Origin: Hymenopellis radicata
Lineage: Eukaryota; Basidiomycota; Agaricomycetes; Agaricales; Physalacriaceae
Direction: 5' to 3'
DNA: 64,000 nucleotides
Assembly: GCA_015501595.1 (NCBI GenBank)
Contig: JADNRX010000031.1
Coordinates: 1-64,000 of the forward strand
A program made the translations under genes and the position numbers. Shown here piece by piece: positions 1 through 64,000 of the stretch. The notes under the pieces are model-generated. The model was given only the letters and a program-made list of their open reading frames with translations, ran no database searches and had not been told where the DNA came from. Position 1 is the first letter of the stretch, and every line of letters starts with the position of its first letter.

Positions 1-240
1 AGGTTTTGTACCCGTGCCCGTACTAGGTATCATACACGCTCATGGCACCCATTGTCGTTTGACGTTTCCATGTTCATTGTTGACTGTCCATTGTGGCCGA
101 AAGCAGAAGGTGTTACGGTCAGGTGACCGTTTTGCGTGACAAGCCAGTTGGTTTCGATTGCCGAATTGGGCCTTTCTTCTCTTCAAAAACCGCGACACAC
201 CCGACAGCGCCCTACCCCCGGCCAGCCTACCTCCCCCAGC

Positions 241-2657
241 ATGGCGTCCTCCTCCTTTTTAGACCAGTACGACCCGCTGGACATCATCGGCAACGGCTCC
301 TTTGGAATTATCCGCAAAGTTCGCAGAAAGTCTGACGGCATTGTGCGTTTTCGCCACCGTGTTAGAGGCGGGGACGCTGACCATTCGAGTTTTTCCAGAT
401 TTTTGCACGCAAGGAGCTCGATTTTGAACGAATGAATGAAAGAGACCGGAAGCAGATTGTAGCAGAAGTGTGCGTCAACAATTTTGTTCAACTACGAACG
501 GACTCGCTAACTGAACAATAGGAATATCCTGAAAGACCTCCATCACGACCACATTGTGCGATATCACGACCGCCATGTCGACAGGGATGCTGGGATTCTC
601 TATATACTTATGGAGTACTGCGGCGGTGGCGACCTCTCCAATGTCATCAAGCAAGCGCTCAAACACAACCGCCCAATACCGGAGGACACGGTCTGGAACT
701 ATTTTATGCAGATCCTGCTGGCCCTCCAGCACTGCCATCATCCCAATGGTTCTGGCCACGGCAGGACCAACAGCACGGGCAGCGATACCAATGACCCTCA
801 CAGGCGGGCTCAGATATTACATCGCGATTTAAAGCCAGACAATGGTATGCCACCTTTAGATGTCTTTATCTCACCTTACATATGCCTGCAGTGTTCCTCG
901 ATGAAAACAACACCGTGAAATTAGGCGACTTTGGTCTATCCAAGGCCCTACCCAAGCGAGCTTTGCCAATACCTACGTTGGAGTACGTCCTTTCATTTTG
1001 ACATGCAATCCGCACTAAATGTCCCCCAGACGCCATACTACATGTCTCCTGAGTTGATGCAGGAAAAGGCCTACGATGCAAAGTCAGATATCTGGTCTTT
1101 GGGCTGTCTTATCTACGAACTCTGCGCTCTTCGGCCACCGTTTCACGAGGCCAAAACCCACACAGAACTCAGTATATTGATTCGGTGCGCATCGTACCTC
1201 GTCGCGTGCCTCTTGGAGTTGACACCAGCTTTAGAAATGGTCGAATCCCTCCCCTTCCAAAGGGCTATTCCCAATCTCTCACAGCGGTTATAAAGTCGAT
1301 GCTGAATCTCAACGTATGGACCCTCAAGACTGTTACGTTTCTTTAGCTGACGCACATCATGATTGTAGCCTGCGATGCGGCCCTCGACGGTTCAACTATT
1401 ACAACATGAACGCCTGGAGTTGGTGTTCAAGGTGACAGAAACCGATAAGATGTAGGCTTTCAATGTCGTTCATTCTACCGATCTGACGTTTTTCAGGCTG
1501 CAAGCCGTCAAGGGCCACAAACAAGCTCTTCTAGTAAGAGAACGCGAGCTAAACGCGAAGGAACGAGATTTCCAAGCAAGAGAAGCTGCCTTCTTGCTCG
1601 TGAAGCGGGTCTTGGTGACGCGGTCAGGATGGCTATTCTGGCTCGAGAAGAAGAACTGCGTGTTCTCATCCAAGCACGCGAAGAAGAGGTCGCCGCGGCC
1701 AATGCCAAACGTGAAGAAGAAATCATCTTTTCCGTCAACGCGCGAGAAAAGGAGTTTTGTGATGCTTGGAGACAAAGGGAAGAGGCCATGGAAGAGAAGA
1801 TACGATGGTGCGAGAAGAGGGAACAAGAGTTGTTAGAAGAGGAGGACAGGGTGAACAGTGTGCGGCAAGAGGTGGAAGAGCGAATGGCGCAATGGGAGCG
1901 GGACCGCGCGAATGCAAAACCTGCCAAGGAGCCCAGGTTACACAAGTCGCCACTTGAAGAGGTGAAGAATGTTCTGGAGCCTCTACAGCGACTACCCCAG
2001 CACCTCAGCACACCGGGGCCGCCTAGTATCAAAGCCTTCCCTACTCCTGGCTCGGCAATGAGGGGTGTTGTTTTGACCGCGACAGGCGAGCCCATCATGA
2101 CACCTGCACCGGCTGCCGCTGCCCTTTTCGCCAACTCTCCCAAGGTGGCGCTTAACTTTGCCAAGATCTTTGACTTTGACGATGATGACGGTGGCGACGT
2201 CGGATTAAGTCCTAGTCAACGGCGGTCTACGAGGGAGTCGACACCAACACCAACCACTTCCGGCGCAACACCTTCGTCTTCAGCCTCGTCGGCAAAGCCT
2301 CCGCCGACACGCCTGCGTCGGCCGTCGATCACACTTTCTGATGCATTGAAGGCGCAGCCTTTATCGCATCCTCATCTACGCTCCTCTCCGGCGCCGGCTT
2401 CGTACGACCTTGCTGATGAGGAAAACCTTCCCAGTCCATTCCTCAAGCGCACTGAGCGGTTGGCGGTCAACGAGAAGAGTACCGGGAAGCCGAAGAAGAG
2501 GCCGAGTAGTGGCAATCTGCTGAGGGCGGTTGCAGCCGCGAATGCTGCAGTGCGGACTAGACCTTTGTCGTCGGCATCATCAGATGGCGCGAGACCGTCT
2601 ATAGCGAGTGCTCGGAAGGCTGGGGATGAGGCCCGGAAGGCACTTTTTAGGACTTGA
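241..2657 (+). CDS. nimA: NIMA-family (NEK2/KIN3-like) Ser/Thr kinase, two apparent frameshifts
   Basis: NIMA kinases promote mitotic entry and spindle-pole and nuclear-envelope events. Exons placed at 241-342, 399-469, 522-844, 892-982, 1030-1184, 1235-1313, 1369-1451 and 1497-2657. Visible in order: glycine loop [11 protein letters not shown], the lysine in [57 protein letters not shown], then a charged coiled coil ([21 protein letters not shown]) and a Ser/Pro-rich tail, the usual NEK2-type plan. The start ATGGCGTCC lies just before the kinase domain. Two breaks: near 951-958 the activation-loop segment SFANTYVG is one base out of frame with GLSKAL (CCC where CCCC would keep frame), and near 1585-1595 the coiled coil shifts by one base. 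Both fit one lost base in a short run. Upstream bases 1-240 hold no other gene I can support. The family is certain; whether this copy is intact is not. Confidence 0.85.
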
Positions 2658-3000
2658 TTTTTGTATCTTGTATTCCGCTGCATCTGTATACCGATTATGC
2701 ATCAACCCTTATATTTAATGACTTCGGACTTCGGATTGACATGTGAAGACGGTGGTGTATTTTACTAACGAAGGACATATATAACAACGAGGTGAAGTGC
2801 TCTTATGAGGTATCTACTGTCTACAGGAGGCTGGTACTAGTCGATTCATCTCGGTTTGTAGGTGAGTATGTATGCGTATAAGTTGTGATGCCGGGGGGAC
2901 ACAAGCACCGGCGGCAAGGTGAGAAGCGCTGCTAAGATTGTGTGCGCGCATCGTTATGCATCTTCACAATCAGGTCAAACTGAGCCTCTATCACATGTGG

Positions 3001-4942
3001 TCAGCTCCCACTCGCTTCAGCAACGGACAGATGCACGAATTCACCAATGAACGGAGACCTAATTCGACCCATCGCCGCCATGATGGTGTTCAGAAGCTGG
3101 ATCGGCTCGCTGCTCGCGTTTCTGCCACTTGCAGATATTTCCCGGATCAAAACCTGGCAAACCATGGCCCAGATGATCTAAAAAATAGATGGAAGAAAAG
3201 TAAGTATTTCTCTCCAGTAAAGGTCACGTACCCCCATAACGGAATCGACGATGGGCAGTCTATCGACCTCTACCGCTTGCAGCACTTGAACAATCGCCCG
3301 AGTGCTTGCGACCACTTTTCCGCGAGAAGAAGGATTTCTGGCGAGAAACGGTGCATGGAGGCGAACCATCGAGGCATGGGCGAGAGCGGTAATCAAAAGG
3401 GTGTTTGACGGGCTGGTGCGTGTAGAGAAAGCTTGGACTGTCGGAAGTTCCGTTAGAAATCGTATTATAACCTGTTCCAAGGCATTGAAACAGGCAAAGA
3501 ACTGTGAGGCCTCTTGTTGACCCATTCCTGGCGAGAGACAGTGAGTCCTACGATGATAGCAGTTGAGATGGCTTACCTGGTCTGAACTTGTAAGTAACCC
3601 GAGACGCCTGTTCTAAGAGTATGGACGCTTTAGCGTGAAGGGATAGCACCGATTTAGAATTGTCAGGCTGATTGTCCAGGAAATTCTGAACGGTACGACT
3701 GGTCCGGAACCCAGCCGCAAAAGGCCTCTATGAAGATAATTCAATATAGAATTGGGATTTGCTACAGAGATATCTTACCTGTGCATACTCCCACATGTCC
3801 ATTGGCCAGGGAAGATCGATTCGTCCCCTGGAGCAGAATACGAAAGGTGCGAGGGCGTCCCTTCAGCTGCCGTCCAGCTATTATTAAGCGCAAGCACAGT
3901 CCAAAACGCATTGATCCTTTCTCCCTCCTCGATGGCATCCACAGGGTCCGGAAGCTCCCCCGGCAGTCCGAGAACTGAATCTATTTCTGGCGCCTCGGAA
4001 GAGCGTATCATATGCAACCGGGAGGATATGACGAGCGACATTGCGGCACTTGCTTGATATCTGCCCTCTAATATTCGTTTGTTGCGGAAGAAATAGTTGG
4101 CCAGAAGTACAGCGGCCTGGATGCACTGCAAAACAGCCTGAGGGTGCTTGCTCGTAAGACCTTGAGCAGTCAACTCCACGGCTCGGGTCAAAAATGAAGA
4201 TTCGTGGGCCGCCGCAACGTCAGGGTCCAGGTGAATGCCCCACAGGTATACTGCACTGAGAAGGGCGGCCGAAGGACGATCACGACTGGAAGTGGCAGAT
4301 GATGCGGCATTTCGAAATTCTGAGACATTTAGGAAGAACCCAATGTCGGCACAATGAAGGAAGAATCTGTCTAGTCTGTGAAGATGTTAAATCCGATGTG
4401 ATGTCAGAGGAGTAGAATGCATCCCACTTACGCGCCATCTAATGACGAAGCGGGCTTTTGTCCAGGTGAGCGTAATGCAACTAGAAAGAAATACAAGTCG
4501 CTTACCACAGCGCCAGTGAACAAAGGCAGATTCGACAAAGTCAGTGGGTCGCCGTACAGTGGTTGACTCGAAGTTAGAGGAGTGCCGGACCGATCGCCTT
4601 GTTCTAGCTGGGATATTCGTTGCTGAAGAAGAGCGATCTGGGCTTCGAGCGCCTGAGTTCTGGTAGTACCCGTGTCGGCGTACTCGCAGTCGCTGAACGC
4701 GTCCGAAGATACACATGGACCACAGCGAGGACGCTTTCCATCACATCTCTTTCGAAAGAAATGAGAGAGGCCCAACAACTTCAGAAAAGAAACCCACAAT
4801 TTTCCTGCGCCTGACGAGAGGCGTTAGACTAAGAAAGACATACGCAGATATAAACATACCTGCAGTTCAAACAAGCGCTTCCTTTTTGTAGGATTGTGGC
4901 GCTTGGAGATAGTGATTTATCGCGTTGAGCAGAGTTCGACAT
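3001..4942 (-). CDS. Zn2Cys6 fungal transcription factor
   Basis: A nuclear, DNA-binding zinc-cluster regulator. Starting at ATG 4942 (MSNSAQRDKSLSPS) the first exons splice to CLNCRRRKIRCDGKRPRCGPC, giving all six zinc-binding cysteines with the standard spacing. A linker and coiled coil follow (TRTQALEAQIALLQQRISQLE), the usual dimerisation element. The middle part (about 3775-4191) and C-terminal part look like the helical fungal TF homology region; the last exon, after an acceptor near 3180, ends in EASGS and a stop at 3001-3003. Short introns interrupt it, including one inside the zinc cluster between RRRKI and RCDG. The target pathway cannot be told from sequence. It runs convergent with the kinase gene, with about 340 bp between the two stops. 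Confidence 0.8.
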
Positions 4943-6602
4943 ATAGATAGGGGGTATTCGCAGAATGGCGCATCATTCAAGGCCATCCTCAAGATCTTTT
5001 ATACAAGAGAAGGCCGTGCGCTAGTCATTGTCAGAGCTTCGGCGACATGTTCGGTGAGGGCGCACTTGCGCTCCACTTAGTAAGAGCAAGTGCGCGACCG
5101 TGACTTGACATAGGCGAAAAAAACACAAGGATGGCATACATCAACGGTTAGCAGTCAATTTTTTGGCCGATTGACTCATGTGGCATGGATGGAGCTGTGC
5201 AACGCTCAAGCGATTGCTAAACAGGTACGTGGACCAGTACTTTGGTCAGTAAGCATCATGTGCCGGCGACGGGAGAACTCGCACGCCTTTTTGAAATATA
5301 AAAAACACTCTTGTGGCAGAGAAAGGCGAGGACTGCGAGGTTTTGAGCTCGAGAGGAGGACTTTTGCCATGAAAAGGCGATGGAGATAGTCAAGAAAAAC
5401 CCCGCGTCCGAAGGAAGTCCGAAGGACTTCGGAGGCGATCGAAGGCACGTGAGCTCGACAGGTACGCGTCGAACGCGATCGAGTTTAACTTTGTCTGAAG
5501 ACGGCCATCTTCGAATAGAACTAGTCGGAGATGTAAGCAGATGTAAGCTCGCTTCGCTCTAGAGGACAATGACCGTCGGATGTTTTCGCACTTTGAAATC
5601 GAAGAGTTCGGCTTTGCTAAGTTTGTACTTGGCGGCCTTGTGATACTTGCAAGTATCCGGAAGCGTCATTGAATGATTCAAGAATTATTCATCGCAACGC
5701 GCGTCATCCCCAACGGTCTCCCGAATTTTCCGAATTGGAATACGAATCGATAGGCATTACGCGGCGGTCACGGTGCAAGCGGTATAGTTCCACGTCGTAT
5801 CTGATTCCAAGTTTCACGACCATCAATGGAATCCATCAGCCCATCGAGTTGTAAGGTGTTAAGTGCGACGATATTGATGATCTCTTCCCAGGAAGTCGCC
5901 ACCATGACAGTCGGCACAGAGGAAGATCTCTGACTATCCAGACATACGCCGTACGGTTGGGACTTGAACAAACCCACGTCACACGTGCGCTTGTCATTAT
6001 ACTGCTATTTTCAAGTTTTTGATTGGTACGACTCAAGCAGGCATTTTAGGGTATTTGTCGAACGTATCCCCAGTTAAGTCCTGTCTTTCCACTACGGCAA
6101 CCAAGCTTTATAACAGCGTTGAAATGATGGATGTCACAGCAACCCATCAATATCGGCGTCACAACTTGCGATGACCCTTGAAGTTGAAAACATACAGTGG
6201 TTTCCGAGGACAGAATGACGCGCAAGCCTCGGGGTAACAAAGCGCGCGGAGCACAACAGGTACTCCTCTGTGACTGCGATTTGCGCCGCGGGTGTCGCTG
6301 GTGGAGACCTGGGCAATGATCCTCGCCATCTGATGTCAAGGGACATACAGTAGACTCGCAGACAGGCAGGAAGGCGTCACTGTTACCAGTAAACGCGCGT
6401 CTGGCTGCTGTAAGTGAGCTTGTTAGGCGTCGAAGCTGATGTGCGATTTCAGTGACTGATTGGCAAAACGGTGAGTGCTTAGCCTTGTCGTAATCCCGCC
6501 CCAAAGACATTCATCTGCAGATTGAATTGGTGACAGTCTGTCATGTTCAGATCATGTCGGTGTTGTCACTTGAATCTATTCGCAAACCATACTTAATCGC
6601 CA
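4943..6602. other. Gene-poor stretch upstream of the zinc-cluster gene
   Basis: No reading frame here shows codon structure, splice sites or motifs I trust. The proximal part is the promoter of the minus-strand regulator. It contains a perfect 10-bp inverted repeat (arms 5060-5069 and 5086-5095, GCGCACTTGC). A short CGAAGG-rich palindromic patch lies near 5400-5445. ORFs of 60-154 codons exist but look random. Confidence 0.5.
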
Positions 6603-7203
6603 GTGACGGAACGTGGCCGGCTTAGGTTGTCGCTCTCCCGGCGTCCTTCAACGATAGCTCTGACGCGTCTTGTGACGGGTTCTCATGTGTTGGCGGTGGA
6701 AGCTGCCAAGTGGGTGCCTAGGCCGCAAGGGCAACGAGACCCTTTGCCGCGAGATTGGCGTCTGTGCCGCTTATGTGGAGAGGGCGTGGAGGACGAGTTA
6801 CATGTCTTGTTGGAATGTGCTGCCCGGTCCTTGTCCAGCTGCGCTCCGCCATGTTAAATGATGTCTGGCAAGTGTTTCCGGGGTTGAAGGGCCGTGCGCA
6901 GACGCCTCTGCAGTGGTGGAAATTGGTGATGGAGTATGAGGAGGTGGTGCCGCGTGTGGCGGAGTATGTGTTTGATGTGATGGCAGTGGTACGAGACGTA
7001 CCTATGTATATACCTGAGTGGTATGTCTAGTTGTAGTTCATCCTCCCCACCAGACTTAATCCGGGCGTACCTTACGGGGGCTGACCTGTGTTAACAATGT
7101 TGGGATGGGGTTCGGTACCGTAGCAGTATAATTATTGTAGTACGGACCCTGCTGTGTTCTTTATGGGCTAGATGCAGGTTAAAATATATCTATCTATCTA
7201 TCA
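6603..7203 (+). mobile_element. 5'-truncated non-LTR retrotransposon (LINE) remnant
   Basis: The protein fragment at 6603-6857 and 6840-7030 matches the extreme C-terminus of basidiomycete LINE ORF2, after the reverse transcriptase: LCRLCGEGVEDELHVLLEC is the typical zinc-knuckle-like segment (C-x2-C..H..C), followed by LRSAMLNDVWQVFPGLKG and a closing segment ending IPEWYV. The two pieces lie in different frames, so there is at least one frameshift near 6820-6845. The 3' end runs through an untranslated tail to a TATC microsatellite at about 7184-7203, typical of LINE 3' ends. No reverse transcriptase or endonuclease remains, so the copy is dead on arrival. Confidence 0.72.
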
Positions 7204-7789
7204 ACTTCAACAAACCTTCAAGTACATGGGCATTGGACCGATCTTGGCTTCTGGAATGGTTACACACTGGGGCCTATACCTAATCCTGCTCCCCGTCCTA
7301 GTTACATAGCGTCGATGGCTTTCCGGTGATCTGCCTCGATGATCCACTCTGGTCATTGTTACACTACTAGTGACTATTACGCTCGTTCAGATCTGATGGT
7401 CTCATCTTGCGTTTTCAGCCCTGCCTAATCTCAGGATGATACACCTGCTGAGGCTGTAGCTTTACTCTGCATCTCTACTCTGCGCAGAGTGTTTGATTAT
7501 ATAGGAACGCACTCTGGGGCGCTTGAAGGGTCGTCTTACCTTGATAGGTCGTCTTTGGACACAGCTCTGTCCACTTGTTCGGCTTCATGACCATCACGGG
7601 TAACAAATCAATCCTCGCGTTCATCTCTTGCAGGGATCCGCAGAAAACCCGCCCCCATTTCAGTCTATAGATTTACCGGAAGTTAATGCGCGGAGATTCT
7701 GGTAAAGAAGGTATCCGTGGACAAACTTTTAGAGGGAACTTCTCCAAACGCGGCCCCTACACGTGCTTCCCGTCTCCGCGAGGTTACGA
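7204..7789. other. Intergenic region before the thioesterase gene
   Basis: No supportable gene. Compositionally plain intergenic DNA between the LINE tail and the thioesterase promoter. Confidence 0.5.
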
Positions 7790-7796
7790 TATAAAG
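7790..7796 (+). promoter_or_regulatory. Likely TATA box of the thioesterase gene
   Basis: TATAAAG lies 72 bp upstream of the chosen start codon at 7868, a normal fungal spacing. Position and sequence are the only support. Confidence 0.4.
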
Positions 7797-7867
7797 CCTC
7801 GCGAAATGGACTGTGGCTCTGCTGCTACTCCCAACTCTTGGCACATTGCCCTTCAAGTCGATACACC

Positions 7868-8724
7868 ATGTCTTCAACTCGTATTCACGCATCTGCCGTC
7901 GAGACCTCTTCCCTCTCGCTCCCATCCTCCTCTCGAGCGAGAGCATCAACATCTGTCTGGGTGGACCCTGCGTCTTTGCCTGACCAGGGAGACATATCAT
8001 CTACCGCTGGAAACGCCCCCGACTACGTTAAGCAACTGAACTACAACACCTTTTTCTCATACGGAGTCGGGGACTCGGAGTGCTTTGGCTACAAGGCGGG
8101 AAAGGACGTGAAGTTCGTCGACGTAACTGTTGACCGGAGTCTAGAGCATCATGGCCGAATGGAAGCAACGACGATTGCAGAAGTGGTCGTGAACAGAGGT
8201 GGGGGTTCCTGATTGCTTTGGATCGACTTGGCCTGCGATTCTTACGCGTTTTGACTGGACAGGCATGTTGAACGGCGCGGGTATGCTACACGGCGGATGC
8301 ATCGCGTATTTGATCGACAAGTAAGTGAATCGTTCTTGTTCCTGGATTGTGATCCTCATAGCGTGTAGCTGCTGTAGTACGCCGCTCGTTGTACTGGGGC
8401 TCATGCAAGGCGCCAATGGAGTAGGCGTCACGCAAGGATTGAATGTCCAATTTCATTCTCCGGCATCGCTGTACGTCTTCCCCGTCGTCTATTATGTATC
8501 GGTACTGATACTTCATTGCGGGTAGCGGTGCTCGGATTCGCATCATAAGCACGTCCATCTCCTTTGGTGGAAGGGTGATGACTTCGCGCTGTGAGGTGAG
8601 ACTCTCCGTTCGCGAGGTATACCGTGAAACTGATCATTCTCTTCAGGTGATAAACAAAGATTCGGGAAGAATAATTGCATCTGCACTATTGAACAAGATG
8701 CAGCCAGCGATGTCGAAATTATGA
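7868..8724 (+). CDS. PaaI/YbgC-type thioesterase superfamily protein (hot-dog fold)
   Basis: Probably hydrolyses an acyl-CoA thioester; the substrate cannot be told. Exons 7868-8198, 8263-8320, 8369-8470, 8526-8595 and 8647-8724 splice without a frame break. The diagnostic signature is GAGMLHGGCIAYLIDN, whose HGG is the conserved substrate-binding turn of the PaaI subfamily. It is followed by GVTQGLNVQFHSPASLGAR and a strand ending with SGRIIASALLNKM, matching the C-terminal half of the fold. The N-terminal 40 residues are Ser/Ala/Arg-rich and could be a mitochondrial presequence (inference). All introns are 48-64 bp and GT..AG. The 3' flank 8725-8950 shows nothing else. Confidence 0.78.
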
Positions 8725-9023
8725 TGGGTGTTTATGGCAGCGTTTATCTATCGGTTTCTTGCGCATTCAAGGATTGTATACCCTGACTAAATTATCTCTT
8801 CTATTACTCCACTGTATTGGCTAGTCCTACATCTAATACAGCTCCGCATTAGAGTCTATGACTTCCCGTTGAATTAAGTGTCTTTGTATGGCGCAACGAG
8901 GGGATGGGGGGATTCAAGAGCGTTCCCCATATCCATCCACGGTATTGACCCATTCGATGCTGAGTAGTTTAAACTCCGCCTTGTGGCGGTGAGCTCACGT
9001 GATCTACATTTTTTTCCGCATAG

Positions 9024-10464
9024 TCAAGACTCAAACAACGGTGGCGACGATACGAGCAAATCCGCTGCCAAAATCGTATGTCGCGCCGGATGCATCTGGT
9101 GCCAAGCTGACGCCCAATATCAAGCGTCGCATTCTCCCCGCAGGCCCTGCTTTTCTCAACCATCTACGCCTCACAATCCACCATGAGGGCTCGTTCACCA
9201 AGCACGATGATTACATGTCCAAGGAACGTGAACGGCTCGAGCAGATAGCTAGCTCGTCTGCAAATGTAGAGGACGATCTCGGCGTCGGTGACGAGCCAGA
9301 GACTGAGGAGATCCTATCATTAGATCCCAAAGAGTGGAAGGTAATTGCTAAAAATGCCTTCACTGATTGAAATCATCTCACTGATTCGCGTAGAAACAAG
9401 ACCATTATGCTGTTCTTGGACTTTCTCATCTGAGATTCACTGCGACGCCCGAGCAGATCAAAGTTGCTCGTACGTCTGCCTCTGTATCCTCACCTGCCCT
9501 CCTGTTGACAGCCTTAAAGATCGCAAGAAAGTGTTGAAACATCATCCCGACAAAAAGGTCTCGACTACGACGCCTCCCACGACGACATCACTGCTCACCG
9601 GCATCAATCTCAACACAAACGACGACGCCTTCTTCAAATGCATCCAAAAGGCTCACGAAGTGTTAACCAATCCCGAAAAGCGTCGTCAATTCGACTCGGC
9701 AGATCCACAACTCCTTGAAGACATAGAGGACGTGGCGTCACTTAAATCCAAGACCAAAGACCTGAAGGAGAGCAAATTCATAGAAACCTTTGCTCCCATC
9801 TTCGAATTAGAAGCCAGGTTCTCGAAGAAGCAGCCCGTGCCTATGTTCGGTGATATCGACGCGTCTAAACAGCATGTCGAGGCATTCTACGACTTCTGGT
9901 ATAACTTTGATAGCTGGCGGAGCTTTGAATGGTACGACAAGGAAGTCAACGAAGGAAGCGATAGGTCAGTTTGAACTGTTCGGCACTGTATTGCCATCGC
10001 TGACGTATGTCCAGTCGTGACGATAAGCGATACACCGAGAAGAAGAACAAGAGTGAGCGAGCTCGCAGAAAGAAGGAGGACATCGCCCGTCTGCGTGGAA
10101 TCGTAGACTTGACGCTGAGGTAAACGTTCTACGTTGATTTCGAAAAACCTGTTCTAACCAGGCATCACCAAGTCTCGACCCTCGGATTAACAGGAAGAGA
10201 AGGCGGCTCGCGAACAGAAGAAACTAGCCAAGTCCCAACCGGCATCAGGCGCCAACACACCAAAAGGCAAGAGCAAGGCAGAAGAGGAGGCCGAGAAACT
10301 CCAGAAGGAAGAGGAAGAGAAGGTACGCGTCATGATTAATTCCCGTTGCCATAACGCGCTCACCCGTCTTCTAGGCTGTAAAGGCAGAGGCCAAGAAACA
10401 AAAAGCTGCTGCTACCAATGCTGCCAAAAAGGCCAGAAGGGCTCAACGCGCCGAGGCCGCCTGA
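9024..10464 (+). CDS. ZUO1: Zuotin (DNAJC2/MPP11-like), ribosome-associated J-protein
   Basis: Zuotin pairs with an Hsp70 (Ssz1) at the ribosome exit tunnel and stimulates the Hsp70 Ssb on nascent chains. Exons: 9024-9340, 9394-9469, 9520-9964, 10015-10119, 10173-10322, 10375-10464. Seen: SYVAPDASGAKLTPNIKRR, the J-domain (DHYAVLGL, then KHHPDKK containing the HPD triad), FFKCIQKAHEVLTNPEKRR, FYDFWYNFDSWRSFEWYD, RDDKRYTEKKNKSERARRK and a Lys/Ala-rich C-terminus. The first exon is not resolved: no in-frame ATG precedes 9024 without another intron, so the start lies upstream of 9024. Between DPRI and EEKAAREQKK (near 10185-10195) the frame breaks, as if about 10 bp were lost. The yeast four-helix C-terminal extension is short here. 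Confidence 0.8.
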
Positions 10465-11102
10465 CTTTGCTAGAGTTTGCGTTTGCGTTAATAGACGACG
10501 AGTTTGTTTTACTGTTCCCGCACATATTCTGAGAACCGGTCACCTCGGAGAGTGGGATGATCTCAACGAATATGCTATACTTGGACGATGCTGCTCTCGT
10601 GCTTCGCTGTTTTCCTCATCTCGCTTCGGGAGTTGGTAAAAATGTTAGGCGGTGTAAGTCATATTTTGTTTTCAACCATTCTCATCTCAACAGGGACTAC
10701 ATGCTCTTCCCCTGAATTTCGCCTTGTGACGCGGTCATGAAGGTCATAATTAGAAGCAGAGCTGTCAAGTACCTTCCAGTCACTCCTCAAAATAATCATC
10801 TGACGAAATTGTGCCTCCTTAAAAGAATCTGATGCCTTGCTCTATATTTGAGACACTTTTCGGGCCTGGTCAGGTCAGACGCTGCACCATCATCTCGGCA
10901 TTTGGAGGAACGAACCAGCAACCGAGACGAAAACGGCGGTTAAAGAAGGTTCTGCTCGCTCGTGCTGGCGACACACCTGACATTGACGCCTAAGATTGCC
11001 AAGCACGCATCCCTATCGCTTCGTGATCAGAAACCTTCTATGTGTCAACAGTATTTTCTTATAATGGTTGGGCGTGTGCTTGAAAGGTGATCCAACGCCG
11101 CA
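10465..11102. other. Intergenic region
   Basis: Between the zuotin stop and the peptidase start. I see no coding exon, RNA or repeat worth calling. Confidence 0.5.
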
Positions 11103-13177
11103 ATGCGTCTCCTTTACATCTTTGCTCCAGCTCTATGCCAGCTCATCCTTGTTCAAGCAGCGCCGGATGAACCCAGGTTGGACCAGCGAATGGAGCGCCT
11201 GCTTGAAGACAGGTTATTTCAGACGAATTTGCGGGACCACGATGGAGTAAGGGCATCGATATGACCTTCAATAATTTAGTCCTAATCTGCGTCTGAACAG
11301 CTGGGAACGACAATCAGAACGTCTTAACAGACTCTGTGGCGGCATCGATGACGATCGCAGGATTGCAAGTGGACACGTTGAAGTATGCCATTCAAAGGTC
11401 TGTAAAGCGTGTCGCGATGACTCCATTCACCACTTACGTTTCTTCTAGATGGGACGCTCGCTGGTGGTCTTTGACGTTGAACCTGAGCAATGGAACGTCA
11501 CTCGGACTCCCAACGACGGGTTTCTGGCCGTACAGCGGTAACAGTGGATTGGAGGGCGTTACTGCCCCGGTTGTTGATGCGGGACTTATGGTTTGGCGGC
11601 AGACGAATCTGGTGATAGCGGGACGTTGGACTTGAGCGCGTTATCGAAGGCGCCAGGTGGCAATGTAGTGTTCTTTGACAATCCTAGTCCGACGAGGAAT
11701 TATTCGGCTCCTGGATATCGATTGCTTGGGTATGTGCACATTATACGCTCCTTTCGTCAAATCTCACACAGCGCTGCAGAACATCTCATGATATCAGTAC
11801 AGACGAAATACCAGAGGTGCGCTGCTTTCGTGTTGTGTGCCCAGAATTCACACGGCCTACGTATATAGTTAGGAAATTTGACCAATCCGCACTGGCAATC
11901 GGCGAAAACGCTCGACTTTACCAAACTCAAGACTATGGGCGTTTCAGCAGTCATCGCTTCGTGGGTCGCCACCTCAGATGAGGATGCTGCTCTCCAGTTT
12001 CTCCCGAACGACGGTGCCCCAGGCCAGTTTAACTCGTATGATGTACCGGCGTTGTATGTGGGTAACTCAACTGGAGAGTTGATTCGGCAACTCGTTGGTG
12101 ATGGAGAGGTTGAATCCGCGACGGTCGTACTCGATGCCCGGCCGTCAACTCGACTAGTCAGACGGTTATTGGACATTTGGCCGGCAAAGCTGGAACACAG
12201 GAGACGATTATTGTGTATACACACAGTGAGCTTTTTTTGGTTCATCGGAATAAACTTTGACAGAGATAATCATAATATAGGTGATGGTCCCTCCATCGTA
12301 GAAGAAAATGGTAAGAGAATGACTACGATGGTCGACACGGTCATCTAACATTGCTTTTACCTGATCATAGGGCCTATCTTGCTCCTCGCGATGGCTGAAT
12401 ATTTTGCAAATAACCCTCTCGACATCAACCTTGAGTAAGTGTCTGCTTTATCACCCCAAGATGTCGTTTAGAGCTGTCTAGTTTCGTAATAACCACAGGA
12501 CACATGTCTGGGGGCCATCTGAACGAGTCCGCCTGGATGGGGCAACGTCCTGAGATTCTGAAGAACGCCAAGGCCGCGATTGTCTGCGAACACTTCGGCG
12601 CCCTCGAATTCAAAGACGATTTCAGCACGGGACAACCTGTCTACAGCGCCACAGGAATACTCGAGCCCATGTGGACGATGGCGTACGTATGTCTTTTTGC
12701 TCGGGGTTGACAGTTGACTGAATTTCGCTTGCTTGCAAGTAACGCTTCTTCACGCAGTGATTTGTTGCACGAGTTGTATCTAGATTCCTTTGAAGGGACT
12801 GACCCATCGATACGCATGGCCCTGCTCGCGCCTGAGAGTGTAAACGGAGCTCGGTCTCGTTGGTGGGTCTCTTTTTCCTATCAGATGGTTTGGGATAACG
12901 TCTGAGGTGTTTTCTTGAAGGTACGGAGCAGGCGGAAGCAGCGTCCTCGGCCGATCCAGTAGTATTCCTACCATCGGGTACGTCTGTCAAAGTAAACCGC
13001 GTGCAATCCCTTAACGTTCATGTCTGTAGGATAATACCGCAACCTGATTATTTGTGGGCTGCTATGGTTGATGGAGGTTGGAGTAAATTGTCTGTTCCGA
13101 CGGCAGTAGAGCAGATCAACACAATCTTACGCCTCATTAGTCGCTTGGACGCGAAATTTGTAGAGGGCGCGCTATAA
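11103..13177 (+). CDS. Secreted M28-like metallopeptidase-family protein, apparent frameshifts
   Basis: Start ATG 11103 gives a signal peptide (MRLLYIFAPALCQLILVQA). The mature part resembles fungal M28/PA-domain proteins: SVAASMTIAGLQVDTLKYAIQ, WDARWWSLTLNLSNG, then ETIIVYTHSDGPSIVEENG, where the H-x-D and EENG positions match the zinc-ligand segment of M28 peptidases, then LAMAEYFANNP, TGHMSGGHLNESAWM, AIVCEHFGALE, and a C-terminal segment ending SRLDAKFVEGAL. The product is probably extracellular; the substrate is unknown. Introns are short. Two places need one extra base to keep frame: the donor near 11246-11248 and near 11585-11590 (GGAC where GGAAC would give AGTYGLAADES). The exon join near 11730-11880 is also unclear. 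This is either a decaying gene or sequence error. Confidence 0.65.
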
Positions 13178-13235
13178 TATTAATACAAGTAGAAGTAACA
13201 GAGATAGGGGCTGTCGATCTTTACTCTTTACCACC

Positions 13236-14858
13236 ATGTCGGCCTCGATACCCCCTGCGTCGCGATCCTTTTCGTTCAACCTTTCGTCCGTATATTCTCG
13301 GTTCTCTCCCAGAGTAGGAGAGGTCACACTGAGCCGGAGCGAGGACTCCAAAATTGCAATTCCGACGCCAGGTTTACTCGTATCTACATCACGCGGCGTA
13401 GTGCCTCATCTATCGAGGGATCACAACCGAAAAGCTCAGCCAATACGCTGGGTCCATGTACCGTTCGAGACTTTGTGAGTGAGAAACGTTACTGGTGAGT
13501 TTGGTTTGCATTTTGACCGATACCAGCTTAGAGCACAAACCTCCAGTGCCTACCCTGCAAGGCGGCGAGCACCCTCTCCACCGTTTTCTCGGATATTCTC
13601 CTGAAAAGCAAGTCATTTCCTCGTCTTTACGAGATCCTTACGATGGACGTGAAGTGCCGCCTAATGGCAATAACTTTCTGTCAGCCAACTGTGTGCGTGG
13701 CGTTCACAAGGTACGTCCTTTTCTTGCTTCTTCTACTCGTATCACAACAAACTTCTCGCCGAGGTGACCCCCGATGAATGGCGTTCCTATACCCTGTTAT
13801 GCAAACCTGATATCGTGATGGCCTTGACCGATATACCGTTCACTCCACCCCCATATTCCCAGAAACGCATTACCAAAAGCATAGAGCGGTCGTGTGCCTG
13901 GCTCGTGAACCTTTTGCGTCCGATAGATGGCCATCATCCTCTGAATGTTTTCGTGCAAATGGCTGGGGGCACTGTTATTCCCGCTAGGAAAGCGTTCGCA
14001 GATACGTTGATGGAACCACTGTATGCTAAAGACGCGGAGATGGTGAAACCGTTACCGCGACTGGACGAGGGGATCGCTGGATATGCCTTCGATTTGGTCC
14101 CTCTAAGCCTTTCCCTACCTGTCCCTTCGCCGGAGGAAGTTATCGCGCTCTTCCAAACTTCATTGTCGCCCTTGTCGATAGACAAACCGCGTCTTGTTAA
14201 TTCCGTCAGCTCTCCCCATGAGATACTTGCGCTCATTCGCGATGTCGGGATCGATCTGTTTGACGCCCATTGGGTACAGCGAGCTGCAGACGTTGGCGTG
14301 GCCCTCGACTTCACGTTCCCGGCCGTCAGCAAGGACGAAACCCGTTCAGAGAAGCTCCGTTTGGGACACAATCTCTATGACCATGTTTACGCCGACGACT
14401 TTTCCCTCCTGGATAACTCGCCCTTTGACGGCGAGCGTGTGTGTCCTTGCATGTCATGTTCCCCGTCATCTCCTGACACCCTCATACTCCATTCGTCTGT
14501 CGATGAACCCTTGCAAGGCAACCAGACCTCTTCGCCGCTACCCGGTTTCACAAACGCATATCTACATCATCTGCTTCACACGCATGAGATGTCGGCGCAC
14601 ACTCTTCTCGTCATGCATAACCTAACCGTTCTGGATATGTTCTTTGAGGGTGTTCGGAAAACAATCGCATCAGACGAGCTTGACTTCAACGCGGAGGTTG
14701 ACAGGTTCATGGAGGTGTACGATGGGACTCTCGGCGTTCTCGATGATGCCCGCATAATGTGGACAGAAGTGGAGATGGCGAGAGGTAAAGGACGCCTGGC
14801 CCGAGAGAAGGTGAAACAGTCGGAGACCAGTAGTTTGGAGATTACCGTCTCAGCTTGA
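13236..14858 (+). CDS. QTRT2: Queuine tRNA-ribosyltransferase accessory subunit 2 (QTRT2-like)
   Basis: QTRT2 is the non-catalytic partner of the eukaryotic TGT that exchanges guanine-34 for queuine in GUN-anticodon tRNAs. Exons 13236-13474, 13527-13710 and 13764-14858 join in frame. The strongest signature is the zinc site CPCMSC (C-x-C-x2-C), followed about 50 residues later by YLHHLLHTHEMSAHTLL, where the ligand histidine sits; the same block is found in human QTRT2 and in bacterial Tgt. Upstream are SANCVRGVHK, DEWRSYTLLCKPDIVMALTD and an internal DEGIAGYAFDLVPLS. Fungi cannot make queuine, so the role would be salvage (established for the family). No breaks seen. Confidence 0.85.
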
Positions 14859-15219
14859 CTGCCGTCAAGGTCAAATCTAGCTTCTGCTACTCAATGCGCT
14901 CATATAGATATCTATTTCCAAGCTGCACGGAGTAGTCATGCCCACACACGGCCATGGTCAATGTAGGCCGTTTGTGAATCGCTCAATATCGCTTTCGGCG
15001 TGAACAGTGTGAATACTAAATAGGCTAAGTATACAGATTGTTCTTGATATAATACAAAGGCAACGTGCATAAGCGACTTCAACGCAAAGCTACATACATT
15101 GATTCAAGCTTCAGATCTTCTGTTGCTCTTTTACGAAGAAACAAGGTGCCACGCATCTCTCTCGTACAGGAACACATAGGGCGCGTTGGGCGTCCGGAAG
15201 TAGCATTCTCTGTTAATCA
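14859..15219. other. Intergenic region
   Basis: 3' regions of two convergent genes; nothing else seen. Confidence 0.5.
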
Positions 15220-16197
15220 TTAGCGTACAAACACAGATCGAGGATGAGAAGAGACTTGCGTTAACGTCGGCCTGTACGTTCTTAGCTCGGACGCCAGAAC
15301 ACGTAGCCATTGATGTCCTGGGGTAGGGTTCCAGCTTCGAGTGATGTGCAACTCCATACTCCTCAGTTGAGGCAGTTTCAAAAGCGCTTGATGTATCTTT
15401 GATCTCTGTTTAACCGAAATCAGCGTCAAGTGGAAGCGATGTAGGAAGTGACGCACGTCCTGCGGAGGGAGCGGTATTCCAGCAATACTCTTCACATTTG
15501 GACATCTCGACACCAGAATCTCCAGGATGTATTCGCCTAATTCCGGGTCGTCCGGGACACGCGCTAACGCGACGTGTTTGACTGTCGGAGGGAGTACTTT
15601 GAGTGATGCGCATTTCATGGGATTCATTTCGAAATTTACGTCAACGGACGACAGAGGCGCGTTGAGCATCGGCAGGATGGTGACCTGGCCGGTGAAATGG
15701 CGCAAGTCGGGAAGATCAATCGCCTCCGCTGGAGCTGTAGATGTGGAGGAAGACATGGAGTCGAGGAAGGGGAAGGAAGTGGATATCTCGGTGAACGTGA
15801 GCTGGCCAAATGGATGAAGACTGTGCATATCCACCTGTAGCTTTTTCAATGTCCGTCTCTGGGCTTTGACAAACGCTGCTACGAGCGCGTCCCAGGGCAT
15901 CCGTAGTAGGTAGAGCTGCACCAGCTGAAACGGGAACTCTTCTGGGCGCGAAAACAGCTTCGCATCTCCTTCGCTCTGCAGTGGGCTGAGCGCGTTCAGA
16001 TAGAGCACCGTCAAATTGGGTAGCTGTACTAATAAACTCCTTCCCTGCGCGCCAGTCACTGGTGTGTACAGCACGAGAGTGTCCACCAAATGAAAGTGGC
16101 GCTTGGCGTGCATGAAGAGGTCAAAGTCCCGGATAGACTCGAGCACTGGGGTGGAATACAGTGCTCTTGCAACGATGGCGAATATGGATTTGGACAC
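15220..16197 (-). CDS. LRR/F-box-like protein, 5' end unresolved
   Basis: A 325-codon open frame with repeated leucine-rich units (LVDTLVLYTP, NLTVLYLNALSP, TLKKLQVDMHS, SLKVLPPTVKHVALARVPDD, QLRSMELHITRSW) like the many fungal F-box/LRR proteins that select substrates for SCF ubiquitin ligases. The frame is open a little beyond 16197 (LLPLCLVSKSIF, which resembles the end of an F-box), but meets a stop near 16292. A separate frame continues to 16445, so an intron or a frameshift separates the N-terminus. No ATG in frame is convincing. No partner can be named. Confidence 0.5.
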   Translation of the reverse strand: MSKSIFAIVARALYSTPVLESIRDFDLFMHAKRHFHLVDTLVLYTPVTGAQGRSLLVQLPNLTVLYLNALSPLQSEGDAKLFSRPEEFPFQLVQLYLLRMPWDALVAAFVKAQRRTLKKLQVDMHSLHPFGQLTFTEISTSFPFLDSMSSSTSTAPAEAIDLPDLRHFTGQVTILPMLNAPLSSVDVNFEMNPMKCASLKVLPPTVKHVALARVPDDPELGEYILEILVSRCPNVKSIAGIPLPPQDVRHFLHRFHLTLISVKQRSKIHQALLKLPQLRSMELHITRSWNPTPGHQWLRVLASELRTYRPTLTQVSSHPRSVFVR

Positions 16198-16779
16198 GAG
16201 ACATAGGGGAAGGAGATGTGCTGTGCGCCGCTTTTTCCGTTGATGAGGTGATAGATAATTAAGGCGTTTATGGAGGGTGTGGATAGAAGATTATGCATCA
16301 CGGTGTAAGAGTTATCGCGAGATTGTAGAATTGACTCTTTTGAACACTGTCGCAGCGAGGTAAAGGACCTCGGAGACGTGTTGTTTGCGACGACGCGTAC
16401 GACCGTGAAAGCGGGATCAAAAGGGATCGATGACAGTGACGTCACACGAAGCGCTTGGGTTTGACGATTGAGAAACGCGCGAACATGTTCCTTGAAAAAC
16501 CTGGTGCGATGGCCAACTGACTACTATGTTATATGCTATTCCGTGATCACTGGGCGTACGCTTGGAGGTATCGAAGGTGAGGGAAGCCATCAAGCGCACC
16601 CCCTGGCTTCAAGAATGATTAATGACTTCTGGCAACCGGAAGTACCAGCACTGATTTCTGGTATGAATGCCTCTTGGAAACCTTCAGTGTTGCAATATGA
16701 GTAGAATGTTGTCTATGTGAACCATGTCTACTTCGCCTTCTCCGAGCCATTCTAAGTAGAACACGTGAAACAGCGAACA

Positions 16780-16869
16780 GGCGCTGTAGCCAAGTGGTTA
16801 CGGCGACAGATTTGAATCTTCATTATCTGTTCCTCTTTGAGGGCGCAGGTTCGAACCCTGCCGGCGTCG
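16780..16869 (+). tRNA. tRNA-Ser(TGA) with an 8-nt intron
   Basis: Acceptor arms GGCGCTG/CGGCGTC pair (with two G-U pairs), discriminator G at 16869. The D arm, long variable arm and T arm (GCAGG TTCGAAC CCTGC) are typical of tRNA-Ser. The anticodon arm reads ACAGA..TCTGT around TTTGAA; anticodon TGA is followed, after position 37, by eight extra bases (TCTTCATT), which is the canonical site of tRNA introns. A pol III terminator (TTTTT, 16871-16875) follows directly. Confidence 0.85.
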
Positions 16870-16870
16870 C

Positions 16871-16875
16871 TTTTT
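16871..16875 (+). terminator. Pol III terminator of the tRNA-Ser gene
   Basis: Five T residues starting two bases after the discriminator base. Confidence 0.7.
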
Positions 16876-16918
16876 GGTTGCCACAACTATTGGTTGCGCC
16901 ACAGATCGATTGTGTTTT

Positions 16919-17249
16919 AGGGTGGCGCAGTAAACCTCCGGGGGGTGTTACTAACGGTATTGATACCGACCCCCCAGGAGTCCCTGGTTTTGAAACTGTT
17001 ACTAACGGTTTCAATACCAGCACGTGCTTTTACCACGTGATGTGGCGCACCGCTCCGCCGCCCTCCACCCGCCCTTATCCCGCCACTTTCAGCTTGCCTG
17101 AGCGCCAGCGCGCCATCACGTGAATTTGTCACGTGTCGGTATCGAAACTGTACTGATACCTCGGCCGAGGTTTCGATACCGAATCAATACTGTTAATAAC
17201 CGCAGTAAACCCGAGGTGTATCAAAACCTAGGGTTTACTGCACCACCCT
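16919..17249. mobile_element. MULE-type MITE, 331 bp
   Basis: Ends are inverted copies: AGGGTGGCGCAGTAAACC at the left and the reverse complement of AGGGTGGTGCAGTAAACC at the right (17 of 18 match). A perfect 10-bp duplication ATTGTGTTTT flanks it (16909-16918 and 17250-17259), the 9-11 bp size class of Mutator-like elements. The interior has further short repeats (ACTAACGGT, GATACC) and no gene. It inserted 50 bp downstream of a tRNA gene. Confidence 0.85.
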
Positions 17250-17259
17250 ATTGTGTTTT

Positions 17260-17526
17260 CAATTTCGGCGTTCAGAACGTTTCGCACAACCGTTGGCGAT
17301 GGTGCTGAATTTTGGATTTCAGAGATGGTTCACAAACCTTTAGGTTAGTTAGTGTCTTTACGAAACATAAGGAGCCCGCAAATTCACGTGATGCAAACAT
17401 CACGTGAAGTACTGTGATTCCCGCTACCCCTAAAGGTAGTGGGTCTCTAGGTGGGCTCTAGTTGCTTCACTTTCTCAGCCAAAAAAATTCGATCACCGCC
17501 AAACCGATGGCAGGGGCTACTCAAAC
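17260..17526. other. Region between MITE and Helitron, with a perfect CACGTG hairpin
   Basis: Contains an 11-bp perfect inverted repeat (TTCACGTGATG at 17383-17393, arm repeated inverted at 17398-17408, CAAA loop). This may lie near the 5' end of the Helitron, but I could not fix that terminus. Confidence 0.4.
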
Positions 17527-19850
17527 ATGACATCATGCTTATCAATCTCGCCACATTTTTTCCGCGTGTATGCTTATCAATCTCGCCATAGACCGCGTCT
17601 GGACGGGGAAGAAGGTTTCACCGGCGTTCCATTCTCCCTTACCCTCGGAATGGTCGTCTGCATCATTGATGGCCAGTCTTATACCGCGACGCTCGACTTG
17701 TCTCTTGACTTTTCAAGTAGAGGGCCGCTGGTCCATCAGGAGCCATCATGCTTGGTATTTTGCACCCTTGGTTCGCAGGGGCTTCAGTTCGACCTACGCC
17801 TAAAGGTTGTCGCCGAACTGGAAGACACCGTTGTTTTTGGCTTGGATTGGTTCTTTATTGTGGCGGCTGTCGATATGGACTGTGAGTGATGTTTACAGAA
17901 GGTGTTAAATACTCATGTTTGAGTAGTGTCCGGTGTCGATGGACCCTTGCCTTGCCTGATGACAGTTTACAACCATTTGAACGCCGTCGCACACAACTCA
18001 TTCATATCCTCCGCGCCGCATTCTCTCCTGCTCGCAGTCGCTGCAGGCCATGGACTGTTATCCTGTGTCAACTGTAGCAATATAAGCCACCTTCGCACCT
18101 TTATTTTCGAGCATTTTTACTATGGCATCTGCGATGGCGCGTCCATGCCATTCTGCAGGTCAGTGTTCTTGCTCAATGCTTAGCAGGGCCCTGAATGACG
18201 TGTAGAGACCTCTCCATTGCTTGCAATGAAGCCGGCGTCTTGCCCAGTCGCTTCCATATGTCTCTCATCAACAATTTTCACATACACCATCGACGTAGCT
18301 CTTTCGCTGCCGATCGAACAGAGCTGATGGCTCGGGTGCTTCGACATGTGGACGGCATTGCGTTTGAAGCCGCTCATTTCAGGACCATGTCTTTATCTCG
18401 TACCGAACTTTATCTCGTACCGAACAGCTACAGTATTGGACTGACTGTTCCGCTGATTACTTCGTGTTCTTTTTGAGCTCACGCGTATGGACAATGGACT
18501 ATCATGCCATATGTAGGCTGTCTCTTGTTCATGGCCTATCTACTCAGGACTTGCTCCTGGAGGATATTCGCTCAGCTTTCTTGCAGCATCTATTATGAGG
18601 AGAATGTGTTTCTTGGGCACGTCATAGGCTTCCCTCCATTCCAGTAGGTTGCCTTGACTTCCTTGTACGCTATGTGTACGCTTGATACCTGTTTCATATT
18701 TATGTGCTCCTATTGTTGTTATCTACAAATATAGCTTGTCTGCCATAGCTCACTCCCAAATCCCCTTCCCTGACTGTCATGGATTCACTTCCCCACCATT
18801 TGACGATTTCTAATGTCCTTGGTTATCCTGTACCTCGGGTGAGGGTGGGCAACTCTTACAAGACATCTGTTTCTTCGAACTGGCTCTCTCATCATCGCAT
18901 CTCTAATCACCGCGCTCAATTTTTGCACACATTCGTCCGTGGGGACCTTGGAGATACGACAGTTACACTGTCACCGGATATAGTCAATTCTCGTGTGTTC
19001 GACATTAATCTGGGTCGAGACATTGTTGTAGGCTACGAGGCGGCTATGAGGCTATCTTCGTCTGTGGCTTCCTCCCTGCCTTGCACTGGGTTGCCCCGTC
19101 TTACGGGTATCTTTCCTCCTTTTCAAAGGCGATGGCTTAGGCTGATTTCGTGTATTAGATGACATGACCATACTTTCGGTACACGGCTATTCGGATGTTG
19201 CAGTGTCTTATGTCGAGTCATACCGTGCTAGTGTGTCACCTACGTGGCTGGCCCGCCATGGCATACCAATTGATAATGCATCAGCACTGTCGGTCGTTTG
19301 CGACGGTCGTCTGGGTCGGATTGAAATCGAGGTTTCCTGTGACGTGACTCAGGGGATGTCGAGCGATTTAGCCATTGGGCGCGAGGCACGCTCAATTTAT
19401 TTACGTGGTAAGCATCACTTTCATAAAGTTGTGTGGGAATTGACGATGTGTTAGATTTATCGTATTCGTCGTCTCGTGCACAGGACCACACGGGGATGGC
19501 CAGTGATTCCGCGATTGGCCGCGAGTCGCCGTCAATGAATTTACGTGGTAAGCCTCAGTTACAGAGCCTTTCGTGGAAATTTAGAATTGGTTAGACTCAT
19601 CCATATCGTCGTCTCATCCGCTTGGCCCCATCCGTTCGTCCAATGCTTTGTCGTCCTCTAACGCCGCTACGTTTTCTCGTGATGGCGCGTCCGTAGCTCA
19701 GGGGCCATCGAACAATTTAGCCATTGGGCGGGAACCACTCTTAAAGTATTCACGTGGTAAGTATTACTTGCATAGCATTGGCTTGATTTGACCATCTGTT
19801 AGATCCATCGCGATCGTCATCTCGTCCACTCGGACACGACCGCCCATCCG
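17527..19850 (+). pseudogene. 5' gene region of the Helitron with repeated small exons
   Basis: Several short open segments (17527-17889, 18779-19162, 19164-19454) share a pattern: YxxSVSxxWLxxHxI, then an acidic-hydrophobic strand, then L/IGR(D/E). One segment has VVFGLDWF, which resembles the LGxDWL block of retropepsin-like proteases, although no D-T/S-G active site is visible. They lie directly upstream of the 641-residue frame and may splice into it. Two 18-bp copies of a TGCTTATCAATCTCGCCA segment lie about 36 bp apart near 17534-17590. Function unknown; the protease link is a weak inference. Confidence 0.4.
19340..19850 (+). repeat. Tandem triplication of a small exon with its splice donor
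   Basis: Three diverged copies each encode (D/S)xAIGRE..., then end at a CGTGGTAAG donor (donors at 19408, 19548 and 19757), followed by a similar intron ending in TTAG and a similar downstream segment (TCGTCGTCTCGT-like). Spacing of about 140 and 209 bp shows unequal duplication. Confidence 0.6.
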
Positions 19851-19870
19851 ATGCTCCGCCTTACATTGGC

Positions 19871-21796
19871 TTGCCACCTTCCTCAGGTGGCACAGCTCGG
19901 GGCTTTGCATCCTCTACGGATCAGGGCCTTGGTTCGTGTATCGCTTCGGGCCTTGGTCGAGCTACGGCTTCGGGCCTCAGTTCATCTATGGCTTCGGGCC
20001 TCTTTTTGTCTACCGCTCCGGGCCTTGCTGCATCTCTGGCTCCGGGCCTTACATCCCCTATAGCTTCGGGCCTCTTTTCGTCTACCGCTCCGGGCCTTGC
20101 TGCATCTCTGGCTCCGGGCCTCATTTCGCCCACTGCTCAGAACCTTACGTTGATCACACCTGTGCGTGCTACTTCCTCCATGGCTCATGGTGTAACCCCC
20201 TGTCAATCCTCGAGCACTCCCATCACTACCTTTTCAAAGCAAGCTTCCGGTCTGGCTGAGGGTGTGTCGCGGCCTATAGCTTCTGATGTTATGCAGCCAG
20301 AGGCTTCGCCGAATTTCTTAAATGGCGCAACCGCCATTATGTCCACAAATGTGTCAACACCAGCGATCCTCCCTCTATCCGGTCTTACGTTAACTACGCC
20401 CTTGGCCACCCTCTCCACAGTGAGTTCTAGTGTTTCGAACGCCCATCCTATTTCCACATACACCTCAGCGGTCTTGCCATCTAGCTTGTCACTGCCAGGC
20501 ATACAGTCAGATACAAATTCAATATATGTTTCGCCCTCCCGTTCTGTTGGTCTTGCCAATGATCCCCCCAATCTCTCTGCTGACATTAGTGCTGCCCCGC
20601 ATAATGGATCCCTTTACAGCTGCGGCATACCTAGACGACTGACAGCCGAAGAATTGAGGTCCGTTACTACCTTGTCGAAGAAGGATTACACATTCGGACA
20701 GCTATTATTAGAGCAACATTTGTTTGGGCGGTCTAGCGTTGACGTACTAGCTAATATATACAATGCAAAGCCTCCATTATTGCGCCATCTGTCCAAGTCT
20801 CATGGGCTCTTGGTCGACTCTACAGCCACCCGTGATGATTTAATAGTCACCTTACTCTATCATTTTATGTCAGGCCAATGCTTTGATGATTATGTTCGCT
20901 CCATAGACTCCGATTTGGCCTCTAACACGTCCATCTGTTGTTTGGTAGGCCGTGAGTATGCAGACATCAAGGCTTTGAAGAAAGGTATGGCTGATGTTAT
21001 GCTGAGGCATCAGCATGTGCCTTGTCATGTCACCACAGAGAAGCTCCAGCATGTGGCAACTGCCATGCATCTGGAAATGACGCCCGCCAATTTCAGGTCC
21101 CGACCTGCCCTGGTAGCATCATTCGAAGCCTATTATCATGGCCTTGATGACCCCAATGAGAGTATTGTGACGCTCCCCATGTTGCCCGTTCCGGTCCTGA
21201 AGGCTATTACCAGAACTCACAATATCGTGTGTAGTCTACAAGATCCTGGCAAGCTTCGGTTGGCTGTACAACAGCACTTTTCATATAGTACCTGCGGCGG
21301 TCGTCCGTCTTTTCATCAAGAGAAGGGCAAGCACCCGTGTGCCTCTAGCGTTGCAGATAATGTATATCATAAGCAGGAAACTTCCCATCTAGATCAAGCG
21401 GGCTTCGATGTCGTCATGGCTCGTATGAAAAAGAGCATTGATGACCTAAAAAGGAGAGCCTGTAACGAAATAGTCGGCATGCTGAACTTGACTGTCGCTA
21501 CCAAACAAGCTACGCCTACTCTCAACGACTTGCGACGCGCCATCAAGGGTCATTTATCCAAACACAACAAGACTAAACGTTATGAGCGGTTCGTGGAGAA
21601 CAGGCCGGAGCGATCCAATCACTTATTGGAGTATCGCGCAGCCTTACTTGATGTCCAACAGTCATGGCCTAAACTTGTGACTCAACAGAAGAAGAACGAA
21701 CTGGTTTATAACTTTCTTGAGCTTACGTCGAGCAACACTCTCAAGAAGCATACATGTGCTTGCTGCGCAGGCAGATACTATGGTGCGTCCGTTTGA
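19871..21796 (+). pseudogene. Helitron N-terminal protein, 641 codons
   Basis: Long open frame with a Ser/Ala/Gly/Leu-rich repeat region (residues about 15-95, units such as SGLFSSTAPGLAASLAPGL), a low-complexity linker, then a folded part (ELRSVTTLSKKDYTFGQLL, NAKPPLLRHLSKSHGLLVDS) and a C-terminal CACCAGRYYG zinc-knuckle-like tail. It is in the same frame as the next piece (21809), separated only by TGA at 21794-21796. That stop may be a real nonsense change or lie in a tiny intron. This type of protein commonly precedes the Rep-helicase in basidiomycete Helitrons. Function unknown. Confidence 0.55.
20001..20130 (+). repeat. In-frame tandem repeat in the Helitron N-terminal protein
   Basis: A block of about 78 bp coding for the GLFSSTAPGLAASLAPGL unit is present nearly twice in tandem, within shorter TCGGGCCT-type repeats. 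Because unit lengths are multiples of three, other frames are also open here, which makes spurious ORFs on both strands. Confidence 0.7.
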
Positions 21797-21808
21797 AAGG
21801 TCTTATAT

Positions 21809-24125
21809 ATGGATGTCAATCTCGAATTGCTGCAAGGAGACGACGACGGCTGCTGGCCAGAGACTGAAGGACGCTGTAAGTTGCCCTTCTCAACTGGCCC
21901 CCTTACCAACCTGCAGCTTGATGAAGACGGAGTTTTGATGGACGATCCCAGTCAACCAGTCTTAATCCTCTGTCGTGAGTGTCATTGTGGCTTGTCCAAT
22001 AATCAACTCCCTAGACTTTCTTTGGCAAACAGCACATTTGTGGGACCTGTTCCTGCTGAATTGGAGGGGCTCACACCCATTGAGGAGTCTATCATTGGCC
22101 TTTGTCGTGCCAAAATGATGGTAGTGCAGTTACGGTCCGAAAAAAACACAAGCTCAAGTGACGACGAGGATGGTCATACTGTAAACCAACGAGCGTTGAA
22201 GGGAAACATTATTGTGTATCCCCAGAAACCGTCGGCTATCGCCCGCTGTCTGCCGCCTTCCATGGAGGAGATCACGGCACCTATATGCGTATTATTTGTT
22301 GGCTCTAGTAAACCAAGTGATGATTGGCTTAGGCGGCACGCGAAACCACTTGCAGTCAATGGCCAGCGCCTTTGTCAAGCTCTTACTTGGCTTAGAGGTA
22401 ACAACCCCTTGTACAAAGGTATAGAATTGAATGAGTCCGTTTTTGAGGGAGTTTGACGCCCGTCCCTGGATTCCCGTGCCTATTCAACATGTTATTCCCT
22501 CGTCGGCTAGTGAGACACTGACTAGTAGGTATGACTCTTCAGCCGTTCCACCTGATGACTTATCAGATGCGCCCGAAGGCATTGATGAAATCCCCATGTC
22601 TAATGTGTTCATAACGGACCTGGACATGAGCGACACTTCCCGTAATCTTCGAGTAGGTGCCTTGCGTCACGTGAAAGAGAGAGACGGCCATTACATCGAG
22701 ATCCCTCACGACAGGGAGCCCTCTAATGAATTCTTTAACAGAGATTTGTTTCCAAAAGTCTATCCTACCTTATTTCCATATGGCATTGGCGGCTTAGACG
22801 ACAAAAGTCGATCCACGCCCATATCTTTAAAGTCACACATCAAACATCTGTTGTCACTACGAGATCGTCGGTTCCAGCAACACGCCTCCTTCTCTTTTTC
22901 TGCTTTCAACATCTTGCAGCGGCGTACCGCCTTGCTACATACCCATCTGAAAACTAAAAGGTCGCATTTCAAACAGGTCGCTCAACGCTTTGTCAACGTA
23001 AGCGCGGACACCCTGCGGAGTGTGGCGGAAAAACAGAATAATGGCGATTTCAGTGAGCCGCAGTCCAAGGAGGAACAAGAGGCTCATGATCTTCTTCGTG
23101 AGGTACGAGCAGTCACTCAACATGTTCCGGGTTCTGCTAGCTCCAAGACCGTAATGAGAAACGAGATACGCGGACTAATCATGGATAAGGGTGTTCCAAA
23201 CTTTTACATCACTGTCAATCCAGCAGATGTGTATAGCCCTGTTTTGAAGTTTTTAGCAGCCGAAGACATGGACTCCTTCGATGTTGATAACATGATGCCA
23301 GACGACATCCCTAATTATTGGGAGCAAAGCCTGATGCTCGCCAAGCATCCAAAGCTAGCCGCTGAGTTTTTTGATTTGTATATGAGGGCGTTTATTAAGA
23401 GTATTCTAGCATGGACCGGCGATGAGAAGACGGTATCTGAAGGTGCACTCGGGGTGGTCAAGGCATATTACGGTTGTGTTGAAGCACAGGGCCGTGGTAC
23501 CCTACATTGTCATATGTTAGTGTGGGCTGAGGGCGGTCTGAATCCTGATGAGATCAAGCGACGTATTTTAGCCGGTACGGACGGCGACTTCCGTGAACGA
23601 TTGATTGCCTTTCTTGATGATAGCATCAGTAATTATGTTCCTGAGTGTGATGAACATTCCCCGCCGGTGCCGTCGGACCGTTATCATCCCTGCTCCGTTC
23701 GCAGCTCTCAGAGCTTCTCGGTTGAGACGCCCGAACAACTGCATGCGCGCCGACGTGATACAGCTAACCTCGTCGAAAAATGTCAATGCCATTCTCATAC
23801 GGCGACTTGCTTCAAGTACTGTAAGCCTGGTGAAATTCCCACTTGCCGATTTGAACTGGACGAAAGCAACACGCGAGCGTCTACATCGTTCAATGTGGAT
23901 ACAGAAGAGCTCGAGTTGAGATGCATTGACGGCATGATCAATAACTACAACGAAACTGTTCTTCGGGCGTGCCGATGTAATATGGATATCAAATTCATTG
24001 GCTCAGGAGCCTCGGCGAAAGCTGTTTTGTACTACATCACAGACTACATCACCAAATCCGATTTAACTTCCCACGTACTGTACTATTACGACCTAGTCTT
24101 CATGGGGCGTTACCCGTTACGCATA
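21809..24125 (+). pseudogene. Helitron Rep (HUH nuclease) region
   Basis: Begins in one frame (MDVNLELLQGDDD..) and passes after a +1 shift near 22446 into a second frame (FDARPWIPVPIQHV). Then comes the Helitron helicase-like N domain: KGVPNFYITVNPADVYSPV, and GRGTLHCHMLVWAEGG, in which HCH is the metal-binding HUH motif. Downstream, CRCNMDIKFIG and VLYYITDYITKS carry the catalytic tyrosines (Y-x3-Y). These act on single-stranded DNA to start rolling-circle transfer. All key residues are present, so decay is recent. The frame ends in unrelated GC-rich sequence after YYYDLVF. Confidence 0.8.
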
Positions 24126-24310
24126 CTCTTCACAGATGTTGCTCTTCATTCAGGGTCCAATTTCCTTATATGGACAGGCGGGAGCGGCGGCAGCAGCCGC
24201 CGCCTTAAAAAATTTCCTTTTTGGGCCTTACCTGGGGCCCAATTTTGGCCGTTACGCGTTATGGTAGCATGAACTCTTCATTTCACAGGCCCCCGTTACC
24301 CGTTATGCGA
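24100..24310. mobile_element. Possible small insertion inside the Helitron
   Basis: Between the Rep and helicase parts the protein loses family resemblance for about 200 bp. The segment contains CGTTACCCGTTACGC at its left and CGTTACCCGTTATGC at its right as direct copies, CGTTACGCGTTATGG in between, and a GGCGGCAGCAGCCGCC palindrome. I could not define ends or a target duplication. Confidence 0.4.
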
Positions 24311-27300
24311 AGACTTGCATGTAATAGTACAGTAACGTTTGCAGCTCTGGAACAGGCCGTACTTCGATCTTGTGAGCGTATGGATGAATCATCCGAACCA
24401 GTATCCGTGGAGGCTCGTGGTAAACATTTGTTGCAGTCATGTGCATACAGGATGATGGCCCAGCAAGAATTGTCTTCTCAACAAATTGCTTCTTATCTCA
24501 TGGAATATGGGGACCACTACACTAGTCACGAGTATTCTAATTTGTTCTGGCGTAGCTTTGAGAACATCATTGAGAAACAGGACCCTTCCCCCGAATGCCA
24601 GCCTCTTGCGAAGTTTAATGCTGACTCGGAGATACCCGCCGAAAGTTTGCCTCCCACCGACGACATTCCGGCCGTTGTCGATAACCAGGACGGTCTCGCT
24701 AATATCGGTAATATCGGTGATCCCACTTTTTGGGATGATTCGCGAACAGTCGACGATGATGCCACAAGCGAGGGACATGTCGAAGATACTGATTCCGAAG
24801 AAGAAGATCCCGACGATCAGCCACGACGTAGTAGGCGCAAACTTCAGGTTTTGGACGAAGTCGAGGCGGATGATGATAGCGAAGAGGTGTCGCTCACTGT
24901 TGATTCGGCTGGTAATTTGGTTGCGCGTGCATCGCATGTCTCCGACTATGTGAATCGAGGGAGTTTCCTGAAAGGCATGTCCCTATGGGAATACACGGCA
25001 CGAGTGCAGAAGGTCAAAGGATTCGTGGGCAAAGCATCTGAAGATAGGATTGATGACCAGTTCGACATAGAAGAGTCAGAACCTCTAAGTGTACACGCGA
25101 TTCCCAGCCGTCTGCAAGACATTAACTGGACCTCGTTAGACGCCATACTTGAGTATAGAGGGCGCGAACGACCGAAGTTTATGTTTATGAGTGATCACAA
25201 TGAATATAATACTCACCACCAGGTTGTGCTCGCCCCCCTTTTGAGGCATATACCGGTGCCAATAGGTCCTGGAATACCTCGTCGTGATTGTCCCGCCCTT
25301 TACACTAGGTATTGCCGGCTCATGCTTATTCTTTTTAAGCCATGGGGAAGTTCAGCAGACCTTCGACATCCCGGAGAAAGCTGGCCTAATGCTTTTGATA
25401 GGTTTGAGAAGGAAGCAGAACCACACGTCAAGTTTGTGATCAATAACATGCAGCTCCTTCATGAGTGCCATGATAGCAGAGACGATCATTTCGCTGCGCG
25501 AAGAGTACGCGTCAACGACAAGGGTCCCACTTTCCGTAAATTGAGGGATAATGTGTTCGAAGATGACTTTGGTTTCGAGGAGGATGTGGATGAAGCTATT
25601 TCTAAACACTTAAGTGATATGGATCGCTATTATTCTGAGTCAATCCTAATTTCCGATAAGATTGCGCACGAGTGTTTTGTGGCGGCTAGCAAGTCAGGGA
25701 TGTTCGCCTGTTCCAGTGACCCTCCTCCTCCGATCCCAGAATTAAATGCCGATGATGAGGTACAAGTCGCCGGCTTTGAAGGTCCCTATGAGTATCTCTG
25801 GGATGCCGAGTACAACAAGCGTCAGACCGATATGAAAGCTAGCTCGTCTTGTATCGCTGTCCCTCATCCCCCTCCCAACCAATGCCAATCATCAAGCTAC
25901 AGTGGATCTGTCAGTGATGGCACAGCGTTCCGGCAGATTGCTAGTGTTGACATAGATGACATAGAGCCATCTGTCAGACATGATATTCTGTCGACTAAGA
26001 AAACGCCAGACGTCGACATTGAGGCTTTCATCGAAAAGAAGACGTTCAATACCGAACAGGCAAGGTTGTTCCCTTTGATCGCTGAACATAGCCTTACTCA
26101 TAACAGTCCACAGCTTCGGATGTTCCTGAACGGACCTGGCGGTACTGGGAAAAGCCATGTCATCAATGGCCTAAGAGAGTTCTTCGAGCTACGAAACCAA
26201 TCTCGTCGCTTCCGGCTGACTGCTTATACAGGCGTGGCTGCACGTAATATACAGGGAGTAACCCTACACTCCGCGTTAATGTTGGATCGTAACCGTTCAA
26301 AGGATAAAAACCGCACCAAAACAAAGACAGAACTTGTTTCCATGTGGGACGGAGTTGATTATCTGTTCATAGATGAAGTCTCCATGATAGGCTGCAAGTT
26401 CCTGTTGACCATTGCGAGGGCCTTGAATGAAGCAAAGGAGTCGCCAGCCTTGTTCGGTGGGATCAACGTTATTTTTGCTGGTGATTTCGCGCAGTTGCCC
26501 CCCGTAGGCGACACCAATCTATATCGCAGATTACGCGATGATTATAGGGCAGACACAAAAGAGAAACTCCTACTTGGCAAGCTGCTTTGGTATAGCGTTG
26601 ATACCGTAATCACACTACATGAAGCCATGAGACAACGCGGAGATAGCAATGATGTCTTTCTTGCTTTGTTGTCCAGATTGAGAAGGGGGGCATGCACCAA
26701 AGCTGATTACGCCTTACTGAATACCCGCCTGATCTCAAGAACTAACCCAGATTGGACAGACCCAAAGTGGAAATCAGCACCCATCATCGTATCTGGCAAT
26801 GCAACCAAGGATCTCTTGAATCAACAAGCCACTCACGCATATGCACGGAAGTCAGGCCGTCCTCTTCATTATTACTATGCTGATGATCGACATCGGGGAC
26901 GCGAGATTTCTGAGTCTACACGAGAGCTCTTGATGCGTAAACATTCTGGTAAGACTGGCCACAGAATGACCGCCGTCCCTCTCGTTATTGGCATGCCAGT
27001 GATGATTACTGCTAATCATGATGTATCACATGGTGTGGTGAACGGGTCAAGAGGCATCCTACGCAAGATACGATATTGAGTTGATGAACAGGGTCGACGG
27101 CAGTGTTTATCCTGTGTTGTCGAGGTGCCTGATATGGACGGTCCACCTTTGACTGGATTAAAGACAGGCCACGCAGCAGTTATTCGAGATACAGTTGACT
27201 TACGCTTCACTCATAAACATCAAGGCAGGACTCTTTCATTGAAACGCAGTCAAATTCCTCTTCAGCCCGGATTTGCAGTAACTGCTCACAAGGCCCAAGG

Positions 27301-27521
27301 TCGTACAATGGCGGATGCGTTTATAGACCTCGCCGCGACACGAGGATCAAAGCTCCGTATGTCATGGTATCCAGAGTGAAGAGTATAGAGGGATTGCATA
27401 TCTTGAGGCCTTTCGCCATCTCGCGCATCCAGTGTAACATGAGCCAAGACTATAGGGCCGAGGCGTCACGTCTGAAGGTGCTTCAGCTGAAGACCTTACT
27501 GAGTTACGGCTCACCTGAAGA
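24311..27521 (+). pseudogene. Helitron Pif1-family helicase region, first part
   Basis: Starts with LTFAALEQAVLRSCERM-like sequence typical of the Rep-helicase linker (TVTFAALEQAVLRSCERM), continues through an acidic stretch, and reaches the helicase core: Walker A NGPGGTGKSH, TAYTGVAARNIQGVTLHS, Walker B FIDEVSMIG, AGDFAQLPPVGD, MRQRGDSNDVF, SRLRRGACTKADY, and after the break FAVTAHKAQGRTM (motif VI). Defects: TGA at 27077-27079 between RKIRY and VDEQGRR, and a one-base loss near 27345-27360. The final stretch (RAEASRLKVLQLKTLLSYGS) is cut at 27529 by element A. Confidence 0.82.
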
Positions 27522-27529
27522 AAAGGCGA

Positions 27530-28809
27530 TAGAGATCGGCACGAGTGTATACCCGGGTGCACCCGGCACCCGTCCGGCAAATACTTGCTACCCAAAAGCC
27601 GGACTTGCCACCTGGAAAAATACTTGCCACCCGCAAGTACTTGATCCGCGGGTCAAGTACTTGGCAAGTACTTGCTCGAAAGGCAAGTATTTGCACCATC
27701 CGGGTGGCAAGTACTTGCCCACATTCCGCTCATGATTCGTGCCCGCCGCCGACCCCCGAGCAATTGCGCGGGGGTTAGAGACGTGCACGATACACATTTG
27801 CGAGGCCCCGGCCACTTGCGAGAGCAAGAACCGCGGCTCAATAAAGTGCATAAATGCGGGGGTGGGTAAGGGAAGCAGTGGCGGTGAGGAGATGGTGTAT
27901 GAGGAGATGCCAGGCACAAGGAGATGCTGGACGTGAGGCAGCCGAGGACAGACTGCGCGACGTCAACGAGAGAAGAAAAGCAAAGATGTAGTAAATACGC
28001 GCCTGTGAGGCTGGATGCGTCCGCGACGCCGTTCAGCCCCGGTCACTGACCACCCGCACCTCCAGTAACATCGACATCGTCAATCGGCGCCGTCATAAAG
28101 ACGAGCGCCGCACGTTCCGGGCCCCGTCGAACTGGTGCCGTCGTGCAGACGAGCACCAGTGTATTGCAAGGCGGCGGGGTGGCAGACAGCCAACCACGCA
28201 CGAGAATCCAAAGAAAATAGTCCAGTATCGTTGCTGCCTCGCTTGTGAGGGCTTACGCGCTGCGGGTCCTCGATAAATTGGTGTCGTCGCTAAGACGAAC
28301 ACCAGAATGCACCCCGGAACGTATCCGAGGGCGCAGCGGCTGGCGCGAAGCCAAACCGCACCACAAAAGCAACAAAACACGAAGAGGAAAAGTAGATTAA
28401 GCCCCAGAAGAAGTTCTGGAGCTGCGCAGCACGATGTTATCATCGTGCTGCTGGTGGGAGGAGGCAAAGGATTGAGATCGGAGCGCATTGATCGTTATCC
28501 GGCAACTGCCGGGACGTTCGGCGAGCTCGGCGATCTCGGAAATTCTTCGACTACGTCGTTTTTTAACGACGTTGAGGTCGTTTGACCTCAAATAAATTTT
28601 GATAAATCATCAATAATATATAGCTACCTATCTGCAAGTACTAGCAAGTACTTGTGGCAAGTACTTGCCTCGCTGAGCTCGTACTTGTCACCCGCGGCAC
28701 CACCCGTGGGAAACAAGTACTTGCCACCCGGGTGCCGGGTGCGGCACCACCCGGGTGATTGAAATACTTGCCGGCACCCGCAAGTATCTGCCACTCGTGC
28801 CGATCTCTA
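27530..28809. mobile_element. Element A: non-autonomous hAT-type transposon, 1280 bp
   Basis: Terminal inverted repeats TAGAGATCGGCACGAGTG; 8-bp duplication AAAGGCGA at 27522-27529 and 28810-28817, the hAT size. It lies inside the Helitron helicase gene; removing it and one duplication rejoins SPEEKA to IVQKELDSIRR in frame. The outer ~250 bp on each side are packed with CAAGTACTTG and CACCCGGGTG palindromes, probable transposase sites. The core has three hairpins of one design (28085-28110, 28132-28159, 28279-28304) and a further one at 28427-28450. No transposase or convincing ORF. Near-identical in plan to element B. Confidence 0.9.
28085..28450. repeat. Hairpin array in element A
   Basis: Three units follow the plan outer stem, C opposite GA, inner GTC/GAC, 5-nt loop: outer stems CGGCGC/GCGCCG, CTGGTGC/GCACCAG and TGGTGT/ACACCA, loops ATAAA, GTGCA, GCTAA. 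A fourth simple hairpin CAGCACGATG-TTAT-CATCGTGCTG lies at 28427-28450. Confidence 0.75.
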
Positions 28810-28817
28810 AAAGGCGA

Positions 28818-29149
28818 TTGTGCAAAAAGAGCTTGATTCCATTCGACGTCAAGTGAAGGCCATAGATGTTACAATTGATCCTGCGGACGCTACAGATTTA
28901 AGTGCGCTTCTCCCCATGCAGCGTACGATAGACCGAGTCGCGTTGATTCAGAAAGATGCGGAGTTGCATCCATTGGGAGCACTGGACTCACAGGCTAGTG
29001 TCGGGCGTAATCCAGGAAAACGTACTGCCAGCGCAATTGAAACGTCAAGGAAACGACCTAAACAATCGTCAGTCAAATCCCGTAAGCGTCCGAATGGCGA
29101 CACAGCCGGACATGATAGCGGCGGGAGTTCGAAGAAAGTGCGACGATGA
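28818..29149 (+). pseudogene. Helitron helicase C-terminal end
   Basis: Continues the helicase frame after element A (VQKELDSIRRQVKAID), ending in a Lys/Arg-rich tail (KRPKQSSVKSRKRPNGD) and TGA at 29147-29149. The basic tail would bind DNA or serve nuclear import. Confidence 0.7.
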
Positions 29150-30363
29150 CCCTATGGACAATGCGACCGAGCCAATCGGCTCGATCGGGCCGGAACCAAT
29201 GGGTGGGACGGCCACCACCCGTCAATTCACGCACATTGTATGCGGATGGCTGGCGGTCCTCCTGCCGCGGCGCGGTGTCTTTTGGTTGGTACCGATATCT
29301 CCTTCTAAAATATCACACTAATTGACTGTTTCAGCGACTGTTCCTTTACTGGCCCTGTGGAACTGCACTCAACCTGATGCCCGTCGGACATGCTGATCAG
29401 GCTGCCTCTGTTCACAATGACAAGATGGCCTCCGAGCTGTGAAATCACTGCATTGGGGAGCTCGCTCGATGCACCCAATCCGCCTCAGAAGGCGTGCTCC
29501 CATTGTCCACCCCTTACAAACCCCTTACAAAGGATGACACCTCGCGTACGGTCAGCTCGTCTAATCACTCAGTCCGACCTTGGACGCTCACGCGGCATAT
29601 GTCCTCGATGGCAAGCTTTTCTCCCGCGCGACTCGTCACATCTGTCCACATGATGTTCCTGTGTTTCAAGGCTCGAGCGCTCCCAACACCTGCTGAATAG
29701 GTGGCTTGGCGGTGGTCGATTCATCCTCTCCACAAGTCAATATCTGCGGCCACGTCCCTAAGCGCGCTCATGCTGCCTACGTCTTGACACTCACGGTTCG
29801 GGGATACCTGCCATACCTCGTGGGTGGGTGACTTGGTCAATATATGCCAGTCGCTCTAACAATAATAACGTCTTTAGGCCCGTCCCCCATTTCGTCCGCG
29901 ACCCCCACCTCCCCCCGTTGTCGCACCCAACCACTTCCGATGATAACTGAGCTGTGTTTCTTGAAGATTTTTGTTTTTGGGGGCTCACGTTTGCCAGCGG
30001 CTTTAAATGCACATGACCTGTTTGGCGTTCCGAAATCGTGCTTGAAGCAGGAAGTTCTGATGAGCCCTTCAGCAAGGTTAGTACTAGTGATGTCTCCGCC
30101 CCTTCTAAGTTCTTAAGACTTTGCAGCCCCACTCACAATACATTCCTCAAATGATCCTCATGAAAGGAAGGTCGGGACCATGTCCGATAGGGACCGTCTG
30201 CAAGCCTTACTTTTGGAACCGCTTTTACGTGACGATAACACTTATAGTCTCGTGTATCCGCCTTCAAGTAACCAATAGGATTAACTTTTAATACTGTTTA
30301 TGTATTTTGAACGACCACATCATTTTTCATTAAAAGAACGCGCGTCAGCAATGTTTTTGATCG
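29150..30363. other. Stretch between the Helitron and element B
   Basis: About 1.2 kb without a gene I can support. It should contain the Helitron 3' terminus; GC-rich inverted segments occur near 29165-29200 (GAGCCAATCGGCTC), but I cannot mark an end. Confidence 0.45.
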
Positions 30364-30371
30364 CCCTCAAT

Positions 30372-31704
30372 TAGAGATCGGCACGAGTGGGTACCCGGGT
30401 GCACCCGCCACCCGTCCGGCAAATACCTGGTACCCAAAAGCCGTACTTGCCACCCGCGAAAATACTTGCCACCCGCGGGTACTTGACCCGCGGGTCAAGT
30501 ACTTGGCAAGTACTTGCTCGAAAGGCAAGTATTTGCACCATCCGGGTGGGCAAGTACTTGCTCACATTCCGCCCATGATTCGTGCCCGCCGCCGACCCCG
30601 AGCAATTGCGCGGGGGTTAGAGACGTGCACGATACACATTTGAGAGGCCCCGGCCACTTGCAAGAGCAAGAACCGCGGCTTGACAAAGTGCATTAGTGGG
30701 AAGTGCAGGTGTGGGTAAGGGAAGAAGTGGCGGCGAGGAGATGGTGATCATGAGGAGATGCTGGGCACGAGGAGATGCTGGGCACGAGGAGATGCTGGGC
30801 ACGAGGAGATGCTGGGCACGAGGAGATGCTGAGCGTGAGGCAGGCAAGGACAGACTGCGCAACGTAAACGAGAAAAGAAAAGCAAAGATGTAGTAAATAC
30901 GCGTGAGGCTGGATGCGTCCGCGACGCCGTCCAGCCCGGGTCACTGACCACCCGCACCTCCAGTAGTGTCGAAATCGTCAATAGGCGCCATCATAAAGAC
31001 GAGCGCCGCACGTTGCGGGCCCCGTCGAACTGGTGCCGTCGTGCAGACGAGCACCAGTGTATTTGAAGGCAGCGGGGCCGGCAGACGGCCAACCACGCAC
31101 GAGAATCCAAAGAAAATGGTCCAGTATCATTGCTGCCTCGCTTGTGAGGGCCTACGCGCTGCGGGTCCTCGTTAAATTGGTGTCGTCGCGAAGACGAACA
31201 CCAGAATGCGCCCCGGAACGTATCCGAGGGCGCAGCGGCCGGCGCGAAGCCAAACCGCGTCGGAAGAGCCAAGGAGCATAGAGAATGAAGGTAGAAGAGG
31301 CCCAGAAAAAGTTCTGGGCCAACGAACACGACGCTGTCGTCGTGCTGTGGTGGGAGGAAGTGAGAGCTGAGATCGGAGAGGATCGATCGTTATCCGGCAA
31401 GTGCCGGGACGTTCGGCCAGCTCGGCGATCAGAGAAATTTCTTCACAACATCGTTTCTGAGCGACGTTGAGGTCGTTTGACCTCAAATAAATTTCAATAA
31501 ATCATGTTTAATATATTTATACCTCTGTGCAAGTACTAGGCAAGTACTTGCTACAAGTACTTGCCTCACCAAACTCGTACTTGTCACCCGCGGCACCACC
31601 CGTGGGAAACAAGTACTTGCCACCGGGTGCCGGGTGCGGCACCACCCGGGTGATCGAAATACTTGCCGGCACCCGCAAGTATCTGCCACTCGTGCCGATC
31701 TCTA
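30372..31704. mobile_element. Element B: second copy of the element A family, 1333 bp
   Basis: Same TAGAGATCGGCACGAGTG ends; 8-bp duplication CCCTCAAT at 30364-30371 and 31705-31712. Interior is collinear with element A, including the CAAGTACTTG-rich ends and hairpins at 30984-31007, 31030-31057, 31178-31203 and 31327-31344. It differs by a 17-bp minisatellite (GAGGAGATGCTGGGCAC) present about five times at 30750-30838 against about two in A, which explains nearly all of the length difference. No transposase. Confidence 0.9.
30750..30838 (+). repeat. 17-bp minisatellite inside element B
   Basis: About five head-to-tail copies of GAGGAGATGCTGGGCAC, the last diverged (GCTGAGCGT). Confidence 0.85.
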
Positions 31705-32025
31705 CCCTCAATCTGCGTACTTATATCTGAAGGAGACCTCAGCCATTTGGAGTCCATTGTCATTCGCCCTCGATTGATTGTTTTACGCCATGCTGCTTCG
31801 CAGCATAGCTAGGGCGCTGAATATATGGTATGCCGTCCTTTTTTGTTTCTCGACTATCTTGCTGAATGCTCCGAATAGTCTACCAGAAGTCAATACATAT
31901 TACGCCGAAACAGATAACATTGTATGCCCCGTGGACTTGGTTCAACTGGTGGCGGAACGCGCGACGGCGACTGATGATTCTTTGAACATCGATCCTCGAG
32001 TGGAGTACAACGATGCTGTACAATC

Positions 32026-33787
32026 GTGGATTGGACGTGGGACGGCATTGATCAGACGCCTACTTATGTGCCGCCTGCTTCTGTCGGTCCTGTCAATGCC
32101 ACAGCATCAGCCACCGCTTCTTGCAGCATATGGGTCGATGTCAACGATCGTGAGCGTGCAGCGGTAGAGCTGGCGTTCCGGTACGCCATTTCAGAGTATG
32201 TTTCCATTGGACCTTTCACTTGCGTCAACTTAATCATTTTAGATCGACAGATGCCGCGACTCGCATATTGGAGTCCATCAAGCTACCCTCGAACATTTTC
32301 TTCCCGCGTACTGATTACAGTCAGGGCGATCCAGAATTTACCGAGCCTCTTACGCCTTTGAAACGCGCCGGCAAAAAGAAACACCACACCGCCAGTCGTT
32401 CGCGCAATGCTCGGAAGAACATAGATTCCAAAGGATATCAAGAGCTCCGTCCCTCTTTTGATTCTCTCAAGGTGGAATCTTTGAACATATCCAGTACTAA
32501 GTGGTCCGGGCGTGCGCTTCCGTATCTCGTCGGTGACGCCATCATTGCTGCTTGGCAGTCGTTTTCTTTGGGACCAGCTCTCTCAATGTTCCATCGATTG
32601 CCCTTCTCAGACTCGTACGTTGCGCGCTCTGTTTATTATCCACCGCTCACATCTCCAGAAATCAACTCCCTGCTAAGATTTTCGACGTGAAGGGCCGCCT
32701 CGTCATTTACAGGTCTAATCTTGTCAGGCTATTCGCACCTTCGCCAAGCGCGGGCGTATCCGCCGGATTAAACGCTCTCGCATCGGTGGAATTCGCCTCA
32801 CCACTCATGCGTGACTTCGTGATGGCGGCTGATCGATTCGTTGCCGCCACCACCAAATATGTGGGAGACAATGTTCGTGGTTCTCATTGGTTCATGATTT
32901 CCGGTCATGACCGGCAAAATAAAGAGGTGCGTCACACCTTGTGTGGCAGCGTCGACATGTAGTTACATGCTTGCCAGATGCCCGCATTGACCGCATGGCA
33001 TAGGCAGAACATCAAACCTTTGCAGGAGCTGTTTACACGCGGCAGAGTATTTGATCGCACCTCGTATGTCTCTTTCTTGACTTGCGGCTAGTGCTTACAC
33101 CCAGATATGTGTCAGTGGCCTTGCCAACGGAATGCTTGTTCACTTTCCAGGGATCAAGGCCCGCTACGAACAGATGGCTAACTACATGGCTCTGGTGTAC
33201 GGAATTTCTCCCTTGTATGGCCTCTTTTGGAACTTCTGCCTCAATCATGGAGGACACCGGAGATTGGTGGATTGTCGACCTCATGTTGACAAAGCAAACA
33301 TCGCCATAGGGGTGTGCGTTATTTTCATTTACGGTATGGTCTCCCTACCGGCACACTGTCGAGTTAATGACCCCATCAGGATGGTTTAATCATTGGAAGA
33401 CATGCTGGTTGGTGGTATGGGAGGCAGGTTTGATCATACAGCTCCCGCCAGGCGTTTTCTTGGTCTATCCCTCTTCCCTGTTCTACCATTTCAATATCCA
33501 TGTTTCTGGCAAGCCTTTTTTACTCTATGAGCAATGTTCCCTTTTACTGAAGGCTTACAGATATTGAATTCGTTGTAACTCGAGACGGAGAATATCCCAC
33601 AAAGGAGAATTCAGACCCTTTGAACTGGAACAGGGGGTATTGCCGCGGTTCTTATGTGTGGTTCAACCAGGCTACCATGTTCCAGACTTCTGAGTTAAAT
33701 GTCGCCACAATCAAGAAAGCACGTGCTCTGCATCTAGATACAAAATGCGACCTTGAAACTCTTAAAGCTCGAGGCATGTATTTCTAG
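32026..33787 (+). CDS. Lineage-specific protein, possible 2OG-Fe(II) oxygenase fold
   Basis: Open exons starting around 32026 (WTWDGIDQTPTYVPPAS, CSIWVDVNDRERAAVELAF) splice to KSTDAATRILESI-like sequence, KKKHHTASRSRNARKNID, SHWFMISGHDRQNKE, then CVSGLANGMLVHFPGIKARY, and a barrel-like C-terminal half: CRPHVDKANIAIGVC, LVVWEAGLIIQLPPGVFLVY, PSSLFYHFNIHV, ending LKARGMYF. The H-x-D of PHVD and the later YHF histidine are placed like iron ligands of 2OG oxygenases, the fold of TET/JBP enzymes that expanded with transposons in mushrooms. That assignment is inference. At least five short introns; start and some joins uncertain, and a frameshift is possible. Element B lies 320 bp upstream. Confidence 0.5.
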
Positions 33788-33805
33788 CCACTTAATACTT
33801 CATGC

Positions 33806-36261
33806 CTACATACATGGGCCATCCATTAATATCTTCCCCTTGGGCTGCTCCGCTTTGCTTGTCTTTCCTGCCAGATCATACTTGCCCATGGCAGTCTGAC
33901 TGTCCACTCCAATGTACTTCTCCTCGAACAAATCTGGGCGTGATTCGGTGCTGCCAGCCGCGCATACCTTATCATTGGTGTCGTATTCACGTAGCAGTAC
34001 GGCAAATTGGATGTTGCAGGTTACTCTCTGTCCGGCCTGAGACATCCAACCGCTGAGGGTGTATGCTATAAGAGCAAAGTCGCCTCTTTCGAGTTCTTCC
34101 TCGCGTTGCGGCAAGGCGTTGTATTGTACGAGCTTGAATGGCGCTCGTCCGTCGAATATAGGGACTGTGCATTGTATTAATAGCCGCGCCTTGTCAAGTC
34201 AAAAATTGTACCTGGCTCTTCATACGAACGGAGTATAGGCCCGTGTGTGACACCATCCATGGGGGTGTCCTGGTCGTCCTTACCATAGTTGCTTTGAGAT
34301 TCTATGTTCAAGCGTCACTAGCCGAACGGCTCGGTGTGGGGGGTACTCACCGTATTTAGGTTTGCGCTTCGTAACGAAAGCAATGCCGTCACCCCTCACC
34401 TCGAAGGCCGGTTTCCTATAACCGGTCAGCTTGCTTGTTGCGGCAACTATCCTGGGAAGCATCCGTTCAATTGGCTGAATACACAAGTAACGAACGGAAA
34501 CGTCGTCATCGAATGGTTCCCTCAAGTTTGAATCCGCAACACGACCTATAATAATTAGAGACAGACACGAGCCTATACTCAAGTATATTCATACTCATCA
34601 TGCGAGTAACTCATGCCTCAAGACCAATACTCACGACTCACGACTCTACTCAAGACTCTACTCTACTCAAGACTCTACTCGCGAGTATTCATGAGTCTTG
34701 AGTATATAAATACTCAAGTATACTCAAGTATACTCACCAAATTAGACAGTCGGCAGATTTATTTAAGCTAGCAAGTAGGATATTGAGTCGTATTTATATT
34801 AGTAAGGACTTTTGTTGAGACTAGAGGTAAAGGTGGAGCAGGATTACAACATATCTGCTGAGCTATTGCATGTAGATGAAGTGATGAGTATTCATGAGTA
34901 TGAGTCTACTAAATACTCATGGCACTAGATGTAGATTCACTACTCACCAAATACTCTAGACTCTACTCTACTCATCTGCGAGTATACTCTTGACTCGCAC
35001 AATGAGTACACATTTATTCACGAGTATTTTTTATACTCTATACTCGTGTCCGTCTCTAATAATAATGAAAGTAGCGTCGGGAACTTTACGTCCCCTGCTA
35101 CCCGAATAGACGTGGCGGTTCTTGAATCCAACGGTGCCGACGGTGTTATGGAACTCGCGTGGCTCCACACCGAACATAGGGAACATGTTGTTCCCGACAG
35201 CGTAAGATGAAATGTTCAATATCCGTCTGTTAATAGATATCAATAAAGCTCTGAATAACGGGCTTTATATACTTACTCGACGAATTCAGGCGCATTTCCC
35301 AAATAATCCCTCAACTTGCACCAGGGTAGACAGACCTCACGATTGCTGCCCCTGGTATACTGCAGTCCTGTTTCGGGTACGCGTGCGAGGACGGTGACGT
35401 TTGGAGGCTTGAATTCACTTCTGTATTCGTATTACAAGATCAGCAATCATTCATCGTGTACAAACTGCTGAAACTTACCGTGTCGCTTCAGCCTTATCTT
35501 CTTTGACTTCGGCACTCTTGTCTGGTGAGATGTGGAGGGCTTCGCTCTCGAGAGGCTCAGTCCCAGAATCTCCGACTTGTGAGAAGGGCGTGTCCTGATG
35601 TCCAGTGTCACCGGCTGTTTGAGAGTGCACGGCCACAGGACCAGACTCCCCCTCAGACGGGCGTCGGTAGGATGACCAGCCTTAGCTGCTGCGCCGATAT
35701 CCAGATCGTGTCCTTGCGAGATGGGCGGCCCTTGACCTTCTGTGTCTCGGTCTGTTTGAACCCGGATGGACGCGGCTCCAGGCACGTCGTCCAACGGAAG
35801 GGGAGTAGGGACAAGCGGCTTGGGAATGGCGGTGGCGTCCTTGACAGGGGTTCAACAAGTGTCATCGCAGTAGTAGTGGGTGTCTGCCCTCCAGCCCTCA
35901 TGCTCGCCAGTTTGCTTTCCATGTCAGCAGTCAGTCGGCTTGCCGTGGTCGGAAGACTGCCAAACATGCCCATTGAGCAATACACGCAGGTCGATAATGG
36001 AGTTCACATACATTGTACTGTTTCCATCTGAACTGGCCGTATCCGCATCACTAAAAACATTTCAGTTTAGGCGTCACCAGAAGATAGTTCAAGTTACCTG
36101 TGGGGACTGGGCTTAGTCTTCTTCGTCGGCGACTCAATTGACTCGGTCCGGCCTGCCGAGGCGTCGGAGTCTGCGGGTCTTTTGTAAGGATGTTCCTTCC
36201 TGCCACTCGTGGACGATCTGAAACTGACAATGAGGTGCGACGAATGGTTGTGGCTGGACAT
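33806..36261 (-). pseudogene. Lineage-specific gene of unknown function, split by element C
   Basis: Exons recognisable from ATG 36261 (MSSHNHSSHLIVSF, KRPADSDASAGRTESIES), through a basic Ser-rich part (35447-35794), SSYAVGNNMFPMFGVEPREF and KNRHVYSGSRGRKVPDATF, then after element C GRVADSNLREPFDDDVSVRY, AFVTKRKPKYGE and a last exon with ERGDFALIAYTLSGW ending at 33806. Removing element C and one duplication rejoins VPDATFII to GRVADSN in frame. A C-terminal strand pair (GDFALIAYT.., VTCNIQFAVLL) resembles that of the gene at 37902-40044, so the two may be distant paralogues. No function can be assigned. Confidence 0.5.
34556..35058. mobile_element. Element C: short hAT-type MITE, 503 bp
   Basis: Ends TAGAGACAGACACGAG and, inverted, TAGAGACGGACACGAG; 8-bp duplication ATAATAAT at 34548-34555 and 35059-35066. 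Almost the whole element is a degenerate array of ACTCAAGTATACTC, GAGTATTCATGAGTA and GACTCTACTC units. It lacks the hairpin core of A, B, D and E, so it is probably an ends-only deletion form. It interrupts the minus-strand gene around it. Confidence 0.88.
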
Positions 36262-36706
36262 TACAAACCTCGTCGTTGCCATTTTGCGCTTATAGATATG
36301 ATCGAGACAATACTTGGCTTTTATAGGCGTCTATCTGTGGCGGCAAAGGAGTCCAATAATCGATTGAAGAACGTTTATCTTTCATGTGATTTAGAGGTGT
36401 TCCCTGTTGCTTGTCAGGTGAGTGCAGGACGGCGCCCCGCTGTCGTCCTCTAACACCGTTATGATGCCCGATCGACACGTTGCTCCTCTGTAAACAGCAT
36501 CACATTGCACGATCACTGCCTTATTTCCTCTTCTCGCTCCCACCTGTCATTTCGCATGGGCGCCGTACGTCCTTCTTGTCAGAATTGGCCACAAAGACAT
36601 CCGTGAAACTACCTGTCAAGCTATTTTTTACGTGCGACACCCCTACGTCCTATGTCTCGGAAATACTTTAGAACGGCTTCGTTAATACCTTAAGTTCAAG
36701 TTGATC
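36262..36706. other. Gap between the minus-strand gene and element D
   Basis: No supportable gene; the short ORFs look random. Probably the promoter side of the minus-strand gene. Confidence 0.45.
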
Positions 36707-36714
36707 CTTGTCTC

Positions 36715-37880
36715 TAGAGTTTACAAGTCCGGTTGGTAGGACCGGGTAGGACCGGCGGACCCAACCGAACTGCAACCGATTTTGGACCGGTTAGCAAGCA
36801 ACCGGTTGCCGGTTTCAACCGGTTGCGGTTGCCGGTTCTAACATTTTGCTATTTTTTGCTGGACCGGTACAGACCGGTTGAGACCGGTTGCAACCGGATA
36901 ATGTACCTATATATTAAAGATGAATTTACAATTTTTTTCTGAGTCAAACGGGCCCTTGCGTGGCCCAAACGAGCCATCTCAAGTATTTCCTCCAGATCCG
37001 GCGACTCGGGCCGAGATCCGAGGTGACGCGTAAGCATCCGATCAGTGCATCTCTCCTTCTTCTTACCTTCACTCTCACCACCACTCGTCGCCCGACTTCA
37101 AGTCGGCGATGATGGCAGCGTCACCCGACTTCAAGTCGGTGATTTCAGTACCTGTGCTCGACTTTGAGTCGGCACATCGATGGAGCAGGAGACGACTTTG
37201 CGTCGTCTCCACGGCAACAACAGCAGGACGCGTAAGCCCCTGCAAACGGGCAGCAAACGACAACCACTGGAGGAACGAGTCATGACGCCACCTGCCGCAC
37301 CGTTGAGCGCGCTTGAAGAGCGGGGGCGGTGGATACGGGCTGCCGCGTCGTCTGCAGGCGACGTAGCAGACTTGTATGTTTTTCTTTCTCTTCTTTTTGA
37401 TGTTGGCGGCGCCTGTGGGCGCCGTCAACTCTTTCGTTATACTAACTCTTTAATATAGATTACCTCTTCCTATTCACGGGTAAGCCCTCGCCTGAGGCAC
37501 CATTCCCAGAATCTATCACCATCCCCCACCTTCAATTTCCCTTCCTCCCACACCCACCTCATGTCAATCCATCATGCACCGCCTATGCTCCCGTCGCAAT
37601 TGCTGCAGGATGCGGACGGGGCATGAAAAGACAGTGAGTGTGGTGCGGGATGCGGAAGGGGGCAGTCCGTCTCAGTTCCAACCGGTCGCGACTGGTTGCG
37701 ACCACTAGTGGTCCCAACCAGTTGTGGACCGGTGAAAGACCGCAGTTGCAACCGGTCCTCGACAAGGACCGGTTGCGGTCCACGGTTGACGCAAAAAGTC
37801 GTATTGGGCAACCGGTTGCGGTTGCCGGTCCTTCCAAATTTGGGCGCCGCAACCGGACCCAACCGGACTTATAAACTCTA
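36715..37880. mobile_element. Element D: hAT-type transposon, 1166 bp
   Basis: Ends TAGAGTTTACAAGTCCGG and, inverted, TAGAGTTTATAAGTCCGG; 8-bp duplication CTTGTCTC at 36707-36714 and 37881-37888. Both ends carry arrays of ACCGGTTGC / GCAACCGGT. The core resembles that of element E (TCAAACGG, CCCTTGCGTGGC, CCGGCGACTCGGGCCGAG, GACGCGTAAGC, CAAACGGGCAGC) and holds four hairpins at 37088-37109, 37121-37142, 37153-37176 and 37188-37210. One frame (37180-37458) is open for 92 codons across the hairpins and is probably not coding. Confidence 0.9.
37088..37210. repeat. Hairpin array in element D
   Basis: Three units share bulge (C, C, T), inner stem CGAC/GTCG and loop TTCAA, TTCAA, TTTGA, with outer stems TCGC/GCGA, TCAC/GTGA and TGTGC/GCACA. 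A fourth, GGAGACGAC-TTTGC-GTCGTCTCC, has no bulge. Confidence 0.8.
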
Positions 37881-38247
37881 CTTGTCTCCCACCTGGGCTA
37901 TCATGTCTCTCACTTACTGCTCCGCTAACCCCACAGCCATTGAGAAATACTTCAAAGGTTGGACTAAACGTGAGCCGACTGATCTTTGTTAAGACGCGCG
38001 CTCACACGGCTTTCAGTCGTCGACACCGTAGTACAGGCGAAAACCGGGTCGCAGACTCAGCTGTCGCGTTATATGGACAACACCCTCCTCTCGAGTGACG
38101 TCGTGGTCTCCGACTTCAATTCGTCTTCTCTCCAATATTTACTGTGGCAAGAGAGTCAGGACGTGGAGGTCTCTTTAAATGTTCAAGGCGTTGTGGCCGA
38201 GGCCTGTCTTCTTCCCGTTCGTGTTTCCAAGAATCGTCCAGGGTGAG

Positions 38248-39385
38248 CAAGGGGGTTCCGGACTTAAAGTCCGATACATCCGGCAGGTAGGTAGGGTCAG
38301 CGTCGAGGTCCAAAAAAAGTTTTCTCAAACCATGATATTTTGGGTCATATTTGGGTCATAAATTGTGTATTCAAGTATTAGCTGCCCCAGTCGAACAGGT
38401 AGTCTTCAAACGGTATGATATTGGGTGTTCTAATGTTATAATTCTAGTGCTACTGCTCCTGTAGACGCGGGTCAATCACCGCACGGTGACAGAGATAACA
38501 ACAACGAAGACTCACCATCACAACCATTGGCCAGTGGTCATCGTCGATGGGCCGTCGAAGATGCATCTTGGCTTGACGGCGACGACGAAGAAGCGCCTGA
38601 TGGTGAGCGCGAGGAAGACGCCGAAGAGTCTGTCAATGATGGAGAATCCGAAGTAGGCGAGTCCGGCAGGGATGGCAATGATATGGATGACGAGGAGGGA
38701 GAGACATCGGCTGTAGAAGAGTTGGAGGATGTCGAAATGGGAATTTTAGACGCACCAGTTGACGAAACGGCGCTACCTACCTACCACAACAACACCTCGA
38801 TCTACCACTGCGGCCGCGGTAACGGCGACATCTACATCCGTAGCAGTCCTTTCACTCCCGCCAAATCCTCCACCAAATGCGATCCAACCTTTACCGACTC
38901 CGGCAGTCGTTCCCCAAGTGATCCAGCTGGCGGGTACAGCGGTGATGAACAGTGGCAGACCTTCGCAGGCATTGAAACGGAAGACAGTCGCGGATATTCT
39001 TGGCGAATGCGTATGTGGCGTGAAGGTGGCAGAGGAGGAGAGAGCAAGTGCGACCAAATGTACGCGAGCTGGATGTGAGACGGGTTGGGTAAGTATCATC
39101 TACGCGTTAAATGATGGTCTTGCTTACCAGAAGGAAGTTCCATACGACCTGTATAGGCATGGATTTTATTCCACAGCGTTGGACATGCGACGGCTGTGGA
39201 ACAAGAGGTGGAAAGCGCCGCAGATGATGGCGCGGGGAAGAAGTGGGGTCAGGGGTCCATACCAATATGGTAAATAACGCATCACGTGCTACATATGACG
39301 TCATAGAGGTAGGTAGGGTCTACGCCGACCTCTCAAAAAAATTAAACAGCCCTGTGTACGAAATTTTAATTTTGGAACCCCCTTG
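38248..39385. mobile_element. Element F: hAT transposon with transposase remnant, 1138 bp
   Basis: Ends CAAGGGGGTTCC and its inverse; 8-bp duplication AGGGTGAG at 38240-38247 and 39386-39393. Subterminal AGGTAGGTAGGGTC occurs near both ends (about 38284 and 39306) in direct orientation. Unlike A-E it encodes protein (next entry). Confidence 0.85.
38450..39227 (+). pseudogene. C-terminal remnant of a hAT transposase with a PHD-like finger
   Basis: An acidic linker (WLDGDDEEAPDGEREEDAEE) is followed after a frame change near 38755-38790 by KRKTVADILGECVCGVKV and, across a short intron (donor at GTAAGTATC, acceptor GAAG), CTRAGCETGWFHTTCIGMDF and QRWTCDGC, ending in a basic tail at 39227. The Cys/His spacing (C-x-C..C..C..H..C..C-x2-C) is a PHD-like finger found at the end of basidiomycete hAT transposases. 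The catalytic domain is missing, so this is an internal deletion derivative. Confidence 0.6.
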
Positions 39386-40044
39386 AGGGTGAGTGATATT
39401 TGCTTTGGATGACACGGACAACCCTCAAACTATCTTCATAGAATTGTCAAATACAACACCATCAGCCAATCCATTACCATAGTGAGCCACTCGCTCGATG
39501 CCGAATTCAAGAATGCTATTGAGGCGATCAACGGCATCTACCACCTTATGGCGTCGTACAACGACTCCTTAGAACCACGAAGGAGGCATTTTGTTGGCGA
39601 TCAGGAAGCCATTCACGCCGAATGTCATTTATTTTCCGTGCGTAAGGAAACATCGGGCGGAAAGGGCCTAGCCGTGTCCGCGCAGCTCGACCCCGCTGGC
39701 GTTATAGCTAAGGAAAATGCGGCGGGCACCCACCTTTACGACTCGGACAATGTGGTCGATGTCTATCAGAGGTCTGTTGACAAAGGGTAAATGTCTTTGG
39801 TTTTTTACCTCCCCGACTCGGCACTGAATTGTTCTTCAGAAAGCCGAGCCTGGCTGGTATTTCTCCGGCCCTCATCCGACCAGGCGACGTGGTGGACATT
39901 GCGATATCTTTCCGCGTTGTCTACGGTAAGAAGTTCCAGGTTAAGCTGGAAGGCGTCATCGTCGAGAACAGCCAGGGAAGCAAGGCAAGTTCCTGCAGTT
40001 CAACAACTTTATCTTCTTGTTTTGACATCTTTCCAAGGAGTTAA

Positions 40045-40701
40045 CTAAGTTATCGAATGCAAATAACACGTCGTATAAGGGCCCATCTAAGCGCAAGGCT
40101 ATTTCGTAAACGTTGGAGTTGTGTAGTAGTGCTTAATATACCATTCAAGATACGGCCTTGATGGATTTGCCCTGATCATCGTTTCACGTGAGCGTGGGCG
40201 GGCACGTGCCCTTTTAAAGCCAGGCCTGTTTTGCTATGTTGTGGTTGACTACATTCATACACGATCACCAATGTACCGGCAAGTGCTACGTGCGGCGAGA
40301 TCATCGCCTGGTCTCCGTGTTAGATGGCCTTGTCGTGTCATAGATTCCTTTCACTTCCTAATTCGCCATTCTTCTCAGTACGTTATACTGCTACACGCTT
40401 CGTTTGTCGAGGTTCCGAGCATATACACGCTTCCACCATATGGACTGTCCCGACAGGCGCCGAGAGCGGTTAGATCATTGCCTTGTCTCCGTGCCACGTA
40501 GCCCCTGTTTGGAGAATAACTGCCAATCGTTTAGGGACTCGCCTCTACGCGTGCACGCGTCGTTCCCCTTAACGCTCCCTTCTTTTTCGACACACTCCTC
40601 TCGTTCAACGGCCCTTGGAGCGCCTGGCGACGTTGGCGTTTAATGAGGTCGATGTCACTCGACCTGTCGGTTCCATGTATATGCCAGCTATCCCTATGGT
40701 T
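40045..40701. other. Intergenic region
   Basis: No supportable gene. Contains two loosely similar blocks (around 40275-40340 and 40440-40500, sharing GATCAT..GCCT(G/T)GTCTCCGTG). Confidence 0.4.
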
Positions 40702-40879
40702 CACTTGTCGCGCGGTCTCGAACAACCCCCCTCTCCACATGGATTGAGACCAATACATCCTTAAAACCACCTGCTTTTGTCACATCGCCTCACTTGTCGC
40801 GCCGTCTCGAAAGCCCCCTCTCCGCATGGTTTGAGACCAATACATCGTTAACACCACGTGCTTTTGTCACATCGCCTTC
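40702..40879 (+). repeat. 89-bp tandem duplication upstream of the nucleotidyltransferase-like gene
   Basis: CACTTGTCGCGCGGTCTCGA at 40702 recurs at 40791 (one change), and the rest of the unit (GAGACCAATACATC, TGCTTTTGTCACATCGCCT) repeats with a few substitutions. The second copy ends 24 bp before the start codon at 40903, so this duplicates core promoter or 5' leader. Confidence 0.85.
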
Positions 40880-40902
40880 TTAAAATGGTTCGTGTTCGTT
40901 GG

Positions 40903-42167
40903 ATGTCTAAACAAGACCTTGAATATGTTCTACGGTGTGTACACTGCCTTACATATCATGCGCCACTCATATCTCGACAGGACTCAGCTGATGCCGGAGT
41001 ACGCGTTCCCTACAATGTCATTGTGGGAATTGACTCGCATGAGGACTTTATCATCCTGGTGGCGTCTTGCCGTCGACTCATACATTCAACGGGACGATGT
41101 CTTGTCCTTGATCCTCGACCCGTTCTTCTCCCCTCACGCCACGCCTTTGGTTCTCAGGACCATGACGAATTCGGGTGCTGTCATTTCCGGCTCCATGGCT
41201 CTTGCTTTTTTCAGCCGCCAAGTTTATCCCGCCAGCGACCTCGACTTCTATGTGCCAGCTTCCACCTTTATGATGATTGTACACCTGTTACATTTCTTCG
41301 GATATATTCATGTCCCTCGCACCGAAACCGAAACTCTCGACACCTTTCCCTCCACACTCCCTCCGGAATATCCTGACGAAGAACAGCAGCATATTCGAGC
41401 AGTATATTCATTTGTGAACGCGAATGCTCGTGTCGTTCAGGTTGTAGTCGTCGCCTGGAATGTAATCGATGCTATTCTAGGCTTTCATTCAAGTACGTCG
41501 CCTCTTAACAATATCCTTTGGTTGATTTGTGACTGCTATTACAGCTGTCGTAATGAATCTCATAACTGCTACTCACGCCCTCTCGCTTTATCCCTATTTA
41601 TCCTTGGTCTTACGAGTCAATGTGCCAAGGCGTCATTTGAGCACGTCGGGTGTGGATGGAGTAAACAAGTACACGGAGAGAGGTTGGTCTCTCGCATCAC
41701 CTATATCATCCCCCTCCTTGCGGCGCACCCAGCTCGTAGGAGACAGATCTTGCTGGTTGGCAGCACATTCGAAATGCAGTCCTTGTATACCTTTGGGTCA
41801 CAGCTGGTTTGTGGATGTCGATAATACGGGCGATTCTATGGAGGTTGAGAGATCCATTGTGAAAGCTTCGTCCATGCAAAGAACTTATTGTGTCGACATT
41901 GACATTGCTGCCTATATCAAAAGGAGCGATAGACCTTGGTACGTTATCCCTCCTCATCCCCCCGCCTTGACCATCGCCCTTACCCACCCCAGGACCGATA
42001 AGCGCCTCGTCATGTTTAACGACCAGCTAATGACACACTCAGGCAATGTAGAAGATGTGTTTAGTGCCCTTACTCTCCTGCAGAAACATGTTTGCGATTA
42101 TGCCCCTTACTGTTCTTCTTGCCGCCGCCGTCGTATCTACACTATTCTGATCAGTATCCTGTACTGA
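40903..42167 (+). CDS. Nucleotidyltransferase-fold protein, lineage-specific
   Basis: Exons 40903-40934, 40981-41492 and 41545-42167 join in frame. The centre reads AVISGSMALAFFSRQVYPAS followed by DLDFYV, matching the G-S..D-x-D block that binds metal and nucleotide in pol-beta-type nucleotidyltransferases. Downstream are VVQVVVVAWNVIDAILGFHS and TVVMNLITATHALSLYPYLS, then a more variable half with several cysteines. Members of this kind are common in mushroom genomes with no known role. The start at MSKQDLEYVLR is chosen because it splices in phase to RTQLMPEYAF. Substrate unknown. Confidence 0.6.
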
Positions 42168-42264
42168 CAGGCATGTCACCTTGTCTGCTTCGCCTTTTTA
42201 GTTAATCCCTATTCTTGCTATGAGCTTAAAGGCGTCGAATGATATTATTTATTGCAGCATCCGG

Positions 42265-43183
42265 ATGGATCCCTCTACCAAGTCTCTGTTGTTGGACGCC
42301 CTGACCAGGCTAGAGGCGACCGCTCTTGAAGGACAGAACGATGACTTGGCTTTAATTCGACAACACATCACACATTCACAATGCGGTAAGCGCCAATCCA
42401 GATACCTCAATTAATGTTAAAAGTCTTCAGTCTCTGACAGGGTGACTATTGACGAGAACGAACTCTTATTTTTTGCACCCCCCGAGCAAGTCGTCGCTTC
42501 AGATGTGGCACACACAGCCCCAGGCACCAATGAGCCACCCAACAAGGACACCGAATCACCAGAAGACGTGACTGTTAACGAAAGCTCAGAAGAAGAGCAC
42601 GACTCAGTCCATGAGGAAGAAGATGCTGAGTCGATTTCGTCCGATCCGGATGCCGAATTTTTGCACATATTGTCTGCCCCATGTGATTTGCTTTACGCCC
42701 TATGTATAGTTGTCCTAATGTTCTAATAGATAGGCAGGTCTCCAGCGACAGCGAAGAGCCCAGTGACATTGGGTCCTTCATTGTTGATGATGATGAAGTC
42801 GAGTCGGACGGATCACAGACGGATGATTCGGATGTTGTCGAGATCAGCGAGTCCAAGGAACAGATCGAGTCGGACGGGTCGGAAACAGATGCGGAAATTC
42901 CCGAGCCGAAGCGACGGATGATAACAAGAAGCCTTAAAAGAAGTAAGCATGGTTCAACAAGTTAAACAACTCCACATGACATTTTGTAGAACGTATGCCC
43001 ACCCCAGACGACATGGAAGGAAGCGATCTGTCTGACAGGGAAGAAGGCCATCTGTCCAACCAATATAACGGTGCGGAAGTCCACGTTCACCATTGTTCAT
43101 CCCTAAAATGCCTCCTAGACGTTCGCAGCGAACCCTACGTGAGAAAGCGCTTACGTCTGATTCTAGATTCGGAATCCGAATAG
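42265..43183 (+). CDS. Acidic low-complexity protein, likely nuclear
   Basis: ATG 42265 gives MDPSTKSLLLDALTRLEATA, then (donor 42386, acceptor 42430) VSDRVTIDENELLFFAPPEQ and a long Glu/Asp/Ser-rich region (SEEEHDSVHEEEDAESISSD, VDDDEVESDGSQTDDSDVVE), ending with a basic patch (KRRMITRSLKRSKHG) and RKRLRLILDSESE. The exon joins near 42680-42735 and 42965-42990 are uncertain. It directly follows the nucleotidyltransferase-like gene on the same strand. An alternative upstream ATG at 42220 is in frame. Acidic and basic blocks suggest chromatin or nuclear partners; this is inference. Confidence 0.45.
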
Positions 43184-43268
43184 AAGCACCTTCATGTAAC
43201 TCTGTTTAATTCCCTCATGTCCTTCATGGTCGCCCTTCCTGGCCCGATTTTAGAGGTTATATGCCAGC

Positions 43269-44386
43269 TAGAGACCTCAACGAGTCACCGAGTCACCGAG
43301 TCATCTGGTGACTCGACTCGCCTCGGGCACGTCGGCGTTCGGACTCGCGTGACTCGCGAGTCACGTAGTCACGAGTCCGGTCGCGAGTCTGAGTATGGCT
43401 CTGCTGACTGCGAGTCATCATATGATGACTCGAAAATATTTAGCTATGTAATTTATCTTAATTTACAAATTTTTGCCAACTCAAACGGACCCTTGCGTGG
43501 CTCAAACGAGCTATACGCAACAATTTCGCCAGATCCGGCGACTCGGGCCGAGTCCCGAAGCGACGCGTAAGCGTCTGATCGGGTGATATCTCTGTACCTC
43601 TTACCACCACCACGACCACCTGGGGAGCGACGATTGTCGCCCCCGCTGCTCTGACGATTGTCAGGCAGCCTGTGGGGTGTGTCTTTGGCCTCGGCTTTGT
43701 GCCGGGCCTGCTGCTGCTGGCTCTGCGCTAGCAGCAGAGCTGGAGCACGACTCGGACACTCGTTGCTCGACTTCAGGTCGGCGACGACGCTATCGGCGCT
43801 CGACTTCAAGTCGGCGCCGACATGACCGACGCTCGACTTTGAGTCGGCGTCGATAGGACGCGTAAGCCCCGCAAACGGGCAGCACACGATCCAATCACTG
43901 GATTGCCGACACCAACTGGATTGCGGTGCCGACGATGGATGAGGATGAGGATGACGACGACGACGACACCATGATGATGCGATGAGGAGGGGGATGCGAT
44001 GCGATGAGGCGGATGACGCGAGATGGACGCGACGACGAGTCGTTCGGAGTCGACCACCACCACCACCACCACCACCATCCTTCCACCCCACCCCACCATC
44101 CTTCCACCATCACCCCCACCATATCCTCATGCCCAGCTGACTGTCCCCGTGCCATTGCCCGGGGATGCTCGCTGCGCATGAATACTTGGGGGTGTATGGA
44201 CTCGCGAGTACTCGTGAGTATCCGAGATGACTCGGACTCATGGTGAGTACTCGCGAGTGGACTCGCGATGACTCACGAGTCATCGCGAGTCGAGTCCGAC
44301 GCGAGTCTGAACTGGACTTCTTTTTGCGTGGGTACCCGCGTCACGAGTCGCGAGTCTGACTCGCGTTGGACTCGTTGAGGTCTCTA
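43269..44386. mobile_element. Element E: hAT-type transposon, 1118 bp
   Basis: Ends TAGAGACCTCAACGAGTC, inverted at the right; 8-bp duplication ATGCCAGC at 43261-43268 and 44387-44394. Both ends carry GACTCGCGAGTC / GAGTCACGAGTC arrays. Core related to element D by sequence, with hairpins at 43760-43787, 43794-43819 and 43828-43853. Simple runs of CCA and CGA triplets fill 43935-44100. No transposase. Confidence 0.9.
43760..43853. repeat. Hairpin array in element E
   Basis: Three units with T bulge, inner CGAC/GTCG and loops TTCAG, TTCAA, TTTGA; outer stems TCGTTGC/GCGACGA, CGGCGC/GCGCCG and CGACGC/GCGTCG. Confidence 0.8.
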
Positions 44387-45525
44387 ATGCCAGCTAGCCA
44401 TGCATTCTAAGGAGGACGCCCTGGCCATTGCATTAGCATGTCGTCACCTGCTCCCGGTGGCTAATGCCTATGTCTGGTCCCATGTCACACTTCGCGACGA
44501 CGAGACTACTCACCAACGCATCCTTTTCCTTAATTCACATCACCACCTCCTCACTTACATTGTCCATCTCACTATTGAATGGCCGGCTCACAACATTCTT
44601 GAAATATGGAAAAGCCTCATCTGGGAGACCGCGGTTTCCATTCGTGCGGTGGCGTGTGTAGCGATGCATATATGTCCGGAAACGATTCATGTCATCTGCC
44701 CCATCCTTCCACCCACATCTATCCTGACTTTCATAGGCTGTGTCATCGCGCCCAATTCTCTCATGTTCATGATTCAGGCACTTACACAGCCGGCATCCGT
44801 GCAGCTCGTTCTATCCCTCTTGGACGTTGAGCCTTTTACCCCTCCCCATGACTTCACGTCCATGCATCACCTGGGTGTCTTTGCCTGTGATGGGTCTTTT
44901 TGGACCAGTGATTTAGGCGACTTGCTTCAGCAGCTGCCATTAAGCAGTCTGGTATATGCACCCGCTCCAACCGCTGTGATTGCGATCGGCTTCCGGTGGA
45001 GGACATCTTTAACCAAACTCGTTATCAATCTTCAAAGTGAGATGCCACTAAAATTCAATACACAGATGCTTAACCTCGACCCACAGATTACACCGCCGAT
45101 CAACTTACCGATCTCGACTTGCCGTCGTTTGAAAGTTTGAGATTCTTGCGTTTGCGATGCGACCATGACACGATCAGAGATATAGCGTCTATCACCGGTC
45201 GTGTTGGCACAATTTCTGTACTCGACATCGAGTCCTACGTATACGAAGCGGACTGTGACTTGTGGCAGTACGCGCTCTCATGCTGGGCATCCATTCCCAT
45301 GCTCCACATCAGTCTCGACGTCTGCAATTTTGCATTTCGTTACAGCCCCCCCGTTGTCAATCCCTTGCGCGTCTTCTTGACGCAGACTGTTAGGAGGCTC
45401 CGACCGCATCCCGCAGTGACACATATGATTGTGCAACGAGGCATTCTTCCACGCTTCCATGTCTAGACGATCGAATCGACTCACATAAATACTAATACTT
45501 TTGGCAATGCATCTTATCCCTTTGA

Positions 45526-46749
45526 ATGTCTATCCCCTCGTCTTTTAATACCCTCCCGCTCGAACTTGTTGACGAGATTGCCACGCTCGCTGGAGACGGC
45601 GACACCGAATTTCAAAAGCAGCTCCGCCTGGTGAACCAACAATTCTCGGTTTGCCTCGCCCCATCTGTTTTTCCAACAATCCACTTTCCTCTATCCCCCT
45701 GTCCCTCTCCCTCTGCCATTCCCTATATCGAATCCCACTTGCACATAGCAAAGGCTGTAACCGCGATAGTCATTCACTCAGTTACGGACGCTGTCGAATG
45801 TCTACGCTTCGTGGAATTATGCGACTTGGGACGGTCGGTGGATGCTATGGAATGGCGATTGGACGAATCCTCGGAGCGCATCCCCACCTCCTTACTATCT
45901 ATACTGCTCCCGCGGCGGTCTGTGACGCTCGCGCCTCACCATTTCATGCCATCCTGCCTTTCTTGGCTACTCCAGCATTCAACGAAGCTGGAATACTTGC
46001 ATCTTGGAACAGCGACCTGTTCGTGCAAGCCCACTCACGAGCAGTGGCCTGTATCATCTATCAACCCCCTTTGCTCCCTGTCCGAATTCGTTTACTCGTC
46101 GTTGTGCACGCATCCCTTTCGTCGCATCTTTGCGAACACGGTCGCCCTCTCAATTTTACATTCGTCCTCCGCACACCTCACCATACTGCGGGTGACTGTC
46201 GTGCCAGAAGACATTCCTGGCATACAGTCCCTTGTAAATGGTTGCCGCACATCGTTGGAATTGTTAGAGTTAACTCTGGTCGACGGCCGCCCTGCCGGTA
46301 AGGCCGTTGATGCCGTAGACTTCTGTATCTCTATATTAACAAGGATTTTCATAGGCTTCGCATACGTTGCGCTGCAAGCATTAACAATAGCGGACCTCCC
46401 ATGCTTGAATCGACTCCTTCTGAATAGTGGAATCGATGGCGTGTATTTGCTTGCGATGATTCTTCATACGTTGCCGGTTAGACACGGTCTAGATACCGTG
46501 CATATAGGATTGACTTCGACCGAATTGACGGTTGAGCACTGGATAGCTCTCAATAGAGCCATGAATAGAGTCAGGAATTTCCACGACCACGAGATCGAGA
46601 TTTTTACGAGGGGCTCACCACTGAATACTCCAGAATACTTCTTGTATTACGCTGCACATGGAGGAGCTGCTCGGACGTTAGGGGAACATAAGCATGGGGA
46701 CGATGAGTATTACGCACTGGAAATATTCGTTCAATGTTATTATGATTAA
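45526..46749 (+). CDS. F-box-like protein
   Basis: A 407-codon open frame starting MSIPSSFNTLPLELVDEIA, a recognisable F-box start, followed by LRLVNQQFSVCLAPSVFPTI (F-box end), then leucine-rich segments (KLEYLHLGTA, SLELLELTLVDG, ALQALTIADLPCLNRLLLNS) and a C-terminal ALEIFVQCYYD. A GT..AG intron from about 46301 (GTAAGG) to 46356 (CATAG) is likely, joining GRPA to GFAYVAL. Substrate unknown. Part of a local run of similar genes on the same strand. Confidence 0.65.
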   Translation: MSIPSSFNTLPLELVDEIATLAGDGDTEFQKQLRLVNQQFSVCLAPSVFPTIHFPLSPCPSPSAIPYIESHLHIAKAVTAIVIHSVTDAVECLRFVELCDLGRSVDAMEWRLDESSERIPTSLLSILLPRRSVTLAPHHFMPSCLSWLLQHSTKLEYLHLGTATCSCKPTHEQWPVSSINPLCSLSEFVYSSLCTHPFRRIFANTVALSILHSSSAHLTILRVTVVPEDIPGIQSLVNGCRTSLELLELTLVDGRPAGKAVDAVDFCISILTRIFIGFAYVALQALTIADLPCLNRLLLNSGIDGVYLLAMILHTLPVRHGLDTVHIGLTSTELTVEHWIALNRAMNRVRNFHDHEIEIFTRGSPLNTPEYFLYYAAHGGAARTLGEHKHGDDEYYALEIFVQCYYD

Positions 46750-47248
46750 CAATACATGTACATGTGCCTTCTCTTAAATGCCCTGATACCTTCTTGCTCA
46801 CCGAATCCCGCCGCCCGTGAACCATCCCCTGCCGTCTTTCATGTGTACTTATCCTATAGCTTCTAACGCTCCCCATTATCTCGAACGTTTGGGTGCTATT
46901 GATCTTGTGGGAGCTCTGCATCGACGAATGGGCACGGAGCGAACGCCGAAATCAAGTTAACTCCGAAGCAACGCAAAGAAAACATTGTGGACATTAAGAT
47001 GAGCTTCATATGGCATACGCACTTCGGATATCGAAATTAACTGTTGCCCGACCTGTCAAACGCATTTCGGGATTATCCGTTACCCACATTCATCGTCATC
47101 CTTCATAGAGCCGCCACGTCGCCACTGAATCCCAAGTACATTTAAAGAGGATATTATCCTTGCTCACTGTGCCCCAGTTCAGCGCTGAATTGGCCGCTCA
47201 TTCCACGGCCCAACCCGACCCATAAACGCGACGGGTGATGGTACCTCT
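46750..47248. other. Intergenic region
   Basis: No supportable gene. Confidence 0.45.
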
Positions 47249-47917
47249 TTGAGCGCGACGTGTGAACATCCAGGTAGTGCGAGTTCGTGTCCTTCAAAGC
47301 CTTTGTCTAACAAATTTCTAGTTACACGTCATACTCTTAGTATTCACCTCTGTATCAAGACAATAGACCTCCCAATGTTATGTATAGCCGATGACATGGA
47401 GTACTACATCACTCCCATCTGCTGCCTAGCTCCCCTTGTCGCCTGTACCCACGTCCAGCACGCGAAGCAGGCTCTCCGTCTGCACACCCAAATCATTCGC
47501 CATTTCACGTGTGGCATCGCTCACCAACCACCCCCTCCCCCCGCCCGCCCCCGTATCTCCTGCCTCCTCATGTGGCGCAATGCAGCCAGATGGTGCGAGA
47601 TGGAACAGCTTCATTTGTGTCTTGTTCGCATATGTCTTCCCATAAGCGTTTCCGCACCGGACAATGCCCACGAGTCAGGCGCCGTTCGTCTCGGACCTAT
47701 AGGCTGTCCAGTTGGCTGTAGCTGGTATTGCACAAACACGTTGACGCCGAGTGCTTTGTTATTTGCTATCAGTGAACACAACCATCGCAACGACTGCCAT
47801 CCCGAATTGCCAGGCAAACAAGTCGACTTGAGAGGGATGATTCGACGGGTGGACTATAGGTATAATAACAAGAGATGCCTTGTTGGCTTTCAGAAAATGG
47901 GCCAATCCGAGCTATGA
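47249..47917 (+). CDS. Possible hypothetical protein, Cys/His-rich
   Basis: A 222-codon open frame (ICCLAPLVACTHVQHAKQAL, HQPPPPPARPRISCLLM, DCHPELPGKQVDLRG). It is longer than most chance frames here, but other frames overlap and there is no family match I recognise. It could be a decayed F-box-type relative. Confidence 0.25.
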   Translation: MSATCEHPGSASSCPSKPLSNKFLVTRHTLSIHLCIKTIDLPMLCIADDMEYYITPICCLAPLVACTHVQHAKQALRLHTQIIRHFTCGIAHQPPPPPARPRISCLLMWRNAARWCEMEQLHLCLVRICLPISVSAPDNAHESGAVRLGPIGCPVGCSWYCTNTLTPSALLFAISEHNHRNDCHPELPGKQVDLRGMIRRVDYRYNNKRCLVGFQKMGQSEL

Positions 47918-48261
47918 AGCTGCCCACGGCGTCCGGCTAACGCAAAAGATCTGTTCATGAACAAAGTGTGCCCTCACGAGCGGCCGGTCCAGTCATACAT
48001 TTCACAGGGAGGCAATACCAAGACCTTGTCTTCACAGTTGGTAGTACAATTCTGCTTCTGCTCGGCTGCAGAATCTGTCAACGATATTTACCGGAATAAG
48101 CAGTAAGTCGTATGCTGTTTGTTTCAATGGGTGGGTGCAGACGATGTGTCTCTGCACCTGAAGGGAACCCTGACAGGTCACATCACCCACCCCTCAACTG
48201 TGCTCCACACCGCCATCATTACCACCATCCACGACGTCCCCCGTTCGGTATCAGCTTTCCA

Positions 48262-49494
48262 ATGCTACTTCCCTTCGAACTCAACAATCCAATAACGGAC
48301 GGCGCCTTATCCCGTTTTCCTCCGGAGATACTCGCGCGTATTTTCCGTTTCGCATGGCCCGACATTGGCCTACTTCGCATATGTGGCATCATCAACAAAT
48401 CCTTTCGATCCTTTGCTTGTCGCCTTACATTTGACTCCATTTGTTGTGGGCAGCTGACAGCCATAACACGGAGCATAAAACGATGGCTTCTCTTCGTAAT
48501 GGACTCCCCCCATCTCCAGCACTATATCAGAGACATCACTGTCATCGGCCGCTTTCCCGACAGAGCGAACCATTTGGCGCGTCTTGTCCGGGCATGCCAC
48601 AGAGGTATCCCTCTGCGTACCCTGACACTAAATACACCCCGTATGCTAAACATCGCATGTTCTCCCAACGACAGCCATACCATCCTCTCCCCGTTTCCAA
48701 ATCTTTGCATCGACGGCAATGATATCGACGCCAACATCTGCTTTCATATGCTGATCAATGCGTGTATGCTGGCCAGTCTTGAAATAGGCTTGCGAGAGTC
48801 GTGTCGTTACCTCAATGTTGGCGACGACACAAAGCCTGTTGTAGAAAGCGTTTCACAGGGCTTGAATACGCTCAGAATTCGCCTGACATCGGATGACAAT
48901 CGCGACCGCCTATCAGATGACGGCGTCATGCGCGTTTTCCTTCGAGTGCAGCAACACGTTCAATGGCGGCTGCATACGTTCGAGTTCTGTGCGCCGGCGC
49001 GTTGCAGCTCTGGACTGGCCATATTCCTCAACCTCATCATCCCAAGTCTTCATTCATTAGCACTAAGGGTGTACGACCAAGGTAAGCCACTGCCAAAGCA
49101 TGTCTGCAACAGGACTTGATATTACTTAGAGTCGATCTTTTGGCCCACCATCAACTTTGATGAGTTCATCAATCTGACGGAACTGTCCCTCGGGCTCGCA
49201 GAGGAAAATCTCAAGGCCGTATGTTTATTGCTTTCGAGCGCCGTCCTTCCAGGCCGTCTCCTCCATCTCCATCTCGAAATCTGCATCGATCCGGATGAAC
49301 GGTCTTCTCCCTGGGACCCCCTATGTGAAGCACTGCACCGTTCGTGTCTATGCCTTGTGACCGACGTTATTAAGGTCATTATCAAGCAGGATGCGTTGCA
49401 CGAGGCCGGGCGGAGCAGGCTGTCATGGATTGAAAGAGAGATGAACTCTTACAGTCATACACAACAATGTGTGCTTAAATTAGCTTTTGTGTAA
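48262..49494 (+). CDS. F-box/LRR-like protein
   Basis: ATG 48262 gives MLLPFELNNPITDGALSRFP and PEILARIFRFAWPDIGLLRI, an F-box. Leucine-rich repeats follow (PLRTLTLNTPRMLNIAC, MLASLEIGLRESC, SLHSLALRVYDQ). Intron 49082-49129; second exon ESIFWPTINFDEFINLTELS to LKLAFV, stop 49492-49494. Intact in this reading. Confidence 0.62.
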
Positions 49495-49714
49495 TCGGTC
49501 TCCCCTACTCCTACAGATAGTACCTTAAGGCTGGCTCGAATTCACTAAGCTTTTGATGTATATGGGGAAGTACTGGATATAACCGTCACGTATATAGATC
49601 GCGACGGCGTCCGCTTCACCTATATAGATCGCGACAGCTTCCGCTCTCCTCCCGACACCACATACGCGCCCTATACATCGCGGCCAATGCACTCCTCATT
49701 ATGATGTTCCAAAT
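49495..49714. other. Intergenic region with a 30-bp tandem duplication
   Basis: TATATAGATCGCGAC-type unit at 49591-49620 is repeated at 49621-49650 with a few changes. No gene. Confidence 0.55.
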
Positions 49715-50624
49715 ATGCCGGCAGTGTGTTTCTATACCTTTTCCTCAGACTCTTTGGCTAATGTGCCACCTGCAAGTAGAAGAAAAGCCGGCGGCGGCGG
49801 CGGCAAGAGCACGGTGCGGGTGATGTGTACGGATTTACGGGGGCACGGGTAGAGCGTGAGAAATTGATGGTGGCTGTGGACGTCTCGAACACACCAACAC
49901 ACCCCGCGTAGACACAGAATGCCGCCATTTTGCCCTTTTCTTACAGGATGGCCGACAAGAACTCAGACGGCGTAATCGAGTATGGCGAAATGGAGCTTCA
50001 CCTGTTTTCAAAGTTGGCGCTATTCGAGGCATGTATGGTACGCCCCCCAACATCTTTCATTTCCGTCCGCCGCCTCATATGTTCTACGCGATCCAGTGGC
50101 GAGAGCCCTATGAGGCGAAATTCATAATGCCCGAAAAAATTATACGGGGCCTAGTATACGGCAACCGATCCATGGGCCCATCCATTGTCAATGTGCCCAT
50201 CAACGGCTCGCGCCATCGCATACAATCAGTCGATCCCCAATACTATCTCCGTGATAGGCATGTACATGAACCTCGCCGGCGATTTGTGGAATACATTTGT
50301 CAGGCAGACAGACGTGTTTGTTACCACATCCGCTCTTGTTCTTTCCAGTTTCCCCGCGACGCCGACAAGATCATGAATGCCAAAAACGACATCGTAACTT
50401 CATTTATATCGGCGGAGCCTCACTGGCCAGCCCACACGAAGAAGTGGTATGGCAACGTTCTTATATTGAAAACCTTCAATGGAGAGTTAGACCACATATT
50501 CAAAGGTGACAGGCCTATCATTGACGTTCTCGTAGAAAGGTATTTGGTTGCATATTCTGCGCCACTACTTAAGCTGATTCAATGTAGATTTGTGTGCGAA
50601 TATGTCAAAATTCAGAATACTTGA
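49715..50624 (+). CDS. Lineage-specific protein of unknown function
   Basis: ATG 49715 (MPAVCFYTFSSDSLANVPPA, then a Gly run), donor at 49814 or 49820, acceptor before 49947, then GAIRGMYGTPPNIFHFRPPP, EAKFIMPEKIIRGLVYGNRS, KKWYGNVLILKTFNGELDHI and, after intron 50540-50587, DVLVERFVCEYVKIQNT with the stop at 50622-50624. The phases agree throughout. The GNVLILK..DVLVERF ending recurs in mushroom proteins of no known function. Confidence 0.5.
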
Positions 50625-50779
50625 CTTCGTCTTCTCACACCCCTTGGTGGCATTCACTCTCCACCTCTCGCAGTCGGTCACACAGGAGCTCCCCTTTATC
50701 ACACCATCATGTCCCTATATGTTGCCCGCCACATCAATGTGTTTTATTATTCGTGGCAAGCTGATTTTGTTTCCATACC

Positions 50780-51981
50780 ATGCCCACCAGACGATCTCCA
50801 TTCGAGTCCATGCCTATGGAACTCCTCGACGCATGTCTTCGACTGGCTTGTGTCGAGTCCGTCTTTCTCTTAAGAACCCTTCGTCTCGTCAATCACGCCT
50901 GTAATTGCTGTTTATTGCCGGTGCTCTTCGCGCGTGTTACATACCCCAGGTCTCCGCGCTTCCACCGAGAGTCCCTGTCCTTTCTCGCCTTCAGACCCCA
51001 CATTACAGATGCAGTTCGATCGATAATCATTACATCCATACCCACGTTGAGTCATTGCCTCCGCTTCATCGCCCTGTGCAATGAAGTGAAACCCATCCAT
51101 ACAATCGAATGGGCACTTCAGGGCTCATCCGCCTACATCATTCCAAGCCCCGCATACGCCTCCATTTCCTTCATGTCGACGGTTGTTTGGCACGCGGAAA
51201 CTGTCTCACCCGATACCGTCTCCTGGGTTCTAGCTAACGCTCGCCCTGTTCGTGTTCTCAAACTGGACATTAAGTGCGCGCGTCGTCGTGACGGCACTCC
51301 ACGCTGTAAACCGAGCTTGGGACCTATTGCTTGCGCCTTACAAGAGTTTGAGTACTGTCCTCGCTCTCATGTACCCTACAGGCGACTACTTGGAGACCCC
51401 ATATTCTGCACATATTTGAATAGGGCGTCTTCGTTGCTAGTCATCTTAAAGTTGACCATTTTGCCGGGCGAACTTGGTGCCTTACAAAGCCTTCTACAAA
51501 TCTGCTCCCTTACCCTGGAATCCCTGGACATTCGAATGATCTTCACCCCAACGACAGGCACGTTCTTTCAATATTCTCATCCGGGACTCCTTGATCTCAT
51601 CGTCCTTTAGAATCTACTCATTCGTCTCCAGCGACGCTGTCGTTCGACCATATGGATAGCTTGACGTCGTTGACCATAGAGGCCGATGGGGGATGTGCGT
51701 CTTGGATGGGTGAATCACTGTTGAGCTTTAATAAGGCCCACTCCCTCACCAGACTTTGCTTGTTGCTCAGCTCCTGTGATATTCCTACGGTGGGCTGGAG
51801 ATCCTTGGAGAAGGGAATCAGGACGGTTAGAATCAATCGCAATCATACTATACGCTGCGTGGTGGACGATAACTTCATTAGCCATCCGGGTTATTGGCTA
51901 CATTGGATGGCTAATGGGATCCAGACGACCCGTAGCCACAGCGCAGGATTTGATCTCCAAGTCGTGGTATATATTATTTAA
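50780..51981 (+). CDS. F-box-like protein
   Basis: ATG 50780 gives MPTRRSPFESMPMELLDACL and LRLVNHACNCCLLPVLFARV, an F-box-like N-terminus closely similar in plan to the gene at 45526. Leucine-rich parts follow (SLLVILKLTILPGELGALQS, SLTLESLDIRMIF). An intron near 51560-51630 leads to a second exon with DSLTSLTIEADGG and SLTRLCLLLSSCDIPT. The exact splice sites are uncertain. Confidence 0.55.
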
Positions 51982-52432
51982 CGTCAATATATCCCCACAT
52001 TCGGGAATCGGGAACATTTGAAGGCGCAGAGGATGCTCCCTGAACATCGTGCAGGTCAATTCTATTCTCATCAACCTGCTGCGTTTGCTTCAATGCTTGA
52101 AAGGCATCCGTTACACAGCCACCTTCTGAAATACGATTGCACTGCCACCGCCCACTTGTCTCACGCGTAATTATCATTCGGCCGCTTCTATTCCTCCGTC
52201 GAGCTGCCAATATGACTTATGTGATCACCCCATAATTTGAAGTACGACGCGTATCACCATTCCCTGACGAAGAGCAGAAGTGGGAGGCTAGTTGAGAAGG
52301 AGCCGTCACATCCCCCCTGTACGCTGGAACTGACCTGCGTGCGACATCCAGAAAAACTACTCAGGAGCTTGCGACCATCCTATGTATGTCGAAATGCTTC
52401 ATCCTTTCAAGCCAAGACAGTTCGCCCTCACA
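51982..52432. other. Intergenic region upstream of the RNR fragment
   Basis: No gene seen. An in-frame upstream ATG at 52394 could extend the next reading frame by 13 codons. Confidence 0.4.
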
Positions 52433-53223
52433 ATGGATACAAACACCCGCGAATCGTCCACCTACGAGCCCATCTTAAACAATTCCACTGATAGACTTAT
52501 TCTCTTCCCTATACGGTACCCTGATGTAAGTTGCAGCAACCACGCCTGAATTCCTTACTGACCACAACACAGATATGGGCTGCGTACAAGAACGCCGAAA
52601 GTTCCTTCTGGACAGCTGAAGAAGTAGATCTCAAGGCCGACCTATATCATTGGAAACAGGTCCTGACAAAAGACGAGAAATATTTCATATCCCACATCCT
52701 CGCCTTCTTCGCCGCATCAGACGGAATTGTCAACGAGAACTTGGTGGCTCGGTTCTCAACAGAGGTCCAAGTTGCGGAGGCTCGCTGTTTCTATGGCTTC
52801 CAGATCATGATGGAGAACATCCACTCGGAGATGTACTCACTGCTCATTGATACCCTAATTGAGGACGACGCGCAAAAGGATCAGCTCTTTCACGCTATTG
52901 AGGCGATACCTTGTGTCAGGAGTAAAGCGGAGTGGGCGCTTCGCTGGATTGCAGATAGCCAAAGCACCTTTGGTGAACGTCTTGTCGCATTTGCTGCCGT
53001 CGAGGGAATTTTCTTTTCTGGATCGTTTGCGGCCATCTTCTGGCTAAAGAAGCGTGGCCTTATGCCCGGGCTGACTTTCTCAAATGAACTGATTAGCCGG
53101 GACGAAGGCATGCATACCGACTTCGCCTGCCTTCTCTTCTCACACCTTCGCCATCCTCCCTCCCATCGATAACGTGCGCAATCATAACCAGTGCCGTCAC
53201 CATCGAAAAAGTGTTCCTAACAG
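52433..53223 (+). pseudogene. Truncated ribonucleotide reductase small subunit (RNR2-like)
   Basis: The class I small subunit holds the diiron-tyrosyl radical for dNTP synthesis. Exon 52433-52525 ([12 protein letters not shown]), intron 52526-52572, exon from 52573. All radical-site residues are visible: the Asp in [10 protein letters not shown], Glu, His and Tyr in [12 protein letters not shown], Glu in [12 protein letters not shown], and Glu/His in [11 protein letters not shown]. After [13 protein letters not shown] the frame stops (53170-53172), while the next frame continues AIITSAVTIEKVFLT, so one base is missing. The match ends at an ACAG/GTAAGT donor (about 53222); the following exon with the last ~100 residues, including the C-terminal tail that docks to the large subunit, is absent. 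Retained introns mean a DNA-level duplicate, not a retrocopy. Confidence 0.8.
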
Positions 53224-53265
53224 GTAAGTGATCCTCAACGCTAAGAAACCCCAGGCCAAAAATAC

Positions 53266-53572
53266 CTTTTTTGCCAAATAGCCTAGTCTGAGGACAAACT
53301 TTGATTAGGCAAACATATAGTCTAACGATTATCAGCCCATGAACACCATTTGGCAAATTATCTGAGAGATGCCTCTACATCTATTTGGCAAATTACTATC
53401 AAATACTGCTTCCTAATAAAAGCATATACATGAAACTGAGCTGGCTGATAATATTCTATTTGTCAAATATTATACCCATCGACTGTCGTGTCCATGTCCA
53501 GTCATTTGGCAAATTCGCCAAATATGTGTCTATCGACTATGCTATTCATGGACCTACTATTTGGCAACTTAG
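53266..53572. repeat. Dispersed TTTGGCAAAT palindromic repeats
   Basis: At least six copies or near-copies of TTTGGCAAAT occur (near 53268, 53347, 53382, 53457, 53503-53522, 53562), the outermost two in opposite orientation (TTGCCAAATAG / CTATTTGGCAA). This could be the subterminal array of a short transposon, but no target duplication was found. Confidence 0.5.
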
Positions 53573-53629
53573 AGCACTATATATTTAGTATCATAATACA
53601 TCACGGACCATATTTTCAGGGTCTGCATA

Positions 53630-53862
53630 CTGTAGACTTTCATTCAATTCGTCGGCCCATGTGACCTGTGACCGGTCCGACGAAATTATGGATTCGTCGA
53701 ATTACCATATATAGTACTTGCCGCCGCGGCGGAGCTGCGCGGGAGGCTGGCGGGGGCCCCGCCGATGATTTTTTTGGGATTTTTCGCTGTGACCGCTGTG
53801 ACTTTTCGTCGATTTCGGGTCGCCTGTGACCCGTGACCGACGAATTGAATTAAAGTGTACAG
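53630..53862. mobile_element. TA-flanked MITE (Tc1/mariner-type), 233 bp
   Basis: Left end CTGTAGACTTTCATTCAATT and inverted right end CTGTACACTTTAATTCAATT, continuing through CGTCGG (24 of 26 match). TA flanks both sides (53628-53629 and 53863-53864). GTGACC repeats lie just inside each end. No coding capacity. Confidence 0.78.
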
Positions 53863-53864
53863 TA

Positions 53865-54438
53865 GCCTAAAAAGGAAATTTTTGCCCCCCGCCTTCGGTG
53901 AGAGCATTCAAATAGGGTGATTCCAAGTATTGTGTCTAGTTACAAACTTGTTCCCTGTAAGTTCGCAGCATAATGTGTAACACCCTGTGAACCTACGTAA
54001 ACTTTTAACTAATACATACTTATATCACAACATATCTACTGCTCCATGATAGTTTAAATATATAAGTAGTGCCACAGTGATGAGCTCCTTATCATAAGTT
54101 AGGTTCTTGACCTTGCATTACGTGTCATGTGAATATGTGGTCTAAACAGTACAGTATATGCGCTTGAAGGCAACTGCTTGATGGCTTCAGAACTAGGACC
54201 TAGAAGATTAGTATTGAAACTGTGAGTAATATGCCTGGAAGGTTTACTTACTGCAATTTATCCTACTATTCCAAGTATTTTGGACACTAAGATGAACTTG
54301 CAAATAGGTGTTGTTGAAATGGTACTACTGCAGGAGTTGAGTTTTGGACAGTAAGGAGAAGTTGTAAAAATATTTTATGAAATGGTATTATCATTCCACA
54401 TTGCAAAAAAAATGCTAACTTCGAAGCATAGGAAACAT
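53865..54438. other. AT-rich intergenic region
   Basis: About 570 bp of AT-rich sequence with no gene or clear repeat. Confidence 0.5.
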
Positions 54439-54511
54439 GCCCACTGCGGGACTCGAACCCGCATCAGTCAAGATCGGAGTGACATGCTCTAACCCACTAA
54501 GCCAAGTGGGC
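54439..54511 (-). tRNA. tRNA-like gene with an abnormal anticodon arm
   Basis: On the minus strand, acceptor arms GCCCACT/AGTGGGC, D arm (GCTT..GAGC) and T arm (GCGGG TTCGAGT CCCGC) are perfect. Between them the anticodon arm does not give a 5-bp stem with a 7-nt loop: the only pairing is GTCA/TGAC around a 9-nt loop CTCCGATCT, leaving a short variable loop. If the loop is read from its 5' side the anticodon would be CCG (Arg). It may be a damaged or unusual tRNA. No intron is apparent. Confidence 0.55.
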
Positions 54512-54721
54512 TTCCTTAATCTGAAGGGGAATAGACCCTTGATATTCCCCGATTCATTTCTTTCCTTTACTCCCGCCACATAGTGCTGCACAAGCCATAA
54601 AACAAAAAGTACATAAATCTAAGGTCGTAAGTCGGTATAAAAGTCGTTGTCAGTCGTTACAGTAGGAGTCCAAATCACCAACCCATACAAACAGTTCGAG
54701 AAGTCCGAGACGCCGCAAAAA

Positions 54722-56341
54722 CTACGCCTCCCACCCCGCCGCCAGAAGCCCTTCCAAAACATAAGTGACGTCGGCCACGGCTTCACCCCACTGCTTCGCC
54801 AGGCCGTGAGGACCCTTCGTCAGCGTATGGTGCCGGCCCCACCAATGAAGACAAGCAATTACGGAAGCGATGCCATTCCGTCCCTTCGCCAGGCGCAGCT
54901 CCCCCCAGTCCCGCCCAGCTGGATCGGGGCGATGTTCCTCAGTCAACGGGCCATCCAACCCCGCCACTTCCCTCCAATCTGGCTGCACATACACCCACCA
55001 TCGCCAGAAGTCGCCGGCGAACTTCTTGAGCTCCTTAGGGGCGATGACGATAGGTTTCACCCGTCGTATGTTGACCCACTGTGTTAAGGCTGCTGGTCTG
55101 TCATCCGTTACTTGGTACCCAAGGATGACATTTCCCAAATGAAAACGTGCCAGTCCCTCCACACGCGTCCACAGGGTCAAGATCGTCTGCCATTCATCAC
55201 ACGAAATCGTGTCAAATTGGTTATAGCAAAGGGAAAACCAGCTGGTCCAGCCTGACCTGTCCAAAGGATTGAACGGTGGTGACGCAGGAGCAACCAAGGC
55301 GGCGCGAGTCGATGGTGGTTTTCCACGTGTTGGTTCAACCGTGCGTCGCGACGATGACGCTTCCGCTCGAATCCTCTGGTCTCCGGTAGGCGGCACGCGA
55401 TTTTGCTTGCCGCCTGGCTTGGAAGACCTCGTCACACGGTCGGTAGGCTCGACGTTCTTCTTCTTCGCGCCACCACCAGCGTCTCCTGCATCTTCATGTC
55501 CAACGTTCATTCTGGCAAAAGGGTTTTCACCAGGTTTGATTATTGGTGAGAAGTCGAAGTTGAAGTTCTCCATGAACTCGGAGACGTCATCATCTCCCCT
55601 TGTCACGACGGGTTCAAACTCGTCGACGTCCAAGCCAATCGAAACCGGATTCAGAATGTCTTCCATGCCATCTGCTTCCTCCGGTATTCTGTTCAAGGTC
55701 TGGACACGATCATCCTTCTTCTTGAAACGCGACTTTGGCCTCGGCCTCGGGTGTGGCGGCGCGTGCTCAGGTGGAGGTCGTCGTCGTGGAGAAGGAGTAC
55801 GTGATGGAGAAGGAGTACGTGATGGAGAAGGGGTACGGACAGGACGCTCTGAAGCAGAGCGTACCCCACGTCGGGGCACTAGGGGTTGAGCGGTATCCTC
55901 GTCCTCGGCCGCTGCATCTGTTGTGTTCGAAACCGACTTCGCCAAACTGAGCAATTTCTCGCGGTGAGCGGACATGGCAGGTGGCGCTTTCTTTCGGCCG
56001 CGACTTGACGACACGTCCGCCAATGTCGCAGAGCCCGATGCCGTGGAGGTCGTCGTTGTAGCTGGCCCTTTCTTTTTACCCCTCTTCGCTACCGTCTCTG
56101 GCAAAGACTTTTTCTTCCTGGGGGAGATATCAGCCTCTTCGTCCTCCTCCAAGGCAACGGTCTTTCGCGGACGGCCGCGAGGGCGCTTCGGAGGTGGACC
56201 GTCTTCTTCACGTTGTTTTTCACGTTCCTCACGAGCCTTTCGACGCCGGCGAGGCTTCTCGATCTCGTCATCTGAATCATGACTGGACTCATCGCCGTTT
56301 GCGTTCCGGCTTGCCCAATTCTCGCCCTCCGGAATGGACAT
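54722..56341 (-). CDS. AT-hook protein, lineage-specific
   Basis: ATG 56341 gives MSIPEGENWASRNANGDESS, then a basic region with a clear AT-hook (PPPKRPRGRPRKTV), a second basic patch (SPRKKKSLPETVAKRGKKKG), TPSPSRTPSPSRTPSP repeats (encoded by a short tandem repeat near 55785-55840), acidic segments, and a folded C-terminus: SGWTSWFSLCYNQFDTIS, KELKKFAGDFWRWWVYVQPD, IASVIACLHWWGRHH, YVLEGLLAAGWEA. One open frame of about 540 codons; an in-frame ATG at 56359 is an alternative start. It probably binds AT-rich DNA. The Trp-rich end recurs in mushroom proteins of unknown role. Confidence 0.65.
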   Translation of the reverse strand: MSIPEGENWASRNANGDESSHDSDDEIEKPRRRRKAREEREKQREEDGPPPKRPRGRPRKTVALEEDEEADISPRKKKSLPETVAKRGKKKGPATTTTSTASGSATLADVSSSRGRKKAPPAMSAHREKLLSLAKSVSNTTDAAAEDEDTAQPLVPRRGVRSASERPVRTPSPSRTPSPSRTPSPRRRPPPEHAPPHPRPRPKSRFKKKDDRVQTLNRIPEEADGMEDILNPVSIGLDVDEFEPVVTRGDDDVSEFMENFNFDFSPIIKPGENPFARMNVGHEDAGDAGGGAKKKNVEPTDRVTRSSKPGGKQNRVPPTGDQRIRAEASSSRRTVEPTRGKPPSTRAALVAPASPPFNPLDRSGWTSWFSLCYNQFDTISCDEWQTILTLWTRVEGLARFHLGNVILGYQVTDDRPAALTQWVNIRRVKPIVIAPKELKKFAGDFWRWWVYVQPDWREVAGLDGPLTEEHRPDPAGRDWGELRLAKGRNGIASVIACLHWWGRHHTLTKGPHGLAKQWGEAVADVTYVLEGLLAAGWEA

Positions 56342-56458
56342 ATTCTGTACGACAATCACTATCTGACTGTCCGTACTTCATGCAGATTTTTTGGGTGATT
56401 TGGGCACGGTCCCTGGAATGCCGCAAGCTCTCAATTCCGCCGGCGCTAGACAGCTTCG

Positions 56459-58141
56459 TCAGTTTTGTAACCCAAATGATATTGATAAATTTGAGCACAT
56501 ACTATAAGCGTCGTCCAAAAACTCCCTGAACACGTCGATATGCCTTGCGAACAGGGGCGATTTGCCAAAGGATACAGGAATGGGGTCATGATTGAGTCCT
56601 CGGTCCAAGCTACACCACAATCATTCCTAATTATCACACGTAGCAAAGAAATGAGCGCACCTTCGGATAACGAGTCGCCCGCCTTCACTAGGATTGGGTA
56701 CTCCCATGCAAAACGACACCTTGGCGTGCAACATGTTGCTCAGTGAAGTAAGCAGAGGGTCCAATAGGAAAGGAATATTTTCCAGGAGTCTATGAAAATG
56801 TCAATTCGGTGAAATCTCAAATCTGATGAAGTTGTAACACGTACTCCGCCGCACGTTCAGGATCCAACCGCGTATTAACCATTTCCGACATTTCCTCTCT
56901 TCTCGCAAGTGCAGCCTCCTTCAGCGCCAGGTTCTTATCGACGTACGTTTTCTGGACCTCCGCCGAGCACTTATGGAATTTCCGTGCGTAATATTGCATT
57001 TCCGCCCCGGCGCGTCCCTGTTTGGGTTTCCCCGCCGCCTTGTACCTCTTCAGCCAGCTGCTCCGGAATTCCTTAGGTTGATCCTTCGCCCATAATTGGA
57101 AGGGGTGGGCAACATGAACCGTGGCGGCACCAAGCCCCAAGAGCTCGTGGACCATCAACATCGCCAAATTCTCTCCAGATGCGTCCGTGCTGTTTGATTT
57201 GACGGACGTCTTCTTCGCCTTGCCAGGCTTATGTCGGCCTCGCGCTGTATCTCCGTCCTGATCCTTGTATCGGTACCGTAGCCAATTAGTGTAGCTCTGG
57301 AATGATTCGTTAGAATGTCCCTCTTCAGACCACGCCCCACGTACCTTGCGAAAGCGCTCAATATGGGCCCGCCTGGAAGCTTTAGCTTCCTTGGACTGCA
57401 GTGACTCCTCTTGGGCATTCCCCGGACACTTTCGTTTAGTCCCTCGTGGTTCTCCCGTGCCCTAAATGCAAAAGTTAGTGGCCTAGTAACTAGAGTCATC
57501 AAAATAGGGCTTACTTCTTGGGACACGCGCGACGCGTCTGCACCGGAGCCTTCAGCGTCACGGCTCATAGGGTTCTACAATAATCCGCGTCAGTGTCGCC
57601 GGTGCACCACCAAGAAAAACAGCATGCACCTTTTGCATCCCTCGCTCCTCCGGAGTCTCCGGCGCGTCGTAGGGCTCATGCATGTCTTCGTCCACCTCCT
57701 CCTCCAAAAGCTTTGAATCAGCTCCCCATGGTCCAAACTCTCCGAAAAGGGTCAGCATCTCGTTCGAGGCGCGTAGGGCAAACTGGGTTCCATCGTGGGC
57801 ACTGGTCCTGTTGATCCTACAGAACTCGTCGACGTGATTGTCATAAGCGTATTGTTCGGCCTCCCCACCAAGCCAACCTCTGAGGAATTTTGTCACGCGA
57901 ACCGGGACTTTCCCAGAGTCAGAATCAGAGTCGGAAGGTACGTTAGATTCATCATCGCTCTGTCTGCCGGATGCATGTGCCGCTTAGCAAGCAATCATTC
58001 CAGATGTAGTCGCACTTACGCTCTCTGTTTTCTTTTCTTCACCATGTTTTCAAGTCGTTCTCTCTTCGCTGGTCGTCGCACTCTACGGGAAGTGTTCTGA
58101 CTCCTTGTGGCGCAGCGGATAATCTCAAAACGGTATGGCAT
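56459..58141 (-). CDS. Lineage-specific protein, partner of the AT-hook gene
   Basis: ATG 58141 opens MPYRFEIIRCATRSQN, a basic stretch (RRVRRPAKRERLENMVKKRK), an intron, then ESNVPSDSDSDSGKVPV, TKFLRGWLGGEAEQY, DEFCRINRTSAHD. After introns come RDAEGSGADASRV, MVHELLGLGAATVHVAHPF, AGAEMQYYARKFHKCSAEVQ, LDPERAAEYVLQL, NMLHAKVSFCMGVPNPSEGG and FGKSPLFARHIDVFREFLDD, stop at 56459-56461. It lies head-to-tail just upstream (118 bp) of the AT-hook gene on the same strand. Exon joins between 56688 and 56830 and between 57160 and 57600 are not all fixed. No function known. Confidence 0.5.
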
Positions 58142-58287
58142 TTAGCCATTATTGGCCCGACAACCTTGTTGCAAGACGCCGCAACTATACAGTTGCACCC
58201 ACGCTTGGCCTATTTGAACCGTTCTTTCCGCTCCTCCTGTTCCATACCTTCTCTTACTTTCCGTTCACCATCTCGCTCTCTAACAAT

Positions 58288-59368
58288 ATGGCGAAAACCA
58301 CACCATTCAAAACTGTCGACAGCGTCGACCTGCTCGGTACCTTCTACATGGGTTGCGCCGCCTCTATAACTAATTCTTCTTCTGTAGAACTTGCCCAGCG
58401 CCTGCGTGACATCCAGCTTCACCCTCAAGAGGCGGGTCTCCTCATTGACCTGATCGGGATAGCTACTACACGCTTTGAACGTGTGTACGCCCTCCTCCCT
58501 GTTGCCTTTTGACCAACATCTGCTGTACAGAAAATGCGGAACCTGCGTCTACGGATTCGCAAATGAGCAAGTCTTTCTCTGCTGGGGCACTTCGTCTTCT
58601 GACTCGTTCCTTGCAGTTGCTGGGGCCGCAAATGCGCCCGCTGGCTCTGCCGCCGGTAGGTTTGACTTCGACTTCTTTTCCAATCGCGTTTAATTAACAA
58701 CGGATCAGTCAGTCAATCTGCTAGCTCCGTCGGTATGTCCCTATTTCTATTGATGCCGAACACTGACGTACTTGCCTCCAGTTACTACTACGCCCGCCTC
58801 CGCCACACAAGGTTACATGACTACGCCCGTCGCCACTCCAACCCACGCTGCTCTCCCGCAGGCGACTACACCCAGTATTCCAGCAGCCGGTCCCCCTCCT
58901 ACTTCGTCTCCCGCATCTGCCGCGCCCGCCGTCGCTTCGTCTGCCGCATCACCAGCACCCGCCGTCGCCTCATCTCCCGCGGTAATTACGCCCACCCTGC
59001 CCGCTTCCAACAATGGTATGACATTTTGACTGTCACTTACTCGGAGGTTTGACGTATAGTGTCAGGTCATCCCTATTTCCAGGTCCTGCCCGCCACCTTT
59101 AACTTCATCTCCCCGGCTCCCGGTACCCCCGGTCCTTACTACGTGATTACTAGGGGTCGCGTTGTCGGCATCGTTGCTGGATGGTGAGTTGAAAACTGTT
59201 CGTTGGCATTGTTCCTCTAACTCATTGAATCCATCAATCAGGGACCGTGCGTCGCCGAACTGCATCGGGGTTGGTGGCGCTGTTTTCCGTTCCGTTCCCA
59301 GCGTTGACGCCGGCAAACAATTGGTCCAATCTGCCTTGGCTGCAGGCGCATGCATGTTACTTCCGTAG
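58288..59368 (+). CDS. Protein with a viroplasmin/RNase H1 N-type hybrid-binding domain
   Basis: ATG 58288: MAKTTPFKTVDSVDLLGTFY, IQLHPQEAGLLIDLIGIATT, then a Pro/Ala/Ser/Thr-rich linker (TPTHAALPQATTPSIPAAGP and repeats) and a C-terminal domain GPYYVITRGRVVGIVAGW / DRASPNCIGVGGAVFRSVPS / DAGKQLVQSALAAG. The YYVI..G...GI..GW..A pattern is that of the small domain in viroplasmin and eukaryotic RNase H1 that binds RNA-DNA hybrids (family knowledge). An intron splits W-D near 59183. The exons between 58500 and 58790 are uncertain. It is divergent from the minus-strand gene at 58141. Confidence 0.55.
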
Positions 59369-59512
59369 ACGGCGTCTTTTCCTTCTTGTCATGCAGTAAT
59401 CCTGCTTCAACTGTCGTTACATATCCATCTGTCTGTCCTTATGTGTGTATGCCCCCGTGATATAGTTAACAGGTGAAATGTTATAAATTGTGACTCCTTC
59501 ACTACGCGTAGA

Positions 59513-60195
59513 CTACAGCAAGGTACCCTCAAGATGTGCAATGTGCATGTCACTAATTCTCCGAGTAACCGCGTTCACAGCTTCCAGAATCCCTTCAACT
59601 TCCAAGTACTCCGCACTCCAGGCTCCGGCGCCGTTCAAGATCTCATTTTGGATGCCCTGGATGTTCGTCTGCCAATCAGCAATCTGCTCTTCTATCTGGT
59701 CCAATATCGGCGAACTTTCTCCGGGTCGGTAGTCACACCGTACTAGGTCCATAGCATGCGCTACGAATTTGTCGTTACTGGGTCCAATATAATCAGAAAA
59801 TTGTTTGAGCAGATCTTGGGCTCGTGCCAACGGCTGCAGAGGGTGTATCCTATAGCGATGGTCAGGCGGTTAAACCGCAATTCTCAGTGGGACTTACTCA
59901 TTTGGAGCACGTCGAGCATGATCGACCTCTATCACGCACCCTTCAGTCGTGTCTGTGTCATCCATTTCCTTCTGTTCCCTGTATCGTTCTCGCATCTGAC
60001 ATTTTACGCGTTCGTGGTTCCTACCAAACATATTATGTGTTGGATTAAAGGCGAAAACAACACCCAGACGTACTCCGGTCGATGGTACCACTCGGCCTTG
60101 CTCTTCCTTCGGGCGGCTCGGCGCTCCTCTTCAGATAGATAGACAGGCGGTCTCCCTCCTGCATGACGTTTTTTGGGAGGACGTCCACCAGGCAT
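59513..60195 (-). CDS. Small basic protein, lineage-specific
   Basis: ATG 60195: MPGGRPPKKRHAGGRPPVYL then EERRAARRKSKAEWYHR, with two GGRPP repeats reminiscent of minor-groove hooks. Splices to RNHERVKCQMRERYREQK and, further, to ARAQDLLKQFSDYIGPSNDK ending at 59513 (RRISDMHIAHLEGTLL). Similar GRP-KSK/YH starts are common in mushroom lineage-specific proteins. Probably DNA- or RNA-binding (inference). Confidence 0.45.
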
Positions 60196-60256
60196 TACTG
60201 CGTGCAGAGGCGTTTACTTCTAAGATTGGCCAGTGCGTGCTCTCGACTATATTTAG

Positions 60257-60715
60257 CATGGGACGCGGTATTGTCTACCCTATTTGGACTTTGCTCCTTT
60301 CCATCAAGATGTGGGATACGCACACAGCCACTGCCAGTCTCCGCGCCAATCCGCGCGAAAACATCCGCCTCTATATCAAAACGCAACGCAGTATCCTTTA
60401 CTTCCACTACTGCGACTACAAAATCGGTACGTCTCACCGAACGTCGCTATTTCGTCAGCCGTCCTAACAAGAGTAGTCAAACCTGACGGCACAGTCGCTA
60501 CTCCCACTCTACCTGTATTGAACGAGAACGGTGTCGATAACGATGTTCACCTCTGGTTGGAGACGTTCGGGTTGCCCGACTTGGAAGCCGGCTTTGGTGC
60601 TATCGGGGTTTATGATATGCTGGGTTTGAAACTTTTGGGAACAGGTACGCTTGCGCCGTTACTTGCGCCCACTATGTCGTTCATCGATGACCGTAGTGTG
60701 CCTCCTCGGCCCTGA
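60257..60715 (+). CDS. Hypothetical protein
   Basis: Two open segments join across a likely intron (donor near 60425, acceptor near 60476): an N-terminal part and VKPDGTVATPTLPVLNENGV, NDVHLWLETFGLPDLEAGFG, ending SFIDDRSVPPRP. Start not fixed. No family recognised. Confidence 0.3.
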   Translation, partial: HGTRYCLPYLDFAPFHQDVGYAHSHCQSPRQSARKHPPLYQNATQYPLLPLLRLQNRYVSPNVAISSAVLTRVVKPDGTVATPTLPVLNENGVDNDVHLWLETFGLPDLEAGFGAIGVYDMLGLKLLGTGTLAPLLAPTMSFIDDRSVPPRP

Positions 60716-61273
60716 AGTAGCTTCGCGTGTTGCTCGCGCTGTCGGGGCAGGTCCCGAGCCCCGTCAGGTACAGGATTTGGTCAAAGCGTTGACCTTCATA
60801 GTTCAGTAGTTGCGCTCATAGAAATGCCTTTGAATGTATATACCATGCTTTACAACCTCGAATTGTTGATTGTTACTACCCCTTGAACATGCCTTCCAAT
60901 CTCTTGGACGCTCCAAATGTCACTGCGTGTTTTTGATCCTGTGAAAGACTGAGTGGTCATGTCGATCTTAAGCACTAAAGGCAACCTTTCGACTACTGCC
61001 CATTTTCATCAGAAAATAACTCCCATTGTTCCAACATCTCTCCCAAATCCATGTCTATTGCTTATATACTAATACGACGTGTTTAGGATGCGAACAAAAC
61101 TTCTGCCCGCCTTGTAGGGCTCGAACCAGTACGGGAGCGTGACGTCGGCAGTGTGACCCGACGTGTGGTCACAGTTCTTAGGTGGTACTTTCCACACTTG
61201 GCCGTCGAGCTTGAGTCGTGCTTTAAGATGATTCAGACTTCATTGCGTACACTACATAACAACTAGGGCATGT
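60716..61273. other. Intergenic region
   Basis: No gene I can support. GGCTCGAACC near 61109 looks like a tRNA T-loop, but no arms pair. Confidence 0.45.
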
Positions 61274-62101
61274 CTACCATTGCGGCGGCGTGTATTCGCC
61301 TTCTGACGCGGGCACGTCCAATCGACATACAAATCTCCCGAACCAAAACGTGTCGTGTCTATATTGGACGACTTTCGCCTCACGGCGATCAACCGCTGAT
61401 ATCCACTGGGCAACCTCTGGTAGTCTGAAGAGGTAAACTATGAGTGAACACCATCGAGGAAAGGTCAACTCACTCAGCGTGCGCTTCAGAGACATTGCGC
61501 CGCATGCCCAAGAGACGTTGAAAGTCGTTATATCCCGCAAGGCGTTCCCACTCTCCATTGTCATCAGTGCTGAGATTCACACTCTCCGGCGGGAGAAGCA
61601 GGGGAGGAGGGGAGGATTCTGTGCGCTGCGCCGTGGCGAAAAGGCACCACTTGAGTCGGAATAGAAGAGCCTGACAATGTTCAGCTAACGCCTACGATCA
61701 TGGAAATATTAGCAGACCTCGCCCTCGTTCTCGCTGATGGAGGCCATGTTGTCGTTCCATTCGAACTTGAACGCCTGAGCAAAACGAGCCAGCCCACCTG
61801 CGTGTTCTGCCACCTTGTACCAAGGCTGGAACGCGGCCAGGCGGTCCAGTTCGTCCTGTGAGAGTGGGAAACGCGTATAGCAGAAAAGCTGTTTCTCCAC
61901 AAGCGACGTAGGGAGGTAATCCATCTGCATGAAGGCAGTCTTCATAGCGCGGTGATCGGGACTGATCGAATCACAATCGGTACGCGCAAACTTGTCGAGG
62001 ATATACGTGACTGAGTCGGGGCTTCCTAGGGTTGCGCCGTAGCATGGTACGGGCCCATCGTAGAGAGGCAGCAAGTGATCGTCTTCTGGGAAAAGGGACA
62101 T
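61274..62101 (-). CDS. Hypothetical protein
   Basis: ATG 62101 (MSLFPEDDHLLPLYDGPVPC) runs to a donor near 61710, then joins a second exon ending at 61274 (DTFWFGRFVCRLDVPASEGE). A Cys-rich frame upstream (62112-62474; CGHCRTTGYRCKGKTD) could be a 5' exon, but it crowds the divergent gene starting at 62495. Function unknown. Confidence 0.35.
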
Positions 62102-62494
62102 GGTGGTTGTGTTACTGCGAGGTTGCAGAGACTAGCTCACCAAATTGAGAAGGCTGGAATTCCTGTTCACGGGGACGGCCAGCAACACTACCCGACGGCG
62201 GCGTGAGGGAAGCATTGGAAGCGGACACAGCGTTTCTGGGATGGTTGGAGTCCGTCTTCCCCTTGCAGCGATACCCGGTTGTCCGGCAATGGCCGCAGTC
62301 GGATATAGCCGGGACTCGGACATAGCCGAGTCTGTCTGGACTCCAGACCTTTGGCGCCCCTTTCATCACTCCGCCCCTTTCATCACTCCCCAGTATTTTT
62401 ACTCTGCCCGCTCTCCATTCCACGTCTTTCTCCCTTGCAGAGTGGTCGAGCTCATAGACGCCTGCCTCGGCCAACCGTCAAGATCTGCCCGAGC

Positions 62495-64000
62495 ATGACC
62501 GCCATCCGCCTCCCAGATTTCCGCGCCTCCGATGCATACGTACCATCGTCTTCCTTCCGCGCACTTGCTTTGACGGCGTTTCTCGACCCAAGGCGAATCC
62601 ACCACCCCATTTCAGACGCCACTCACGCTGATCCTCGGCAACATCCGCCAGTGGCGTCGCAAGGCGCGGATTGTCCAATGCCTTGAAAAGCTCCTGCCAG
62701 GACCAGTGTACTTACCCTGCATCCTTCATTTCCATCCCCTTTGCTACGCATGCTCGTGCCGTCTTTGCGCGTCCCAGTCGGACAAAATCGCGGGTTAGTG
62801 CTCGATGGTCGTCAACTCGAATACACGCAATATGTCGAGTCCCTCCTCGAGCAGGAGCCCTTCGCCGGCGTCATCAACCTACACCCTCTGGTCGACGTCG
62901 TACGTCGTCTCCTTGTTCTCTGCTTTTCATTTGCTAACTAGCCGCTCCAGCCCGCGCAACGCTTTGAAATTGGTCATAACGTCAGTACTTCCCATTCTTT
63001 TCAACGTCTCACTGACATGATTCGCAGTTCTTTTCTCCGGAGCAGCTGCAAGCAGCGAACAACTGCTCCGCGTACTGGGGAGACTGTTACGACGGCGCCG
63101 CCGTCGCGCAAAATTTCTGGATTGTTCGCCGCGAAGAGACTCGGATTCTGGAGCAGGTGGACGCACTTTGGCCCATACCCGCGGGCCCCGACCATGCGAT
63201 GCACGCGCAGTGGCGCCGTCAGGTATGCCTGTTGCTCATTATTTTATGTCTTTGTCTTACGCGTGGGTAACAGGTTTGGATCGAAACTATGCATTGGTTT
63301 CACCTCCAACGCCGTCTGCGATGGGGTTTACCACCTCCCCGGCCTCTGGATGCAACCCCTTTGAACATCCCCCGCCTTAACCCTGATGCCCCGCCTCCTC
63401 AGCTTCCCACGTCTGAAACTCGCGCCTACATGGCGTCCTTGCCCATCGAACCGGGGTCGGACACCGACCATACTGGCTCGGCTGGCTCGACTCCCCCCAC
63501 TGTCATCCACACGCATTCCCTTGTTCCCGTCCCTGGTCCTTCGTCGTCTTCTATGACCACCCCTTCCACGCCCGAGCCGCCTTCGCCCAGTGGTTTAACA
63601 GGGGCAGAACGTCATGCCTGGAACCGCCGCGTGGAGCTCGAAAACAGACGGCGGGGCAAACGCCCAGCAGCATTGCACAGTCGCGACCACTACCGACCTA
63701 TGAATTTTGTGTCCGAAGATTTTCCTCTCATCCGTCAACCACCCGTACTGGCGCCGGGGGAGAGAATGAGGCGCACGTTGTATGGTAATCGAATGCGTGC
63801 TACCTTGGGCACTTCCATGCACGTCCGTGCTCCGCCACCTACTCCCACTGCTCCTACTCCAACCGCTGTGGCCGGAACCAGTTCTATTCCACCTTCGATC
63901 CCCAATCCTAACGACCTCGATTTTGGTGCGCTCGCCGCGTCCAACGAACTCCATTTTGGTGCGCTCGCCGCGTCCTTGAAGCGTGCGCTGCCCAATGCTT
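62495..64000 (+). CDS. Lineage-specific protein, 3' end outside the window
   Basis: ATG 62495 (MTAIRLPDFRASDAYVPSSS). Later exons: NRGLVLDGRQLEYTQYVESL, GVINLHPLVD, ANNCSAYWGDCYDGAAVAQN, FWIVRREETRILEQVDALWP, WIETMHWFHLQRRLRW, then a long Pro/Ser/Thr-rich tail (LVPVPGPSSSSMTTPSTPEP) with a basic patch and an 11-residue repeat (FGALAAS) at the window edge. Short introns near 62900-62950, 62985-63030 and 63220-63275. Continues past 64000. Role unknown. Confidence 0.42.
63920..63975 (+). repeat. 33-bp tandem repeat at the window edge
   Basis: ATTTTGGTGCGCTCGCCGCG at 63920 recurs at 63953, in frame, encoding FGALAAS twice. Confidence 0.75.

Follow-up and report, generated by a model that had tools for sequence, protein, structure and literature searches.

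Elements and bulged hairpins in the window

The stretch of Hymenopellis radicata DNA analyzed here (64,000 nucleotides, hereafter the window) carries at 43269..44386, on the plus strand, a non-autonomous hAT-like element of 1118 bp, element E. Its terminal inverted repeat (TIR), TAGAGACCTCAACGAGTC, agrees at 18 of 18 positions, and the element is flanked on both sides by the 8-bp target-site duplication (TSD) ATGCCAGC. Perfect copies of this 18-mer TIR number 456 in the genome, compared with none for the reversed control. The longest stop-to-stop frame in E spans 218 codons (43453-44109, minus strand) and is of low complexity. Elsewhere in the window, two long open reading frames are found at 22431-27079 on the plus strand, which may encode a Helitron-type Rep and a PIF1-like helicase. 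A neighboring protein has BDZ89DRAFT_1129842 as its single match, at 95% identity, which points to H. radicata or something close to it as the host.

Three hairpins follow one another in E on the plus strand with a period of 33 nt, in the form an earlier note on this DNA had described. Hairpin 1 (43760..43787) is composed of TCGTTGC, a bulged T, CGAC, the loop TTCAG, GTCG and GCGACGA, its 7-bp outer stem including one T-G pair; hairpin 2 (43793..43820) has the outer stem CGGCGC/GCGCCG plus a T-A pair, a T bulge, CGAC/GTCG and the loop TTCAA; and hairpin 3 (43827..43852) combines CGACGC/GCGTCG, a T bulge, CGAC/GTCG and the loop TTTGA. At least three bulged hairpins are additional to this triplet, all upstream of it and on the same strand: one with an A bulge and a GATT loop (43623..43643), a T-bulged one with a 4-nt GATT loop (43645..43669), and one reading GGCC, T bulge, CGGC, TTTGT, GCCG, GGCC (43687..43708). 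They lie in or beside offsets 360-480 of E, a stretch absent from D, TAGAC and TAGTG elements (identity 0.0). The core of the hairpin at 43645-43669, TGACGATTGTCA, occurs at 334 sites genome-wide, against 3 in the control. A 131-nt stretch of E folds with z = -3.99, and none of 200 shuffles was equally stable. The minimum-energy fold of the isolated triplet of E has hairpins 2 and 3 paired with each other; it is the comparative data, and not the single-sequence fold of E, that favor the local hairpins. After the array comes the motif GGACGCGTAAGCCC (43856..43869, plus strand), present in identical letters in D at 37226-37239, which resembles a splice donor and is a candidate only. The motif CGCGTAAGCCC, found in element A on the minus strand at 28249-28259, recurs in E, in D and beside arrays at many loci.

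Element D (36715..37880, plus strand, 1166 bp) has the TIR TAGAGTTTA(C/T)AAGTCCGG, agreeing at 17 of 18 positions, and the TSD CTTGTCTC. Its hairpins 1-3 occupy 37085..37176 on the plus strand (37085-37112, 37121-37142 and 37153-37176), and a fourth (37188..37210, plus strand) has a 9-bp stem and a TTTGC loop with the bulge absent. The earlier note had assigned D and E the same hairpin core and entirely different outer stems, which is only partly the case. The third loop is TTTGA in both elements, but the bulge is C in D hairpins 1 and 2, and the loops of D read TTCAA, TTCAA and TTTGA. Likewise, the outer stems of hairpins 2 and 3 are changed on both sides, whereas only two one-sided wobble changes separate hairpin 1 of D (TCGTCGC/GCGATGA) from that of E.

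Two further elements with bulged hairpins lie on the minus strand. Element A (27530..28809; TIR TAGAGATCGGCACGAGTG, TSD AAAGGCGA) has T-bulged hairpins at 28085-28110, 28131-28160, 28279-28304, 28306-28337 and 28336-28359, while element B (30372..31704), which belongs to the TIR family of A and has the TSD CCCTCAAT, carries hairpins at 31029-31058, 31178-31203 and 31205-31236, all on the minus strand as well. Element C (34556..35058, plus strand, 503 bp) has TAGAG ends and an 8-bp TSD; neither a bulged hairpin nor a match to the structure model described below (R1) was found in it, and it serves as an internal negative.

Covariation and structure-based searches

The core pattern TCGACTTNNNGTCG of the hairpins was counted 436 times in the 75 Mb genome, compared with 45 for the reversed control, and it should be considered that allelic or duplicated contigs in the assembly may inflate such genome-wide counts. 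Sixty loci fetched around module matches, together with the search loci, yielded 72 triplets, 35 of which were kept at less than 95% identity; the 72 include near-duplicate contigs (L053/L054, 98.7% over 2.9 kb; L058/L061, 99.8% over 2.0 kb). Before module counts were made, 13 duplicate loci were left out (L002, L004, L008-L016, L077 and L083).

In the 35 triplets, 94.9% of 1012 cells were paired, against 89.9 +/- 0.4 in shuffled alignments, and cells with a double change numbered 61 against 21.7 +/- 4.7, a value that none of 500 shuffles reached. Pairs changed on both sides were 10 of 29 (shuffled 6.6 +/- 1.2; reached by 1 of 500 shuffles), and further pair types 26 (shuffled 23.2; 19 of 500). 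Every measure fell when the partner was slid by 1-3 columns, least so at +3 (63.9% paired, 24 cells). As these shuffles leave the relatedness among triplets in place, the changes were mapped on a tree of the 72 triplets, where 21 double Watson-Crick changes were inferred. Together, the two analyses support the earlier proposal of a covarying structural module in non-autonomous elements. Of the 216 bulge sites in the 72 modules (three hairpins each), 215 hold a bulge base, which is T at 169, C at 32, A at 8 and G at 6.

A covariance model (R1) was built from the 35 triplets, and a sequence-only model (R2) from the same alignment; E-values of R1 are rough because its calibration was shortened. 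Hairpins 1-3 of D scored 104.1 bits with R1, D itself being part of the training set. A covariance search of the kind proposed in the earlier note, applied here to the window and to loci of the same genome, did find further members: one in A (28079-28163, minus strand, E 1.6e-9, 46.9 bits) and two in B (E 2.4e-8 and 1.3e-7; 41.8 and 38.6 bits), with all seven window matches falling inside A, B, D and E. By comparison, R2 gave A 15.6 bits (E 7e-4) against the 46.9 of R1, found six other A-type loci weakly, and returned no match for B (E up to 10), nor for the transposase loci L088 and L086 described below (E up to 1), which R1 recognizes at 27.1 and 23.6 bits, respectively. Structure, as judged from these models, carries much of the recognition of the module.

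R1 gave 135 matches in the 188 kb of the 60 loci (E 0.01), with both strands counted because the hairpin arms are near-palindromic. Since these loci had been picked for module content, only their flanks constitute a test, and a comparison by eye with the modules recognized by blastn left a single match outside them (36-123, minus strand, E 6e-5). It lies in a separate inverted-repeat element (L053:1-585, G000 C600:39600-40184) with 24-bp inverted ends (GCCGCCGGGGCTCTTCAAGCCCGC) and without TAGAG ends.

Element ends and the conserved interior

The ends of module-bearing elements are of several kinds, TAGAGACCTCAACGAG (E), TAGAGTTTA(C/T)AAGTCC (D), TAGAC(G/C)TGGGCACGAG and TAGTGAATAGCCCGGG, all with 8-bp duplications. 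Exact combinations of 8-bp TSD and TIR with TAGAG ends amounted to 41 distinct cases in the fetched loci and the window. When 27 module loci were examined for any ends, 17 showed an exact 8-bp duplication with a matching TIR, including nine with TAGAC and two with TAGTG ends; usable ends were lacking at the other ten, namely at L068, where a spurious simple repeat was picked up, and at nine loci without any. The module is consequently not tied to TAGAG elements, given that the same interior is found between TAGAC... and TAGTG... ends.

Regarding classification, the TIRs of E and D, matching as given above, are as short as those of hAT elements, and the TSDs have the 8 bp of that superfamily. 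Ac and Buster hAT types have a target-site base preference, and the TSD columns of the module elements show a mild bias only. Miniature inverted-repeat transposable elements (MITEs) are under about 600 bp in size and high in copy number; copies of the E family are numerous, but with 1.09-1.35 kb they are too large for MITEs.

An alignment of nine elements was used to compare ends and interior. Among copies of the E family, identity was 0.97-1.00 in the outermost 60-nt windows and went down to 0.35 in interior ones, whereas between families the outermost windows dropped to 0.05-0.47 and two hairpin windows reached 0.60-0.83 (one shuffled control gave 0.20-0.63). Hairpins that are conserved between unlike ends are the opposite of what a passive interior predicts, and the alignment suggests that ends and interior are separate modules.

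A pair of E-type TIRs 4.5 kb apart on contig C76 had been considered as a candidate autonomous copy, but it turned out to be two inverted E-type elements, about 2.3 kb apart (L085, G000 C76:7650-12250), a matching 8-bp duplication being present at the first only. In these two elements, blastn found other parts of the module and no triplet, and R1 gave E-values of 0.02 and 0.06 only.

Hairpin arrays upstream of hAT transposase genes

Matches to PF05699 (Dimer_Tnp_hAT) numbered 70 in the genome, and three such loci, all above the Pfam cut-off, were read. Further loci were taken by similarity to one exon of the transposase on contig C683, and their upstream stretches were read; those on C280, C895, C775 and C140 are called transposase-like solely from this one-exon similarity (E 1.8e-7 to 4.2e-6). 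On the sense strand, R1 matched L088 at 202-313 and L086 at 4707-4620, which places the matches about 260 and about 480 nt, respectively, ahead of the apparent ATG. It also matched L095 (C175), whose leader is the same as that of L088, and the R1 matches represent two lineages of hAT transposase loci. Seven transposase or transposase-like loci were searched with R1 in all, and the other four (L087, L093, L094 and L096) gave no match; the best E-value in L094 was 0.068 with filters off.

Hairpins of the same architecture were also recognized by other means. L094 (C1087) has five bulged hairpins with GATT loops at 4-bp outer stems, and the near relatives L097, L098 and L099 have four, five and five, respectively, one of which shares the sequence of the E hairpin at 43645-43669 (blastn 1.7e-6); sequence similar to this E hairpin is found in stretches upstream of the transposase-like loci on C280, C895 and C775 (E 1.7e-6 to 2.1e-5). 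In a generic scan upstream of nine transposase or transposase-like loci, bulges in the 5' arm were 15 against 1.10 expected at outer stems of at least 5 bp, and those in the 3' arm 2 against 1.17; at outer stems of at least 4 bp, the corresponding values were 27 against 4.83 and 5 against 4.34. Bulges were at expectation in 30 kb of window sequence outside elements, and L093 and L087 showed no 5'-arm bulge at outer stems of at least 5 bp. The bulge named by the scanner is T in five of the 15 cases, its position often being ambiguous with a neighboring C. The same asymmetry was found in 91 module stretches, with 236 bulges in the 5' arm and 41 in the 3' arm, although these copies are not independent. 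Altogether, several hAT transposase or transposase-like genes are preceded, on their sense strand, by hairpins of the same architecture. The module, which the earlier note had placed in non-autonomous hAT elements, is not specific to them.

The context of TGACGATTGTCA was evaluated at 78 of 100 listed places out of its 334 (contigs up to C501), relative to 100 listed of the 456 TIRs and to 19 transposase places on these contigs. Of the examined places, 48 are located inward of an E-type TIR on the same strand, at a distance of 358-544 nt, and six lie 1.2-1.5 kb upstream of a same-strand transposase-like exon; the remaining 24 fall in neither class, seven of them having a TIR within 1.2 kb. Element ends were also looked for near the transposases on C683 and C658, where nothing convincing was found, the flanks read at L088 and L086 held no convincing TIR with target duplication, and no autonomous copy with E-type ends was identified in the few transposase loci read.

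Some additional observations concern these loci. A second set of hairpins with the same architecture (L089:1075-1146, minus strand; L095:532-603, plus strand) lies upstream of, and divergent from, the C683 and C175 leaders, as if another leader were transcribed in the opposite direction; R1 matched this set in both places. A shared motif, CTTAATTGGC(G/A)(T/C)GT, is found at L088:47-60, L086:4905-4892 (minus strand) and L096:598-585 (minus strand). In L088 and L086 it precedes the array by about 140-190 nt, and it represents a possible promoter element. L088 also carries GCGTAAGCCCCTGC (764-777), to be compared with the array-adjacent motif CGCGTAAGCCC, within its transposase reading frame. Finally, three transposase copies (G000 C574:147444, C683:2388 and C797:38181) are identical over 173 amino acids, which reflects either recent transposition or duplicated contigs.

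Strand and intron-like signals

When only double-stranded DNA matters, a one-sided transition in a G-C pair is equally likely to leave G-U or A-C. At the tips of the tree, changes were nearly even (25 G-U, 27 A-C), whereas over all cells G-U exceeded A-C by 107 to 39; events on internal branches were few (16 and 6, respectively). Even tips with an excess of G-U over all cells indicate that older wobble states have been kept on the plus strand.

An intron-like sequence was found downstream of the array on the sense strand in six of 35 modules (nine of 72), with 0.3 expected, and in none of the 35 on the antisense strand or upstream of the array; a stricter pattern was matched in three of 72 on the sense strand and nowhere else. 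In D, it spans 37374..37458 on the sense strand, with donor GTATGT, branch point TACTAAC and acceptor TAG, its splicing being a prediction only. E-type modules are without such a sequence, which is absent from 29 of the 35 modules in all. A permissive, uncontrolled pattern was also matched downstream of the arrays in L088, L086, L097, L098 and L099, and inside the arrays of L097, L098 and L099 as well. Depletion of upstream ATGs gave no consistent signal.

Interpretation and alternative explanations

The explanation that we favor, to which we give about an even chance, is that the array is a structured RNA leader of hAT transcripts, retained in non-autonomous derivatives and probably protein-binding. 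According to this proposal, several hAT transposase genes would carry the hairpin array between the transcription start, which would lie upstream of it, and the transposase ATG, each unit being built from an outer stem, a 5' arm with a single bulged base (mostly T/U in the elements), an inner stem of 4-5 bp and a small loop, and an intron would follow the array. Elements D and E would be derivatives of such genes that lost the coding region and kept the leader exon on the sense strand, with selection on multiplying element lineages maintaining structure more than sequence. By analogy, tandem hairpins whose bulge keeps a constant spacing from a small loop have the layout of a repeated protein-binding RNA hairpin, and the most likely task of the array would be to bind a host or element-encoded protein that acts on the transcript by governing its translation, export or stability. 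Short array-bearing elements could then share or titrate the bound protein. In favor of this proposal we count the covariation, the better performance of R1 over R2, the bias of bulges to the 5' arm upstream of transposase or transposase-like loci, the retention of G-U over A-C, the intron-like sequences confined to the sense strand, and hairpin windows that persist between TIR families while the ends diverge. Against it stand the loci that R1 misses, the lack of 5'-arm bulges at 5-bp outer stems in L093 and L087, the majority of modules without an intron-like sequence, the unchanged frequency of upstream ATGs, the pairing of hairpins 2 and 3 in the lone triplet of E, and the failure to identify an autonomous copy with matching ends in the loci read.

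The neutral reading, in which template switching maintains the self-complementarity of tandem quasi-palindromes that are inherited by descent, and the shared interior reflects common ancestry, seems to us unlikely, though to be taken seriously. It is in agreement with the tandem 33-nt period, with copies that decay normally, as seen in the even changes at the tips, and with shuffles that are uncorrected for relatedness. However, template switching tends to erase bulges, and the bulge base is kept at all but one site even though its letter varies; in addition, between families conservation is higher in the hairpin windows than at the ends, and the same architecture appears again in A, in B and upstream of transposase genes. 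We regard with much the same doubt a role at the DNA level, without any RNA function, in which the arrays would extrude as hairpins or cruciforms near a promoter or during transposition and be read by a transposase or replication protein. The G-C-rich stems would extrude, DNA hairpins also tolerate G-T better than A-C, the wobble excess is compatible with single-stranded DNA, and the hairpin sites do lie inside transposons. Nevertheless, a cruciform would use both strands, while on the transposase-sense strand nearly all bulges fall in the 5' arm, and part of the modules have intron-like sequences downstream on that same strand. Somewhat less probable again is a variant of the RNA reading in which the array is a trans-acting recognition tag, so that one RNA-binding protein, perhaps the transposase, licenses or protects short elements with different ends; if so, ends and RNA tag would evolve as separate modules.

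That the hairpins are precursors of small RNAs made by Dicer, either a source for host silencing or a regulator of the element's own, we find improbable: several short hairpins in a row and weak matches to microRNA families would suit it, but the matches in E are far under gathering scores, at about 21-28 nt the hairpins are short, and there would presumably be little gain for an element from keeping a silencing trigger. A protein-coding origin is very improbable indeed. The 33-nt repeat could correspond to 11 codons of a repeat in a minus-strand protein, as an open frame exists in E (the 218-codon frame described above) and one minus frame is open in 58 of 72 triplets; still, 51 of 72 have an open plus frame, the variability at the three codon phases is 0.186, 0.177 and 0.218, the interval between cores measures 32 or 34 nt in 25 of 155 cases, and coding would not predict double compensatory changes.

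Relation to known systems and significance

Searches against Rfam 15 gave no match at the gathering threshold in the module, the only threshold matches of the window being two tRNAs, and the sub-threshold matches in E are scattered and mostly to microRNA models. MS2/PP7-class coat-protein operator hairpins and iron-responsive elements carry one bulge in the 5' arm, separated by a few base pairs from the small loop above it. The likeness of the mushroom arrays to them is one of how they may work (bulge placement and small loop), since sequence, loop and bulge are different and the arrays are tandem, sit in a eukaryotic DNA transposon and have a putative protein partner. Imperfect palindromes with an extrahelical T, recognized on one strand, form the ends of IS200/IS605 elements, where they are terminal DNA sites in bacteria. 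They share with the mushroom hairpins a hairpin with a bulged T, but the latter are internal, in elements with 8-bp duplications, some of which have intron-like sequences.

With regard to novelty, text searches of the open-access literature found no earlier description of the module, which within this scope agrees with the earlier note's view that it is undescribed. The hairpins at excision ends treated in PMC2803484 are a different feature from the mushroom array. Element E and its relatives are like other non-autonomous hAT deletion derivatives in having short TIRs, 8-bp duplications, many copies and no evident transposase gene, while the E family differs from the usual ones in its size (about 1.1-1.35 kb) and in structured hairpin windows that are more conserved between families than the ends. 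These are hAT derivatives with an unusual structural cargo.

In a non-autonomous DNA transposon, whatever lies between the ends is usually regarded as filler, because movement needs the ends only. In the mushroom elements described here, part of the interior is conserved, as structure, across families with differing ends. If the hairpins act as RNA, fungal DNA transposons would have a step of control, or of parasitism, at the RNA level.
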